Both the position numbers and the translations under genes were made by a program. From the IMG/VR virus record IMGVR_UViG_3300033388_007794, positions 1 to 50,807 of that record: DNA of 50,807 bases; one strand, 5' to 3'. Under the pieces are notes generated by a model that saw only the letters and a program-made list of their open reading frames with translations, was not told where the DNA came from and searched no databases. Each line of letters begins with the position of its first letter. Within the stretch, counting starts at the first letter, position 1. Source of the DNA: a virus. Positions 1 to 50,807 of this stretch are shown piece after piece.

Positions 1-976
1 GCTTGAGCACGTCCGCCGCAAATTTACCCAGCTCGCTCCACAAATGCAGGTATTCTTTGGGATAAGGAGGATCGGTAAAAATGAGATTAACAGTTTCTGC
101 TTCAACCTTTAATTTGCGGAAGTCGCAATGATAAAGCTGAATGTTAGTATCTACACCAGCGTCCGTTTCTTCAATAGCAGACCTTTTCGCTTCCCTGGCG
201 ATTCTTTCTAACCGCTTTAATTCAACTCTTTTTGCCGGGATAGCCTTCCCTGCTATACCGACCGCCTTTATTACTCGTTCAATGTCCCTGGGCTTGTCTA
301 CCACAACATACGGTTTTGGCTCCGGTTTTTCAATCAGCATATCGTCTTCTTCGTCGTAGCTCTCTTCTAAATCAAATGCACTCTTGTCATAAGTAAATTC
401 CTCGTGACAGTTGCTACACTCTATCTTCTTTGGCCAACCCATATCGTCTAGCCACTTTTTGCTCCATTTTGCATGGCCGCAGTAAGGACATTCCAGTGCA
501 GGAATAGCTAAAAACCAGTTCACTTCAGCCTTCTTGTGTTTCCTGGCCGGGTACTGCTTGCCGTCAGTGCCGGTGATAGTCTCAGGTGCGGAAATTTCCG
601 CACCTCGGAACCAGTATCTTATAGTTCCTTCATCCACCCCCAGCACCTTCGCAATTCTCCGGTAACTCCAATTGTACGGCGGTAGGCGCAACTCCTTAGC
701 TTTCTGTTGCTTCCACTCCTTCGGTAAATGCCGCCGGTGAATGTTCAGCTTTAATACATGCTCGGCTTTTTCGTCCTCGCTTAATCCAATGCGGACAATG
801 CTGGGCCATTCTTTTATTCCTAATTCCTGACACGCCCTTACCCTATGGTGGCCATCCAAAATATTGCCATCTTCATCATACTCAACCGGCACCAACACAC
901 CACGCTCTGCTATATCTGCCTTCAGTGCTTCATATTCGTCCTGTGTCAGCGGAGGCAGTAATTGATACTTTTGCAC
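1..976 (-). CDS. ParB-like / DNA methyltransferase, N-terminal part (runs off window)
   Basis: A GTG start at 976, preceded by an AGGGAGAG ribosome site about seven bases upstream, opens a 325-codon frame that leaves the window. Residues 1-90 resemble a ParB/Srx nuclease domain (DGHHRVRACQ at 41-50). Residues 101-122 look like a helix-turn-helix (RRIAKVLGVDEGTIRYW). Two CxxC pairs (163-166, 187-190) suggest a zinc ribbon. Residues 298-310 carry the amino-methyltransferase catalytic motif DPPY. Such ParB-methylase fusions are common in phages of Gram-positive bacteria and probably modify phage DNA at N6-adenine or N4-cytosine. The gene follows the head morphogenesis gene. The C-terminal part is probably the fragment at 50706-50807. 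Confidence 0.85.
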   Translation of the reverse strand, partial: MQKYQLLPPLTQDEYEALKADIAERGVLVPVEYDEDGNILDGHHRVRACQELGIKEWPSIVRIGLSEDEKAEHVLKLNIHRRHLPKEWKQQKAKELRLPPYNWSYRRIAKVLGVDEGTIRYWFRGAEISAPETITGTDGKQYPARKHKKAEVNWFLAIPALECPYCGHAKWSKKWLDDMGWPKKIECSNCHEEFTYDKSAFDLEESYDEEDDMLIEKPEPKPYVVVDKPRDIERVIKAVGIAGKAIPAKRVELKRLERIAREAKRSAIEETDAGVDTNIQLYHCDFRKLKVEAETVNLIFTDPPYPKEYLHLWSELGKFAADVLK

Positions 977-1017
977 TTTCCATCTCTCCCTAATATTTTT
1001 CCCCTCTCCCTTTGTAA

Positions 1018-1045
1018 ATAAAAAACCGCCTGGCAGAAAGGCGGG
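1018..1045 (-). terminator. Rho-independent terminator after the head morphogenesis gene
   Basis: Read on the minus strand, a CCGCCT stem pairs with AGGCGG around a seven-base loop and is followed at once by TTTTTTAT. It sits between the stop of the MuF-like gene and the GTG start of the ParB-methyltransferase, so it probably lowers read-through between them. Confidence 0.6.
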
Positions 1046-1115
1046 AGAGTACACCTTTCCTTTCGCTCGCGCGCAGCTAGCCAGAGCGGTACATATTTAA
1101 TTGTCTAAACTTCAG

Positions 1116-2018
1116 CTACAATCTCCTCCGGGCAATTCCTTCACAGCAACGGCATGCAGGATGCAAAGGCGGCCCCACAATTCCACCTTCATAAGTCCCG
1201 TTTATCGGTGCTCGCTTGCCGTCCATCTCCTCACAACGTTCACAAGCCCGCTCATCAGGCGTATAAATCCATTCCCTCTCTACTTCGTTCGGATCAAGCA
1301 ATCCTTCCTCCACCGCCTGGGACCAGCATTCTCGCACTCCATAATTGCTGGCGGCCATGGTTTCAGTACGCGCAATCAGCTCCGCTCTTCTCCGCAGCAA
1401 CCGCTTCGCGTAATTGTCCGCCATCTCATTAACCTGTTTTAGCGGCCGCGTGCCGTCTTCGGCAAGCCTCCGCCAGTAATTATCGACGGCCCGCATTTGT
1501 CTTTCGGTCAACCCGATATAATTTCGGATTTTCCTCGCCTGTTCATATGGATGCCCGCCCTCCTCAAACGCCTGGCGGATTATCGCCCGGATGGCCTGAC
1601 GGCTTTCCTCGGTTATCTGCGTAATCAGCTCACCCGTGTGCTGGTTTATAAACTCAACCGCCCTGGGGTTGAGCAGGTCAAATCGAAGCTCCGCTTTCAG
1701 TTTTTCGCCCAGCCTCCGGGCGGTGGCTTTTCCCACTTCACCCACGATCTCCTGAAAAGCATCCTTTACGGTTATGAACCCTGCTCCGAATACGCCCCAA
1801 TCGATCATGTTCTCTACCGAAGCTAAGTCGCCATGCCGTAAAGCTTCCGCCATCCTCGCCACTACAACTTTCCCCTGTGTTGCGGCTACGGCAAGAAAGA
1901 AAGCTCTCTTGACTTTATCCAGCTTGCTGTCAGCTACGCGGTGGAGCAGTTTCCACTCCGGGTCTTTTGGGTTTACAGCTTTTAGGATGCGCTGCTTTGG
2001 TAGCCTTGAAATGAACAT
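1116..2018 (-). CDS. Phage head morphogenesis protein (SPP1 gp7 / MuF family)
   Basis: A 300-residue minor head protein that in SPP1-type phages binds the portal and enters the capsid. The C-terminal third has the family signature: RTET near residue 217, a CxxC pair (about 259-262) and the terminal PPLHPACRC motif. The N-terminal two thirds are helical. The ATG overlaps the portal stop codon as TAATG, so the two are probably translationally coupled. The order terminase-portal-MuF is canonical. Length and motifs look intact. Confidence 0.9.
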   Translation of the reverse strand: MFISRLPKQRILKAVNPKDPEWKLLHRVADSKLDKVKRAFFLAVAATQGKVVVARMAEALRHGDLASVENMIDWGVFGAGFITVKDAFQEIVGEVGKATARRLGEKLKAELRFDLLNPRAVEFINQHTGELITQITEESRQAIRAIIRQAFEEGGHPYEQARKIRNYIGLTERQMRAVDNYWRRLAEDGTRPLKQVNEMADNYAKRLLRRRAELIARTETMAASNYGVRECWSQAVEEGLLDPNEVEREWIYTPDERACERCEEMDGKRAPINGTYEGGIVGPPLHPACRCCEGIARRRL

Positions 2019-3292
2019 TATTCCTCATCCACTCCCCCGCTGGGCAGATTGGCTACTTCGAGCAGGTACTTCTCAAGCTCTTTGTTTGGGAACAAAGGCA
2101 TGCCTGCCCCGCTGAGCCGTTGTATAAATTCCCCAAGTTCGCTTAGTTCTACGCTCTCAATGTCCCCGTGGCGAAGCTCGGGGTAATTCTCGACCTTAAA
2201 GTCGTTAAGCTTGAACAGCCTTGACACCGCGTGGGTGTTAAACACATTCTCAATCTCGTCCAGGAAAGCACCAATAGCCACGGCAAACAGATTAGTTTTG
2301 GAACTTGCCAAAGCGTAGCTCCCCACTTTCTGCGTCCCCAGCATGATAAAATCCGCCAGTACGGTCTGGGCAATCCGAGTGTCGTACCTCTGGATAATAG
2401 CACCGGTGTCGAACTGCCGCCTGCCTCCCGTCGAAAGCAACTGAATGTCATACAGTCTATTCCCTTTCTCGTCATAAGCCAGTGGCATGACTATACCTTC
2501 CTGCTGGTCGCGACGTATTTTAGTTACTAGTTCTTTAAACTTCCGTTGCGCCGTTCTTTCCTCATCCGTCTGGGGGTTGGCTACATTAGGCGGCACCCAC
2601 ACGATGGGGAGCCCCGCTAAATCACGCTCAATTCCAATACCCTCAATAGCCTCGATATTCTTTTTGAAATAGTAACTTTTATATGCATTTCTAAGAATCG
2701 ACCTTCCTTCCGGCGAGCCTTTGGTCGCCTCTGTCCTGAAAAGCAGCGACTTTTCTATCGGAATTTCCCTGATTTTATAATCCGGCGGCGCGCTTTGCCG
2801 CATAGCTTGTATGCCGCCTTCCTCGTCGAATACCCACTCAACAAGCGTTTCCTGCGCCCGGATAGGGAGCTTGCGCCAGCCGATGCGACCGTCGGTGTAT
2901 TTACTTCGCTTCGCGGGGTTGCGGCTGTCTCCCATACGGCGCTTCAGGACTATTTCATGCCAGGACCACCCGAATACCAGCATAGACAGAACTTCGCTAA
3001 TTGTATCTTGCCAGGACATACTCATATCATAGAGACAGCTTTCCAAAAACGCTGCCGCTTCCCTGTCAGCGTTGCTCGTCCCGGCGGCTTCAACCCGCCA
3101 TGTAACCTGACGGCAGAGCATCTTGATAGCAAACAGAATAGCGCCAATTACCGGGTCGTTATCACGCATTTCTTTATAGACTCGGATGGCTTTAACGCCC
3201 TGGAGCTCGGGCAACCACTCCTCGGCTATGTAGCCGCCCCAGCGAGATAAGCCTGTGCTGCCCAATTCAAGGAAAATGTTTGTCTGCGCCAA
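2018..3292 (-). CDS. Portal protein
   Basis: A 424-residue protein matching phage portal proteins of the Mu gp29-like (DUF935) type. The N-terminal half has a typical segment on repeated sampling of cell or helper regions (VYKEMRDNDPVIGAILFAIK) followed by a tryptophan-rich wing region (FGWSWHEIV). The portal forms the dodecameric DNA entry channel at one capsid vertex and docks the terminase. It begins four bases after the large terminase stop and overlaps the MuF start. Family subtype is an inference from order and composition. Confidence 0.88.
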   Translation of the reverse strand: MAQTNIFLELGSTGLSRWGGYIAEEWLPELQGVKAIRVYKEMRDNDPVIGAILFAIKMLCRQVTWRVEAAGTSNADREAAAFLESCLYDMSMSWQDTISEVLSMLVFGWSWHEIVLKRRMGDSRNPAKRSKYTDGRIGWRKLPIRAQETLVEWVFDEEGGIQAMRQSAPPDYKIREIPIEKSLLFRTEATKGSPEGRSILRNAYKSYYFKKNIEAIEGIGIERDLAGLPIVWVPPNVANPQTDEERTAQRKFKELVTKIRRDQQEGIVMPLAYDEKGNRLYDIQLLSTGGRRQFDTGAIIQRYDTRIAQTVLADFIMLGTQKVGSYALASSKTNLFAVAIGAFLDEIENVFNTHAVSRLFKLNDFKVENYPELRHGDIESVELSELGEFIQRLSGAGMPLFPNKELEKYLLEVANLPSGGVDEE

Positions 3293-3295
3293 ACC

Positions 3296-4540
3296 TCATC
3301 GCCTCCAGCGGCTTTCGCCTTCGATACTAGTAGGAACAAGAATAGGTACTGCACGACTGAAATGAGTAAAAAGTGCATACCTGTTTCTATCTTGACTGTG
3401 ATCATTCTGTTTTAATGGTTTGTCTTCGCCTTTCAACTGTGCCTTTGGGTCCCACACATAAGAATTGAACTCAGCAATAGTATGCCTGCAGCTCGGGTCA
3501 ACAAAAAACCGCTCCTGGGTCAGCATAGACGCCACAAAGCGGATTCCATCTGTAACCTCATTATCCGCACCTTTTACCTGATAACCCCGTTTTCTGAGTT
3601 CAGCTATGAAACTGGTGGCCGAGGGGTCGACATATATCGCCTCCGGCCTAATATCACCAAGCCACTCTTTGAAGTCATCGGCATACTCAGCGTCCGTCTT
3701 TTGTCTTCCTGCCTCTTTGGAGTCATACCAGTACTCCCTTGTCAGGTAGACCACAGGTTTCGAGTCGTCATTCCAGCCGTAAAGCCCGAATGTGCATGGG
3801 TTGCTGGTGCCATAGTCTATCCCTACTATGAACCGTTTCAAACCTGCAGGAGCAAGTCTAACATGTTTGGATTCGTCCCACATGTCATAAACCGCACCTT
3901 CAGCCTGCACCCACAGACCTAAGATAAAGCGTTTATACCACAGGCCTACGTATTCTTTTTTAAGCTCTTCAACAAAATCTGGGTCGAGATTTAAATTGTC
4001 GTCAAGCTGGAAACGCCAGCGTTTTAAGTTTAGTTCGCTGGTGCGTTCAAGGTAATTTTTATTGAACCAGTGATAGGGCGAGTCCGGGTTTGTTGTCCCG
4101 ATAAACCGCGCCCCCGGCACTGAAAGCCGGGAAAGCAACATAGTAAAGAAACTCTCCGGCCACAGCGTTATTTCGTCGCCATAGGCTCCGACCAGCGTCA
4201 TGCCTCGGATTTTACCTTCGGCCCGCTCGTCACTGGCCCCAGCCAGGTATACCCGTCGGCCAAACAGCGTCGCTTCGCCAGCACCACGATTAAGCTTGAA
4301 GTGCTTACTCCCTATCACCTGCTCAAGCAGGTCAAGCACGTTGCGCTTCAAAGTCCGTTCCGTCTTACCCACCATGAGCAGTTCGCCTGGCGGGGCTTCG
4401 GCTACAAACGCAATCCACGCCACCAGGCTGGCGATTGTCTTGCCGGAACGGACGGAGCCATCGAGGATATTCAAACGTGCGGTGGTATTGACAACAACGT
4501 TAAGCTGCTTCCGCGAAAACTTCCCCCAGGCAAAACTCAT
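3296..4540 (-). CDS. terL: Terminase large subunit (PBSX/SPP1-like)
   Basis: This 414-residue ATPase-nuclease pumps DNA into the prohead and cuts concatemers. The N-terminal ATPase has a Walker A GSVRSGKT (residues 28-35) and a Walker B-like segment GAYGDEITLW (about 118-127). The C-terminal nuclease begins with IVGIDYGTSNP, the first acidic residue of an RNase H fold, and has a second aspartate in IYVDPSA. The size is normal and no intein is present. It overlaps the small subunit stop by four bases. A PBSX/SPP1-type terminase suggests headful (pac) packaging, which would fit a circularly permuted genome. Confidence 0.95.
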   Translation of the reverse strand: MSFAWGKFSRKQLNVVVNTTARLNILDGSVRSGKTIASLVAWIAFVAEAPPGELLMVGKTERTLKRNVLDLLEQVIGSKHFKLNRGAGEATLFGRRVYLAGASDERAEGKIRGMTLVGAYGDEITLWPESFFTMLLSRLSVPGARFIGTTNPDSPYHWFNKNYLERTSELNLKRWRFQLDDNLNLDPDFVEELKKEYVGLWYKRFILGLWVQAEGAVYDMWDESKHVRLAPAGLKRFIVGIDYGTSNPCTFGLYGWNDDSKPVVYLTREYWYDSKEAGRQKTDAEYADDFKEWLGDIRPEAIYVDPSATSFIAELRKRGYQVKGADNEVTDGIRFVASMLTQERFFVDPSCRHTIAEFNSYVWDPKAQLKGEDKPLKQNDHSQDRNRYALFTHFSRAVPILVPTSIEGESRWRR

Positions 4541-5046
4541 TCACCATCACCCAGGGCCTTCAAACTCTCCCTGATGGCGTCGGCAAGTTCCTTCAGGCTG
4601 CCGTCGTCCTTCTCGGTCTTCTCATCCAACCCCAGGGCCTTCCGCTGGCCTTCCTGCGCCATCTTCAAGACGCTGGCTGCTTTTTCTAACGCATATGGAT
4701 TGAGCCTACCCGTCTTCTCGCTAACAAAATGGCAGTGGTAATCTTCCACTGCCTCAAGGATTATCTGTAGAAATTTTCCCCAGGCTTCGAGGTGCCTGGT
4801 GTTCCAGTCGATTTCATGCTCGATTTGTCTTTCAAGGGCACTGTCAATGATTTTACTTCGCTTTTCCTTCTCTCTTACTTCTTTTTCCCTAAGCCACCCT
4901 TTTGTCCGCTTGAAAAAATAACTTGATTTATAGTTCAAGCCCTCACGCTCAGCAAATTCGCGAAGGCTCTTGTAGTCCCCAAGCAAAAACTTCTGTCGTA
5001 ACGCTTCCCAGTCGTATCGCCTCCGGGTCATCACCTCCCACCCCAT
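4537..5046 (-). CDS. terS: Terminase small subunit
   Basis: A 169-residue protein with an N-terminal helix-turn-helix (LREFAEREGLNYKSSYFFKR, about 28-47) and a long helical oligomerisation region, as expected of the small subunit that recognises the packaging site. The next gene is the large subunit, overlapping by four bases. An alternative start at 5031 (MTRRRYDW) has GGGAGGTG too close upstream, so the ATG at 5046, with AAGGTGA upstream, is kept. The assignment depends on position as well as on the DNA-binding N-terminus. Confidence 0.8.
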   Translation of the reverse strand: MGWEVMTRRRYDWEALRQKFLLGDYKSLREFAEREGLNYKSSYFFKRTKGWLREKEVREKEKRSKIIDSALERQIEHEIDWNTRHLEAWGKFLQIILEAVEDYHCHFVSEKTGRLNPYALEKAASVLKMAQEGQRKALGLDEKTEKDDGSLKELADAIRESLKALGDGE

Positions 5047-5057
5047 TCACCTTGCCT

Positions 5058-5237
5058 TCATTCCAAAGGTTCAACCGTCACCTTAAACGCCTGCCCCGCC
5101 AATAGTAACAACTTTATCGCCTGCACCACGTCTGTGCCGGGCACGTCAAGTTTAATTCTTGCGCCGTCGCCCTGACCATGGACGCTTACGGCACTCTGTA
5201 TCGGCGGTAGGCTGGCGGTGAAAGTGATTTTCTCCAT
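5058..5237 (-). CDS. Small conserved-looking phage protein, 59 aa
   Basis: The frame starts at an ATG (MEKITFTASLPPIQSAV) with a good AGGAG site eight bases upstream, and ends twelve bases before the small terminase gene. It ends in a hydrophobic stretch (IKLLLLAGQAF). No domain was recognised. Position between the late regulator and terminase suggests it belongs to the start of the late operon. Function unknown. Confidence 0.75.
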   Translation of the reverse strand: MEKITFTASLPPIQSAVSVHGQGDGARIKLDVPGTDVVQAIKLLLLAGQAFKVTVEPLE

Positions 5238-5252
5238 ACGCGCAACTCCTTT

Positions 5253-5286
5253 TCAAAATACAAAAGCCGCCCTCTGCAGAACGGCT
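5253..5286 (-). terminator. Terminator after the ArpU-like regulator
   Basis: On the minus strand AGCCG pairs with CGGCT over a twelve-base loop and is followed by TTTTGTATTTT. The stem is short and the tract interrupted, so it is a modest candidate. It lies between the regulator and the first late gene. Confidence 0.45.
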
Positions 5287-5316
5287 CCTGATAACATTAT
5301 GGATCAGAATATACCT

Positions 5317-5748
5317 TCAGGACTGCACGATTTCTGCATGGCTTATCAAACCCATCTCTAATGCGGCCATGACGACCAATTCCCTGCGGTATTTGAAATA
5401 AGTGCGCTCTTCAATGTACATCTCCATGCATATTTCTTGCCAGGGCTTGCACTTGCGGTATTTCAGCTCAAACAGCTTCCTGTGGTGTGGCTGCAGGCGC
5501 ACCAAGGCTCTATCTATAGCGGCAAGAGTTCTGGTCATCCTGGCGATGGCCGCATTTGTGACCAGCCTGACCGCTTTCCTTCCTGTGCTGTCGCTAACCC
5601 CGCAGCCTTCACTAGCGACAACATAGCCAGGGCTGGCTGAAGCTGAAATAATCTCCTGCCGCAGCTGCTCCAACTCAGAGCAGGTCAGGTCGTAGTTATA
5701 TAACTCGTGCTCAATATATCTAAAAATTGCCCTCGGGATTCTTGCCAA
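5317..5748 (-). CDS. ArpU/RinA-family late transcription regulator
   Basis: A 143-residue protein resembling ArpU/RinA-type phage late activators, which have a sigma-70 region 4-like DNA-binding fold. The C-terminal half reads LQPHHRKLFELKYRK followed by PWQEICMEMYIEERTYFKYR, a typical helix-turn-helix of the group. These proteins switch on the packaging and structural operon, and the gene sits directly upstream of the terminase, the usual place. The apparent start is TTG at 5748 without a strong ribosome site, so the exact N-terminus is uncertain. Confidence 0.82.
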   Translation of the reverse strand: MARIPRAIFRYIEHELYNYDLTCSELEQLRQEIISASASPGYVVASEGCGVSDSTGRKAVRLVTNAAIARMTRTLAAIDRALVRLQPHHRKLFELKYRKCKPWQEICMEMYIEERTYFKYRRELVVMAALEMGLISHAEIVQS

Positions 5749-5820
5749 CCATTGCCACCCCCACCGAAGTATGGTAAAATGAGCTTGGTAAACCTTTCTG
5801 GCAAAAAAACGTTGTTGCCT

Positions 5821-5843
5821 CCCACCCCGGTGGGGGATTTTTT
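5821..5843 (+). terminator. Possible terminator hairpin
   Basis: CCCACC and GGTGGG form a tight stem followed, in the plus direction, by GGATTTTTT. No plus-strand gene lies upstream, and on the minus strand a T-run follows only after a ten-base spacer. It may act on leftward transcripts between the early genes and the ArpU-like regulator. Confidence 0.3.
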
Positions 5844-6036
5844 ACCCCGCCGCCTCTTCAGACAACACTCCCGCCCGACCTGGCCTCGGCGGCTCTTCCA
5901 TCACCCGTTTCCACACGCTAAAGGGCAGGCTGAGCCGCGCCAGCTTTCTGTTCCAGCCGAACTGCTGTTCTATGGTTGCCAGCACCCAGGGCTGGCAAAA
6001 TTCTAAGTATTCGTAAATCCTAATCATCCCTACCAT
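5842..6036 (-). CDS. Small hypothetical phage protein, 64 aa
   Basis: A short protein (MVGMIRIYEYLEFCQPW...) with a conserved-looking aromatic N-terminal half and a basic, proline-rich end. It starts four bases after the zinc-ribbon gene stop, as the last member of the early operon before the late regulator. No domain recognised; function unknown. Confidence 0.6.
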   Translation of the reverse strand: MVGMIRIYEYLEFCQPWVLATIEQQFGWNRKLARLSLPFSVWKRVMEEPPRPGRAGVLSEEAAG

Positions 6037-6039
6037 CTC

Positions 6040-6243
6040 TCACACCACGCGTCTTTTTCTCAGTCTCGGTATAGGCCTCTTGAGTAACTCATACCCCTGT
6101 TGCTCGTCCCCACGCAGTTCGTACTCTTTTTCCGAAATCAGCCGGTGGCAGTAGACACACCGCCAGCGGCGGATTTGGTCCTCAAAGTAAACTTCAAAAA
6201 GTTTATGATCGCAATGCGGGCACAAAAGATTTTCCTGCTTCAC
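6040..6243 (-). CDS. Small zinc-ribbon protein, 67 aa
   Basis: Two CxxC pairs (CPHC at 8-11 and CVYC at 29-32) form a rubredoxin-like zinc ribbon, followed by a basic tail ending KRRVV. The start overlaps the preceding gene's stop by four bases. Proteins of this type often bind nucleic acid or another protein, but nothing here points to a specific role. Confidence 0.72.
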   Translation of the reverse strand: MKQENLLCPHCDHKLFEVYFEDQIRRWRCVYCHRLISEKEYELRGDEQQGYELLKRPIPRLRKRRVV

Positions 6244-6428
6244 GCTATTGCCTCCCCTGGCGGTATCCCTACCGCAACGATCTTCCCCGGAAACCCGTCA
6301 TATCTCCATCTTCCTTTAGGGAACAGAACCACCACCCGCTCCCGAAACTTCTTTCTCTGTTCGCGCTCCTTTACTCGCCTTCTTCTCTCCTTCCGGGCCG
6401 CACAACCCGGGCGTTTGTGTTGGCACAT
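6240..6428 (-). CDS. Small very basic protein, 62 aa
   Basis: The reading frame fits exactly between the MazG-like gene (shared ATG/TGA overlap at 6428) and the zinc-ribbon gene (overlap at 6243), which supports it over competing frames. It is rich in Arg and Lys (KERRRRVKEREQRKKFRER), with a C-terminal half reading GKIVAVGIPPGEAIA. Possibly nucleic-acid binding. Function unknown. Confidence 0.55.
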   Translation of the reverse strand: MCQHKRPGCAARKERRRRVKEREQRKKFRERVVVLFPKGRWRYDGFPGKIVAVGIPPGEAIA

Positions 6429-6754
6429 TACACACCATCCCTTTCTCGGCTTCTTTCCTCGGAGAAGCCGTCAGGGTATCGTTTTTTAAGTTTCTCAATA
6501 TTTTTTCTAGCAACGCTGTCCAAGCTGATTTGCAGGGTTGTCGCAATGGCTGCTACATACCAGAGAATATCCCCGAGTTCCTCGGCAATCGAGTCTTTAT
6601 CTAATTTATGTCCGTGATAGAGATACTTTTTTAGCTTGTTCTGGCACTCGCCGGCCTCGCTTAACCCCAGTGCATAATCTGCTAGGTTATCCTCAAATGG
6701 ACGCTCTTTTTTTAATGTCCTTGCGGCCGCATATTGATACTCATGAAAATTCAT
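6428..6754 (-). CDS. MazG-like nucleotide pyrophosphohydrolase
   Basis: This 108-residue protein has the MazG-type metal-binding helices: LSEAGECQNKLKK (31-43) and EELGDILWYVAAIA (58-71), giving the E-x2-E ... E-x2-D arrangement. Such enzymes hydrolyse dNTPs or modified nucleotides to monophosphates; phage versions may adjust nucleotide pools or alarmone levels. It lies in the early operon with replication genes. Size is normal for single-domain MazG-like proteins. Confidence 0.85.
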   Translation of the reverse strand: MNFHEYQYAAARTLKKERPFEDNLADYALGLSEAGECQNKLKKYLYHGHKLDKDSIAEELGDILWYVAAIATTLQISLDSVARKNIEKLKKRYPDGFSEERSRERDGV

Positions 6755-6817
6755 AACGTTTCCTCCTTGCAGTAAGCCACAAAACTGGGCGACAACAGGG
6801 TAAGAATAGCGTGGAAT

Positions 6818-7204
6818 TTATGCCGTTTTGAAATTCTCTTGTCGTTTAAGAATCCACAACAACGCTTGGGCGGCGGCCTCTTCTCCGATTCCATCAAATC
6901 TTTCTCCTGATAAATGATTTGACCCGTAAATGCTGCAATAAGACTTCTTCTCGTTTGGAATTTTAATAAAGTTGTATGCATATCCCCTCTTTTCAATCTC
7001 CGCCAGTAGCTGGTCAAGGCGAGGAGCAAAAATATACCGGTCATAAATTTTGTGATATTTTACACGGGGAATGCACTCTCTCTTTCCAGTTTCCGTGTAG
7101 TACCAGTCCCCGTCCCGAGGCTCCCACTGGAGTCCTGCTTCTTTAAGTTTTTTTGCTGTCTCTAAGCTTAGTTGATTCGAGAGAAGATTATTCACTTTAT
7201 GCAC
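6818..7204 (-). CDS. Phage protein of unknown function, 128 aa
   Basis: The sequence opens with LETAKKLKEAGLQWEPRDGDWYY and continues with YIFAPRLDQLLAEIEKRGYAY, a pattern I associate with a family of small Firmicute phage proteins of unknown function. A competing frame in the same stretch (6751-7044) lacks these features. It overlaps the preceding gene by thirteen bases. Confidence 0.72.
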   Translation of the reverse strand: MHKVNNLLSNQLSLETAKKLKEAGLQWEPRDGDWYYTETGKRECIPRVKYHKIYDRYIFAPRLDQLLAEIEKRGYAYNFIKIPNEKKSYCSIYGSNHLSGERFDGIGEEAAAQALLWILKRQENFKTA

Positions 7205-7512
7205 CCTCCCAGTAAATTTGAATCCTCATATTTACGTTTAATCTCGAGAGCGATTTGCAATCTCAAAGATATACACCGTTCCTGCTCCTCCCGCAAATGC
7301 TGGAGATATTCAGCAATTTTCGTTGCGTACTTTCGAGTTATTTTTTTGCCGTCTATGTAAGCATAACTATGGGAAATAATGTCCCGCAGACCATTTTTGT
7401 ATTTTGAAATGAGGTTAGAAATTTCGTTTTCTTGTAGCAACACAAGTTTGTATTGCTCTTCAAGAGGTAAATGAGAAAAATCAAATGTGTTTTTGATTTT
7501 CCTAAGTTTCAT
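7192..7512 (-). CDS. Hypothetical helical protein, 106 aa
   Basis: A charged, probably coiled-coil protein (LPLEEQYKLVLLQENEISNLISKY) with no recognised domain. Codon use is more AT-rich than in the replication genes. It overlaps the next gene by thirteen bases, consistent with one operon. Confidence 0.6.
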   Translation of the reverse strand: MKLRKIKNTFDFSHLPLEEQYKLVLLQENEISNLISKYKNGLRDIISHSYAYIDGKKITRKYATKIAEYLQHLREEQERCISLRLQIALEIKRKYEDSNLLGGCIK

Positions 7513-7528
7513 ATTATCTTCTCCTTCG

Positions 7529-7840
7529 CTATAGCCACAATTCCGCCCCCTCTAGGGTTTCACGTAGTTTTTTGTTTTCCTCGAGCAATTCCTTAATTCG
7601 CTCTGCCGCCACTGCAGGTAGCCAGAGATCTCTTCTTTCTGTAAGTGCCACAAGTTCTCTCACTAAGAATTCGTCGTCGGAGTAGATTTTTTCTTTGTAT
7701 TTCATTAACGGGCACTTATCTTTAGAGCACTTATTTTTACAAACAGCTACATTTTCACAAGTCTGGCAACATTCATCTTCCTTATCGCAAAACACACATT
7801 CACAGTCTTCACAGGCAATCAGAATATCACGCATATTCAC
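7529..7840 (-). CDS. Cysteine-rich hypothetical protein, 103 aa
   Basis: The first 45 residues hold about a dozen cysteines in short-spaced pairs (CEDCECVFC, CCQTC, CKNKCSKDKC), which probably bind one or more metal ions. The C-terminal half is a charged helix. No family was recognised. It overlaps the preceding gene by fourteen bases. Confidence 0.65.
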   Translation of the reverse strand: MNMRDILIACEDCECVFCDKEDECCQTCENVAVCKNKCSKDKCPLMKYKEKIYSDDEFLVRELVALTERRDLWLPAVAAERIKELLEENKKLRETLEGAELWL

Positions 7841-8381
7841 TTAACCTCCTCACTTCATTTTTTTCTTCTTCAGGTTCCGCCAAGTCGAGATACATGTAAA
7901 CAGCACTCTCTAAACCGTCCAGTGCATATATGAAGTCTATTATCTGATCGCCTGGCACACGGAGCAGATCTTGCTCAAGAGACCCACGTTTGTAAATATC
8001 TACAACTCGTTTTGCCGCGTCAAATACACACTGCAACAACGCCGCCTGCTTTTCTAATTCCCGCACCCGCTCCCTAGCTGTTTGTTGTGCTTCTTCTGCA
8101 GGCTCATAAGTAGCCTCAAAAATATCAGGTTTGACAGGATACCGCTCACCTTTAATACCTGTCACAATATAGTCGTCTTCAGAAATTTCCATCCAGCCTT
8201 CCAGCGTCTTGATTGCAGGGCAGGCAATTCTAATGTCGCCTTTAATCTTTTCTAAATCCTCTTTCGCTACAAATAGGGCGTTTTCAGGAGAACTGCCAAC
8301 AAAAACCTTGTAGCCGTCTTCCACTCCCGGCTTATATCGCTCAGCTTCAACGACCACAGGTTTCTTACGGTATTTTGGCAT
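7827..8381 (-). CDS. PGDYG-like phage protein with helical C-terminus
   Basis: The N-terminal 90 residues match a widespread small phage family: MPKYRKKPVVVEAERY at the start and DDYIVTGIKGERYPVKPDIFEATYE at about 68-92. The C-terminal 90 residues are an extra helical region rich in Arg/Glu. The N-terminal family has no established function. 184 residues is longer than the usual single-domain form, so this may be a fusion. Confidence 0.75.
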   Translation of the reverse strand: MPKYRKKPVVVEAERYKPGVEDGYKVFVGSSPENALFVAKEDLEKIKGDIRIACPAIKTLEGWMEISEDDYIVTGIKGERYPVKPDIFEATYEPAEEAQQTARERVRELEKQAALLQCVFDAAKRVVDIYKRGSLEQDLLRVPGDQIIDFIYALDGLESAVYMYLDLAEPEEEKNEVRRLSEYA

Positions 8382-8389
8382 CTAATTAC

Positions 8390-8728
8390 TCACCTCCTAT
8401 TCCAAGAGTTTTCCGCGCTATCTCGTCCTTCTCGCTGCTCGTATAGAGCTCTTGAAATTATTTCTACGCATTTTATACTTATTTCGCAAAAACAAAACTT
8501 TTCAGGAGTATTGACATAATAAGATGTTTGTTCTTCTATTTTCGCTCGTATAGCTCTTAATGCTTCTTCTAATTTATTGTTTTTCCTTTCCAACTCCCCC
8601 ACCTGCTGGAGCCAGTAAATCGCTATCTTATGGATATATCTAAATGTTTCTTTGAGCGGCCCGGTGTAATTCTCAACCGCAAGCTCTTTGAGGAAAAGAT
8701 AGTCTTTCTGCCAATCCCGCTCAGGCAT
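8390..8728 (-). CDS. Hypothetical protein, 112 aa
   Basis: A helical protein with an apparent coiled coil (QQVGELERKNNKLEEALRAI) and three cysteines near the centre. No domain recognised. The start overlaps the preceding gene by eight bases. Confidence 0.6.
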   Translation of the reverse strand: MPERDWQKDYLFLKELAVENYTGPLKETFRYIHKIAIYWLQQVGELERKNNKLEEALRAIRAKIEEQTSYYVNTPEKFCFCEISIKCVEIISRALYEQREGRDSAENSWNRR

Positions 8729-9167
8729 CCGAACCAGCCTCCTCTTTCTTTTTCAGTTTAAATATAGTTTGTATTGGTGCACTGTAACCGTGTCTTACTT
8801 TCACCTCGCCGGGATTTATCCACATTTCTGTTTTCATCGGAAACCTGAGATCAGTAGCGTCTATTCCCGCTTTCTCTGCAGCTTCCGCAAGCTCCGAGCA
8901 GGGGTAATAATCCACTGCTATTGTCCTAAAAAACTCTCCGCATCGAGGATCACCTTCTCTCCAGTAGTGTTGGTATTTCTGGAGAAGCTCTCTAATCTTA
9001 ACAGTCAGATTCTTCTTGAATGACTCAATTTGGTCTTCTGCGAGCGGCTTCAGTTTACTGGTCAGCCAATTCGCAAATAAAGACTGCAGAGGTTCGCCAT
9101 TGTCGTGTTTAGGCTCTTGTATTACTTTCGCCCACCATTCAACAGCAGCATTGATTTCCTCTTTCAC
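8721..9167 (-). CDS. Hypothetical protein, 148 aa
   Basis: Begins MKEEINAAVEWWAKVIQEP and carries a conserved-looking segment RCGEFFRTIAVDYYPCSELAEAAEKAGI. No known domain was recognised. It overlaps its upstream neighbour by four bases, so it is part of the same early transcript. Confidence 0.65.
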   Translation of the reverse strand: MKEEINAAVEWWAKVIQEPKHDNGEPLQSLFANWLTSKLKPLAEDQIESFKKNLTVKIRELLQKYQHYWREGDPRCGEFFRTIAVDYYPCSELAEAAEKAGIDATDLRFPMKTEMWINPGEVKVRHGYSAPIQTIFKLKKKEEAGSDA

Positions 9168-9421
9168 TTTTTACGCTCACCTCCTCTCTTCTGAGAACCG
9201 CTTGCAACCGTCGAGCAGCACAAGTAGTAAGGCACGGCCTGCGCGGCTATGGTTTCATTCGTGCCCCAAACATAATATCTTTCGGCGCAAGACTCATAAG
9301 AGTTTTTGACGACGTTCCATTTGTTACCCACGTATCGCTCGACAAGTATGTATATACCGCGGCCCATTTTAGTAAACCCCCCTACAAATTCTTCTTTATA
9401 TTTTTTTATATTCGTGGCCAT
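9164..9421 (-). CDS. Hypothetical protein, 85 aa
   Basis: Short frame (MATNIKKYKEEFVGGFTKMG) ending KRGGERKK, with overlaps on both sides typical of this operon. No domain recognised. Confidence 0.55.
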   Translation of the reverse strand: MATNIKKYKEEFVGGFTKMGRGIYILVERYVGNKWNVVKNSYESCAERYYVWGTNETIAAQAVPYYLCCSTVASGSQKRGGERKK

Positions 9422-9633
9422 GTTCCCGCACCTTCAGTATAGTCTGCGCAATCAAGATAGTCCGTTTCGAAGAAATTCGAAGAAACCGGAACCAGATGAA
9501 TTTGTCTTTTGGTACAGTAGCCCTCTGAAAGTTTGCGCCCCTTTGCATGATTATAGATACAAAGTCCAAATGGACACTTAACTGCCGTTCCTGTAATTAT
9601 AATTTCTCCGTGTTTTTCCCTGTGTTCAGACAT
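9406..9633 (-). CDS. Small cysteine-containing protein, 75 aa
   Basis: Four cysteines (in CPFGLC, GYC and DCADY contexts) hint at a metal site. Starts with ATG (MSEHREKHGEIII) and overlaps the next gene by sixteen bases. Function unknown. Confidence 0.55.
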   Translation of the reverse strand: MSEHREKHGEIIITGTAVKCPFGLCIYNHAKGRKLSEGYCTKRQIHLVPVSSNFFETDYLDCADYTEGAGTWPRI

Positions 9634-9638
9634 CCAAA

Positions 9639-9959
9639 TCAGCCTCCTTTCTTTCCAGCGCTTTTTCCGACCCGCTCCTCCGGTTTCTCCACAACAAGAG
9701 TGTACGTGTAGCTATCGGTGTCCTGGTTGTATCGGGTAATTATTGCGACGCCTTCTGGAGGCAGGTTGAGTTCGGCTTCTTCAAAGGTGATAGTAACGAC
9801 ACCCCCGGCCTTCTTGATGAGAACACAAATCTCTTTGAATCGCCTTTCTAATGTTTTAGCCATGAGGCTAAGCTCCCCGTGCAGGCGCTCGACTTCTCGT
9901 TTGAGGTATTTATTCTCGGCAAGCAGGTCAGCAGGCAGGCTCGTTCGGGTTGACGTCAT
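9639..9959 (-). CDS. Coiled-coil hypothetical protein, 106 aa
   Basis: The ATG at 9959 (MTSTRTSLPADLL) has GGAGG eight bases upstream and is preferred over the open frame that extends to 10169. Residues 10-45 form a coiled coil (KYLKREVERLHGELSLMAKTLERR in part). The rest resembles a beta-rich domain. The end repeats the motif of the upstream neighbour (ERVGKSAGKKGG versus ERVGKSVRKKGG), so the two genes may share a duplicated 3' end. Confidence 0.65.
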   Translation of the reverse strand: MTSTRTSLPADLLAENKYLKREVERLHGELSLMAKTLERRFKEICVLIKKAGGVVTITFEEAELNLPPEGVAIITRYNQDTDSYTYTLVVEKPEERVGKSAGKKGG

Positions 9960-10218
9960 CGGGAGTACCTCCTTTCTTTCTAACACTTTTTCCAACCCGT
10001 TCCCCCAGCCTCTCCAGCCGTTCCGCCTGCTGCTCCAGAATGTCGGCACAGGCAAGCAGCTCCTGAAAAATCGGGTCTCCAACCAGCTCGTGATATTCGT
10101 CATATTTTCCATAAACGGTTTGGCGGAGCTGGTTGACGTTGTCCCGGACGTTGGACTCAATGACGCCAAGCAGAACCTGAAACGTGAAAATATTAATTTT
10201 GCTCTCGTTTTCGCTCAT
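9928..10218 (-). CDS. Hypothetical helical protein, 96 aa
   Basis: Start chosen at the second ATG (MSENESKINIF), which has GGAGG at the right spacing. Helical throughout, ending ERVGKSVRKKGG before a short tail, a segment nearly repeated at the end of the downstream gene. No domain recognised. Confidence 0.6.
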   Translation of the reverse strand: MSENESKINIFTFQVLLGVIESNVRDNVNQLRQTVYGKYDEYHELVGDPIFQELLACADILEQQAERLERLGERVGKSVRKKGGTPDDVNPNEPAC

Positions 10219-10220
10219 AT

Positions 10221-10565
10221 TCATTCCTCCACAAATTCATATTCGGGGTACTTCAGCAGAAACAGTTTCTTCCGGATGATGTAATCTCGGGTCCTGTATC
10301 CTTTCACGTCAATCACCTGAACCCGGCCATCTCGCCAACGAACCAGGAAGTCAGCCGTATATTTTATACCCCGCACTTTTTTCCCTCGATGTTCAAAATC
10401 AGAGACAAGCACGAACTCCGGCTGGAGTTGAATATCAACAACCTCACCAGCCCGCTGGAGGAGTTTTAGTTCTATGTATTTTCCTGCTTCCTTCCGGCTG
10501 TCAAAAACGATACCATTAACCTCGATCTTCCGGGCATTGTATTTGTTACGCTTATCGAGTTTCAT
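10221..10565 (-). CDS. DUF1064-type phage nuclease-like protein
   Basis: From the ATG at 10565 the protein reads MKLDKRNKYNARKIEVNGI then FDSRKEAGKYIELKLLQRAG, the signature of DUF1064 phage proteins. These have a PD-(D/E)XK-like fold (here YTADFLVRW and VQVIDVKGYR) and are thought to act as endonucleases or Holliday-junction resolvases. A TTG at 10589 would add eight residues and has AGGAG only two bases away. Lies beside the replication genes. Confidence 0.85.
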   Translation of the reverse strand: MKLDKRNKYNARKIEVNGIVFDSRKEAGKYIELKLLQRAGEVVDIQLQPEFVLVSDFEHRGKKVRGIKYTADFLVRWRDGRVQVIDVKGYRTRDYIIRKKLFLLKYPEYEFVEE

Positions 10566-10839
10566 TGCGCACGACCGCCGTCCGCTCAAGGCTCCTCATC
10601 ACCTCTGCGACTAGATTCTTGAACCACATCTCATATTGCCCGGTATGCTCGGCGTCTACCCGGGCGCACCGTTCCTGCACCCACGGCCTGGACTCAAGCC
10701 ACTTCCGTACGCGCTTTCGGCTCAAAACCGGCGGAATCTCGCCGCGGACTGCTGCCATGTGGTAGCCAAAAGCCACAAAAGGAGCAAGCTCCTTTGCGTT
10801 TCTGATTAAAAGCCTGTAATCTGTCTCCCCTGCCGTCAT
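10552..10839 (-). CDS. Hypothetical protein, 95 aa
   Basis: A helical, arginine- and tryptophan-rich protein (SRKRVRKWLESRPWVQERC) between the primase-helicase and the DUF1064 gene, overlapping both. No domain recognised; location suggests a role in replication, which is inference only. Confidence 0.6.
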   Translation of the reverse strand: MTAGETDYRLLIRNAKELAPFVAFGYHMAAVRGEIPPVLSRKRVRKWLESRPWVQERCARVDAEHTGQYEMWFKNLVAEVMRSLERTAVVRNETR

Positions 10840-12749
10840 CTTTCGGTTCCTCCGGTTCTTTGTGGTATCATCCGTAGGGTAGGTTTGTGAAATATAATTT
10901 CTGTGCGGATCTCAATTCCTCTGCGATTCTTCAAAAGAGCCAAAACTACTCTCTCACTTTCGCTTTCCATAGCTTCTTTTTTTTCAGGCCGCCACATCCC
11001 TATAAGAAAGTCGCATGCTTCCTCCACCGCGCCGGAGTCCCGCGCACTCTCAATTGTCACCGGCTCGGTGCCATCTCCGCCACCTGCGCGCGAAGTCTGA
11101 TGCAGGCTCAAAATTGCCACATTAAGTTTTTTTGCTAAGTGCTTTAGTCCTTTAGCGATTCTAGATGTAACCTCATACGGAGTTCCTACCCCGCTCTGCA
11201 TTCTGCCCATATAATCGATTACTAAAAGCCGTGGGCGTTCGCCTAATTGGACTTCTGCTTGTATAGTCAATTCTTCTAACTGCTCTAGGTCGAGACCATC
11301 GTCTTCCACAAACCAACAGTGATTGTAGATGTTGTATACCTGTTCTGCATAGTTCATAAAAATTTGATTATTTTTGTACTGTTGGTTGTCCAAATTTTCC
11401 ACAAATTTTCGAGCTTCCGCCTCCACTATGTTGCCCGTCAGACCAAGAGCCACCTGCACCATACGCTCATAAACTTGTGCCAGCGGCATTTCCATTGTGA
11501 AGAAGAGCACCGGTTTGACCCCTGTATCATGAAGCGTCCGCAGAATATTAATAACCAACGTCGTCTTGCCGACCGCGGACCTGGCAATTACTTGGCAAAC
11601 TTCTCCCGGAGCCAGGCCGCGCATCCTTTCGTCTATCGCCCCGAAGCCCAAGGTGATTCTGGCCCTCCGAAGAGTACGAATATAGTCCAGGTAGGCTTCA
11701 AAAGCATCTGTAATGCTTTTTATCCTCGTCTTTGGTTCCCGGTTCTTTTCCGCCCGATATTTGCAAGTACTGTTGCAAAATTCTTTTAGAATATCATCAT
11801 TACAACCAAAATCATACCCCCGCCCCCCGGCAGACTCCACAATGCGTTTTAGATCTTTAGGTTTGAGAGGCGGCGTGTTTTTTGTATTCCAGGCCTCCAA
11901 AATACTTAAAACAATATCTCCCGGAAGGGATTGTTTAAAAAAGTGCGATGCTAGTCGCAAGCCCGCATTATCCCGTTTACCTTCTCCTACGCCTTCGAGT
12001 AGCTTCGTAATACACGGCTTGACGGCATACGCATTCCATTTTCCTTTTACATCTGACAGTGATTGAGGTTTAGGTGGTTTTCTGGCTTTTTCTGATGCTT
12101 TTTTAAACAACTCCCGTAGCGAATCATTCTTCGAAACCTCAGTTACAAAAATAACCTCCCTGGGCGTTTTTGCCAGATCCAAGATCTTTACGGTCTCCAG
12201 GTTCAAGAGTTCTGCCGCGGTCAAAGGAATCTTATATAACCCTGTTTTGGAGTTAATTGTATTCGAAAGACGGAGCAAACGCTGCGAATCGTAAATCGAA
12301 AGGTCGATAGTAAAATCATCAAAGAGACCGGAAACCAGTTCTTTAAACACTGCGGGCAAATGCGGAGATGGCTCGTAACCCAACATTTCCGCAGGTATGA
12401 GTATATGGAACCCCTTCGCGCCGGAGAAAAATATCCGCAGTTCGTTTATCTCCACGTCGTACCTAACCGCAAGTTGATTCAGGGCGTCCCTTGCCGTCTC
12501 ATGAGCCTCAGCCAGGTCACGCGAGTCTATGTCGATTGGAATCCAATCAGCATAAACGTATCCCTGGTAACCGGCTACTGTACCGTGCTTGCTAAAATGT
12601 TCCCGCATAGCTTCTGGATACCGAAACACCGTCCGGTAGCAATCAACCGGTTTTTCTGGGAGTTTTATTTTTCGCACGTCCACCAGATTATTCCGTTTGG
12701 CTGCCCCGCCCACGGCAAGATCTACCCAACAGTAATTTTGGTATCTCAA
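10836..12749 (-). CDS. Primase-helicase (AEP primase fused to DnaB/RecA-type helicase)
   Basis: A 637-residue fusion that can both prime and unwind. The N-terminal half is an archaeo-eukaryotic-type primase: PIDIDSRD (71-78) supplies the metal-binding DxD, FSGAKGFHI (108-116) the SGxxGxH motif, and DSQRLLRLSNTIN a third motif. Cysteines around 316-329 may form a zinc site. The C-terminal half is a DnaB/RecA ATPase with Walker A ARSAVGKTT (389-397) and Walker B LLVIDYMG. It overlaps the initiator gene by four bases. This would be the phage's replicative helicase and primase. Confidence 0.92.
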   Translation of the reverse strand: MRYQNYCWVDLAVGGAAKRNNLVDVRKIKLPEKPVDCYRTVFRYPEAMREHFSKHGTVAGYQGYVYADWIPIDIDSRDLAEAHETARDALNQLAVRYDVEINELRIFFSGAKGFHILIPAEMLGYEPSPHLPAVFKELVSGLFDDFTIDLSIYDSQRLLRLSNTINSKTGLYKIPLTAAELLNLETVKILDLAKTPREVIFVTEVSKNDSLRELFKKASEKARKPPKPQSLSDVKGKWNAYAVKPCITKLLEGVGEGKRDNAGLRLASHFFKQSLPGDIVLSILEAWNTKNTPPLKPKDLKRIVESAGGRGYDFGCNDDILKEFCNSTCKYRAEKNREPKTRIKSITDAFEAYLDYIRTLRRARITLGFGAIDERMRGLAPGEVCQVIARSAVGKTTLVINILRTLHDTGVKPVLFFTMEMPLAQVYERMVQVALGLTGNIVEAEARKFVENLDNQQYKNNQIFMNYAEQVYNIYNHCWFVEDDGLDLEQLEELTIQAEVQLGERPRLLVIDYMGRMQSGVGTPYEVTSRIAKGLKHLAKKLNVAILSLHQTSRAGGGDGTEPVTIESARDSGAVEEACDFLIGMWRPEKKEAMESESERVVLALLKNRRGIEIRTEIIFHKPTLRMIPQRTGGTER

Positions 12750-13669
12750 GGTGGCTTCTCCTCCAGGTTTTTGTTTTGTTGTGTCTCGGACGGTTCAAAA
12801 GGTATCCAGTCCAGCGGATCTGCCCGCGCTTTGTTTTTTAGCTTCCACTTGGGCAGATACCTCTCAATCGTTGCCCAGCTGTCCAACTGCTTCGACCAGT
12901 ACGGATCTCTTTGGGCATCAAGGAAGCAGGCGTGGAGTTCCTCGTGGGTGTAACCTCCTTTGGTGCGGAGTTTACGGATAATGGCGTACTGGCGCAGGTG
13001 CCAGTCGCGCTCGGTCGGTGGGATGCCTTGTGTCTGGCGATATTTTTTCATCTCGTCTACAAGCCATTTGTCTTTCTGTTTTGCTTCCTTGTCTTCTTTG
13101 GTGTCTTCTTCGGCCTCTTTATCACCCTCAAGCTGTTGGTCAAATTGTTGGTCGAACTGTTCGGTGGGTGTTTGCCCATCAAGAGATTTATCTCTTGATG
13201 GATCTAGATCTTTATTTACGGTTACGGTTATATGTTCGGGTATCTGTTTGCTTAACTGTTCGATAAACGGTTCGAGAAACAGTTTGCCTAACTGTTCAGC
13301 AAACTGTTTCAACTCTTGCAACAAAGGGCTTCTAGGTAATTCTATGACAACTTTCGCCGCGGCAATTGCTTGGTTTTTATTTTCAATCGGGTTGTGTTTG
13401 AGATAGTTTGGGATGAGCAGGAGACGCGTCTCTTCGTCATATTTGACGAACCCATCCTGTAACAGTTCGGCAAACGCTTTACCAAACCGTTGCGGTGACC
13501 AGCCCAAATCTTCGCAGGCATACAATTTAGGTAAAACGTAGCACCCGATCATGTTTGCGTGTGGTGAAGACAGGAGATATAAAGCCAGGAGTTTAGCGTC
13601 ATCCGATCGTTTTCTCATTTTCTCGTCTGTCCAGAACTTTGTTTTTATACGGCAATAGCGTCCTTCCAA
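12746..13669 (-). CDS. Replication initiation protein (winged-helix, DnaD-like arrangement)
   Basis: A 307-residue protein whose N-terminal 110 residues resemble phage initiators with a winged helix (KTKFWTDEKMRKRSDDAKLLALYLLSSP). The middle (about 115-190) is low-complexity, Gln/Glu-rich and encoded by repeated DNA that looks like an origin. The C-terminal 90 residues (KGGYTHEELHACFLDAQRDPYW) may contact the helicase. It lies directly upstream of the primase-helicase. The initiator-with-internal-origin layout recalls lambda O. Exact family uncertain. Confidence 0.78.
   Translation of the reverse strand: MEGRYCRIKTKFWTDEKMRKRSDDAKLLALYLLSSPHANMIGCYVLPKLYACEDLGWSPQRFGKAFAELLQDGFVKYDEETRLLLIPNYLKHNPIENKNQAIAAAKVVIELPRSPLLQELKQFAEQLGKLFLEPFIEQLSKQIPEHITVTVNKDLDPSRDKSLDGQTPTEQFDQQFDQQLEGDKEAEEDTKEDKEAKQKDKWLVDEMKKYRQTQGIPPTERDWHLRQYAIIRKLRTKGGYTHEELHACFLDAQRDPYWSKQLDSWATIERYLPKWKLKNKARADPLDWIPFEPSETQQNKNLEEKPP
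13110..13330. repeat. Repeat cluster inside the initiator gene, candidate replication origin
   Basis: Within the initiator coding region are repeated AACTGTT/AACAGTT-type units in both orientations (at least seven between about 13137 and 13310, for example AACTGTTCG, CAGTTTGCC, AACTGTTCAGC, AAACTGTTTC), a 12-base perfect inverted repeat at 13176-13201, and three TTACGG/TTA steps in an AT-rich stretch at 13211-13232. Iterons, palindrome and AT-rich segment inside an initiator gene are the usual parts of a theta-type phage origin. Confidence 0.5.
13176..13201. repeat. Perfect 12-base inverted repeat
   Basis: CCATCAAGAGAT and ATCTCTTGATGG flank a two-base centre. It lies in the low-complexity middle of the initiator gene, next to AT-rich DNA. 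Candidate structural part of an origin or a binding site. Confidence 0.8.
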
Positions 13670-14305
13670 TTAAAGCCCCTCCGCGTAAGTTCTTAAGTCA
13701 TATCGCGTTACTGCCCCGTTTCTGCCAAACATATTTGTGAAGAAGCTGCCCATCCTGATCAAAGTTGCTCCGTTTTTCATGAGAAGCCTTTCGTAGAGCG
13801 TAGTAAGGGCAAACCAACATCCGTAATGCGCTGCATCGCTCCACATTTTGTGTAGTTTGTCGTCGCTGTAGCATGCCAGTTCCGGCGGAGTCCACTTATA
13901 CAAGAAGCCTTCGCTCCAGCTTTCCGGCGTAACAACCAGAAAAATCGTCGGAGGAGGAACCTGTTTCCCGGCTATTTCGTACTTAGCGTTGGCTAAATTA
14001 CTGCTGTACCTGCCGACTTGTTCAACTGCCTCAACAAGCCAATTCATTTTTTTGGCGATCTTTGTTTCAATACCGAGAACAGGGAATAAATTATGGTGAA
14101 GCCAGCCCGGATTAGTCTGCACATAGAGATCTACCCAACCTTTTGCACCGCGAATATTGAATTCGTTTGGGTTTTCATGAAAATAAACTTTATGACTATA
14201 TGGTGGTTCTGAAAGGGTTTTAGCAATTTTCCTGCGAAAAATGATCTCATTTAGCGATTTCTGATTAACAATTTGTTTTAGCATCACTTCGTTTACGCTT
14301 ACCAT
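13670..14305 (-). CDS. Hypothetical protein, possible PD-(D/E)XK nuclease fold, 211 aa
   Basis: Residues 54-90 contain GWVDLYVQT followed by LGIETKIAKK, an acidic residue and an E-x-K in beta-strand contexts, as in PD-(D/E)XK nucleases. The rest (VTPESWSEGFLYKW and a C-terminal wHTH-like end) was not recognised. It starts one gene upstream of the replication initiator. The nuclease reading is tentative. Confidence 0.65.
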   Translation of the reverse strand: MVSVNEVMLKQIVNQKSLNEIIFRRKIAKTLSEPPYSHKVYFHENPNEFNIRGAKGWVDLYVQTNPGWLHHNLFPVLGIETKIAKKMNWLVEAVEQVGRYSSNLANAKYEIAGKQVPPPTIFLVVTPESWSEGFLYKWTPPELACYSDDKLHKMWSDAAHYGCWFALTTLYERLLMKNGATLIRMGSFFTNMFGRNGAVTRYDLRTYAEGL

Positions 14306-14488
14306 CCCTATCCCCCCCGATTTTTACTGCCCCCAGCTTCAACATTTCCGCCAGTTCTTCCGCTTGTTCCGGCATCATCCGCACCGTTTCCCCAAAACGA
14401 TACGGACGTTTGATTCCGAGCACAATTTTTCCCTCGACTTCTTGACCTCAATAGTTACGGTAGTACTGTCATGAATAGCCAGGTTCAT
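14265..14488 (-). pseudogene. Small gene broken by a one-base frameshift
   Basis: An ATG at 14488 with AAGGTGGTGG upstream gives MNLAIHDSTTVTIE and then, in the same frame, runs to a stop at 14375. A second frame opening at about 14446 gives GQEVEGKIVLGIKRPYRFG and continues sensibly to a stop at 14265. Adding one base near 14447 would join them into one protein of about 75 residues. Either a real mutation or a sequence error. Function unknown. Confidence 0.5.
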
Positions 14489-14534
14489 AATCCCACCACC
14501 TTATCAAGTTCTTGTGGCCGGCCTCGTTTGCCTG

Positions 14535-14568
14535 TAAAAATTCCGCCCGGGCCCGGGGAAAGCCCGGG
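14535..14568 (-). terminator. Terminator-like GC-rich hairpin
   Basis: Minus-strand CCCGGGC pairs with GCCCGGG over a nine-base loop, followed after five bases by TTTTT. It follows the exonuclease gene stop at 14580 and could reduce transcription into the replication genes. Confidence 0.5.
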
Positions 14569-14579
14569 TGGGTGAGGAA

Positions 14580-15233
14580 TCACGCAATCATCCTTTTGAG
14601 TTTGTAAATCCCTAAGCATTTTTCAAAAATAAGCCAGTATATAATCATTTCTCGCATACTCCCCAAGCAGTGGTGTTCAAAACCTGAGCCATCCTTGTTT
14701 AATTGCAATAAGTGGATTAATTTGGGATATGAACCGAAGCGTTCTTTATAGAGTTCTGCGTATGCCACTACCTGGATTTTGTGTTCTGGATATACTGCAT
14801 TTGAACTTTTGAAGTCTACAAGGCTCAGTTTTCCGTCAATCACGGCAATTAAGTCTATCGTTCCGCCATAGCCGTATCTTTGGCTTACCAGGCTAATTTC
14901 CGTATGCAGGACATCCTGGACGTGGTTGCTTTCCCATTTCAGGTAGGCGTTGAAGCAGTTTCTGGCCTTCTCCAGATCTGCTGGCGCGTACTCGGAAACG
15001 TCCGGCTCTATGCCTTTAAGATGGGACTCTATAAGATAATGCGCCAAGGTTCCAATATCAGCGGCTTTGTCCCGCAGCTTATTAGGATCGTTGCCGGCCA
15101 GCGCTTCTCTCCTCGCCCAGGCTACCAGTGCGTTTTTATTCCAGCCGAGCGACTCGTTTATGATTGTAGTTACCGATGGAACGATGGTTCCGTTATGCAG
15201 TTTGTACTTTTGATGGGCTTTTGTTTTTGCCAT
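14580..15233 (-). CDS. PD-(D/E)XK exonuclease (RecB/Cas4-like), recombination partner
   Basis: A roughly 217-residue nuclease. GGTIDLIAVIDGKLSLVDFKSS (about residues 122-143) gives the D ... D-x-K core of the RecB/Cas4-like nuclease family, and QVVAYAELYKERFG supplies the following QxxxY motif. Start at the second ATG, which has AAGGA at proper spacing. It directly follows the annealing-protein gene, the usual exonuclease/annealase pair for phage homologous recombination. No cysteine cluster of Cas4 was seen. Confidence 0.85.
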   Translation of the reverse strand: MAKTKAHQKYKLHNGTIVPSVTTIINESLGWNKNALVAWARREALAGNDPNKLRDKAADIGTLAHYLIESHLKGIEPDVSEYAPADLEKARNCFNAYLKWESNHVQDVLHTEISLVSQRYGYGGTIDLIAVIDGKLSLVDFKSSNAVYPEHKIQVVAYAELYKERFGSYPKLIHLLQLNKDGSGFEHHCLGSMREMIIYWLIFEKCLGIYKLKRMIA

Positions 15234-15275
15234 TTTTTTCATCCTTTTTTTGATAAAATTACGGCCAGCCAGGGC

Positions 15276-16310
15276 TTACGCCCCGGCAGCCGTTTCTATT
15301 ACTTTCTCTTGTAAAACCACCAAGAACTCGTCAAGAGTCTGCTGACTGTCAATAACCTCGGTCAGTGATTTTACTTCCTTCCCAAACAGCTCGCTCGCGT
15401 AAGTATGGACCGCTGTCTGGTCCAGGCCGAGTTCTTTTACCTTGGTCCAGAAAGCCGTCCAGTTTATTTTTTCTTTCTCCTGCTTCTCCTGCTTTGGTTC
15501 GTCCTGCGTCTCCATTTTTTGGAACATACCGATTAATTCTGATGCTTGTTGTTTTGTCAGTTCTTTGGCTGATTCTACACCGTATCTTTCTTTAATTAGA
15601 GCGTGGACGTCTGCGCCTTTCTTCTTCGCTTCAGCGTAAATTTTCTTCAACTGTGCTTCGGTGCAGAAACTGCCGTTTGTAGAGAGCGCGGGCATATTGG
15701 CTTCTTCGTAATCCTCCAGGTCTTGCGTGAAAATATCACTCAAGCTCGCCACGGTTAGGGTTGCGTCCACCTGGGCACGTTTTTTTGCCATCTTCAATAC
15801 TGTATTTGCGAGTGTGTACGGGTCATCATTATCGATCTGGTACTCTACATACTTACCATATTTACCTTCCTTTTCACGCTTTGGCAAGCTGTCTTTGTTT
15901 ACCCCGTCGGGCAGTTTCTTTTCTGTTACCCAACGACGGGAATACCTGGCCTCTTTGGTATTCGCGTGCCCAACACCTTCGGTAATTTTCAAGTCATTTT
16001 TATAAAGAGTGCATTTGACTGTAAAAGCAAAGAAGCCGTTCTCGTAGTCCTGCACTTTCTCGATTACGTCATACTCGCTTGTTAAACCCAGCAACATAAG
16101 GATTTTTTCCGCTCCGGGTTTAAGCAGCGTAGGTTTATTTCCGGTTCCCGGTATGATACCGTAATCATGGTCTCTTTTGAGAGTTTTCTGCACTACCGCC
16201 TGAAACTGGTGTATCTTTTGCATTGTTGCGGAAACTTGTTGAGGGTTCACATTGTCGATTATGCTTAGACTTGTCGCTGTGCTAGTAACATCTCTCTGGC
16301 TGATTGCCAT
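15276..16310 (-). CDS. Probable single-strand annealing / recombination protein
   Basis: A 344-residue protein beginning with a serine/threonine-rich leader. The conserved part (about 40-200) contains YGIIPGTGNKPTLLKPGAEK, LMLLGL and NTVLKMAKKRAQVDATL, a pattern of phage proteins next to RecB-like exonucleases. The C-terminal region (210-340) is helical and variable. I infer a single-strand annealing role from the partner gene and these motifs; the exact superfamily is not certain. AAAGGAG lies upstream of the start. Confidence 0.75.
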   Translation of the reverse strand: MAISQRDVTSTATSLSIIDNVNPQQVSATMQKIHQFQAVVQKTLKRDHDYGIIPGTGNKPTLLKPGAEKILMLLGLTSEYDVIEKVQDYENGFFAFTVKCTLYKNDLKITEGVGHANTKEARYSRRWVTEKKLPDGVNKDSLPKREKEGKYGKYVEYQIDNDDPYTLANTVLKMAKKRAQVDATLTVASLSDIFTQDLEDYEEANMPALSTNGSFCTEAQLKKIYAEAKKKGADVHALIKERYGVESAKELTKQQASELIGMFQKMETQDEPKQEKQEKEKINWTAFWTKVKELGLDQTAVHTYASELFGKEVKSLTEVIDSQQTLDEFLVVLQEKVIETAAGA

Positions 16311-16407
16311 TAACTTTCACTCCTTTCTTTCACACCATTTCTGAGTTAAGCCACCCCACCGTTCATTTTTGAGTGAGGGGAACAATCGCGCACGGGGCAG
16401 CCAGTTG

Positions 16408-16619
16408 TTAGACATCAACATAGTCGACTATTTCGATTTCTATTTCATCAGGGCTTGATAAATCAGATGCGTCAAATACTCTTCTCTCTAGTGAATCAAG
16501 CAGTTTTTCTATTTGCGCAACTATATGATCAAGTGCTTGTGTAAGTGCCAGAACAGAACATTTATTTCATTGCAAGATGTCGCAGTTTTGGCTTTTCGCA
16601 ACGGACAGAGCTTCTTCAC
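16408..16619 (-). pseudogene. Small gene frameshifted by a 5-base tandem duplication
   Basis: A GTG start at 16617-16619, overlapping the preceding stop, gives MKKLCPLRKAKTATSCNEIN and then stops at 16521. The following frame, stopping at 16408, reads ALTQALDHIVAQIEKLLDSL and ends EIEIEIVDYVDV. At the junction the DNA has GTTCT twice in tandem; removing one copy restores a single protein of about 67 residues. No domain recognised. The rest of the stretch up to 16310 holds only the leader of the annealing-protein gene. Confidence 0.55.
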
Positions 16620-16918
16620 TTTCCGTTCCTCCCTTCAGCCTTAGCAAGAGCTTGCTGTAACTGCTTCATAATTGCTTTGTGTATATTCGCCGGATAAATG
16701 ATGTTGCGATAATCCTGGAGAGCCACTTTGCAGACTTCGTACAGATCCGGTGCAGCGGCTATTAGTTTGGCGTTAGCTTCGCATACGGCTTGTGAGTAAT
16801 GGCCTGAAAGGCAATCAGCTACTACTCGCCCATTCCAAGTAGCTGTTTTGTCTGCTTTAATAATGAGAGTGCGACCAACTATTTCCCACGGTCCCTTCGT
16901 GAATCTCGGCTTATTTAT
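16616..16918 (-). CDS. Phage protein with ANAKLIAAAPDLYE motif, apparent ATA start, 100 aa
   Basis: The frame from 16918 to 16616 encodes KPRFTKGPWEIVGRTLIIK and CEANAKLIAAAPDLYEVCK, the latter a motif seen in many small phage proteins of unknown role. Upstream is a stop, and the frame contains no ATG, GTG or TTG until far inside. The best placed initiator is ATA at 16918, seven bases after GGGGGGTG. A rare start, or a nearby base error, is needed. Confidence 0.6.
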   Translation of the reverse strand: MNKPRFTKGPWEIVGRTLIIKADKTATWNGRVVADCLSGHYSQAVCEANAKLIAAAPDLYEVCKVALQDYRNIIYPANIHKAIMKQLQQALAKAEGRNGK

Positions 16919-17171
16919 TTACGTTCACCCCCCGTTTCCGGAGCCAGTTCAGGATCTTATCACGCTTAATAACCCCGCCTTCCGGCGATAAGTTTGCGAT
17001 GAAGTCCCACTTGAAATCCTGATAGAGTCGCTCGGCAGTGTCTCTGTCGGTAAACAGTAATAGGGCGTTCAATGCCAAATCAGCAGGGCCGCTACCTCCA
17101 TATCCCCAGGCGAAACCATCAGGCGAATGACGTACAACTTGTTGAGGGGACATTGGTAAAGAGTTCTCCAT
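16911..17171 (-). CDS. Small conserved phage protein (DUF6166-like), 86 aa
   Basis: Contains SPDGFAWGYGGSGPADLALN (about 16-35), the hallmark of a small phage/plasmid family of unknown function (DUF6166-like), followed by a helical C-terminus ending in NWLRKRGVNVNK. The family is thought to form a small alpha/beta domain. It overlaps the downstream gene's apparent start. Confidence 0.75.
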   Translation of the reverse strand: MENSLPMSPQQVVRHSPDGFAWGYGGSGPADLALNALLLFTDRDTAERLYQDFKWDFIANLSPEGGVIKRDKILNWLRKRGVNVNK

Positions 17172-17206
17172 TCCGGCGTTCGAAAATTAAATCTCCATTT
17201 ATTTGT

Positions 17207-17410
17207 TCAAAACATCTGACCCAACTTTATGTTTTCGTCTTTAAGAAGGGTCTCGGCCATATTGCGAGTGTTTTCCATTGCTTTCTGGAATCCCTTGCCG
17301 TGGTTCATCCCGCCGCAAATACACTTGCACTTGTGCCCGCGCCCGTTATAGCACCGGGCATCACAGCGACGGGTCCCGTTACTTGTGGTTTGACTGATTA
17401 ATGTAGCCAT
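17207..17410 (-). CDS. Small Cys-rich conserved phage protein, 67 aa
   Basis: The motif RRCDARCYNGRGHKCKCICG (about 14-33) followed by NHGKGFQKAMENTR is found in many small phage proteins. Five cysteines in CxxxC and CxC spacing suggest a metal site. Function unknown. It overlaps the upstream gene by 32 bases. Confidence 0.75.
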   Translation of the reverse strand: MATLISQTTSNGTRRCDARCYNGRGHKCKCICGGMNHGKGFQKAMENTRNMAETLLKDENIKLGQMF

Positions 17411-17603
17411 CTGCTACGCCCTCCTCTTGTCCCGATTTGGTTTCTTCCCAGATAAGGTTGCTGTGATAGACCTTGTGAAGTCTGTCAGCAACCTCTCTGA
17501 TTTCCAATTCCAACTCTCCCGCGGTTGCTGCCTCTTCTACTATGCGATCGATTTCATCAACCGCTCCGATTATGGCGTCTTTGAGCCGGTTGATTTCATT
17601 CAT
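17379..17603 (-). CDS. Hypothetical acidic helical protein, 74 aa
   Basis: A short acidic protein (MNEINRLKDAIIGAVDEIDRI) predicted to be helical. No domain recognised. Overlaps the next gene. Confidence 0.6.
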   Translation of the reverse strand: MNEINRLKDAIIGAVDEIDRIVEEAATAGELELEIREVADRLHKVYHSNLIWEETKSGQEEGVADGYINQSNHK

Positions 17604-17609
17604 GGTTTC

Positions 17610-17855
17610 TTACACCCCCCAGATCGCCCGGATCTGGTGCACCAGCCAGGCGATCATTAAGATCGTTAAGCCGGTGCCGACGATAATCGTCATCGTGTTC
17701 ATAAGCGTTTCGAATTTCTTCGCAGTTATGAACCCGGCCAGGGCATCTGCGAGCTTATCCCACTTATCCACAGGAATCATCCTTCCGTTTTTCCCATCTT
17801 CCAAAAATCTCACCGCACTTTCTACATCCCCAAGCAACCAGATCAGCTCTAACAC
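17610..17855 (-). CDS. Small membrane protein, 81 aa
   Basis: The C-terminal third carries one clear transmembrane segment (TMTIIVGTGLTILMIAWLV), preceded by an amphipathic domain. It overlaps the 3' end of the upstream gene by 92 bases in another frame, which is large but both frames look protein-like. Early expressed membrane proteins of this size can act in exclusion, but nothing here proves it. Confidence 0.55.
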   Translation of the reverse strand: MLELIWLLGDVESAVRFLEDGKNGRMIPVDKWDKLADALAGFITAKKFETLMNTMTIIVGTGLTILMIAWLVHQIRAIWGV

Positions 17856-18048
17856 CCTGAAGCATCACTTGAATTACGGCATTAGTAATGACATGCATTG
17901 CGTATCGGGCTCGAGGTGAGCCGGATTTGATGAAGGAACGGATGTTTGCGGCTACAACGGTCTTGACATCCCGATATTCTTGCAGATCATAAACTTGAAC
18001 TTGCGTTTGATTTAGCATTTGTGATATACTCTCCTTGAAGGTTAACAT
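17764..18048 (-). CDS. Hypothetical protein, 94 aa
   Basis: Start at 18048, where stop and ATG overlap as TAATG with the upstream gene; an open extension to 18171 is unlikely to be used. Residues read LTFKESISQMLNQTQVQVYD and later AWGCRKCGEIF with a CxxC pair. No domain recognised. Confidence 0.6.
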   Translation of the reverse strand: MLTFKESISQMLNQTQVQVYDLQEYRDVKTVVAANIRSFIKSGSPRARYAMHVITNAVIQVMLQGVRADLVAWGCRKCGEIFGRWEKRKDDSCG

Positions 18049-18236
18049 TAAGCTATTTCTCGTGGCCCTCCGCTCAGGATCTGCTGGCGGAGGTCTTTTA
18101 TTTGTGCCTTCTGGAGGCGCTTCTGTATCTGCTTTGCGCTGTTTTGCAAAGTCAGGCCTCGCATGGCACATTTTCTGAGTTCCGGCAGGGCGTAGGCCAG
18201 AAATCCTCTGACTTTTCCCTCGTACCTGATTCTCAT
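18048..18236 (-). CDS. Small basic protein, 62 aa
   Basis: The ATG at 18236 (MRIRYEGKVRGFLAYALPEL) is preferred because the upstream in-frame GTG at 18278 lies inside an inverted repeat and a promoter-like stretch. Basic, helical, no domain recognised. It would be the first gene after the candidate promoter at 18269-18297. Confidence 0.55.
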   Translation of the reverse strand: MRIRYEGKVRGFLAYALPELRKCAMRGLTLQNSAKQIQKRLQKAQIKDLRQQILSGGPREIA

Positions 18237-18268
18237 GCTGCTTTTCCCTGGTTCAAAAAAGTTCACAA

Positions 18269-18297
18269 TATCTAACACTTGTTAGATTTTTGTGCAA
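18269..18297 (-). promoter_or_regulatory. Candidate promoter overlapping an inverted repeat
   Basis: On the minus strand TTGCAC (18292-18297) and TAGATA (18269-18274) are 17 bases apart, a fair sigma-A match. The ATCTAACA/TGTTAGAT inverted repeat covers the -10 and part of the spacer, so a repressor bound there would block RNA polymerase. Confidence 0.5.
18270..18287. promoter_or_regulatory. Operator-like inverted repeat
   Basis: ATCTAACA and TGTTAGAT form a perfect eight-base inverted repeat with a two-base centre. It differs from the operator-like repeat at the CI gene, so if it is an operator it may answer to another regulator such as Cro or a host factor. Confidence 0.5.
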
Positions 18298-18299
18298 CC

Positions 18300-18640
18300 G
18301 GCCTCCCTATGACCAGGCTTTCGCTCCTTTCGGATTGGATTTACCTGCTCCTGGGAGCAGGCACGCGACAGGGAGGCCTCGGCCCGGGAGTCCCACCCGG
18401 TGCGCCCACGGAACGGCTATCCGTTCCCGTACCCCAAGCCATAACAGGTTGACTGGAGCAGAGGCGACGTGCTCGCCGCCGCAGACGCCGCTCTGTTAGA
18501 GCGCCTACCGGTTTGTCCGATACCGGCTAAACGGCCTCACCGATTATTCCGGGTCATCGGTATTCCTTCCTCAGGCACCGCTTCTGTCCCGTTCATCGGC
18601 TTCCCGCCTCGGGCTGCTCACTTAGAGCACTCACGGCATC
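18300..18640 (-). ncRNA. Candidate large structured non-coding RNA
   Basis: This stretch has no convincing gene but is GC-rich and dense in perfect stems: GGCCTCCCT/AGGGAGGCC (18300-18308 with 18370-18378) enclosing an 8-base hairpin at 18344-18361; GGAACGG/CCGTTCC (18410-18427); CGCTCT/AGAGCG (18489-18503); GGCGA/TCGCC; CCGGT/ACCGG (18508-18526); ACCGAT/ATCGGT (18539-18561); TGCTC/GAGCA (18615-18629). On the minus strand two hairpins get GAAA tetraloops (18317-18334), which suggests that orientation. I could not assign it to group I or II introns, tmRNA, RNase P, ROOL or GOLLD RNA. Confidence 0.5.
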
Positions 18641-18735
18641 TTAACTATTTTTGCATTCGTTATGCTTTGTTAATATTTGTTGGCTTGTTGGTAGCTGTTA
18701 TACCCTCCTTTCTGTTAGAAAATTAGGAAAAAAGA

Positions 18736-18915
18736 TCACTTTACAACTTTCAACTTCGCCCGCAGTTGCTCCGATTCTTGTTTCCAGCACTGCAAGCACT
18801 GTTTTTGTATTACTTCGTCAATCACGGCTCCGTAGCAGCACCAGCAAAGCGGAATGTTACGGAGATAGAGAACTTCACCGGGTCCCAGTTGCACGCGGCA
18901 GTTCGCGCACCTCAA
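18736..18915 (-). CDS. Small zinc-binding protein, 59 aa
   Basis: A TTG start at 18915, eight bases after AAAGGAGG, encodes LRCANCRVQLGPGEVLYLRN and a CWCC / CLQC cluster, giving four CxxC-type pairs in 45 residues. This is probably a compact zinc domain. Seen by translating the minus strand between 18736 and 18915. Function unknown. Confidence 0.65.
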   Translation of the reverse strand: MRCANCRVQLGPGEVLYLRNIPLCWCCYGAVIDEVIQKQCLQCWKQESEQLRAKLKVVK

Positions 18916-19057
18916 GATGTTCGCCTCCTTTCGGTTTTTGGTTAACTATTTCAAATAAAATCCTGGCCGCCCGGTCGAACTCATCTCCGGTTTCCCGGCC
19001 CGGAATTTCCAGGCGGGAGACGGGTTCGCCGTTGCGGGTGTGAGTGTATATCACCAT
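18875..19057 (-). CDS. Hypothetical protein, 60 aa
   Basis: ATG at 19057 with GGAGGTGGAG upstream. Reads MVIYTHTRNGEPVSRLEIPG with an acidic middle. Overlaps the zinc-binding gene by 41 bases. No domain recognised. Confidence 0.55.
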   Translation of the reverse strand: MVIYTHTRNGEPVSRLEIPGRETGDEFDRAARILFEIVNQKPKGGEHLEVRELPRATGTR

Positions 19058-19103
19058 TGCTCCACCTCCACTTTTGTCGCTAAAAAACCGCTTTTTAAAA
19101 TCG

Positions 19104-19175
19104 GGTCTCCGGTCGGGAGAAGATAACCATCATTGACCCGGGGGCCTCAAAACAAAACACCGACAGCCGGAGACC
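19104..19175 (-). other. Long-range inverted repeat after the Cro-like gene
   Basis: GGTCTCCGG (19104-19112) and CCGGAGACC (19167-19175) are perfectly complementary and enclose about 54 bases. Located at the Cro stop codon in the early leader, it could be an antitermination or attenuation structure. No T-run follows. Confidence 0.4.
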
Positions 19176-19420
19176 TAGTGGCCTTCGGTGCCGGTGGATT
19201 GTGTATTTGCACGCATTTTGCGAACATCTTTTCCAAAAAAAATTTTTTCAATCGGAACTCCAAAAAAATTTGCAATGCGTTTTGCTGTTTCGAGTGCCGG
19301 TGTGCGTAACCCTAGTTCATACATTGCTATTGTACTAGGCTTCAAATCAAGTGCTTTTGCTAATTGCCTTTGTGATAAACCTCGTTCGCTTCGTAATTCT
19401 TGTAATAGCTTACTTTTCAT
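19175..19420 (-). CDS. Cro-like XRE-family repressor
   Basis: An 81-residue helix-turn-helix protein from the ATG at 19420, with AGGTGAT upstream; a GTG at 19429 is possible. The HTH is LSQRQLAKALDLKPSTIAMY (about 15-34), followed by TPALETAKRIANFFGVPIEK, a standard XRE fold. First gene of the leftward early operon, divergent from the CI-like gene, as in lambdoid switches. Confidence 0.85.
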   Translation of the reverse strand: MKSKLLQELRSERGLSQRQLAKALDLKPSTIAMYELGLRTPALETAKRIANFFGVPIEKIFFGKDVRKMRANTQSTGTEGH

Positions 19421-19473
19421 AACAATCACCTGACAATCACCTGCTCCCGTTTCGTGAACACTCTTTATCTACT

Positions 19474-19502
19474 ATAATAATCACATATCGTAAGCATGTC
19501 AA
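19474..19502 (-). promoter_or_regulatory. Early leftward promoter
   Basis: TTGACA (19497-19502) and TATTAT (19474-19479) on the minus strand are 17 bases apart, close to the sigma-A consensus. It would drive the Cro-like gene and the early operon. Confidence 0.8.
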
Positions 19503-19528
19503 TAGTTTTTAAAAAAATTTTTCGCTTT

Positions 19529-19557
19529 ATGTGAGCAGGTATTAAAACTGCTCACAT
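19529..19557. promoter_or_regulatory. CI operator candidate
   Basis: ATGTGAGCAG and CTGCTCACAT are a perfect ten-base inverted repeat with a nine-base spacer, between the early promoter and the CI-like gene, just upstream of the latter's AT-rich -10 region. Spacing suits binding by a dimeric repressor. Confidence 0.72.
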
Positions 19558-19588
19558 TGAGTGATAATATTATTATAGGTGGGTAAAA

Positions 19589-20218
19589 ATGAAAACTTTT
19601 GCGCAAAGATTAAAACAACTGAGAGAAGAAAAAGAATTAAGCCAACGAGAATTAGCAAAACTGATTAATATTGCTCATAGCACACTTGGAATGTACGAAA
19701 TAGGTGAACGAGAACCTGATTTTAATACAGTTTCTCGTTTAGCTGCTTTCTTTAATACCTCTGTTGACTACCTCCTCGGTCGTACCGACGACCCCCGACC
19801 AATAGAAAAAATAGCCGAAGCCTGGCCTGTAGAGAAAATGGTGTCTGTTCCTGTTTATGGCGAAGTCAGGGCTGGCGATTTGATGTTTGCACAGGAGGAA
19901 ATTCTCGGTTATGAATTTTTGCCCGCAGAAGATGTGCAGGGGGGTGAATACTTCTTCCTGAAAGTCAAAGGAGACAGCATGATAAACGCCCGTATTTGCG
20001 AAGGAGACTTTGTATTAGTACGTAAACAGCCCGTCCTGGAAAACGGGAAAATCGGGGTAGTGCTGATAGGAGAGGAAGCTACAATAAAACGATTTTACAA
20101 GCAGGGGGATTTGGCGATTTTGAAGCCGGAAAATCCGGCCTATGAGCCCATCGTTGTGCCTTTGCGAGATGTGGTTATTATAGGAGAAATAGTGGAAGCC
20201 AAAATAAAGTTTAGTTAG
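19589..20218 (+). CDS. CI-like repressor with S24 peptidase domain
   Basis: The 209-residue protein has an XRE helix-turn-helix (LSQRELAKLINIAHSTLGMY, about 17-36) and a LexA/CI-type C-terminal domain. The expected self-cleavage site is A95-G96 (EVRAGDLMF); the catalytic serine is S130 in KGDSMINARI and the lysine K167 in EEATIKRFYK. It should keep lysogeny and be inactivated through RecA after DNA damage. RBS AGGTGGG lies upstream. All key residues are present. Confidence 0.93.
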   Translation: MKTFAQRLKQLREEKELSQRELAKLINIAHSTLGMYEIGEREPDFNTVSRLAAFFNTSVDYLLGRTDDPRPIEKIAEAWPVEKMVSVPVYGEVRAGDLMFAQEEILGYEFLPAEDVQGGEYFFLKVKGDSMINARICEGDFVLVRKQPVLENGKIGVVLIGEEATIKRFYKQGDLAILKPENPAYEPIVVPLRDVVIIGEIVEAKIKFS

Positions 20219-20264
20219 TCGCTGAAGATGGTTTGTACTCATTTTATAAAAGGAGGAGAGACGG

Positions 20265-21158
20265 TTGAAATGCCCCAAGTGCGGTTTTGAAGATGAAGGA
20301 AAATTTTGTAGCGAATGCGGTTCTCCGCTGGATGAGATTGCTCCAACAAAGCCAATTTCGCAAAGTCCGCTTATCACTATCGAGTTTGGGAAATCAACCT
20401 CGAAAAATTATGACTTTGCCGTAATGGAAGCATCAAAATATCCCACCTATAGCGAATCTAAGGTCGGAAAAGAAATTTTACATAGGGTATCTCTCCAATT
20501 CGACCAGATTAAAGAAATAACATCTCTGCTGGATTTAGTTGGACAGTGGAAATCGACAAGAGTATATGTGGATGACCGTCCTGTCCTTTATGGAGACATT
20601 GCGCCGGTTATTTATTGTTATTCTGAGCGACAAAAGGCATTTAACCAGGAAGATTATTGCTTCGGGCGAGATGATCCACAAACTCATAATGACAATGATT
20701 TGGGGTGCAGGCATTGCGGTATATATCCATACGGTTATAGAGGATTGCAAGGCTTAGGTGAAATGCAATCCGATGGTACTTTTGCAATAGATAAAGATAA
20801 ATTGATTTACACGGTTGGGCGTAATCTCGAAAAGTTTATGATATGTCCGGCGCTTAATGCAAATAAAATAAAGCAAAAACTAGAAATTTTTCCTGCTCAA
20901 ATCAATCCAAAACGAAATAGACAGTGGGAGTATGTAACGGAGTATGCTGAGGATAAAGAAGTTGCAGTGGCCGTAAGAAAGAAACATCCCCAAACCGCCA
21001 AAGGGCACGTAGTAAAAGATTATAAGAGAGAAAGCACTTCAATCAACATAGAGCTTTCCGATGCCAAAAAAGACCAAGCAACAAAAACAGGTTGCCTGTT
21101 ACCGGTGTTGGTTTCTATAATAACTACTTTATTAGTTTTTTATTTTTTAATCAAATAG
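20265..21158 (+). CDS. Zinc-ribbon protein with C-terminal membrane anchor
   Basis: A TTG start at 20265 follows AGGAGGAG. Residues 1-20 are a zinc ribbon (MKCPKCGFEDEGKFCSECGS). Residues 30-260 form an unrecognised domain with a second Cys/His group (CRHCGIYPYGY). The last 20 residues are a transmembrane segment (LPVLVSIITTLLVFYFLIK). It lies between the repressor and the integrase in the same direction, so it may be expressed in the lysogen, perhaps in superinfection exclusion or host change. That role is inference. Confidence 0.75.
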   Translation: MKCPKCGFEDEGKFCSECGSPLDEIAPTKPISQSPLITIEFGKSTSKNYDFAVMEASKYPTYSESKVGKEILHRVSLQFDQIKEITSLLDLVGQWKSTRVYVDDRPVLYGDIAPVIYCYSERQKAFNQEDYCFGRDDPQTHNDNDLGCRHCGIYPYGYRGLQGLGEMQSDGTFAIDKDKLIYTVGRNLEKFMICPALNANKIKQKLEIFPAQINPKRNRQWEYVTEYAEDKEVAVAVRKKHPQTAKGHVVKDYKRESTSINIELSDAKKDQATKTGCLLPVLVSIITTLLVFYFLIK

Positions 21159-21167
21159 AGGTGGCCT

Positions 21168-22904
21168 ATGCTCCGCGCCGCAATCTACGCCCGATTCTCT
21201 TCCGACAACCAGCGTGACGAATCCATCGACGCCCAGGTGCGTCTCTGTAAGGAGTACATTAAAACTAAAGGGTATGCCTTGGTGAAAATTTACGCCGATG
21301 AAGCCATCTCGGGCCGAACAGATCAGCGTCCCCAATTTCAACAGATGCTTGCCGATGCGAAGGCCGGGCTTTTTGATGTAATCGTTACGGACAAGGTGGA
21401 CAGGTTCGCCCGGGATAAATGTGATTCCGCCGTCCACAAGAGATATTTGCGGAAGAAATGCGGCGTCCGGGTGGAGTACGCCTCTCAGCGAATCGACGAG
21501 ACACCGGAAGGAATGATGCTGGAAAGCGTCCTGGAGAGCTTAGCTGAATATTACTCTATGAATTTGGCCCGCGAGACTATGAAGGGCCTCACCGAGAACG
21601 CTCTCCGGGGCTGGCACACCGGCGGAATCCCGCCGTTCGGATTGAAAGTCGTCTCTCGAATTGTCGAAGGGAAAGAAGTTAAAACTTACGATGTTAACGA
21701 GGAAGAGGCAGCCGTCGTGCGTCGCATCTTCGAGATATACGATGTCGGCGGGACCTACGGAGATATTTGGACGGCCACGAAGGAAGATGTGATCCGCTTG
21801 CGCGGCAGGCCGCTTTCCAAGAACTCCATCCACGACATCTTGAGAAACGAGAAATACACCGGAACCTTTGTTTTCAAGAAAGGAACTAAAAAAGAACACA
21901 GGCATACACGGGCTGACGTGATTCGAGTTTCAAACGCTTTTCCGGCAATAATTTCCCGGGACCTGTGGGAAAGGGTGCAGGCCAGAATGGACAAGAGAAG
22001 GCAAAGCAACGCCGAGTGCGCCCGCGGCAGGGCAAAGGAAGTGTACCTGCTCTCCGGCCTGATTTACTGCGGCAGGTGCGGGTCCGCATTTGTCGGAAAC
22101 CCCGCCCGGGGGAAGACGAAGAAGAGATACGCTTATTACAAGTGCGGCCTGCGGGACAGATCGAAAGAATGCCGCGCAAAGACGATAAGAAAGGAAACGG
22201 TCGAGCAGTTTGTTATTGAAGATTTAAGGCGGGAAATCTTTAGCCCTGCGGCTAAGGCCAGGCTTCGGGAACGGTTTGCCGCCTACTTGGAAGAAAGGCC
22301 GAAGTCCATTGAAAAGCGAATTGCCCAAATCAAGTGGGAACTCGCAGGTGTGAACAGAGTAATAAACAATCTCGTAAATGCCATTGAGCAGGGGAAAGGC
22401 AGCGCCATCCTCATCGAACGCTTGCAAATGCAGGAGGAGCGCAGAAATATCTTGCAGGCGGAACTGCTCAACCTCGAAAGCAAGAAAGATAATCCGGTCG
22501 AGATTGACCTGGTTGATACGCTCCTCGAAAAAGCAGAAAGGGAACTTGAAAAGGTAGAGGACCCTAAGAAGCTACGTCAGCTAATCCAGCTTTTCGTCGA
22601 GCGGGTAACCGTTTATGATGATAGGGTAGAAGTCGAACTGAAAATAAAACTCCCCACCGGAGACGGTCCCGGCGGGGGTTTGGTTGCGACTGGTAGCCCC
22701 AACCTGCACTGGGTCGTAACCAAAACCGCACACGAGCGGTTAAACAAAAAGCCCCTTCCGGGGGCATTTTTTATTTGCTCTCCAGGAGCTTCCTCGCTTC
22801 CTCCGCGGGGATTGCCCACTCCAGTTGCGAGTTCATCTCCCGGGCAACCTTCTCCGCTTTTAGCTTCCCTTCCGCGCACATCTGGCGGATGCGTTGTCCG
22901 GTGA
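21168..22904 (+). CDS. int: Large serine recombinase (phage integrase)
   Basis: A 578-residue frame. The resolvase domain (1-150) has YARFSS with catalytic Ser11 and VTDKVDRFARD. A recombinase domain follows (about 165-270: PFGLKV ... LSKNSIHDILRNEKYTGTFVFK), then a zinc ribbon (YCGRCGSAFVG ... YKCGLRDRSKEC) and a coiled coil (about 380-470). Large serine recombinases join attP and attB without a fixed host cofactor. After VELKIKLPTGDG the frame continues through a terminator hairpin and over the 3' end of the opposing gene, so the normal C-terminus is probably near residue 500-520. Confidence 0.93.
   Translation: MLRAAIYARFSSDNQRDESIDAQVRLCKEYIKTKGYALVKIYADEAISGRTDQRPQFQQMLADAKAGLFDVIVTDKVDRFARDKCDSAVHKRYLRKKCGVRVEYASQRIDETPEGMMLESVLESLAEYYSMNLARETMKGLTENALRGWHTGGIPPFGLKVVSRIVEGKEVKTYDVNEEEAAVVRRIFEIYDVGGTYGDIWTATKEDVIRLRGRPLSKNSIHDILRNEKYTGTFVFKKGTKKEHRHTRADVIRVSNAFPAIISRDLWERVQARMDKRRQSNAECARGRAKEVYLLSGLIYCGRCGSAFVGNPARGKTKKRYAYYKCGLRDRSKECRAKTIRKETVEQFVIEDLRREIFSPAAKARLRERFAAYLEERPKSIEKRIAQIKWELAGVNRVINNLVNAIEQGKGSAILIERLQMQEERRNILQAELLNLESKKDNPVEIDLVDTLLEKAERELEKVEDPKKLRQLIQLFVERVTVYDDRVEVELKIKLPTGDGPGGGLVATGSPNLHWVVTKTAHERLNKKPLPGAFFICSPGASSLPPRGLPTPVASSSPGQPSPLLASLPRTSGGCVVR
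22741..22772. terminator. Bidirectional terminator between integrase and opposing gene
   Basis: GCCCC (22751-22755) and GGGGC (22761-22765) form a hairpin followed by ATTTTTTA in the plus direction and by TTTTTG in the minus direction. It suits the convergent integrase and the gene at 22771-23310. Confidence 0.8.
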
Positions 22905-23310
22905 CATCCGCCAGGACGGAGAGCTCCTCGGCATGCACAGAGACTCCCATCTCGATTTTCGCCCGTACCCGGCACATGCGGACCATGATGCCGAGAGGGG
23001 TGTCCCACCAGGCCGCCGGGATGTCGTAGCTTGTAGCGGCCACCGGCGCCCAGAGGAGCTCGCAAAGCTCCAGGATAATCTCCTCCATCTCCTCCGGCTG
23101 CGGCCCCGTTCCCCGCGCGTAATCCCAGCACTGCTTCAACTCGGCTGCGAAGGGAAAAGGAAATTTGTCGGAACCGACGGTTACAGGCGTGGGCTGGAGC
23201 TTGAATCCGGACTGAATGCAGTCCAGGCGCATTGCCCAGAAGCGGACCTGGGAGAGCAGAATTTCCATCTCCCGGTGGAATAGTTCGTCGCTCATGTCGC
23301 GGATTTTCAA
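22771..23310 (-). CDS. Helix-turn-helix protein of the accessory cluster, 179 aa
   Basis: A TTG start at 23310 follows AAGGAGG by nine bases. The C-terminal 50 residues look like an excisionase/MerR-like HTH with a wing: LADVTGQRIRQMCAEGKLKA followed by WAIPAEEARKLLESK. The N-terminal 120 residues are helical and unrecognised. It is convergent with the integrase, and a recombination directionality role is possible but unproven. Confidence 0.7.
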   Translation of the reverse strand: MKIRDMSDELFHREMEILLSQVRFWAMRLDCIQSGFKLQPTPVTVGSDKFPFPFAAELKQCWDYARGTGPQPEEMEEIILELCELLWAPVAATSYDIPAAWWDTPLGIMVRMCRVRAKIEMGVSVHAEELSVLADVTGQRIRQMCAEGKLKAEKVAREMNSQLEWAIPAEEARKLLESK

Positions 23311-23394
23311 TTTTGAAAACCTCCTTAGTTTATGCCTGCGGTTCTAGACAACGCCTCCGGATTTTCTTTGGCTCCGGGTGGGCCGGGTATTTTT

Positions 23395-23420
23395 TTAAAA
23401 AGGGCAGGGCGGTTAGCCCT
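23395..23420 (-). terminator. Terminator-like hairpin after the zinc-ribbon gene
   Basis: On the minus strand AGGGC pairs with GCCCT over a ten-base loop and is followed by TTTTT. It overlaps the stop codon region of the gene ending at 23413. Confidence 0.5.
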
Positions 23421-23766
23421 TAACCCACTCTAACCGCCCGCGGCGACTCACAAAATGGGGATCACCCTCGGGGCGGTGGCCGATGACTTTATAACGGCCA
23501 TCGGCAAAAGTAACCGTACCTGCACCATCGTAGCTGGGGGTATATCCCCAGCTCGGGGTTTCATAACTAACGTCTCGTATACCCCCGATTTCTAATGCAA
23601 CGCGAAGCCGTTCGCCATGTGTTGCTTTAGCAAAAGATTTCTTCAGGATTTCGGTAGCGGGAAGCAGGAAATTCCTGCATTTCCCGCAGGCGGTGAGAGT
23701 GTTCACACCCCCACCGTAAAGCTCATTCTTGTGCCCACAGTGTGGACATATAGAGGTTTTCGCCAT
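23413..23766 (-). CDS. Zinc-ribbon hypothetical protein, 117 aa
   Basis: The N-terminus has CPHCGHKNE and a second pair CGKC, giving a zinc ribbon (7-32). The rest contains YTPSYDGAGTVTFADGRYKV and a GHRPEGDPHF segment and was not recognised. Part of the leftward accessory unit. Confidence 0.68.
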   Translation of the reverse strand: MAKTSICPHCGHKNELYGGGVNTLTACGKCRNFLLPATEILKKSFAKATHGERLRVALEIGGIRDVSYETPSWGYTPSYDGAGTVTFADGRYKVIGHRPEGDPHFVSRRGRLEWVKG

Positions 23767-23810
23767 CTTTTTCCAACCTCCTTAAAATTTTTTTATTTCC
23801 GCCAATCTCC

Positions 23811-23846
23811 CTTGCGGGGTTGCCGGGATTACGGCTCCCGGCGGGC
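23811..23846. repeat. Direct repeat copy A (36 bases)
   Basis: About 33 of 36 positions match copy B at 24119-24154. The unit contains a GCCGGG ... CCCGGC inverted repeat. It lies in the gap between the genes ending at 23855 and starting at 23766. Confidence 0.8.
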
Positions 23847-23854
23847 TGGGATTC

Positions 23855-24085
23855 TCAAAGTGCGGCACGAGTTCCATCAGCGAAGCGCACATGTGCTTCG
23901 TCGATGATGAGTTTATGTAATGGTTTGCGGTGGCGACGAATGAAAACATTGAAATATGGGCTGTTGGGATCTGTCGTTTCGAGGTTCTTTTTATATTCTT
24001 CCGCCTCCTTTAAGGAGGTGAAAGTTTGAATTATTTGGAATCCTGCGCCTTGGTGTCCAGACGCGGCGATAATAGTGTAATACAT
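23855..24085 (-). CDS. Small hypothetical protein, 76 aa
   Basis: Start at the ATG 24085 (MYYTIIAASGHQGAGFQIIQ) with GGAGGTG nine bases upstream; the longer open frame runs through a repeat unit and is unlikely. An N-terminal beta-alpha pattern and a FTSLKEAEEYKKNL helix suggest a small compact domain. Function unknown. Confidence 0.6.
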   Translation of the reverse strand: MYYTIIAASGHQGAGFQIIQTFTSLKEAEEYKKNLETTDPNSPYFNVFIRRHRKPLHKLIIDEAHVRFADGTRAAL

Positions 24086-24118
24086 CTTAATTTTCACCTC
24101 CTTTTTCTCTTTTCTCCC

Positions 24119-24154
24119 CTTGCGGGGTGCCGGGGATTGCGGCTCCCGGCGGGC
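24119..24154. repeat. Direct repeat copy B (36 bases)
   Basis: Second copy of the hairpin-forming unit, in the gap between the genes at 24183-24368 and 23855-24085. The two copies are 308 bases apart and do not form a CRISPR array. Confidence 0.8.
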
Positions 24155-24182
24155 CGAAGTTTTAAATTTCAACTGTTACGAT

Positions 24183-24368
24183 TCAACTATCCCCGTTTGC
24201 GTCTTGAGCGCGAGCGAGGACATCGAGTGAATGGTTTTCGGTGCGCTCATGTTGGTGATGAGTGATAATATCAACAAGTTTTAAATCTGGATGTTGGCGT
24301 GCAAAAGCACGTTGCACCCGCTCGACAAATAGTTTATTGATAGAGCTAACGACGTTGGAATTTAACAT
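24183..24368 (-). CDS. Small hypothetical protein, 61 aa
   Basis: ATG at 24368 with GGAGGAG seven bases upstream. Reads MLNSNVVSSINKLFVERVQR and is followed by a His-rich stretch (THHQHERTENH). First gene after the promoter at 24429-24457. No domain recognised. Confidence 0.6.
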   Translation of the reverse strand: MLNSNVVSSINKLFVERVQRAFARQHPDLKLVDIITHHQHERTENHSLDVLARAQDANGDS

Positions 24369-24428
24369 TTTTTTCTCCTCCTTTTCGCGCCCCTTTTTTG
24401 AGGCCGGCGCGGTTTTTTTCTTTTCTTT

Positions 24429-24457
24429 ATTGTATTAGGTATTTCTACACATGTCAA
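24429..24457 (-). promoter_or_regulatory. Strong sigma-A promoter for the accessory cluster
   Basis: TTGACA (24452-24457) and TACAAT (24429-24434) on the minus strand, 17-base spacer. Drives the small genes from 24368 to 22771. A CGCGCC/GGCGCG hairpin follows in the leader. Confidence 0.85.
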
Positions 24458-24520
24458 GCAAATTCCTGCAAGAAAATTAAAGATGAGAAAAAAGTCCTAT
24501 TTTTGCGCGCAAAATAAAAA

Positions 24521-24553
24521 CCCCGGAGGCTGTTGACCTCAGCAACCTCCGGG
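24521..24553 (-). terminator. Strong terminator of the type IV-B operon
   Basis: Minus-strand CCCGGAGG pairs with CCTCCGGG, with partial pairing in the loop, followed by GTTTTTATTTT. It closes the operon after the cysH-like gene. Confidence 0.88.
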
Positions 24554-24575
24554 ATTCTTTTCAAAATAGCACTAT

Positions 24576-25274
24576 CTAAAATTTATCTGTGAAAACATGC
24601 CGGAACCGCCACATCAGCACGCCGTCCAGATTGCTTGCTCCCAGTTTATCGAATTCTGGGTCGAAGAAGGTTGTCAGCCTCGTTTTATCCCACCCCACCA
24701 CAGGGGCGTAGAGATCATAGACACTGGCATAAGGGAGATTGTTGCTAAAGATATGCGCCCATACGTCCTTCCAGGACCAGTCCGCTATGGGCCAGCACTC
24801 AAGGATCACGCCAATGCTCTGCTCTCTATTTATGCGTCTCCTGCGCTTCAAAGACTCCTCTCGCCGCAGGCCGACAAAGGCCAGGTCATAACCTTCTTCT
24901 TTCAACTTGGGCACTAGTTTGCCGAGATATTCCCTGCCCAGGACGTTTACCGCCCTGCGCCCAAGCCGTTTATACTCGGGGCTGGTCTCCACACGGATAT
25001 TCTTTGCGCCGATTTTTTTGGCATTATTTATAAATTCAGCTTCCAGCCAGCGCGGGATGTAGTAGGGGCCATAATCCCAGTGAAGAACCAGCACATTCGG
25101 CTTCTGTTCCATCACCAGGTGCAGAACGCAGGTAGAGTCTTTTCCGCCAGAAAAGGCTACGTAAGGTTTCTTATTTCTCTGCAACGCCTTCCTGATTATA
25201 TCCCGTGACTCCTCGACTTTTTTCTTGTGCTCATCCATTTCTGCCCATTTGCGAAGGACTTCTTTCCAACCCAT
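24576..25274 (-). CDS. cysH: CysH-like PAPS reductase-family protein (type IV-B accessory)
   Basis: A 232-residue PP-loop ATPase-fold protein. SGGKDST at 42-48 is the PP-loop, and GLRREESLKRRRR is the second conserved block. It lacks the ECGxH cysteine end of true PAPS reductases, so it is probably not an assimilatory enzyme. CysH-like genes next to csf1-cas11-csf2-csf3 define type IV-B CRISPR-Cas loci; their role is not known and may involve adenylation or sulfur chemistry on nucleotides. It is last in the operon, 111 bases after csf3, with GGGGGAGG upstream. Confidence 0.9.
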   Translation of the reverse strand: MGWKEVLRKWAEMDEHKKKVEESRDIIRKALQRNKKPYVAFSGGKDSTCVLHLVMEQKPNVLVLHWDYGPYYIPRWLEAEFINNAKKIGAKNIRVETSPEYKRLGRRAVNVLGREYLGKLVPKLKEEGYDLAFVGLRREESLKRRRRINREQSIGVILECWPIADWSWKDVWAHIFSNNLPYASVYDLYAPVVGWDKTRLTTFFDPEFDKLGASNLDGVLMWRFRHVFTDKF

Positions 25275-25298
25275 TTTTAGATCGTCCTCCCCCGAGCT

Positions 25299-25385
25299 TT
25301 AATCCAGTATTGGCTCCAGTTTTCTCCTGGGAATCGGTTTTGTGTAGCATTTCATATCTTTCCGGTACGGCGCGTACTGCGAACA
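25299..25385 (-). other. Open 28-codon extension directly after the csf3 stop
   Basis: In frame with csf3, the codons after its TAG read CSQYAPYRKDMKCY, then TKPIPRRKLEPILD, before TAA at 25299. The stretch looks protein-like and has an internal ATG. It could be the true csf3 end cut by a nonsense change, a read-through product or a tiny gene. It fills the gap between csf3 and cysH. Confidence 0.4.
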
Positions 25386-26129
25386 CTAACACTTGAGCTT
25401 ACACCTCGCCCCCGGAGGCACGCATAGGGCGACATTGCGTGGCTCCCAATATGGCCCTTTGTATGCAATGTAAGTGGCGTCGTCATATTCTTCGCACATC
25501 GACACGGGGATCGGCCTCATAGCAATGCCGTTAGCTACTAGAGACCAATCCTCTTCCATCTCCTCAAAAACTATGTTCTTAATCGCGCCGAAGCCAATTC
25601 TATTGTCGTTCCCCAAGCTCACGAGATAACTCCTAATAAGGCGTTCTATCAGCTTCATGTCGCCATTCACGTAGAAGATAATTTCTTTCGCGGGAATATA
25701 GACTTCCTTCATGGCATATGCGCGGAAGTGGCCAGATCCAATCCTGATCTTCTTCTGCCTCAAGTTCCCCGCCCAACGTTCCTCAAAGCGTTTGTAGATC
25801 TGGGTCAGATGTATACTGTGCGGCGAGAATAAGCTCACACTGCAGTGGTATATCTCGCCCGTCTTTTTGATTGGCAACAGTCTTCTATTACCTACTTGCT
25901 CAAGGTATGGAGTCAGATTCAGCTTTTTCGGTAGCACAAAAAAATCTTGTCCAAAGGTGTCCATCATGATCAGGTGCCCCAGCAGGCCATCGAAGTTAAT
26001 CCAGGGAGTAGTAACACATACTGGAGTGCGTAACTTAAATGTGATCTTGAAAGGAATAAATCTATTCCACCGCAAGGGCGGAGCAAGGCTCGCTACGTGC
26101 TGGAAATACTTGATTTCATCCATCATCAT
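25386..26129 (-). CDS. csf3: Type IV CRISPR-Cas subunit Csf3 (Cas5-like)
   Basis: A 247-residue RAMP-like protein that in type IV complexes caps the 5' end of the guide RNA. Recognisable parts are FKITFKLRTPVCVTTPWINFD (first beta strand and loop, about 27-47), a glycine-bearing strand SLGNDNRIGFGAIKN near 175 and the C-terminal YKGPYWEPRNVALC. The start overlaps the csf2 stop as ATGA. It ends in TAG, after which the frame stays open for 28 codons. Assignment also rests on order csf1-cas11-csf2-csf3. Confidence 0.85.
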   Translation of the reverse strand: MMMDEIKYFQHVASLAPPLRWNRFIPFKITFKLRTPVCVTTPWINFDGLLGHLIMMDTFGQDFFVLPKKLNLTPYLEQVGNRRLLPIKKTGEIYHCSVSLFSPHSIHLTQIYKRFEERWAGNLRQKKIRIGSGHFRAYAMKEVYIPAKEIIFYVNGDMKLIERLIRSYLVSLGNDNRIGFGAIKNIVFEEMEEDWSLVANGIAMRPIPVSMCEEYDDATYIAYKGPYWEPRNVALCVPPGARCKLKC

Positions 26130-26962
26130 AGCGTATTTTCCAGCTCCTGCAATAAAACTTTAATGTCGTCCTTCTTCTCCTTCACAAATTCCAGATACAG
26201 GCTGGTGTCGGGTCTGTTTTTGTAGTTCAGCATAACCTTTCCGTCCCCGCTTGAACTTCTGCCACCTACATATGGCATCATCTCGAATAGGTCGAGCACT
26301 CTGCCGAAGCAGCTCTTCTGCAGCTCGTCCGGGAGCTGTAATACAAACCGATGATAGAATTTCGTCCCGGGCACAAAACATTCGTAGTCAACTTTCATCT
26401 GCACCGCCTGCTCGCCTTCTTCCCTTTCCGCCCGTAGATCATCTCTGCGCGTGATGAAGCTCTGGTCGGTGAACACACGTATCGGCTGGGAAGCGCGCTG
26501 GTCGTTTTGGTATTCTGAAGGCAGATAATCTTTATATTCCGCACATATGGGCATCATGTGCTCAACGATGAGAATCCCCTGAATCATCTGGTTCCCTATG
26601 GCACAGCCGAATATGGCGGCGGGGATGATGAGGTTCCTCACTCTTTTCCTGAGTGCCAGGTCTATAACGCCTGTGGCCTCTTCCGTGCTCTCCAGGACGC
26701 CGCCGGAAAACAACGAGTGGTACACCTTTGCGTTGGTGAGTTCATAACCCACTAGGTCCAAAAAATCCTTCATCGCCAGCCTGCGGAGTTTGCCGCGGAT
26801 GCCGTTGCCGGATAGGTAAGGAATCGGGACCTCACCTACGCCGTCCACATATATCGTAATGGTCCGTAATACCGGCGTGGACCCGGTTTTCTCGTCACCA
26901 CCGTGAAAAATCGGCGTCAGCGCTATTACAGTACCCTCAATTTCGAAAAACTTTTTATCCAT
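26126..26962 (-). CDS. csf2: Type IV CRISPR-Cas backbone subunit Csf2 (Cas7-like)
   Basis: A 278-residue Cas7 homologue that forms the filament along the guide RNA. The N-terminus has IEGTVIALTPIFHGGDEKTG and PIPYLSGNGIRGKLRRLAM, typical of RRM-fold RAMP proteins with an insertion loop. Near the C-terminus PYVGGRSSSGDGKVML is the glycine-rich loop. Start ATG overlaps the cas11 stop by eight bases, with GAGGAGG upstream. Length fits Csf2. No catalytic residue for RNA cutting was identified. Confidence 0.9.
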   Translation of the reverse strand: MDKKFFEIEGTVIALTPIFHGGDEKTGSTPVLRTITIYVDGVGEVPIPYLSGNGIRGKLRRLAMKDFLDLVGYELTNAKVYHSLFSGGVLESTEEATGVIDLALRKRVRNLIIPAAIFGCAIGNQMIQGILIVEHMMPICAEYKDYLPSEYQNDQRASQPIRVFTDQSFITRRDDLRAEREEGEQAVQMKVDYECFVPGTKFYHRFVLQLPDELQKSCFGRVLDLFEMMPYVGGRSSSGDGKVMLNYKNRPDTSLYLEFVKEKKDDIKVLLQELENTL

Positions 26963-27368
26963 CCGTCAATACCTCCTCTAAGTTTGAAGGAGCCAACTCA
27001 GAATTATCCTGCTGGCGCTTAGCGGCACGTTTTCTCTCGTCTCTTATCTCCTTTGCCCGCATGATCGCCAACATGGACATAGGGATGTGCTCAGTATACA
27101 GCTTGTTCAGCACTTCTCTCTCGTGCGGGCGCAACTCCTGGATCAACTCCAGCGCTTCCGCAGGCAGAGATTGAAGCCCGAAGTAGTTTGCTAGCTTACT
27201 CACAGCTTCGTATAGCGTAGCTCTACGACTGGCAGCCCTCACGCGATGGTTGAAGATGTCGTGAGGGTTCTTGCTGGTCCGCATCTTGCTCCAGTCGACT
27301 GCGTTGTAGATTATGGCCAGTAGTTTGACGATCTGCTTTTCCCTCTGTTCGCTATCTGCGTGTGACAT
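26955..27368 (-). CDS. cas11: Type IV-B small subunit (Cas11-like)
   Basis: A 137-residue helical protein between csf1 and csf2, the position of the small subunit in type IV-B operons. Start at the ATG 27368, six bases after GGAGGTGA, within the csf1 3' end. It is all-helical and basic (RVRAASRRATLYEAVSKLAN, EIRDERKRAAKRQQ), like other Cas11 proteins, which are too divergent to identify by motif. Assignment is mainly by position. Confidence 0.75.
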   Translation of the reverse strand: MSHADSEQREKQIVKLLAIIYNAVDWSKMRTSKNPHDIFNHRVRAASRRATLYEAVSKLANYFGLQSLPAEALELIQELRPHEREVLNKLYTEHIPMSMLAIMRAKEIRDERKRAAKRQQDNSELAPSNLEEVLTDG

Positions 27369-27984
27369 CAACAATCACCTCCCACAGGGGATCCCCCTTG
27401 TATTTTGCCAGTTCCCGCAAAAAGTCCTGGTGCCCCTGCTGGAACGCCTTCTGCCAGGTCTTAGGTTTGAATTCCCCGGCAAGCAGTTCCGTTTTTCTGA
27501 TGCCGAGTTCCAATGCTCTAGCCACTTTGCTTGTGTATGCTTCCGCCTTATCGCGCTTAAACAGTATGGGCACATCGTACTTTTCGTGGGAGAAGAAGTA
27601 GCGGTTGGGATTGCAGGCTATGCGGTTCAGGCAGGTGAGCCAGGTCTGGCGCTGGCCTTGCTTGGCGATATGGATAAAGAACGGTGGCTCAGGTGGGTCA
27701 AATAAGACATCTGAGGCTTCGTCGTTTTTGAACGTTCGGAAGCCAGCAGGTGAGGCTATCCACGACCGTTTGCGGAAGGTCTGGTCGGAGAACAGAAAAG
27801 CGCACTCAGGGCACATGCAGTTGCCTGCGTACAGGTAGCTCCAGCCGGTGAAGTTGCCGGAGACGCATTTCTTAACCGGAAGCCCGCGCTCTGTTTCCCG
27901 GCAACATACAACGCATACTCCGGCTGTTTCCCCTTCGACCACACTCTTCTTTGTAGCAGTCAATAAAAGCTCGCCCAGATTCAA
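27352..27984 (-). CDS. csf1: Type IV CRISPR-Cas large subunit Csf1 (Cas8-like)
   Basis: A 210-residue zinc-finger protein. C24-C27 and C58-C61 (CVVC, CPEC), with additional cysteines at 28, 40 and 56, make the zinc-binding region of Csf1. Further hallmarks are SDQTFRKRSWIAS and a C-terminal helical half. Csf1 is the compact large subunit of type IV effector complexes. TTG start at 27984 with GAGGGAT upstream; first gene of the operon. It is small like other Csf1 proteins and looks intact. Confidence 0.88.
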   Translation of the reverse strand: MNLGELLLTATKKSVVEGETAGVCVVCCRETERGLPVKKCVSGNFTGWSYLYAGNCMCPECAFLFSDQTFRKRSWIASPAGFRTFKNDEASDVLFDPPEPPFFIHIAKQGQRQTWLTCLNRIACNPNRYFFSHEKYDVPILFKRDKAEAYTSKVARALELGIRKTELLAGEFKPKTWQKAFQQGHQDFLRELAKYKGDPLWEVIVDVTRR

Positions 27985-28039
27985 GTTTCCATCCCTCTTA
28001 AAACCCTCTTAAAAAAAGTTTTCCTATTTCTTATAGATA

Positions 28040-28068
28040 ATTATAACTCTCTCAGGTTCAATAGTCAA
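28040..28068 (-). promoter_or_regulatory. Sigma-A promoter of the type IV-B operon
   Basis: TTGACT (28063-28068) and TATAAT (28040-28045) on the minus strand are 17 bases apart, a near-consensus promoter 56 bases before the csf1 start. It implies expression independent of phage lytic control. Confidence 0.9.
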
Positions 28069-28087
28069 GCCTCAAAAAAACAATACA

Positions 28088-28118
28088 AATAAAAAAGCCC
28101 TGCTCAAAAGAGCAGGGC
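28088..28118 (-). terminator. Strong terminator ending the structural/lysis operon
   Basis: Minus-strand GCCCTGCTC and GAGCAGGGC form a perfect nine-base stem with a TTTT loop, followed by TTTTTTATTTG. It insulates the csf operon from upstream late transcription. Confidence 0.92.
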
Positions 28119-28180
28119 CTCATAACGCCCGCCGTTCGCAACGGCAGCCTAAGTCTACCGGAATGGCGAGGGCATGATAA

Positions 28181-28369
28181 CTATTTTTCCTTTTTCCCAA
28201 ACGTTTGTGGCATCTTCTTGCCGATAAAGAAGGTCAAAATTGCAAAGAACCATGACTTCATGTCTGCATCTAATTGCATGTCCATGAAATACGCTACGAT
28301 GATTGCCCCCAGAATAATCAACCCAAAACCTACCGCCACAATGTCCACAAAATCGGCGTCCTTTAACAT
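28181..28369 (-). CDS. Small membrane protein, possible holin, 62 aa
   Basis: Two hydrophobic segments (FVDIVAVGFGLIILGAIIVAYF and SWFFAILTFFIGKK) and a charged end fit a small holin-like topology. It follows the lysis genes. A competing frame in the same DNA lacks hydrophobic organisation. Holin function is inferred from size, topology and place. Confidence 0.65.
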   Translation of the reverse strand: MLKDADFVDIVAVGFGLIILGAIIVAYFMDMQLDADMKSWFFAILTFFIGKKMPQTFGKKEK

Positions 28370-28482
28370 TCACTTTCACCCACCTTTCTTTTGCGTTTTA
28401 AGCCACGAAAATCACCGGCCTAATACAAAACCATTACCCCACAAAGAACTCCCTCTTAAAATCGAATCTAGCAATTCTGGGG

Positions 28483-29574
28483 CTAATTCGGCCTAATCAG
28501 CCTGGCTTGCCTGCCTTCCCATTTGACCAGGTAGCCCATATTTCCGCCGACGAAGCGGACAGGGACGAGCATTCGACTCTTTTCGGAAATTCTGGCAGGT
28601 TCGTCCATCAAGATTTCCCTGCCATCAACGTCTGCAAGGACGCTGTCAGGGCGCAGGATAATCTCCTTTGCCTGCCTCGGAACTACGGCGTCTGTAGAAG
28701 TCCATGATTCAAAAAAATACCAGCAGACGTCTCCGCCACCGGTCGGGTCGAAATGCGTCAACACGAACTCGTAAGGCAAGTAGGCGTAGCCTCCCTGCCC
28801 CCACTGCGTTCCCCAGGAATTCCGCAGAATGAACGCGTGCTTACTGTCGTCATAGCCGACCAGGGCGACGGCGTGCCCTCCAAGAATGCGTCCCCGGGGA
28901 ATCGGGATGACATAATCCGGAGTTTTAACGTCGAAGAAGTTTTCGCAGACAAGCAAAGCTCCGACGATGGGGCCTTCCCGACTGATTGCTTCTTTCATCA
29001 ATTGGACGGCCCTTTGTCGCTGCTCTGGTGTATCTGTCGGATCTGCCAGCTTTGCGTAGGAAGCTATCACGTAATCTTCGGCGGCCTCGTGGTGAAAAGA
29101 CCTCACTTCGGGAACCTTCGGAGCGGATAGACTCAGCAGTTCTGAATAAGGCAAGCAATCCTCCGAACACACGCCATAATCTTTGAGAACCTTGTACGCG
29201 ACTCTCAAATACGTCCCTTCGCGGTCGGGTATTCCATCTTTCTTTTTGCACATGGCGTAGAGGTAAGCCGCGGACAGCCCGTTTGCCGGGAAGTCTCCTT
29301 GCGAGATTTCCTCGAAGGCTTTGTCCGACCAGGCAACAGCGCACGCCGCGCACGAGCCTCTACTACCCTGGTTGAAGACAGGCGGCAGGTTCGGCCTGTA
29401 ATCAACCTTGTCTGGTAGTGGCGTTTCGGGAGCGCGCGCCTGCAAAACGCGCTCGTACAGGAAGTCCCGCTTGTCCGGCGGGCTGGGCTGACAGGGCAAC
29501 AAAAAATCCCCGTACTGTTGCGGGGATTCTTCTACCGTTTTTCGCAAATTAAGATAATTTTCAAGCTCAATCAA
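28483..29574 (-). CDS. Papain-like (C1A) cysteine peptidase with copper-amine-oxidase-like domain
   Basis: A 363-residue protein. The peptidase core has NQGSRGSCAACA with the catalytic cysteine at 75, GGHAVALVGYDD with the histidine and LRNSWGTQWGQGGYAYLP with the asparagine. The last 60 residues (RMLVPVRFVGGNMGYLVKW) resemble the copper amine oxidase N-terminal-like domain found on secreted proteins of Clostridia. No signal peptide is evident. Following the endolysin, it may help degrade wall peptides or host surface proteins, which is inference. A terminator hairpin lies in its first 25 codons. Confidence 0.85.
   Translation of the reverse strand: MIELENYLNLRKTVEESPQQYGDFLLPCQPSPPDKRDFLYERVLQARAPETPLPDKVDYRPNLPPVFNQGSRGSCAACAVAWSDKAFEEISQGDFPANGLSAAYLYAMCKKKDGIPDREGTYLRVAYKVLKDYGVCSEDCLPYSELLSLSAPKVPEVRSFHHEAAEDYVIASYAKLADPTDTPEQRQRAVQLMKEAISREGPIVGALLVCENFFDVKTPDYVIPIPRGRILGGHAVALVGYDDSKHAFILRNSWGTQWGQGGYAYLPYEFVLTHFDPTGGGDVCWYFFESWTSTDAVVPRQAKEIILRPDSVLADVDGREILMDEPARISEKSRMLVPVRFVGGNMGYLVKWEGRQARLIRPN
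29501..29528 (-). terminator. Terminator hairpin inside the peptidase 5' end
   Basis: Minus-strand AATCCCC and GGGGATT form a seven-base stem with a ten-base loop, followed by TTTTG. It falls about 15-24 codons into the peptidase gene, downstream of the amidase stop, so it could limit peptidase expression or mark a later true start. Confidence 0.5.
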
Positions 29575-30364
29575 TTCTTCTCTTCCCCTCCACTCTATCT
29601 AGTACCCGGTTGATTACCGTTGCAAACTCGCCCCACTGCACAAGCACGCTCGGCTGCCGGGGCGTGTTGATAATGCCGCGCTGGAGCAGGCGGTCGATTT
29701 CCTCTTGAGGATTCCACACGCGCTTCCGCTCCAGGTTCAAAAACACGGCAATGCCTTCGGCAACCTTGCCTGTGAACTCGTCCACAAACGCCCCGTCCCG
29801 CAGTAAAGCAACATCCCTTGCGCTATTCACGAAGCCGCACTCAAGCAAAACGGCAGGCGCAAGAGTGTTGGCAAGCACATAATACCTTGCGAATTTGTGG
29901 CCTCTGTCTTTGAATTGCACTTCGACCTCCTCGTCCCGCAGGTTCTCCACACCGTCAATTACGACTTCCTCAGCCTCGCTTAACGCTGGTGTGATGTGGT
30001 GGTACGCCATCAGGAAAGGCGTAATTGCCTTGTGGATTTCCTGCTGCAATACCCTTGCGCGGTTGGCGTTAGGAAGGACGAAACTCTCAAAGCCGTTTGC
30101 GCCGGCGGGACCGTCATTGATGTGGAAGCTCACGAAGCAGTCGGCACCAGCGCGGTTGGCGATGGAGCATCTGTCGGCCAGGGTAACATAGGAGTCGCTG
30201 ATTCGCGTCATTACAACAGAAACACCCTGATAGTTCCGCACCAGGGCGTCCTGAGTTTTCAGGGCCAGCTTCAAGGCGTATTTTTTCTCGACGATAAAGC
30301 CACACGCGCCTGGGTCGCGGCCCCCGTGTCCGGCGTCTATCGCGACGCAAGAGTTAACGGCCAT
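29567..30364 (-). CDS. N-acetylmuramoyl-L-alanine amidase (endolysin, Amidase_3)
   Basis: A 265-residue zinc amidase. IDAGHGGRDPGACG (9-22) provides the first histidine, FVSFHINDGPAGANGFESF the second and VLLECGFVNSARD the catalytic glutamate. It cleaves between MurNAc and L-Ala of the peptide stem to release phage. The C-terminal 60 residues may bind the wall or a partner. Lies after the XhlA-like gene; overlaps the peptidase start by eight bases. Confidence 0.93.
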   Translation of the reverse strand: MAVNSCVAIDAGHGGRDPGACGFIVEKKYALKLALKTQDALVRNYQGVSVVMTRISDSYVTLADRCSIANRAGADCFVSFHINDGPAGANGFESFVLPNANRARVLQQEIHKAITPFLMAYHHITPALSEAEEVVIDGVENLRDEEVEVQFKDRGHKFARYYVLANTLAPAVLLECGFVNSARDVALLRDGAFVDEFTGKVAEGIAVFLNLERKRVWNPQEEIDRLLQRGIINTPRQPSVLVQWGEFATVINRVLDRVEGKRRID

Positions 30365-30378
30365 TTAAACCACTTCCT

Positions 30379-30594
30379 TCACTTAAATAGCTGCCCGCCT
30401 AGCAACCCTAAAAGGCAGGTGAGAGCCGCAAACAAAAAGCTCGCCCAGTTGGGCAAGCGGTTTGCGATTCTATCCAGTTTCTTGTATAGTTCTTTGAACT
30501 CCTCCCGATTTTCCTCCACGTGGCCGTTGAAGTCTTTCCTGAGACGGCAGATCTGCTCGCCGTGCTTGGCGAGTTCGATTTCGGTTGTGGACAA
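30379..30594 (-). CDS. XhlA-like holin-associated protein
   Basis: A 71-residue protein with a coiled-coil N-terminus (DFNGHVEENREEFKELYKKL) and a C-terminal membrane span (ASFLFAALTCLLGLLGG), as in the haemolysin XhlA family encoded in PBSX-type lysis cassettes. TTG start with GGGAGGTGGGAG upstream. Next to the amidase. Confidence 0.82.
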   Translation of the reverse strand: MSTTEIELAKHGEQICRLRKDFNGHVEENREEFKELYKKLDRIANRLPNWASFLFAALTCLLGLLGGQLFK

Positions 30595-30610
30595 TGGCTC
30601 CCACCTCCCA

Positions 30611-30636
30611 GAAAATTAAAACCGCCGGAAAGGCGG
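30611..30636 (-). terminator. Terminator before the XhlA-like gene
   Basis: Minus-strand CCGCC and GGCGG with a five-base loop, followed by TTTTAATTT. It may separate tail from lysis transcripts. Confidence 0.55.
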
Positions 30637-30647
30637 ACGTTGCATAA

Positions 30648-30676
30648 TTTACTGGACAAAAATTCCATGGTAAAAT
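30648..30676 (+). promoter_or_regulatory. Promoter of the plus-strand moron at 30707
   Basis: TTTACT (30648-30653) and TAAAAT (30671-30676) with a 17-base spacer, followed by AGAGGAGG before the ATG at 30707. Confidence 0.65.
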
Positions 30677-30706
30677 GGTTAAAACTTATTAAGAGGAGGT
30701 CTCTTT

Positions 30707-31384
30707 ATGAAGCGTTTCTCTGTTGGCCTACTTTCTGGCTTGATGATCGGCCTGCTACTGGCTACCACCACCTTTGCTTTTGCTTCCCAACCCATAAAGC
30801 TTGTCGTCAACGGCAAGGAGATAGTCTGTGACTCGCTAGCATTCATTAAAGACGGTCGGACGTTCGTTCCAATACGATTTGTGGCTGAGGCACTGGGAGC
30901 AAAGGTGGAGTGGGATGGCGCAACAAATAGTGTAGTTATTACTACAGCTGAAAAAATAAGTTCTCCACTAGGAGGGAGTCCTATGACTTATTCTATTGGT
31001 GAGAGTATACAATTAGATGAGATTAAAGTTGTCGTGCATAACGTAGACTATCTTACCTATCCATCTGGCGAGAAAAGACATTGGGTGATGACCAGAGATG
31101 ACTACCGGATGTGCCTCTTAGATCTGGAATACACGAATATTACAGACGAAGCCATATACCTTTATAGATACTTACCTTTTCCGCTTGACGAGTCGGGAAA
31201 AGTCATCGTCGCTCCGCGTAATGTAGTTAGGGGCTTCGCTCCCGAAGAAAATTTTGATGCTATACCTCGTATCCTGGCTCCAGGAGAAAGCACAAGGTTT
31301 AAATTCGACATCGGTATACCCATCGATAGGGTGCCGTTAAAGGCCATCAGAATAGACAAAGCGGTAATTTCGCTTCTTCAATAG
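30707..31384 (+). CDS. Secreted protein with copper-amine-oxidase-like domain (moron)
   Basis: A 225-residue protein with a signal peptide (MKRFSVGLLSGLMIGLLLAT to about residue 27). Residues 28-80 are a copper amine oxidase N-terminal-like domain (DGRTFVPIRFVAEALGAKVEW). The rest (85-225) looks like an immunoglobulin-like DUF4352-type domain. It runs against the surrounding late operon with its own promoter, overlapping the tail gene end by seven bases: a typical moron, perhaps expressed from the prophage to change the host surface. Confidence 0.8.
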   Translation: MKRFSVGLLSGLMIGLLLATTTFAFASQPIKLVVNGKEIVCDSLAFIKDGRTFVPIRFVAEALGAKVEWDGATNSVVITTAEKISSPLGGSPMTYSIGESIQLDEIKVVVHNVDYLTYPSGEKRHWVMTRDDYRMCLLDLEYTNITDEAIYLYRYLPFPLDESGKVIVAPRNVVRGFAPEENFDAIPRILAPGESTRFKFDIGIPIDRVPLKAIRIDKAVISLLQ

Positions 31385-33207
31385 TCCCCACCGCCCCTGC
31401 TTTGGACGAAAAGTTGAATAACCACATTTGCAACGATGCGCCCGAGATTATCGGGCGTTATCGTTATTTCATGCCAGGTGCCCCGGGTTATCTTGCCTTC
31501 TCCGTCTTTAGCAAGATAGGGGACAATATCGATGTCAGTTTCGCTCAGGCTAAGCCCCGGCACCTCATTTCCGTCAACTTTAACTGTTACTGCCGTCGGG
31601 GAGGGACCAAGATAAATGCCATAGTCGATTTCATGGGTATGGTCAGGCAACTGTATCTGGTGTACGTGTGTGCCACTACTATCTGCGGTATATATATCGA
31701 GATTATACGCACCACTCCAGTCTTCATTAATGCCTATTGTTCCCCAAGTTTCATTGCCTGGAGTCGGGTCGATCAACGCTCTAAATGTTGTCAACCAAGA
31801 GGTTTGATATAAGTGATCGTGAGGTGGATCACCGGCTGTACCCGTATAATCCGTGTAATTTGCGCTATCTCCTTCGAGTTCAAAAACCCTGTGACGGTGG
31901 TCGCCGCCGCCCTCTGTAGTTTCCAGAGATGCTCCTCCTGCCTTTGTTGCTTTAGAGTAAGCTCTAAACTGCCCTGTTTCGTAACTGAGTAGCACCTTAT
32001 TTATCCGCACCGTTTCTTCCGGAATATAAAACCTTATCACCGCCGGATTATCTGGGTCGCAGTTGTCCGCGAAATCGTGGCTGTCTAGATTAGTAGCGCC
32101 CTGGGCGTATACTTCATTTATGCGGGTCCTGTCAGCTAACTCCGCAATACTGCTGGCAATATCCTCTGGCTGGTTGGCGATTTCAAGCCGTATGTCTCCA
32201 GGAGCACCGGTCACGTCAGACTTGGAGATGCCCACTACTCGACTGGTGAAATCAATGCCTAGTTCTTCATCTATCACCCCCACCTGAGCTCCAAGTTGAA
32301 ACTTATCAATCAGATCCCTGGTTAACTGGTACAAATCAGCAGCTTCAACCGAATAAGTTACCCTGGGTATCTTCAATTTCTCCAGCATAGCCCTGGCTGT
32401 CTCATACAAGGTCTCCGCATGCTCATACCTGCGGTCTACCCACACCCGGGAGATAATTCCATACTGTGCCTGCGTATCAGTGTCAATGTAAGGCTGGCCG
32501 GTGGGGTTGACTTCCTCGATTGTAAGTTGGTTGACCCCTTCGCCGTAGCCCAGAGCATAGAGTCTGGTGCAGAGATGGGTCGGGTCTTCTTCCTTGGTTA
32601 CGCCACGGAGGTTTTTCCTGTAGCGGATTTGCGGTCCAGGTTCGTTGCTGGCGGCCAGGAGGTTCAAAGTCCAGGGGTAACTGGTTGTGTCCCACGTCCA
32701 CATATAGTCTTCAACGAATGGCTTCGGCACGGCAAACAAGGCCGCCAGTAAGTTCTCATTCTCGAACTTGTACATAAATTGCTTGCTGAATTCCACCGTG
32801 CCGAGTTGCCAACGGGTCGTGGTCTGGGCGTTCAGAATGTACTGGAGGATGCCGGCGGTGTAAATTCCGGTGCCGCCAATTTGGTGATACCGAAAGAGCA
32901 CGTCATCAAGTAAGGTAGCCAAGACGTGCTCAAGCTGATATGTTATCGTTTTGCCGTCCTCGCTTCGCATCGTCTTGATCGGGATGATGCGGAAGAGGTC
33001 AACCCGCTCGTTACCGTCAAAGATTTCAACAAAACGCAAAGGTTGGCATTCGGTATTTTTCGGGTCGTCTGCTGGCAAAGAGAAACGGGCCGTCCAAAGT
33101 TCGTTGAGATGCTTTTCGTAACCAATATTGAAAGCGTTTTCAAGGTATGCAACCTTATTCATATTCAGGTCATATACAACTACATACACGCCTCTCATTA
33201 CAACCAC
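31378..33207 (-). CDS. Phage minor structural / tail-associated protein (prophage tail endopeptidase-like)
   Basis: A 609-residue protein whose first 380 residues match the N-terminal region of phage minor structural (tail endopeptidase, Tal-like) proteins, for example NELWTARFSLPADDPKNTEC and a long beta-rich section. The C-terminal part has His-rich repeats (GGDHRHRVFE, DPPHDHLYQT, DHTHEI), probably a metal-bound trimeric beta structure. It builds the tail tip, next to Dit and the tail spike. GTG 33207 or ATG 33198 could start it. Confidence 0.8.
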   Translation of the reverse strand: MVVMRGVYVVVYDLNMNKVAYLENAFNIGYEKHLNELWTARFSLPADDPKNTECQPLRFVEIFDGNERVDLFRIIPIKTMRSEDGKTITYQLEHVLATLLDDVLFRYHQIGGTGIYTAGILQYILNAQTTTRWQLGTVEFSKQFMYKFENENLLAALFAVPKPFVEDYMWTWDTTSYPWTLNLLAASNEPGPQIRYRKNLRGVTKEEDPTHLCTRLYALGYGEGVNQLTIEEVNPTGQPYIDTDTQAQYGIISRVWVDRRYEHAETLYETARAMLEKLKIPRVTYSVEAADLYQLTRDLIDKFQLGAQVGVIDEELGIDFTSRVVGISKSDVTGAPGDIRLEIANQPEDIASSIAELADRTRINEVYAQGATNLDSHDFADNCDPDNPAVIRFYIPEETVRINKVLLSYETGQFRAYSKATKAGGASLETTEGGGDHRHRVFELEGDSANYTDYTGTAGDPPHDHLYQTSWLTTFRALIDPTPGNETWGTIGINEDWSGAYNLDIYTADSSGTHVHQIQLPDHTHEIDYGIYLGPSPTAVTVKVDGNEVPGLSLSETDIDIVPYLAKDGEGKITRGTWHEITITPDNLGRIVANVVIQLFVQSRGGGDY

Positions 33208-33213
33208 CGGTCC

Positions 33214-33432
33214 TTAAACATAAATCTCACCCAAACGTCTCGAGAGGTCTCTGTATTCTCTAAATAATAGTGTTCTCACCAGAGAGAAGAGCGAAAAAGC
33301 CTCCTTCGATGAAATGTAGTACATTTTGACCATTTGTTTTGCGGTCATTTTCTCAATATCAATTACAATCTCGTCTCCAGGGAAGAGGTTGCTCTGATAT
33401 TGCACAAGCAAGGGCGGTCTCCGGTTCACCAC
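33214..33432 (-). CDS. Small hypothetical tail-region protein, 72 aa
   Basis: GTG start; reads VNRRPPLLVQYQSNLFPGDE and a helical C-terminus. Lies between the tail spike and tail tip genes. No domain recognised. Confidence 0.5.
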   Translation of the reverse strand: MVNRRPPLLVQYQSNLFPGDEIVIDIEKMTAKQMVKMYYISSKEAFSLFSLVRTLLFREYRDLSRRLGEIYV

Positions 33433-33468
33433 GTCGCGCTCCTCGGCTTCCCGGACGTTACCGCGCTT

Positions 33469-33526
33469 CTACTGACCGCCCTTTTGTCTTAACAGGATTT
33501 GTAAAAGTTCATCTCTGCTTAGACAT
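33469..33526 (-). pseudogene. Mini-gene with a probable one-base frameshift
   Basis: An ATG at 33526 has a strong AAGGAGG site seven bases upstream but meets a stop after five codons. The alternative frame reads LSRDELLQILLRQKGGQ and stops at 33469. One extra base near the start would explain both. Possibly an 18-residue peptide gene. Confidence 0.3.
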
Positions 33527-33575
33527 TATTTTGCCTCCTTCTTTGTTGCGCGTAAAAGTTCTACTATGCATTACA

Positions 33576-35048
33576 TTAAGTTTGGGTTCCTACTACAACT
33601 CCATCAGTGTCACTTGTAGGTGCTCCATCTTTAATTCTGAGATTCCCTGCACTATCTACCCATATATGATAATTACCTAACATTAAGTGGCCTGTGTTCC
33701 ATGTTCCGTCACGTAACTTTAAATTATAATCATATATATGCAATTCTCTGTCTGTATGGCCAGCAATTAGTTGTACAGCTTTAGTTCCATCTGATGACTG
33801 AAACCATAATCTTCCCGCTCCGTCAATAAAAACTTTTGGATAAGACTCACCTAGTAACTGAAATTTTACAGTATCATCTGAAGCGGCTAACCAATATGTT
33901 TTCTTTTTTATATACTGGTTTTCCGAATTAGTGTGTGGGTCATTTATTATCAAATCATACAGGTTCAACCCATTTGTTTCTACAAGTTTGGGAGAACTAC
34001 TACCATGCCTGCCGGTAATGTAGCCTTGGGGGCTTCCGCTAACAATATTAACATCTGCTACAGCTCCATATCCTGTAAAATGACCAATAATATTAACTAG
34101 TGATGAAGCATTAATCTTTATACCTTCATCTGCTCCATTCGGTATATCAACAGTAATTCCAAGTAAATTAATAATTCGTCCTGCATTTATTTCCACTCCA
34201 ATTGGACAGGCTTCAAAAAAGTTGTTGTTTCCATTTACACTCCATGTTGGAGCGTTTATTTGTATCCCTACATCACAATGTTGAATTACGCTATTTTGAA
34301 TTCTGATATTGTTTTGGATAACATCTCCACTATTCCCGCTTCCGATTTTAAGCCCTATTCCATTGCCTGCATTTTGGCAATAATTTATATCAACATCATC
34401 AATTAGAATATCGTTTGCTCCTTGAAGTAAAGCAATTCCTGTCGGAACATTTTTAACAGAAACATGTCTTAAAGTGTTGCTCCAACATCTGACAGTAAAT
34501 TCGATACCAGTATCTGTGAAATTATTGACAACAACATTTTCAATTAAATTCCCACCGCTCCAGCTACCAGAATTACCTGCAATTTGAATACCTTTTGCTC
34601 CTTCTCCTTTACCATCTATAGCCAGACCTCTCAATGCGCATCCTTTTGCTGAGAAAGCATTTCCATCACCGTACTTTATAGCATAATCTGCTCCTGTATA
34701 AATAATATAACTGCTTGCTTTGTTTAGAGATGTGTCTGTTGAAGTTGTATTTACGGATGAGGCCCCTAGAAGTTGGACATTATTTTTAAGTTCAAGTGGA
34801 GAAGTAATTTTATATGTTCCTGGAGGAAAGTAGACTATTCCTCCACCGCTCTCTCCGGCAGCATCAATTGCTGCCTGTATTGCTGTCGTGTCATCTGTTT
34901 CTCCGTCGCCCTTAGCTCCGAAACCTTTAACGTTGTAAACAGGTTGCAGCACATATTTTACATAATCGTCCAAATGCGCGTATAACTCGCTAAAGTTATC
35001 GTTCAGCGGCTGACTTTCAATATAGGGACCAATTATCTGCTGAGCCAT
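33576..35048 (-). CDS. Tail spike with pectate-lyase-like beta-helix
   Basis: A 490-residue protein. Residues 36-95 (VKGFGAKGDGETDDTTAIQA, YFPPGTYKI) are the opening of a pectate_lyase_3 right-handed beta-helix, followed by Asn/Gly-rich rungs to about 370 and a beta-rich C-terminal domain. Such spikes bind and cut host polysaccharide. Lower GC and different composition from neighbouring genes suggest exchange, as is common for receptor-binding proteins. Confidence 0.85.
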   Translation of the reverse strand: MAQQIIGPYIESQPLNDNFSELYAHLDDYVKYVLQPVYNVKGFGAKGDGETDDTTAIQAAIDAAGESGGGIVYFPPGTYKITSPLELKNNVQLLGASSVNTTSTDTSLNKASSYIIYTGADYAIKYGDGNAFSAKGCALRGLAIDGKGEGAKGIQIAGNSGSWSGGNLIENVVVNNFTDTGIEFTVRCWSNTLRHVSVKNVPTGIALLQGANDILIDDVDINYCQNAGNGIGLKIGSGNSGDVIQNNIRIQNSVIQHCDVGIQINAPTWSVNGNNNFFEACPIGVEINAGRIINLLGITVDIPNGADEGIKINASSLVNIIGHFTGYGAVADVNIVSGSPQGYITGRHGSSSPKLVETNGLNLYDLIINDPHTNSENQYIKKKTYWLAASDDTVKFQLLGESYPKVFIDGAGRLWFQSSDGTKAVQLIAGHTDRELHIYDYNLKLRDGTWNTGHLMLGNYHIWVDSAGNLRIKDGAPTSDTDGVVVGTQT

Positions 35049-35066
35049 TTTTACACTTCCTCCTCT

Positions 35067-35894
35067 CTACAAGAATAAGTGATCATAATCAATCTGAACT
35101 ACTGCATTTGGAGTGATATCGCTTTCAAACACCAGACCGTTACCCCCAACTGCTAGCTTCCAGAAGTCTCCCGATACCTTGGATATTGCATTGACTCTGT
35201 TTAGTTTTACGGTATACTTTTCCATTTCAACTTCAAGCACGTCTTCAGCGCTCAACGTTCCCGTCCAGATCAGAGCTTCACCCGTAGTTTCGTTCTTAAT
35301 AGTCGGATTGACACAAGCTCCGGTTATTGTAATTATTGGTCCGACCTTGACATGACCGTAATTCATTTGACTCATAACTTGACGCTTCACAAACCAGTTG
35401 AAGCTAGTGGGGTCTGGGTATATGAGTCCTGTATCGTATTGGAGACCCGTATCATACTGCAAGGCTTCGTCATAAGTCCCTATATCAGCACGAGCAAACG
35501 GATCATAGGCTATAAGAGGCAAGGTGAAAATCCCGACCCTGGCAATTCGTTCGATAGGCAGAGAACCAGCGTACCGCACCATATATGTTTTATCAGGTTC
35601 TAGATCAAACACCAATTCAAGATTCCTGGGTTGACCGTTATCATCGATTAGGTGGCCTGCAAGTTCCCGGACTTTTGCCTGCAAGTCAGATGCACTCACG
35701 GCGTTCACAACCACACATTCGAGACTGAATATCCTAGCACCCATATCGGCGCCAAAGTCGTATGCGCCGTGCCTGCCGGGAATCGTAACCGTTTTATCAC
35801 GGGTCTCAGGCAAAATCGGAAGTTGCGATTCTCGCCGCATTAAAAGTCCCAGCTCTTCTGCCGTCTTGCCGCCAAGCGTAAATCCATTGCTCAT
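35067..35894 (-). CDS. Distal tail protein (Dit-like)
   Basis: A 275-residue protein with the Sipho_tail/Dit pattern: MSNGFTLGGKTAEELGLLMR, then VTIPGRHGAYDFGADMG, FSLECVVV and a C-terminal galectin-like part (PTIKNETTGEALIWTGTL). Dit hexamers form the hub at the tail tip. It lies between the tape measure and the spike, the usual place. Confidence 0.88.
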   Translation of the reverse strand: MSNGFTLGGKTAEELGLLMRRESQLPILPETRDKTVTIPGRHGAYDFGADMGARIFSLECVVVNAVSASDLQAKVRELAGHLIDDNGQPRNLELVFDLEPDKTYMVRYAGSLPIERIARVGIFTLPLIAYDPFARADIGTYDEALQYDTGLQYDTGLIYPDPTSFNWFVKRQVMSQMNYGHVKVGPIITITGACVNPTIKNETTGEALIWTGTLSAEDVLEVEMEKYTVKLNRVNAISKVSGDFWKLAVGGNGLVFESDITPNAVVQIDYDHLFL

Positions 35895-38072
35895 TTACCC
35901 GATCACCCCCTGAGCCCTGGAGCGGGATTGAAGCAGTCCGAAAAGCTCTCGTGCAATTAGCTTAATGTCTTGATCAGAACGGACATACATATTTTCGATT
36001 TGAATTGTAAATCCGCCAGTCGTTGCAAGCTCGTGGTTTGGTATTACCTGGCTGCCTCTCGGCAAATTAACAAGCTCCGGGCCTTTCTCCCCGACGACTG
36101 CCCAGCCACCAGGGGCAAAATTAGTCCCTTGCGCGTACCAGTCCACTGACAATTTTGGCACCGGAAAAGTAATCCCCGCTATGGTTTTTTCGATAGTCCT
36201 AAAGTCGAAGTGTGGCGTAGGGATATGGATATTGCGGAAAGGCCTGGTGATGGCGTCGGCAATCCGGCTAAAAATGCTTGAAGCAGCTGACTTTAAACTT
36301 TCCCATTTGCTAGTTAGGTTTGATTTTATCTTTGCCCATTTAGTACTAAGCGCTGTTGAAATACCACCAGTTATGCCGGTTATTGTTGCTTTTATTCTTT
36401 CCCACTTTTCAGAAGCCCAGGCTTTGATAGTGTCCCAGGCTCTGCCGAGGGAGTCTTTGATTCCATTCCAGACAGCCTCGGTCTTTGATTTAATGCTGTC
36501 CCAATTAATGCTGAGTTTCTTTGCTAACAACACTGCCCAACCTGCGGGGCCGACAGCGATTAATAGGATTTCATCGCCCCACTCTTTAAAAAAGCCCTTA
36601 ATGCCGTTCCAAACATCGGATGCCGTGTCCTTTATGTCGGTCCAAATCTCAGAGAGTTTCTTTTTGATCCCATCCCAAATATCCTGAGCTTTTTTCTTGA
36701 TGTTGTCCCATATTTTCACCAGTTTAACTTTTATCTTGTCCCAGTTTTTGTATAATAAGATACCAGCAGTAACCACACCGGCAATCGCTACTATAACAAG
36801 GCCAATTGGGCTACAAATAGCTGTGAAAACTGTTCCCAGTTTAGGAATCAGCGCGATGGCAGCCCCTATTCCTTTAAGAAACGGACCAAAAACCATCATT
36901 AGTGGTCCTAACGCGGCAGCAAATCCTATTATGCCCAAAATAACCTTTTGTGTTATCGGGCTTAAATTTGCAAATCCTTCCGCCAACCTCGAAACAAAAC
37001 CGATAACAGCTTCTATTTGCGGCTGCGCTTTCTTAAATGTATCAAGCAAAACTTTTCCTAATGGTTCAAGTGCAACTTCCGCCTGGTTTTTTAGCTGTTG
37101 CATACTTTCGCCAAACGTCATAGTCTCTCTCGCTGCCGCTACTATGGTTTCAGGGCTGGCCTGTAAAGTTTTCAAAAGTTCATCCAGGTCAAACCTGCCC
37201 TCGCGTATGGCTGCTGCCATGTCGGGCCCAGCGCGGGCACCGAATATTTCTACCGCTAAAGCATTAGCTTCTGCAGCAGACCCCATATTTTTTATTTCCT
37301 CGATGGCTCGGCGCATCGCTTTTGGCGGCTCTTCTCCGGCTTTGGCGAAGTTGACAAGCCCTATCCTCAAACTACCCAGGACAAGTTCAGCGTTAACACC
37401 TTCTTTTTCCCATTTGCCCAGCATTGCAGCGGCAGTCTCAAAGTCAAACCCCATCTGCCGCAAAGGTGCGCCATACTGAACAATTGTACGTCCTAATTGA
37501 TCCACGCCAATTCCTGTTTGCTGGCTGACTTTCCAAAGATAGTCAAGTGTCTGGCCTGTCTTTGCGGCTTCAATTCCCCAGTCGCCAAAAATTCTCGTAG
37601 TTTGTGCAACTAACTGGCTGGCATCCGTACCAGCTACACGTGCAAGGTCAAGCGTTTGCTTGGTTAGATTTTGCAATGCCTGACCGGTTAAGCCGGTCCG
37701 GGTATTCAGGTCAGCCAGGGTGCTACTAACAACATCCGCCCCCTGGGGCACCTGTTTGAATACTGCCTGAAAATCTTTATTCAGCGCAGCTAACGCGTCT
37801 CCCGTTGTCCCTGTTCCCGCCCGGATTGTCTTCATAGCCTTGTCCATATCATTGGCAGCAGTAAATACAGCGGCACCTACGGCAGCAATAGGAGCAGTTA
37901 CGCGCAGGCCCATAGTTTTACCTATATCGGTCATTTTTTGCCCGGCGGTTTTAAACTTTTTACTTGTTGCCTCTAACCTATTGGCAACCTCATTCATCTT
38001 TTTATTAAATTCTTCGGTTGTTGCACCAATTTTTACAAAAATACTGCCGATTTCGGGCATCTGTACCATCAC
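35895..38072 (-). CDS. Tape measure protein
   Basis: A 725-residue protein setting tail length. The N-terminal 300 residues are the TP901-type tape measure domain (KEFDKAMKTIRAGTGTTGDAL-like section, TGIGVDQLGRTIVQYGAPLRQMGF, FGARAGPDMAAAIREG). A hydrophobic region (375-450) follows, then Trp-containing repeats (WDNIKKKAQDIWDGIKKKLSE). 725 residues at about 1.5 angstrom each predicts a tail of roughly 110 nm. Confidence 0.93.
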   Translation of the reverse strand: MMVQMPEIGSIFVKIGATTEEFNKKMNEVANRLEATSKKFKTAGQKMTDIGKTMGLRVTAPIAAVGAAVFTAANDMDKAMKTIRAGTGTTGDALAALNKDFQAVFKQVPQGADVVSSTLADLNTRTGLTGQALQNLTKQTLDLARVAGTDASQLVAQTTRIFGDWGIEAAKTGQTLDYLWKVSQQTGIGVDQLGRTIVQYGAPLRQMGFDFETAAAMLGKWEKEGVNAELVLGSLRIGLVNFAKAGEEPPKAMRRAIEEIKNMGSAAEANALAVEIFGARAGPDMAAAIREGRFDLDELLKTLQASPETIVAAARETMTFGESMQQLKNQAEVALEPLGKVLLDTFKKAQPQIEAVIGFVSRLAEGFANLSPITQKVILGIIGFAAALGPLMMVFGPFLKGIGAAIALIPKLGTVFTAICSPIGLVIVAIAGVVTAGILLYKNWDKIKVKLVKIWDNIKKKAQDIWDGIKKKLSEIWTDIKDTASDVWNGIKGFFKEWGDEILLIAVGPAGWAVLLAKKLSINWDSIKSKTEAVWNGIKDSLGRAWDTIKAWASEKWERIKATITGITGGISTALSTKWAKIKSNLTSKWESLKSAASSIFSRIADAITRPFRNIHIPTPHFDFRTIEKTIAGITFPVPKLSVDWYAQGTNFAPGGWAVVGEKGPELVNLPRGSQVIPNHELATTGGFTIQIENMYVRSDQDIKLIARELFGLLQSRSRAQGVIG

Positions 38073-38147
38073 CTTGCTGGAAAAGAAGGAATTTTTTTCT
38101 CAACTGGCGAATTCTAACCATAAAATTATAGGAGGTGTTTAAAAATA

Positions 38148-38468
38148 ATGGACTTATTGGCCTTAAAAAAAGATTTAGCTGCCGAAGAGCTTACTATGGT
38201 CAACATGGAATTAGAGCGCCGCAAAAAATCTCCCGTTGTAATGTGGCTTCTTTGGTTTTTCACAGGAGGCCTGGGCGGACACCGCTACTATCTAGGTGAT
38301 ATTGGTCGTGGCATTGCAATGACTCTCACCCTCGGAGGGCTCGGTATTTGGGCACTCATTGACGCCTTTTTCATTAGTAAGCGCCTTGAGCAGAAAAATA
38401 GCGAGCTGGAAGTTGATATTATCAATCAGGTGAAAGCACAAAGAAAAACGTACTCCGTTTCAAACTAA
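38148..38468 (+). CDS. TM2-domain membrane protein (moron)
   Basis: A 106-residue protein with an N-terminal charged helix and a TM2 domain: VVMWLLWFFTGGLGGHRYYL and a second span (IAMTLTLGGLGIWALIDAFF). It is on the plus strand between tape measure and tail chaperones, with AGGAGGTG before its start. TM2 proteins are widespread, of unknown function; here probably expressed from the prophage. Confidence 0.82.
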   Translation: MDLLALKKDLAAEELTMVNMELERRKKSPVVMWLLWFFTGGLGGHRYYLGDIGRGIAMTLTLGGLGIWALIDAFFISKRLEQKNSELEVDIINQVKAQRKTYSVSN

Positions 38469-38496
38469 ACACATTCCCGCAATAATAGGCTTTTTA

Positions 38497-38709
38497 CTAT
38501 TTTTTTCGCATCTTCGAGGCAGCCTTCTTCCGGGCTGCCTCTATTTCCTTCGCCTCGGCCCAGTAAAAAGCCATCCATTCCTGAAATTCCCGGACTGTCA
38601 AGCGCTCTCCCAGCTCCTTTACCGTCATGCCTAAATCCCGGGCAAGACGAAAAGTGAAGACCTTTTCCGCCTGCTCAGGATACTCCTTTGGGGCTTTCAT
38701 TCCCAGCAC
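38497..38709 (-). CDS. Tail assembly chaperone, downstream frame (GT-like)
   Basis: The frame overlaps the end of the upstream chaperone by 35 bases and encodes a helical basic protein (LTVREFQEWMAFYWAEAKEI), like the T half of G/GT pairs. It has only a weak ribosome site before its GTG/ATG, so it is probably made by ribosomal frameshifting as an extension of the upstream protein. Confidence 0.75.
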   Translation of the reverse strand: MLGMKAPKEYPEQAEKVFTFRLARDLGMTVKELGERLTVREFQEWMAFYWAEAKEIEAARKKAASKMRKK

Positions 38710-39052
38710 GAAAGGACTTCTGCATCTCTTTTTGTGCTATCTCGCTCAGGCCGTTAATTTCTAATATCGCGAACAGAATTTTATCCACCGCTGCGGCAGA
38801 CTTCTCCCAAAGCTGCTGTGCCTGCTCTACCGTGATTTTGGGTTCTTCCAGGCATTCGGCCAGCATCAAAACCTGTAGCTTGTCGCTGTCAACCTGGCCG
38901 TTGACGGTTGCTTGTTTGCTCAGCCGTTCACGGGCGGCCTTTGTTAGCTCTTTGATTTTTACCTTGCCTTTCCATTCCGGGACATCCACCTCGCAGACAT
39001 CCAGGTCGGGGGCGGCAAGGATTTCGTCAAAAGTTAGGATTTTATTTGACAT
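38675..39052 (-). CDS. Tail assembly chaperone (G-like)
   Basis: A 125-residue protein (ILTFDEILAAPDLDVCEVDV, GKVKIKELTKAARERLSKQA) typical of the first tail chaperone gene between tail tube and tape measure. It ends with PKGVS and a TGA inside the overlap with the second frame. Confidence 0.8.
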   Translation of the reverse strand: MSNKILTFDEILAAPDLDVCEVDVPEWKGKVKIKELTKAARERLSKQATVNGQVDSDKLQVLMLAECLEEPKITVEQAQQLWEKSAAAVDKILFAILEINGLSEIAQKEMQKSFRAGNESPKGVS

Positions 39053-39055
39053 TAT

Positions 39056-39298
39056 TTATAACCTCCATTTTGATTTTCTGAGCATTGCAGAGTTCCTGCC
39101 ATACAAACCCCAGGGGCCTTTACCTATTCTATAATACAAGGTATTCAACCCATACTTAACGCACTTCTGGTATGCGCTATTAGTGTCAATTAACCCCAGC
39201 TTTGCAGCAAATACCATGCACCTTGTATATAACCAGAACAAAATCTTATTTTTCTGCTCAACAGAAACTTTCAAGTGAATGTTAGCAGTTTTACCCAC
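39056..39298 (-). CDS. Hypothetical protein, 80 aa
   Basis: Lies between tail tube and chaperone. Reads KVSVEQKNKILFWLYTRCMV and a basic tyrosine-rich end (YYRIGKGPWGLYGRN). No domain recognised. Confidence 0.6.
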   Translation of the reverse strand: MGKTANIHLKVSVEQKNKILFWLYTRCMVFAAKLGLIDTNSAYQKCVKYGLNTLYYRIGKGPWGLYGRNSAMLRKSKWRL

Positions 39299-39318
39299 TA
39301 GTGTGTATTCCCCCTATT

Positions 39319-39732
39319 TTACGCATAGGTTCCACGGGTAATATCCCCAGTCACCTGGAATTCACAACTAAAACTTCCTACGTCGTCAACCGGCGTTTCA
39401 GCTTCATAACTTGTGCAGATGCAGTTCCCAGTGTACTTCACTTTGCCGGAGGTACTTCCTTGAGGCCCATATTCAAAGGCCACTTCCAACCCTAGAATAC
39501 CGTTCAAGTGTTCGTCTACAGTGGGATCAAAAACACCGTCAATGCTGATTGTAGCATCTTTCAGTCCAGCAATATAACTTTTTGCTGTTGCGCCTAGTGT
39601 CGTGGTTTCGTGCGTTTCAGCCTCTTCTGGGAAGGAAACACTCTTAACATAGGTTGAAATATCAGTAGGTGTGCTGGTCGCTCCCGAAGTACCAAACTTG
39701 ATTACTGCTGTAGAGCCATGAGAAAATGACAT
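39319..39732 (-). CDS. Major tail tube protein, short paralogue
   Basis: A 137-residue tube-type protein. It shares with the neighbour at 39821-40549 the segment AKSYIAGLKDAT, the GVFD motif, and an ETPVDDV segment, so both come from one duplication. It has the beta-rich plan of siphovirus tube proteins. A terminator separates the two. Confidence 0.82.
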   Translation of the reverse strand: MSFSHGSTAVIKFGTSGATSTPTDISTYVKSVSFPEEAETHETTTLGATAKSYIAGLKDATISIDGVFDPTVDEHLNGILGLEVAFEYGPQGSTSGKVKYTGNCICTSYEAETPVDDVGSFSCEFQVTGDITRGTYA

Positions 39733-39761
39733 TTTTCGTTCCTCCTTAGATTTTTGGGCAA

Positions 39762-39783
39762 CAAAAAAACACCTCTTCGGTGT
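39762..39783 (-). terminator. Terminator between the two tail tube genes
   Basis: Minus-strand ACACC and GGTGT with a five-base loop, followed by TTTTTT. It would make the upstream (longer) paralogue more abundant in mRNA than the downstream one. Confidence 0.65.
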
Positions 39784-39820
39784 CTGTCGCCAATCTGACT
39801 TGTTAACTTATAGCTAGAGG

Positions 39821-40549
39821 CTATTTCCTTCCAAACGCAACGCTGAACGTCGCGCTAGTAGTATCTGCACCTAATGTCCAAACTGCCCTAACATACCTCT
39901 TTATCGTTCCTGTTGCAGTAATTCTTTGTGCTGTATTCGCTGATGTTACCTGCGTGAAGGTGCATACTGCACTCCAGGCATCGGTTGCTCCGTCATCGTC
40001 TGAATGTTGAATTGTTATATCTAGGGTCGGGCTTGTGCCAGCCAATCCAGTTACTTGCAGGTATGCTACTCCACCGTTGGCCGTGCTTACCCCGTTGTCA
40101 ATGCTCGTGCTGTTGCCACTCGTGGCTTCTTCGCCAAGCGGGTGAAATGTTAACACTCTTTCCAACCCCGTTTTGCTTTGCGCTTCGGCAGAAATTGCAG
40201 CTACATCATCAACAGGTGTTTCTACTTCGTAGCTCGTTTCTATTGCGTCAAATCCATAACCCGCGTCTTCTACTGCCACTTCCCCCTGCGGGAAGTAAGT
40301 CCAGATGCTGGCGTCCTGTCCAAGCGCTGCCTGCATGATTTCATCTATTCCGCTTGTATCACCGTCAAAAACACCGTCCGCGCTCAGGGTTGCATCCTTT
40401 AGCCCTGCTATATAGGATTTTGCAGTAGCCGTAAATGTCGTTACATCATGCGTTTCCGCCTCGCCTGATATGGAAAAGTTTTTCAGGTATGCGCTCAGGT
40501 CGTAGCCGTTCACGTATACCCGCGCATTGCTGCCATGTTTGAAGGACAA
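39821..40549 (-). CDS. Major tail tube protein, long paralogue with extra C-terminal domain
   Basis: A 242-residue protein. The first 130 residues match the tube fold (TFTATAKSYIAGLKDATLSA, YEVETPVDDVAAI). The last 105 residues are an added beta-sandwich-like domain (GGVAYLQVTGLAGTSP, VRAVWTLGADTTSATFSVAF), which may decorate the tail surface as Ig-like domains do in other phages. Confidence 0.85.
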   Translation of the reverse strand: MSFKHGSNARVYVNGYDLSAYLKNFSISGEAETHDVTTFTATAKSYIAGLKDATLSADGVFDGDTSGIDEIMQAALGQDASIWTYFPQGEVAVEDAGYGFDAIETSYEVETPVDDVAAISAEAQSKTGLERVLTFHPLGEEATSGNSTSIDNGVSTANGGVAYLQVTGLAGTSPTLDITIQHSDDDGATDAWSAVCTFTQVTSANTAQRITATGTIKRYVRAVWTLGADTTSATFSVAFGRK

Positions 40550-40564
40550 ATCGCTTCACCTCCT

Positions 40565-40954
40565 TTAAGTCTGGTAAATCAGGGTAAAGTTCAGGCTCCA
40601 CTCGTGATTGTTGTTTTCGTCCAGCCCCAGGAAAACAGGTGCCGACTGGTCGGCCACAACATCCAGGTAGCCGGAAATGTTTGCAGACTCTAGAGTATCG
40701 TATACGGCTTCCGCTTTAGCAAGCCCAGCCTCGTAACTGCTCCATCGGACCCTGACCTGTACGCTAGGACGTTTGAGTTCCGTCGAAGTCTGGAGCACTC
40801 TTTGGGGGGGATAGCCGCCAGTGCCGAGGACAAAAATTGAATTTATAGGAACATATTGGGAGGACGGCCGGACGGGGCCTGTAAAAATATTTGTGCCTAC
40901 CGTCCCTATGCCTTGGCTTTCTAAGTAGTTAGCTATGTCCGAAGCAGGATTCAT
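40565..40954 (-). CDS. Minor capsid / tail terminator protein
   Basis: A 129-residue protein (SDIANYLESQGIGTVGTNIF, FVLGTGGYPPQRVLQTSTEL) of the phage minor capsid / tail completion type. Position between the HK97 gp10-like gene and the tail tube fits a tail terminator. Motifs are suggestive rather than firm. Confidence 0.75.
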   Translation of the reverse strand: MNPASDIANYLESQGIGTVGTNIFTGPVRPSSQYVPINSIFVLGTGGYPPQRVLQTSTELKRPSVQVRVRWSSYEAGLAKAEAVYDTLESANISGYLDVVADQSAPVFLGLDENNNHEWSLNFTLIYQT

Positions 40955-40972
40955 CTCGCCATCCCCTCTTAC

Positions 40973-41365
40973 TTACTCAATGACATTCTTCAGCCGCCTG
41001 GCCAATCGCATGGGCAATTTTGGTGCAGCTGCTTTAACAGGGTCTTCAAGATATTTGGCTTTACCTACTTTATGGCGTAGTTCCGTCCGTTCATGCACAT
41101 AAACGGCATATGGTGCAGCAGGTCCGCCATAGCCCATTTCTACCCAAACCTGACGCCCTTCTGCTTTGGGCTGCTCAACGTGCCCAGTCCCTCGTAGTGT
41201 CCCAGTATCTACCGGGCATTGCTCCTTGCTCTCTGTCATGATCAGCTCCGCCTCAGCATAGAGGGCTTTACCCGCCTCGGATAAGGCCCGCTTGCCCAGC
41301 TTCTCCAGGGCACGCTGTAGTTCTTTTGTGCCCTTCACTTCAACTGTTATCCTCATCGACACCAC
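40973..41365 (-). CDS. HK97 gp10-family neck protein
   Basis: A 130-residue protein with the HK97 gp10 signature: a helical N-terminus (GTKELQRALEKLGKRALSEA), CPVDTGTLRGTGHVE (about 50-64) and YGGPAAPYAVYVHERTE (about 79-95). It acts in head-tail joining. Start GTG 41365 or ATG 41356. Confidence 0.9.
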   Translation of the reverse strand: MVSMRITVEVKGTKELQRALEKLGKRALSEAGKALYAEAELIMTESKEQCPVDTGTLRGTGHVEQPKAEGRQVWVEMGYGGPAAPYAVYVHERTELRHKVGKAKYLEDPVKAAAPKLPMRLARRLKNVIE

Positions 41366-41409
41366 TAACTTTCTATAACTGAGAATCGTATTTCGTCAAA
41401 AGCCACCCG

Positions 41410-41538
41410 TTAGCTTAATATTTCTATCGTCATTGTCGTTTCAGTTTCTTCAACTACCTGCCAGCAAATGGCATCAGTATCTGGCCGAATATTGCCTTCT
41501 GCGTCGATAATCTTATTCACAGTTATTATCGTGCTCAC
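41410..41538 (-). CDS. Small protein, 42 aa
   Basis: A GTG at 41538 overlaps the previous stop as GTGA and encodes MSTIITVNKIIDAEGNIRPD, ending TMTIEILS. It is a short beta-strand-rich product in the connector region. Function unknown. Confidence 0.55.
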   Translation of the reverse strand: MSTIITVNKIIDAEGNIRPDTDAICWQVVEETETTMTIEILS

Positions 41539-42131
41539 AATCTCACCGCCCTGAAATTCTTCCAAACTCCCGCCCTACCATGAACGCCGATATAACTATT
41601 GGAATAGGTAGTATCGGTAATTGAAAATTTCTTTGCACCATCAAGATAAACTATAATGCTCCCATTGTTATTATTACGGTATATTCCAACCTTCCTCGGC
41701 CCTGTTGTAATTGAAACATCTTGAGCCAATGTAGTTACTCCTTCGTCCGACGAATTAATTCGTTGCAAAATGAATCCTTGTTCATTGTGTAATCCCACCT
41801 GATAAGCAACCCTTGAATCAGTCACACCTGCCCAACCAAAAAGAACTCCAGCAAATTCGTTAGTAATATCTGCTACGTCATAAGGCTTATCAATAATTGC
41901 CTCTACATAAAATGCATTGCCAAAATTATAGTTAATCTTAGCAATATACCTAGTGCTATTTTGAGGACGCTCAAGACGTCCTGGGTTAGCTATCGTTATA
42001 CCGGATACGACGTCTGCCCATTCGCTGGGCAAAATACCTGCCCTGTCAAACGTAAAGTGATCTTCAAATCTGTTCCCCTTCCACTTTGGCAGGGAAAACG
42101 GTATCTTTGCAGGTTGAATCAACGGCCACAT
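41535..42131 (-). CDS. Structural protein with lectin-like (LamG-type) domain
   Basis: A 198-residue beta-rich protein ending VYLDGAKKFSITDTTYSN and GVHGRAGVWKNFRAVRL, the pattern of concanavalin A-like domains. It could decorate the virion and bind glycans. Its AT-rich codons differ from the flanking connector genes, which suggests later insertion. Confidence 0.6.
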   Translation of the reverse strand: MWPLIQPAKIPFSLPKWKGNRFEDHFTFDRAGILPSEWADVVSGITIANPGRLERPQNSTRYIAKINYNFGNAFYVEAIIDKPYDVADITNEFAGVLFGWAGVTDSRVAYQVGLHNEQGFILQRINSSDEGVTTLAQDVSITTGPRKVGIYRNNNNGSIIVYLDGAKKFSITDTTYSNSYIGVHGRAGVWKNFRAVRL

Positions 42132-42137
42132 TTTTAA

Positions 42138-42590
42138 TCACTTCCTCACGTTACCGTAAGCACTGACCGAATCAAGGGCATTAGAACCATCGTTGTTTGT
42201 TACTGTTATTTTTAAGCCTTTTAAACCCCCAACATCAAGAACAAATGATTTCTGTTTTGTGCCCCCAGCATTTGACGCAATACTTCCGACTGCAAATTCT
42301 TCATCGTCATAATTTGTTCCATCATGGGAGCCGTAAAACTTAATAGTTACACCTCCACTATGAGTTGCACTATAGTCAACGTCTACCGTAATACTAACCA
42401 TGCCGCCAGGCGGCATTGTAGATAAATCCAGCGCTACGCAGTCACCTATAGCCGTAGTTGCCCCTGCCCCAAGAGCTACAGCATCAAGCATGGTTGTTGT
42501 CGTTATACTGCCCGTTAGTTGAACACTGCCGGGGTTGCTCGCAACAAATAGCTCCTTGCCGTTCGTGCTCTTAATAGTTACCGTGCTCAT
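42138..42590 (-). CDS. Hypothetical virion protein, beta-rich, 150 aa
   Basis: Thr/Gly-rich beta protein (SITVDVDYSATHSGGVTIKF, FYGSHDGTNYDD). It resembles phage decoration or fibre-like modules with bacterial Ig-like character. Probably virion-associated; not identified. Confidence 0.6.
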   Translation of the reverse strand: MSTVTIKSTNGKELFVASNPGSVQLTGSITTTTMLDAVALGAGATTAIGDCVALDLSTMPPGGMVSITVDVDYSATHSGGVTIKFYGSHDGTNYDDEEFAVGSIASNAGGTKQKSFVLDVGGLKGLKITVTNNDGSNALDSVSAYGNVRK

Positions 42591-42910
42591 CAGGTATTCA
42601 CCACCTTATGATGTATGCTCCCGGTTTCATCCGGCAACGCCTCCACTGACAGAATTACCGGCTGACTTCCATCCGGCAGGGTAATCCTGTCCTGAATACC
42701 AATCTCCACCGAACCGTCCAGGTACACCTGAGCAGTGCTGACGACCTCTTGCCCTGCCCTGTCCCGTACCAGCTTCGTCTTGCGCTGCACAAAAGCGGAA
42801 TACTGAACAGCAGTTCCATATTGCGGCTCGCCGTAAGCATTGACGCCGGTAAATGGCTCCAGTGTAATCGTTTGGTTAAACCACTCTAAGAAATCTTGTT
42901 CCAGCGCCAT
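42590..42910 (-). CDS. Head closure / head-tail connector protein
   Basis: A 106-residue protein (ITLEPFTGVNAYGEPQYGTA, FVQRKTKLVRDRAGQEV, IQDRITLPDGSQP) resembling SPP1 gp16-type head closure proteins. It overlaps the neighbouring connector by one base. Position and beta-barrel-like pattern support the call. Confidence 0.78.
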   Translation of the reverse strand: MALEQDFLEWFNQTITLEPFTGVNAYGEPQYGTAVQYSAFVQRKTKLVRDRAGQEVVSTAQVYLDGSVEIGIQDRITLPDGSQPVILSVEALPDETGSIHHKVVNT

Positions 42911-43296
42911 CAGCCATCATCCTCACTAGCTATAACAGAATCGTTTTCCATCATGCCAAGTTCAAACCGCGCGTCTTCTTCCGGCTCCTGCCATGTCGGA
43001 TAGGTTAACGCAGTAGTGGCACGCTTCTCCAGGTCGGCGGCTAGAGACATATAAGCCTGCGCTTTTTGGCTCAGGCTTACCCGGAGGTCGCCAGCAGCTT
43101 TATCCGCCTGGCGGGAAAATTTAGCCGCCACTGCTTTGGCAGCATGAGCGGCGGCTAAAAGGACGTTTGACATTTCTGTTAGCAAGAAGCTTATCTCTTC
43201 GTCTTGAAGAAGCTGGTCGGTTTGGTCGGTATCGCCGATATAAAAGCGCACCTTATCTTTATCAGTCGCCAGGCTCGTGTTGTAGCTCCAAGTCAT
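42910..43296 (-). CDS. Head-tail connector (gp6/gp15-like adaptor)
   Basis: From ATG 43296: MTWSYNTSLATDKDKVRFYI, then GDTDQTDQLLQDEEISFLL, the classic start of phage head-tail adaptors, followed by helices. About 128 residues. A longer open frame to 43362 lies over the small upstream gene and is not preferred. Confidence 0.82.
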   Translation of the reverse strand: MTWSYNTSLATDKDKVRFYIGDTDQTDQLLQDEEISFLLTEMSNVLLAAAHAAKAVAAKFSRQADKAAGDLRVSLSQKAQAYMSLAADLEKRATTALTYPTWQEPEEDARFELGMMENDSVIASEDDG

Positions 43297-43438
43297 TGTT
43301 TTCACCATCCTCAAGCACGGACAGCCAGTACTCGCAGTCCTGGATCGCCCCGTTATAAGCATTGAGGTTGGCGATAAGCTGTTCGCGCTCGGCTTTCAGC
43401 TTCGCCAACCTCTCCAGAATCTTCTCACGTGTAACCAT
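43262..43438 (-). CDS. Small coiled-coil protein, 58 aa
   Basis: ATG at 43438 encodes MVTREKILERLAKLKAEREQ and continues as a heptad-rich helix, ending EPGD. It overlaps the connector start by 35 bases. Similar short coiled-coil proteins are found in many phage head modules; function unknown. Confidence 0.6.
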   Translation of the reverse strand: MVTREKILERLAKLKAEREQLIANLNAYNGAIQDCEYWLSVLEDGENNDLELQHEPGD

Positions 43439-43450
43439 TCAATTCACTAC

Positions 43451-43831
43451 CTAAGAACTGGTGATGGTTTCCCATGCGGAGCCAGTCCAGACCTTCAGCT
43501 TGTGGGCAGTGCTGTCGTAATAGACATCGCCCTCCGCAGGAGTTCCGGGAGCAGAGCCGGGAGTGAAATTTGCAAAAGTCCCAATGTCGATGCTGGCCGT
43601 AAACGTTGCCGCACCCGTTACCGAGAGAGTGCCACCTATAACTGTGTTACCTGAAGCCGACGCTACAGTTAGCTTATTGGTAGCAACTGAAAAATCACCC
43701 GTGCAATTCAGCTTACCGGTGACATTTATCAGCCCATCGGTGTCGTTATCTATCGTCTCGCCGTTGTTCATCGTAATTTTTCCGGTAGTGATAGCACCGA
43801 CCAAAGCCCTTCCTCTAGTTAGACGATTCAC
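43451..43831 (-). CDS. Virion protein with fibre-like repeats, 126 aa
   Basis: A Gly/Thr-rich sequence (GTLSVTGAATFTASIDIGTF) ending GDVYYDSTAHKLKVWTGSAW, a module common at the ends of phage fibre proteins. In the head module it may be a small decoration or fibre. Confidence 0.62.
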   Translation of the reverse strand: MNRLTRGRALVGAITTGKITMNNGETIDNDTDGLINVTGKLNCTGDFSVATNKLTVASASGNTVIGGTLSVTGAATFTASIDIGTFANFTPGSAPGTPAEGDVYYDSTAHKLKVWTGSAWETITSS

Positions 43832-43841
43832 TGCTCATCCC

Positions 43842-44174
43842 TCACTTTCCTTTTGCCTTGTCAAGATTGAGCGGAGCAAGTTCATCCATTAACCGCTCTT
43901 CTCGCTCTGTCTGCCTATCTTCTTCCTCCGGTGTCAGGGCCTTCCCGGAATGGCGTTTATCCCCATGATGGGTACGCTCAGCGAGGCCGATAAACTCGGC
44001 CCCGCATTCAGCGCATTTATAAGTTTCAGCTTTCTTCTCAACCGGGGCAAAGTAGCCCAGGCGTATTAACTTTTCATCATTTTTCGCGCCAACAAGTTCT
44101 ACAATTTGTCCCCGGTCAAGTTCCTGTCCAGCATAGCCGAAAGGACGTCTGGCCCAATAGTATTTTTTCGGCAT
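43842..44174 (-). CDS. Hypothetical zinc-finger protein, 110 aa
   Basis: Contains CAECGAEFIGLAERTHHGDK, a C2H2-type pair, and a charged end. The N-terminus (RRPFGYAGQELDRGQIVELV) resembles a small beta domain found beside phage capsid genes. It overlaps the capsid stop by one base. Confidence 0.65.
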   Translation of the reverse strand: MPKKYYWARRPFGYAGQELDRGQIVELVGAKNDEKLIRLGYFAPVEKKAETYKCAECGAEFIGLAERTHHGDKRHSGKALTPEEEDRQTEREERLMDELAPLNLDKAKGK

Positions 44175-45130
44175 TATGCGACAGCCCCCGACATAAAGAG
44201 TCCGGCGTTGGCACCGGTCTTCTTCTGGTCAAAATAAGTGTTCGCCTCTATGATGTCCACTTCACGTTCCTCATCGCGCATCCGCTTGATGTACTGAAGC
44301 GCGTTTGCTACTACCTGCCAAACAAAGGTATATCCGGCAGCAGGGGTAAGCAGAGACGGCCTGTCGGGTACATAGATCATCAGGGCGTTCTTCCCCCAGA
44401 TCCGGCTGTACGATACCGAAGCCTCAGCAGTTCCTTCAGGAGATGCAGTATAAATCGCACGACCAATCAGCACTTTTTCAAATTCCGCCAGGGCTTTGAA
44501 CAGGTCAAGAGTAAGTTGCCCCTTTTGGGTGTACTTAATTGTGTCAATTAAATCCGGGTGCCACTTCAGTTTTAACCAAACTTGCTTACCTAGTACCAAC
44601 ACATTAGGCTCGCGCCCGATTAAGGCTTCAACTGCATCTTTATAGTCGGCCAAATCGACTAGCGGGCTGGAATTGGCATAGTCGCTCCAGACAGTAAAAT
44701 CAACACCTCCGGTCTTGTCCGTACCCCAAACACCGGTCGTGAAAAAGTCGGTAGCGAAAGCAACCTCCCGGCGCATCTGAAGCTTATCCGTCACCCATTC
44801 GGTCGCGTCCCGGTCGAGGTTGAACGGCGCGTCTGCATTCTTCCTAGTTTCATCGTCGATCTCTTTCCTGATCGAGTACCGGTCGCAGAAGTACTTCGCA
44901 GTCGTTGTTACCTTCCATCCGCCGCCGGCAGACTTGGTGCCAGGCGCACGCAGCTTGGCCTCATCCCTGAACCAGTGAGACTGGTCGTACTGCGGGATGA
45001 TGTCCGACTGTTTCTGCACAGGTACAATCGGGAAAATCTGGTCAGCAATATATTCGGGGTTCTTATAGCCAATAGAAATGTTTGTGAGAAGTTGATCAAT
45101 ATGGAGACTCGAAGCCACAGGGTTAGCCAT
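44174..45130 (-). CDS. Major capsid protein (HK97 fold)
   Basis: A 318-residue capsid protein (IADQIFPIVPVQKQSDIIPQ, YDQSHWFRDEAKLRAPGTKS, RRVAF-type helix MRREVAFATDFFTTGVW, C-terminal IIEANTYFDQKKTGANAGLF). These segments are typical of phage capsid proteins near DUF2190 decoration genes. The order scaffold-decoration-capsid supports it. Confidence 0.9.
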   Translation of the reverse strand: MANPVASSLHIDQLLTNISIGYKNPEYIADQIFPIVPVQKQSDIIPQYDQSHWFRDEAKLRAPGTKSAGGGWKVTTTAKYFCDRYSIRKEIDDETRKNADAPFNLDRDATEWVTDKLQMRREVAFATDFFTTGVWGTDKTGGVDFTVWSDYANSSPLVDLADYKDAVEALIGREPNVLVLGKQVWLKLKWHPDLIDTIKYTQKGQLTLDLFKALAEFEKVLIGRAIYTASPEGTAEASVSYSRIWGKNALMIYVPDRPSLLTPAAGYTFVWQVVANALQYIKRMRDEEREVDIIEANTYFDQKKTGANAGLFMSGAVA

Positions 45131-45160
45131 TATCAGTCACTCCTTTTCCAATTTACCAAA

Positions 45161-45550
45161 TTAAGTTGTGCTCAGCGTGAACGGCCCAGTCAACAGGACG
45201 CGAATAACCGTCCCATCGGCAGACGAAGCATCAAGCGCAATGCCGGCAATAAAATCCTTGTCAGTTGCCTTCTTTACGGCCTTGCCGCTTGCGTCTGTGC
45301 CTACGTAGTCTCCGACAGCAATGTTGGTACCGGAGCCGTCAGACACGACCTTACTGATACCTAGAACTCGAACCTGTGCCGCATGGCCTGCTGTAGGTTT
45401 ATTCTGCAATACACCGATCGGCTTGTCTGCTGCGTTATCGCAGACATCCACCTGGTCGGCGGCACTCAGCTCAACAAAGTAATACTGCTTTGAACTCAGG
45501 TCGTTCTCAGCCTTTGCGCTGATGTCGAATACAGCCATTTCGGTTGCCAT
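45161..45550 (-). CDS. Capsid decoration protein (DUF2190-like)
   Basis: From ATG 45550, nine bases after GGAGG, a 129-residue beta-rich protein (KPIGVLQNKPTAGHAAQVRV, GISKVVSDGSGTNIAVGDYV) with the pattern of DUF2190 decoration proteins that trimerise on the capsid surface. Confidence 0.85.
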   Translation of the reverse strand: MATEMAVFDISAKAENDLSSKQYYFVELSAADQVDVCDNAADKPIGVLQNKPTAGHAAQVRVLGISKVVSDGSGTNIAVGDYVGTDASGKAVKKATDKDFIAGIALDASSADGTVIRVLLTGPFTLSTT

Positions 45551-45564
45551 CAATATCTACCTCC

Positions 45565-46443
45565 TTAAATCTTGACCGCAGTCTCTTTGCGGTACTGCTC
45601 ATAGAGCTTAGGGTTCTCGGCCAGCACTTTTGCCAGTGCGTCCATCCTGCTCAAGTTGGCGTCTTTCTGCACCAGCCCCGCTGCCATGGCCTCGACCTTG
45701 GCAACAGCGGAGTCGCCAGCAGGCATGCCGCCTCGACCAATTTCGGCGTAGAGTGCGCCTTTCTCAATGGCTTCATTAGCCGCCTTCAGTACACCTTCGA
45801 GCTTGGTGTACTCTTCCGGCGCTTTTTCAGCCAGGCCCTTGAGCACCAATCCGAATTCTTCCGGCTTGGTTGGTAAATTAGCAAACTCGTCAGCGGCTTT
45901 CTGAATAAACTCCTTGCGAAGCTGCTTGTCGCGCTCTTCCTTGAGTACTTTTTCAAGCTCTTCAGCTTTCTTGACGGCTTCCTGCTGTTCTTTCCAGAGT
46001 GCCTCTACCGCAGGACGAACTTCTTCTGGAATGCCGGAAAAGTCATAGCTTCCGTCTTCCTTTTTGGTCGGTGCCGGATAGCCATATTTCTTCTTCTTGT
46101 CCTCTTCTTCATCTTTTTTGCCCTTAGCCTTCTCAGCCGGTTCGGGGTAGCCGTAGCCGGCAAGACCGGCTAAGGTTTTCATGATGTCTTTCGGGAGCTC
46201 GTCCTTGTATGCCGACAAAATTTTGAGTGCTCCTTTTACGGCTCCTTTTGCTTTGTCGGACAGCTTGGCTGCTTTCAAAACCTCTTCGACCTTCTGCTCG
46301 TCTTCAAGTTCAGTTTCCAAAACAGCCTTGAGAATTTCTTCCATAGGTGGATCATCCTCCTTAAAAATTAGGAACTTTTTACGATTTGCCCCGCGTGGGA
46401 CGAGGCTCACTTCCACAACATCTAAATCTTTCAGCCTATTCAC
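45565..46443 (-). CDS. Scaffold-like capsid assembly protein
   Basis: A 292-residue acidic protein. Residues 1-30 (VEVSLVPRGANRKKFLIF) are like the region following XkdF proteases. The rest is a highly charged helix (KAEELEKVLKEERDKQLRKE) as in scaffold proteins. It starts four bases after the XkdF-domain protein. Two near-identical GYPEP/GYPAP segments flank a Lys/Glu run. Confidence 0.8.
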   Translation of the reverse strand: MNRLKDLDVVEVSLVPRGANRKKFLIFKEDDPPMEEILKAVLETELEDEQKVEEVLKAAKLSDKAKGAVKGALKILSAYKDELPKDIMKTLAGLAGYGYPEPAEKAKGKKDEEEDKKKKYGYPAPTKKEDGSYDFSGIPEEVRPAVEALWKEQQEAVKKAEELEKVLKEERDKQLRKEFIQKAADEFANLPTKPEEFGLVLKGLAEKAPEEYTKLEGVLKAANEAIEKGALYAEIGRGGMPAGDSAVAKVEAMAAGLVQKDANLSRMDALAKVLAENPKLYEQYRKETAVKI

Positions 46444-46446
46444 ACC

Positions 46447-49400
46447 TTACACCACCTCCTCACGAATCCCGAAACCCCCGACACTAAAGCCCGTTATAAC
46501 ACCCTCTTTAACTTGTCTCCATAAATTGTCATCGCTAATATGAACGCTCATTATCCATGACCCCTTCTTGACCTTATGGCCGTTGATTTCTAAGTCCTGT
46601 GGAGCAGTATACGATTCAACAACTTCAGCTTTAGCTTTCTTGCTATGCCGATAACCAATCACACGGGATTTGAGCATAAAACGATAGGCCGCATCTTCTA
46701 TGCTCTGGGCTGATATAACATCGCCCTGAGAATCCACCGTGTCTGGTTCCAGAACTACTCCCGTTACTATTTGCTTTTCGTCCGCTTTAAGTATCGCGGC
46801 GTGGTATTCTTTAGCAACTTTGGCTTTTGCCACATCGATTTTTTGTACGGGCTTCCCTGGTTCATCAGCCCACAACAACCACTTTTGCCCCTTTTGCTTC
46901 AGCTCGCTTATAACATCAGCGAGGTCGTGGGTTTTTGTGTACGGTTCTTGCGATTTTGGCCGGTTCACAAGCCACACCCTGCGCCCCTGTTCCATCGGGG
47001 CATATTGGATAAGCAACCGTCCTTTCAGATGCTTGCCGTCTAAGAAAAGCTCGCGGCCATGCTCTCTAGCGAATGAGAACTTATATTCGCCACCGTCAAG
47101 CTTAAAAAATTTACTATACGTCTGGCTTGTAGAACCTGGCCCACCTGGCTCGGAGATATAGGGCTCTTTATCTGTAATAGTGATCCACTCAACTGGCTGG
47201 AATAACTTAAACTGGCCCTGTAAGCTGTCATCGGGCGGCAGTTCAAGCAAGCGGCTTCCATATTTTGTCTTGCGGATGTCTTCGGTATCTCCTTCAAAAA
47301 CCGAAAAGCCCCAAGCTGTTTCATCGTCTATCTGAAAGCGTAAATCACCGTGGACGCTATGATTAGTCTTCAATAGCTCCTCATGGCTAAGCTTGGTTTC
47401 TTCTTCTGTCAGCCCACGCCAGTGCATCTGATATACCCACCTGCCGCGCCCGGACTTGGGGTACATGTTATGCCACTCTTCTTCATATAGCTTTGCTGCT
47501 ACTTCAGCTCTGGTATCGCCTTCTTCGCCTAAACGGTCAGCTTTCTTCACTTGCTTTAATGCCTGCTTGATCTGCTTTACCTTCCTTGCTACTTCTCCAC
47601 TGTCCCCAAACCGCCTCACCGCTACCGGATGCGGCAAAACAAAATCCGCCCGGTCTCCCAGGACGGATTTGGCGGTCTGGCCGAGCGCCACTACAATTTG
47701 CGGGTTGGCTTTATCAAGTTCCTGATACAACCAGTCGCGCCACTCTTCTATTTCCTGCTCGTTCGGCTCTCTCACTCTTCCTCTGTCGTCCGTTAACAGG
47801 ACTGGCACAACGTTAGTCAAGAAAACGTCTTTTCTGGTTAAGCCCAATGGTTTCAGGTAAAGCTCGTTCAACGTTTCTCCACAAGGCCCGACAAACGGCT
47901 CTCCCCTTGCCGCTTCAATCGGGCCGGGGGAGGCACCAATAAAAGCTATCTTTGCATTCTTCGACCCGGTGCCGGGGACTATCTCCCGCGCGGCCTTTTG
48001 CAATACTTGCCCCCGTTTGGCAATGTCAATAGCTTGCGCAGCGGTGTATGGTTCTTTGCGTGTTTTGTCTACATCAATAGGACGCGCACCGAGCCAAGCC
48101 AGAACTTTCTTTTCTTCATCAGGGAGAAGTTCAAGTACTTCGCAGGTTATAACATCCCCGACCTGAGCCTTAACGGTGCTGGTGGAGAAAGTTTTACCTA
48201 AATCAATATATTCCTTGTCGCCAAGCTTTCGGGTATTACGCCACTCCATGCCCACGCTCGGTAGGAGGCCACCATAATAATTTACCGTGCCAGGCGTCTT
48301 AGTTTGCTGAACCTGCAATACTTTTACCTTTAATTCAATGACCTTTTTGACTTTGCTCCACTCGTCAGTAGCCCCGTCCAGTTCATACTTCCCGCTAGCC
48401 GTCTTTGCCACAAGCCCTTCCGAGCGATCCTGATTGAATGCCCACCGAGCAGCAACTTTAAGCTCCTGCAAATTATTGCACCATTTGACCTGGGTGATAG
48501 CAAAATTCTCCTTGCCCTTCAAGTACTTATCATAGAACTGCTCCAGCTTCTTCCTGCGTTCTTTAAACGGTTTTTCGTGCAGGTCTTCATCCCAGTATGG
48601 CAGGTCGAAAACTGTCAGTATCGGCGTTTCATTTTGTTTGATGTCCGGCTTGTCGGCATTGAAAGTCATCAGGTCAGGACGCGCCACCCGCTTACCGCCA
48701 CGGAGCATCCCCAAATCGCAGTCCAGGATGAAATCGGCATCTATTTTCTCTAACGCGGCTTTAAGGCCGGCGAACTTGTGCAGTTGGTCCTTACCGTACT
48801 GCCCTTCAAACCAAAAGCGAACGCCTTTACCTTTCTTACCCTCTGCTATTCCTCGAAAGCCATTGAGCTTACCTTCCACATCAAAAAGCGTTTTGTCTTT
48901 ACCCCACTTTTCCCACAACTCATCAACCGTATATAGCTCCGTATATAATGCCACCTGCGGCTTCGGAGGAATAAACTTCTGGAATGGCTCAAGTCCCTCC
49001 TTAGTTACGTCCTCCGGCTTGCGGAACACGCCACGCACATATACCAGATCACCGTTCTCGATCTCCTTCAACTTTTCGACCTCGAACTTCGGCCTACCCT
49101 CTAACAAGTCATCCTGGGTCCAGAAGACAAAGCTAGACTTATTCCAAAAGCTCTTGTGATCGGGATGGTTAAACGCACCCTCGCCTTTCGTGCTCGGTAC
49201 CTCAAACACGAACCTGCCGCCGGGCTTCAGCACGCGCCAGATTTCGGCCATGATTTTTTCTTTGTCCGACAGGTGCTCCAAAACGTGGTTTGCACGTATC
49301 TCATCTGCGCTGTCATCCGGGTAGGGTATACCTTGCTCAAGATCATGAAGCATGTCCACCTGCGGACCCGGCTCTTTGTCGATCCCCGTATAGCCTTCAG

Positions 49401-50157
49401 GTTTAGAATCGCCACAGCCGAGGTCGAGCTTAAGCGAATCCCCTTTTACTACCTGCCGCTTCGGTTCCTCACGCCGAAGAACTAACGAATAGCAGGGCAT
49501 GAAATCTGCATGGCTCCCCTGGGGTGAATCAATAAAATGTAGAATACCTTTCTTCTCTGGGTCCAGCACTTTCCGCACAGGCAACCAGACATTGTCAGCT
49601 TGGATGAGGAAGTTTTCTCCAGATTCGTCCCTGTTGGCCCTGAAAAGCACGTCTATATCGTTCGGGTTCTCTTTGCCAACAGCCGCAGATCCTACTACCG
49701 ACACGAAGTTGGGAACCACAACCACTTCCTCTGGCAGTTCTGCCAGCTTCGCCTCCAGGCTCTGCGCCTTCTTCACATCGCGCAGTTTCTTGGCCTCCTG
49801 CACAAGTTCGCTATTCTCGTCATAATCGAAGCCTCGCCGTTCAAATTCGTCGAGTACCCAAATGGTCGCATTTACAATATCCTCCACCGATTCCTTGCGC
49901 TTCTTAGCTGCGCTATACCATTGATGCAGCCTGAGCCATGCCATGCGAACCTCATCATCCGAAGCGCCCTTCAACTTATCAGGCCGCATCTCGGTCAGAG
50001 CCATCTTCTCCAGGAAAGACGGCTCCTCCGGCTCGCGCCAGCGGGCTTTGCCCCCAGCAGAGGGCATAGCAGCTTTATGCAAATCACGCATTAGCCAGTC
50101 GGGTAAGTATTGTTTTGCTTTTTCAAGAAGGGTTTCGAGATATTCTTTGCTTGGCAT
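46447..50157 (-). CDS. Giant multi-domain protein: nucleotidyltransferase, methyltransferase, ligase, uracil-DNA glycosylase, phosphoesterase, XkdF-like protease
   Basis: One 1236-residue frame. Residues 1-130 are helical. 145-230: Pol beta-type nucleotidyltransferase (GSAAVGKENPNDIDVLF, D167/D169). 240-375: class I methyltransferase (LDLGCG 244-249, VLEHL, VLKPGGRFVFE). 405-690: ATP-dependent DNA ligase-like domain with motif I KLNGFRG (430-436, Asn where Asp is usual), EGLVAKT (580-586), WSKVKK (600-605) and an OB-like end. 725-850: uracil-DNA glycosylase family (GASPGPIEAARGEPFVGPCG, LTNVVPV, LPHPVAVRRF). 895-1090: LigD-like 3'-phosphoesterase (HSVHGDLRFQI 933-943). 1115-1236: XkdF prohead protease. 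Located where the capsid protease belongs; may be packaged and self-cleaved. Confidence 0.85.
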   Translation of the reverse strand: MPSKEYLETLLEKAKQYLPDWLMRDLHKAAMPSAGGKARWREPEEPSFLEKMALTEMRPDKLKGASDDEVRMAWLRLHQWYSAAKKRKESVEDIVNATIWVLDEFERRGFDYDENSELVQEAKKLRDVKKAQSLEAKLAELPEEVVVVPNFVSVVGSAAVGKENPNDIDVLFRANRDESGENFLIQADNVWLPVRKVLDPEKKGILHFIDSPQGSHADFMPCYSLVLRREEPKRQVVKGDSLKLDLGCGDSKPEGYTGIDKEPGPQVDMLHDLEQGIPYPDDSADEIRANHVLEHLSDKEKIMAEIWRVLKPGGRFVFEVPSTKGEGAFNHPDHKSFWNKSSFVFWTQDDLLEGRPKFEVEKLKEIENGDLVYVRGVFRKPEDVTKEGLEPFQKFIPPKPQVALYTELYTVDELWEKWGKDKTLFDVEGKLNGFRGIAEGKKGKGVRFWFEGQYGKDQLHKFAGLKAALEKIDADFILDCDLGMLRGGKRVARPDLMTFNADKPDIKQNETPILTVFDLPYWDEDLHEKPFKERRKKLEQFYDKYLKGKENFAITQVKWCNNLQELKVAARWAFNQDRSEGLVAKTASGKYELDGATDEWSKVKKVIELKVKVLQVQQTKTPGTVNYYGGLLPSVGMEWRNTRKLGDKEYIDLGKTFSTSTVKAQVGDVITCEVLELLPDEEKKVLAWLGARPIDVDKTRKEPYTAAQAIDIAKRGQVLQKAAREIVPGTGSKNAKIAFIGASPGPIEAARGEPFVGPCGETLNELYLKPLGLTRKDVFLTNVVPVLLTDDRGRVREPNEQEIEEWRDWLYQELDKANPQIVVALGQTAKSVLGDRADFVLPHPVAVRRFGDSGEVARKVKQIKQALKQVKKADRLGEEGDTRAEVAAKLYEEEWHNMYPKSGRGRWVYQMHWRGLTEEETKLSHEELLKTNHSVHGDLRFQIDDETAWGFSVFEGDTEDIRKTKYGSRLLELPPDDSLQGQFKLFQPVEWITITDKEPYISEPGGPGSTSQTYSKFFKLDGGEYKFSFAREHGRELFLDGKHLKGRLLIQYAPMEQGRRVWLVNRPKSQEPYTKTHDLADVISELKQKGQKWLLWADEPGKPVQKIDVAKAKVAKEYHAAILKADEKQIVTGVVLEPDTVDSQGDVISAQSIEDAAYRFMLKSRVIGYRHSKKAKAEVVESYTAPQDLEINGHKVKKGSWIMSVHISDDNLWRQVKEGVITGFSVGGFGIREEVV

Positions 50158-50172
50158 TTGTGATCCCCCAGT

Positions 50173-50709
50173 TTAAAAAAATCCCTGTGCGGGGCTGTAA
50201 GTTACTGCCGTCTTTTTTGACTGCCATTTCAAAGACGGTAGTGTACCAAATCTAAGCAGGTGTAAAAGATCATTTTTGCCACACACTTTGCCGTTAATTT
50301 TGATCCACTCGCTATCATCTGGCATTGTACGGGAAAATACAACTAAATAATGACCGCGATACTCTATTTTTCTTTTCCCGCGCATCGTTTGAACTGGTAC
50401 TCCATTTTTCGCTCCAGTTTCCAACAGTTGCTGTATGATCCGATGTGTATCAGATTGGTTCGCTGTAATACTTTTGCCAAATTGCTTCTCTTCTAATGTG
50501 ATTAGCCAACCTTCGCGGTAATTGAACCAGATATAGTCAAGGTTTTGACAATCAAAAAACCTGCTACTTAACTCTTCTGGACATTGTGCACTTCTTAACC
50601 AGTCGCTAAAGGGAGTAGAGCCGGTAGCAGGGCTACCACAAACCTGGCATATTACTGGATACTGGCCACAGGCCGGACATCTCGCATAATAAAAACGTTG
50701 CTTAGTCAT
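50173..50709 (-). CDS. Zinc-ribbon protein with possible nuclease domain, 178 aa
   Basis: Two CxxC pairs at the N-terminus (CPACGQYPVICQVCG, 11-25) form a zinc ribbon. The middle (LDYIWFNYREGWLITLEEKQ, then SDTHRIIQQLLETGA and YRGHYLVVFS) may be a PD-(D/E)XK fold with E-x-K. Its ATG overlaps the methyltransferase stop as ATGA, so the two may work together on phage DNA. The nuclease reading is tentative. Confidence 0.7.
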   Translation of the reverse strand: MTKQRFYYARCPACGQYPVICQVCGSPATGSTPFSDWLRSAQCPEELSSRFFDCQNLDYIWFNYREGWLITLEEKQFGKSITANQSDTHRIIQQLLETGAKNGVPVQTMRGKRKIEYRGHYLVVFSRTMPDDSEWIKINGKVCGKNDLLHLLRFGTLPSLKWQSKKTAVTYSPAQGFF

Positions 50710-50807
50710 ATGGCATCAGCCAGCCTTCGCTTTGCCATAGCAACAGCATTTGCGTCAATATCGCATCCAATAAAACGTCGTCCTAATTTCTTGGCCGCCA
50801 ATGCCGT
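50706..50807 (-). CDS. DNA methyltransferase, C-terminal part (enters from right edge)
   Basis: The 33 visible residues TALAAKKLGRRFIGCDIDAN and AVAMAKRRLADAI are the end of an amino-methyltransferase, following the usual FxGSGT SAM-binding motif. Together with the ParB/DPPY part at 1-976 it probably makes a single gene interrupted by the window ends, with a middle portion missing. Confidence 0.85.
   Translation of the reverse strand, partial: TALAAKKLGRRFIGCDIDANAVAMAKRRLADAI

Follow-up and report, generated by a model that had tools for sequence, protein, structure and literature searches.

A multidomain phage protein ending in a head maturation protease is predicted to be a self-cleaved, virion-borne enzyme toolkit

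The window analyzed here is a 50,807-nucleotide stretch of viral DNA (IMG/VR record IMGVR_UViG_3300033388_007794) that includes a serine integrase gene and derives from a temperate phage. The ORF listing of the window confirmed the long frame reported by the first-pass annotation: a single intact gene on the minus strand (46447..50157), with an ATG start at 50157 and a TAA stop at 46449-46447, encodes a fusion protein of 1236 aa. All of the genes and protein features located below are on the same strand. Directly downstream of the fusion gene are a scaffold-like gene (45565..46443), a head decoration (cement) protein gene (45161..45553; PF09956, 7.6e-10) and the major capsid protein gene (44174..45130; phrog_1005, 9e-92). 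Genes for a MuF-like head protein (1116..2018; PF04233, 5.9e-12), the portal protein (2018..3292; phrog_113, 3e-83) and terminase (TerL) are located at the other end of the contig, the arrangement that a circularly permuted map would give; on such a map, MuF is the next upstream head gene. No terminal repeat was found in the contig. Across the family of related loci described below, MuF sits beside the fusion in 42/56 loci with enough upstream sequence, and a scaffold homologue does so in 42/48 loci with enough downstream sequence. The fusion gene thus occupies the head protease slot, between the MuF/portal and scaffold/capsid genes, as the first-pass annotation had proposed. The scaffold-like gene follows the fusion's TAA in the same frame, and stop codon readthrough was considered and rejected: the stop is TAA in 8/8 relatives checked, and the scaffold gene has its own GTG start and a Shine-Dalgarno-like GGAGG, which argues for translation that is apparently coupled instead.

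Every domain named by the first-pass annotation was recovered by Pfam, by Foldseek or through relatives. An N-terminal leader (residues 1–50; 50008..50157), missing in the aligned relatives L005 and P0002, precedes a helical domain (residues 51–130; 49768..50007) that is modeled by AlphaFold as helices with pLDDT ~65–85. The next region is a Pol-beta-like nucleotidyltransferase (NTase; residues 135–235; 49453..49755), assigned from its GS...DxD...D motifs (GS 156–157, D167 and D169 in the window copy), from weak PF01909 matches that were seen in relatives only and from a profile match to a protein of the archaeal virus ANMV-1. It is followed by a SAM-dependent methyltransferase cassette (MTase; residues 238–385; 49003..49446; Methyltransf_11, PF08241, 5e-11) and an ATP-dependent ligase with adenylation and OB domains (residues 395–700; 48058..48975; PF01068, 1.3e-14), whose fold matches DNA ligases with a Foldseek E value of ~1e-15 (best 2e-15). 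A uracil-DNA glycosylase (UDG) superfamily domain (residues 715–865; 47563..48015; PF03167, 3e-21) resembles UdgX/family 4 enzymes (Foldseek E ~1e-10; 1.9e-10). The ligase and UDG folds are therefore confirmed by both Pfam and Foldseek. The region at residues 880–1105 (46843..47520) is a LigD-type 3'-phosphoesterase (PE). Pfam gave no PE match in the window protein itself; the homologous regions of two relatives, P0002 and L057, passed the LigD_N (PF13298) cut-off of 31.1 bits with 36.6 and 32.8 bits, respectively, and the P0002 region matches the LigD-PE structures 5dmp, 3p43, 3p4h, 3n9b and 2lj6. The C terminus is an XkdF/S78_2 head maturation protease (residues 1110–1236; 46450..46830), which scored 101 bits against a cut-off of 24 (PF14550, 5e-29; phrog_3017, 1.7e-38). 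The AlphaFold model of the fusion is good for the ligase and UDG parts and poor for the PE, NTase and MTase parts, so active-site geometry is not argued from it.

Conservation of catalytic residues differs between the domains. LigD-PE requires a metal triad of His42, His48 and Asp50 together with Arg52 and His84 (PMC8656161). Equivalents of the first four (H912, H936, D938 and R940) are present in 73/73 aligned PE sequences, and the position aligned to the essential His84 is Ser in the window and mostly Asn or Lys in the family; H1033 is a possible substitute. In the ligase, K430, E580 and K602 (motifs I, IV and V) are nearly invariant, with the nucleophile Lys (K430) kept in 58/59 sequences. 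The motif I Asp is Asn in the window copy (KLNGFR), and this KxNG form occurs in about half of the family. The protease catalytic His and Ser (H1171 and S1225) are each present in 67/68 copies. Given the conservation of these motifs, activity is probable for the protease, PE and ligase. Catalysis by the UDG domain is doubtful: the motif 1 Glu (GExPG) is found in 0/41 aligned copies, with Ala in 33 (GASPG in the window), even though the HP motif His (H843) is kept in 39/41, and the window domain has none of the Fe-S cysteines, its single Cys being C759. The third NTase Asp, present in 54/63 sequences, is Ser224 in the window and Ser in seven relatives, so this copy may be dead.

Successive scans yielded 14, then 19, then 80 viral loci, and related ORFs were collected using the PE domain as search bait. 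The architecture recurs widely: 74 related ORFs, all of which carry the PE domain by construction, were obtained from dozens of metagenomes and two Bacillota genomes. Fifty-eight are complete, with a median length of ~1180 aa and a maximum of 1846 aa. One of the Bacillota sources, a MAG (L019), encodes the same architecture as the window protein, and the other (P0002) encodes a variant. Custom domain profiles run on the 74 ORFs showed that the order helix-NTase-[cassettes]-ligase-[cassettes]-PE-XkdF is kept, with XkdF in 68, NTase in 62, ligase in 60, the helical domain in 58, UDG in 43 and methyltransferase in 23; Dam (4), a ~110-aa domain that we call X110 (4) and a metallo-beta-lactamase (MBL) domain (3) are rarer cassettes. 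Where present, XkdF is the last domain except in L096 and L098, which add a Lys/Glu-rich tail; BLASTP found no link between the L098 tail and the window scaffold. A Pfam scan of 43 members agreed with the custom profiles and added Acb1, 2H, DHH and metallo-beta-lactamase cassettes. One relative (L115) has the cassette for Acb1, a known anti-CBASS enzyme that counters host immunity; this cassette matched with an E value of 1.9e-23 (83 bits against a Pfam cut-off of 27), contains both HxT motifs (HAT and HVT) and matches Acb1 in the PDB at 1.8e-8. In an MBL cassette, the match to Apyc1 was weak (E 1.3e-4) and was outranked by PhnP-like and RNase Z structures, and the MBL cassette of L065 gave no Apyc1 match.

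The single-domain versions assort separately among relatives. The window protein shares its PE with L002 (94%) but not its XkdF (48%), and it shares its NTase with L008 (95%), whose PE is of another type. L013 has the MBL domain at the position occupied by methyltransferase in others, X110 and Dam shift position between relatives, and the UDG slot can be taken by Dam or left empty. Part of this reassortment could be an artifact of mixed assemblies, although the same pattern appears in many contigs. In comparisons of close relatives, dN was low and dS saturated in every domain.

A hydrophobic-x-Lys motif, [VIL]xK[AGES], is overrepresented in the linkers between domains; it occurs in 5/6 linker windows of the window protein and flanks inserted cassettes on both sides in L008 and L013. 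In sequences outside those used to define it, the motif was enriched 2.84-fold over 247 junctions. Enrichment was 2.7-fold in 34 representatives (p 4e-13) and 2.8-fold in 15 (p 2e-7); these sets had been filtered at 60% and 50% identity, respectively, and none of their members was used for the motif definition. Versions with Arg or Glu in place of Lys gave ~0.8–1.0-fold, K[AGES] without the hydrophobic residue gave 1.06–1.23-fold, and Lys of any context was enriched 1.5-fold in linkers. The candidate cut sites in the window protein are VKKA (128–131; 49765..49776) between the helical domain and the NTase, VVKG (236–239; 49441..49452; K238 invariant in A2) between NTase and MTase, VTKE (384–387; 48997..49008; K386 invariant in A4) between MTase and ligase, LQKA (719–722; 47992..48003) between ligase and UDG, VKKA (870–873; 47539..47550; K872 invariant in A2) between UDG and PE, and VAKE (1114–1117; 46807..46818; K1116 invariant in A2) between PE and XkdF. 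The scaffold-like gene encodes 11 candidate cut motifs compared with 3.3 expected. Enrichment in linkers fits self-processing; because the motif was defined post hoc and the single distant relative, P0002, by itself gave p = 0.044, the cut signal is a prediction and not a demonstration.

The presence of Acb1 in one relative and the swapping of enzyme parts among more than 70 suggest a virion-packed toolkit that is cut into separate tools. We consider it reasonably likely that the fusion is a head-borne, polyvalent polyprotein, cut by itself during head maturation and injected to act in end healing, end sealing and counter-defense. The C-terminal XkdF protease, encoded next to the scaffold gene, would bring the polyprotein into the procapsid. 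As the head matures, the protease would cut the linkers at the hydrophobic-x-Lys motifs, and the freed enzymes would remain in the head until they are injected together with the phage DNA. In the infected cell, the core formed by PE, ligase and usually NTase may heal and seal broken ends of the incoming DNA, and the swappable cassettes (methyltransferases, Dam, UDG-like domains, the 2H, DHH and MBL phosphodiesterases, and Acb1) may counter host defense. Several observations count against this reading: the linker motif was defined post hoc and Lys in general is enriched in linkers, the His84 position of the PE is changed, the window NTase has lost its third Asp and the UDG motif 1 Glu is absent. 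In addition, S78_2 was found in 19/399 genomes of a Bacillota sample, and in 17/19 of these its open frame is only 78–501 codons long, which indicates that the head needs no cargo; the other two frames are 1241 and 1173 codons.

The general kind of protein has been known since 2017. Iyer et al. (2017; PMC5512222) described polyvalent proteins, a subset of which carry an assemblin-like peptidase, always at the C terminus, and for which virion processing and injection were predicted. As far as the main text of that paper goes, the two groups have in common disparate enzyme domains in one polypeptide, phages with portal and terminase genes, a head/MuF context, the C-terminal assemblin-like peptidase, and domains of the NTase, Dam and 2H types. 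That main text makes no mention of DNA ligase, glycosylase or LigD. The present family keeps an NTase-ligase-PE order across dozens of phages, with UDG, MBL, DHH and Acb1 among its reassorting cassettes. The composition, an end-healing and end-sealing core with reassorting cassettes, one of them Acb1, is not in that text. The full domain set was absent from ~50,700 phage records, and a search of literature outside subscription journals found no paper on it. Hence, the earlier view that no described phage protein has this set holds for the set itself but not for the general kind.

Other known systems share parts of the architecture. LigD, the ligase of bacterial NHEJ, also joins a PE and an ATP-dependent ligase in one chain and has the His42/His48/Asp50/Arg52 residues (PMC8656161), whereas in the family the PE is C-terminal to the ligase, the His84 position is changed and a head protease is fused; Pfam and profile scans of the window protein and its relatives gave no match to the LigD POL (AEP primase) domain. 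The usual XkdF/S78_2 genes (PF14550, phrog_3017; ~150–500 codons) have the same domain, catalytic His and Ser, and gene slot, but here the protease ends a cargo protein of 1100–1850 aa. The family phrog_1530 (379 positions), annotated as a DNA methyltransferase, matches S78_2 in its C-terminal part, as in the fusion, but has no ligase, PE, UDG or NTase. Among 50,697 isolated-phage records, the PE and helix-NTase regions had no match, and the ligase region matched only ANMV-1. The ANMV-1 protein (AJP62006.1; KP703175) has NTase, ligase and PE in the same order and is encoded between portal-like and MuF-like genes; it is 866 aa long, with no XkdF match and a different C-terminal domain. The text of the ANMV-1 genome paper (PMC4372165) never examined its role, and no relatives of it were found in viral contigs. 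The Pam3 portal protein (PDB: 8hds) resembles L115 in carrying an Acb1-like C-terminal stretch on a head protein, but the carrier is the portal, the match is weak (E 0.003) and there is no protease or other cargo.

More tentatively, and as a real possibility, the family may form an undescribed, widespread class of head polyproteins, in which an NTase-ligase-PE core on the head protease and reassorting anti-defense cassettes, including Acb1, would be released through a common hydrophobic-x-Lys cut signal and delivered by injection as a modular counter-immune and repair payload. If so, phages would deliver enzymes ahead of any gene expression by hitching cargo to the head protease, and that cargo would be excised at a predictable signal and exchanged by recombination. 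The candidate signal and protease would offer a direct test of the polyvalent protein idea, unknown cassettes that share slots with Acb1 and Dam would be candidate anti-defense proteins of new types, and a virion-borne ligase with a 3'-end healer would represent an unusual route to the rescue of broken incoming DNA.

The original proposal was a capsid-delivered kit for base excision and end repair of damaged virion DNA; it is partly supported. The ligase and the 3'-end-healing PE are a coherent repair pair, are the commonest cargo besides the NTase and helical region and have conserved active-site motifs. Base excision is doubtful, despite a UDG family domain in 43/74 ORFs, because the motif 1 Glu is lost everywhere, the window copy lacks Fe-S cysteines and Dam or nothing can replace the domain; AP endonuclease and polymerase domains are also absent. 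The Acb1, 2H, DHH, MBL and DNA methyltransferase cassettes make the cargo wider than repair, and we regard a dedicated repair kit as unlikely. From anatomy and genomic context, a capsid-delivered, self-cleaved toolkit is the best reading, for which "repair kit" is too narrow a name.

We think it quite unlikely that the enzymes work at the procapsid in the producing cell, for example by sealing or marking DNA as it is packaged, and are then lost along with the scaffold. The late head gene position and apparently coupled translation with the scaffold gene would suit such a role; the Acb1, 2H and Dam cassettes suit early infection better, and the polyvalent precedents P1 DarB and N4 vRNAP are virion proteins according to the main text of PMC5512222. 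RNA repair, in which the NTase, ligase and PE, delivered or made late, would repair tRNAs or other RNAs cleaved by anticodon nucleases of the host on the model of phage Pnkp/Rnl/RlaP sets (PMC7824862), is very unlikely. PF09414 RNA_ligase is an additional match in three members, one member matches mRNA capping enzyme, Asn replaces the motif I Asp in roughly half of the ligases and PE can act on ribonucleotides (PMC8656161), but DNA ligases with an OB domain are the top matches both by fold and by profile, and scans of the window protein and relatives gave no RlaP or kinase/phosphatase family match. An assembly chimera or functionless accidental fusion, to which the frameshifts in L006, L009 and L012 (small duplications or deletions) might point, was rejected as having a negligible probability, since most of the 74 ORFs are intact, independent contigs and a Bacillota MAG share the architecture, every domain shows low dN against saturated dS, and active sites are invariant.

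Two further relatives contain inserts. A tRNA/Rfam search gave no matches, so the ~840-bp insert of L010 does not belong to a known intron family. In L011, a LAGLIDADG intein-like insert interrupts the ligase in the region of motif IV.

Among the swappable middle domains of the fusion relatives, an Acb1 anti-CBASS domain (83 bits against a cut-off of 27) is fused between the NTase and methyltransferase of a 1403-aa relative (L115:6532-7335), and a cassette of ~100 aa, 'GTEVGVARARDLSNRR...PSAQWIAWLLWGGD', occupies the NTase-ligase interval at three loci (L079:219-662, L091:6589-7029, and L134:6589-7029). At L010, the ligase OB region is split by an insert of ~840 bp (L010:4172-5035) with no match to tRNA or Rfam; the MuF-like head protein of this locus contains an intein-like insert, and a LAGLIDADG intein-like insert lies within the portal gene of a Bacillota MAG (L019:3261-5648). 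In two relatives, XkdF is followed by a fused scaffold-like tail rich in Lys and Glu (L098:8995-9780 and L096:6235-7020); BLASTP detected no similarity between the L098 tail and the window scaffold.

The archaeal virus ANMV-1 encodes a protein annotated as DNA ligase (AJP62006.1; L059:3200-5800) that is composed of NTase, ligase, and 3'-phosphoesterase domains, and its gene adjoins MuF-like and portal-like genes, the latter annotated as "MutT-like phage hydrolase." At L011, an MT-A70 adenine methyltransferase gene (L011:4674-5879) sits between MuF and the fusion. In the window, a 178-aa ORF (50173-50709, minus strand) between the fusion gene and the contig end had no match in Pfam or PHROG.

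In P0002, a second Bacillota genome with a variant of the giant fusion, the gene immediately upstream of that variant encodes a MuF protein of 1127 aa (L045:10464-13844, minus strand), which has long additional C-terminal regions and is likely to be a second polyvalent protein. An 822-aa phage ORF (L025:5989-8454) resembles a fusion of a UDG domain with a family A DNA polymerase.
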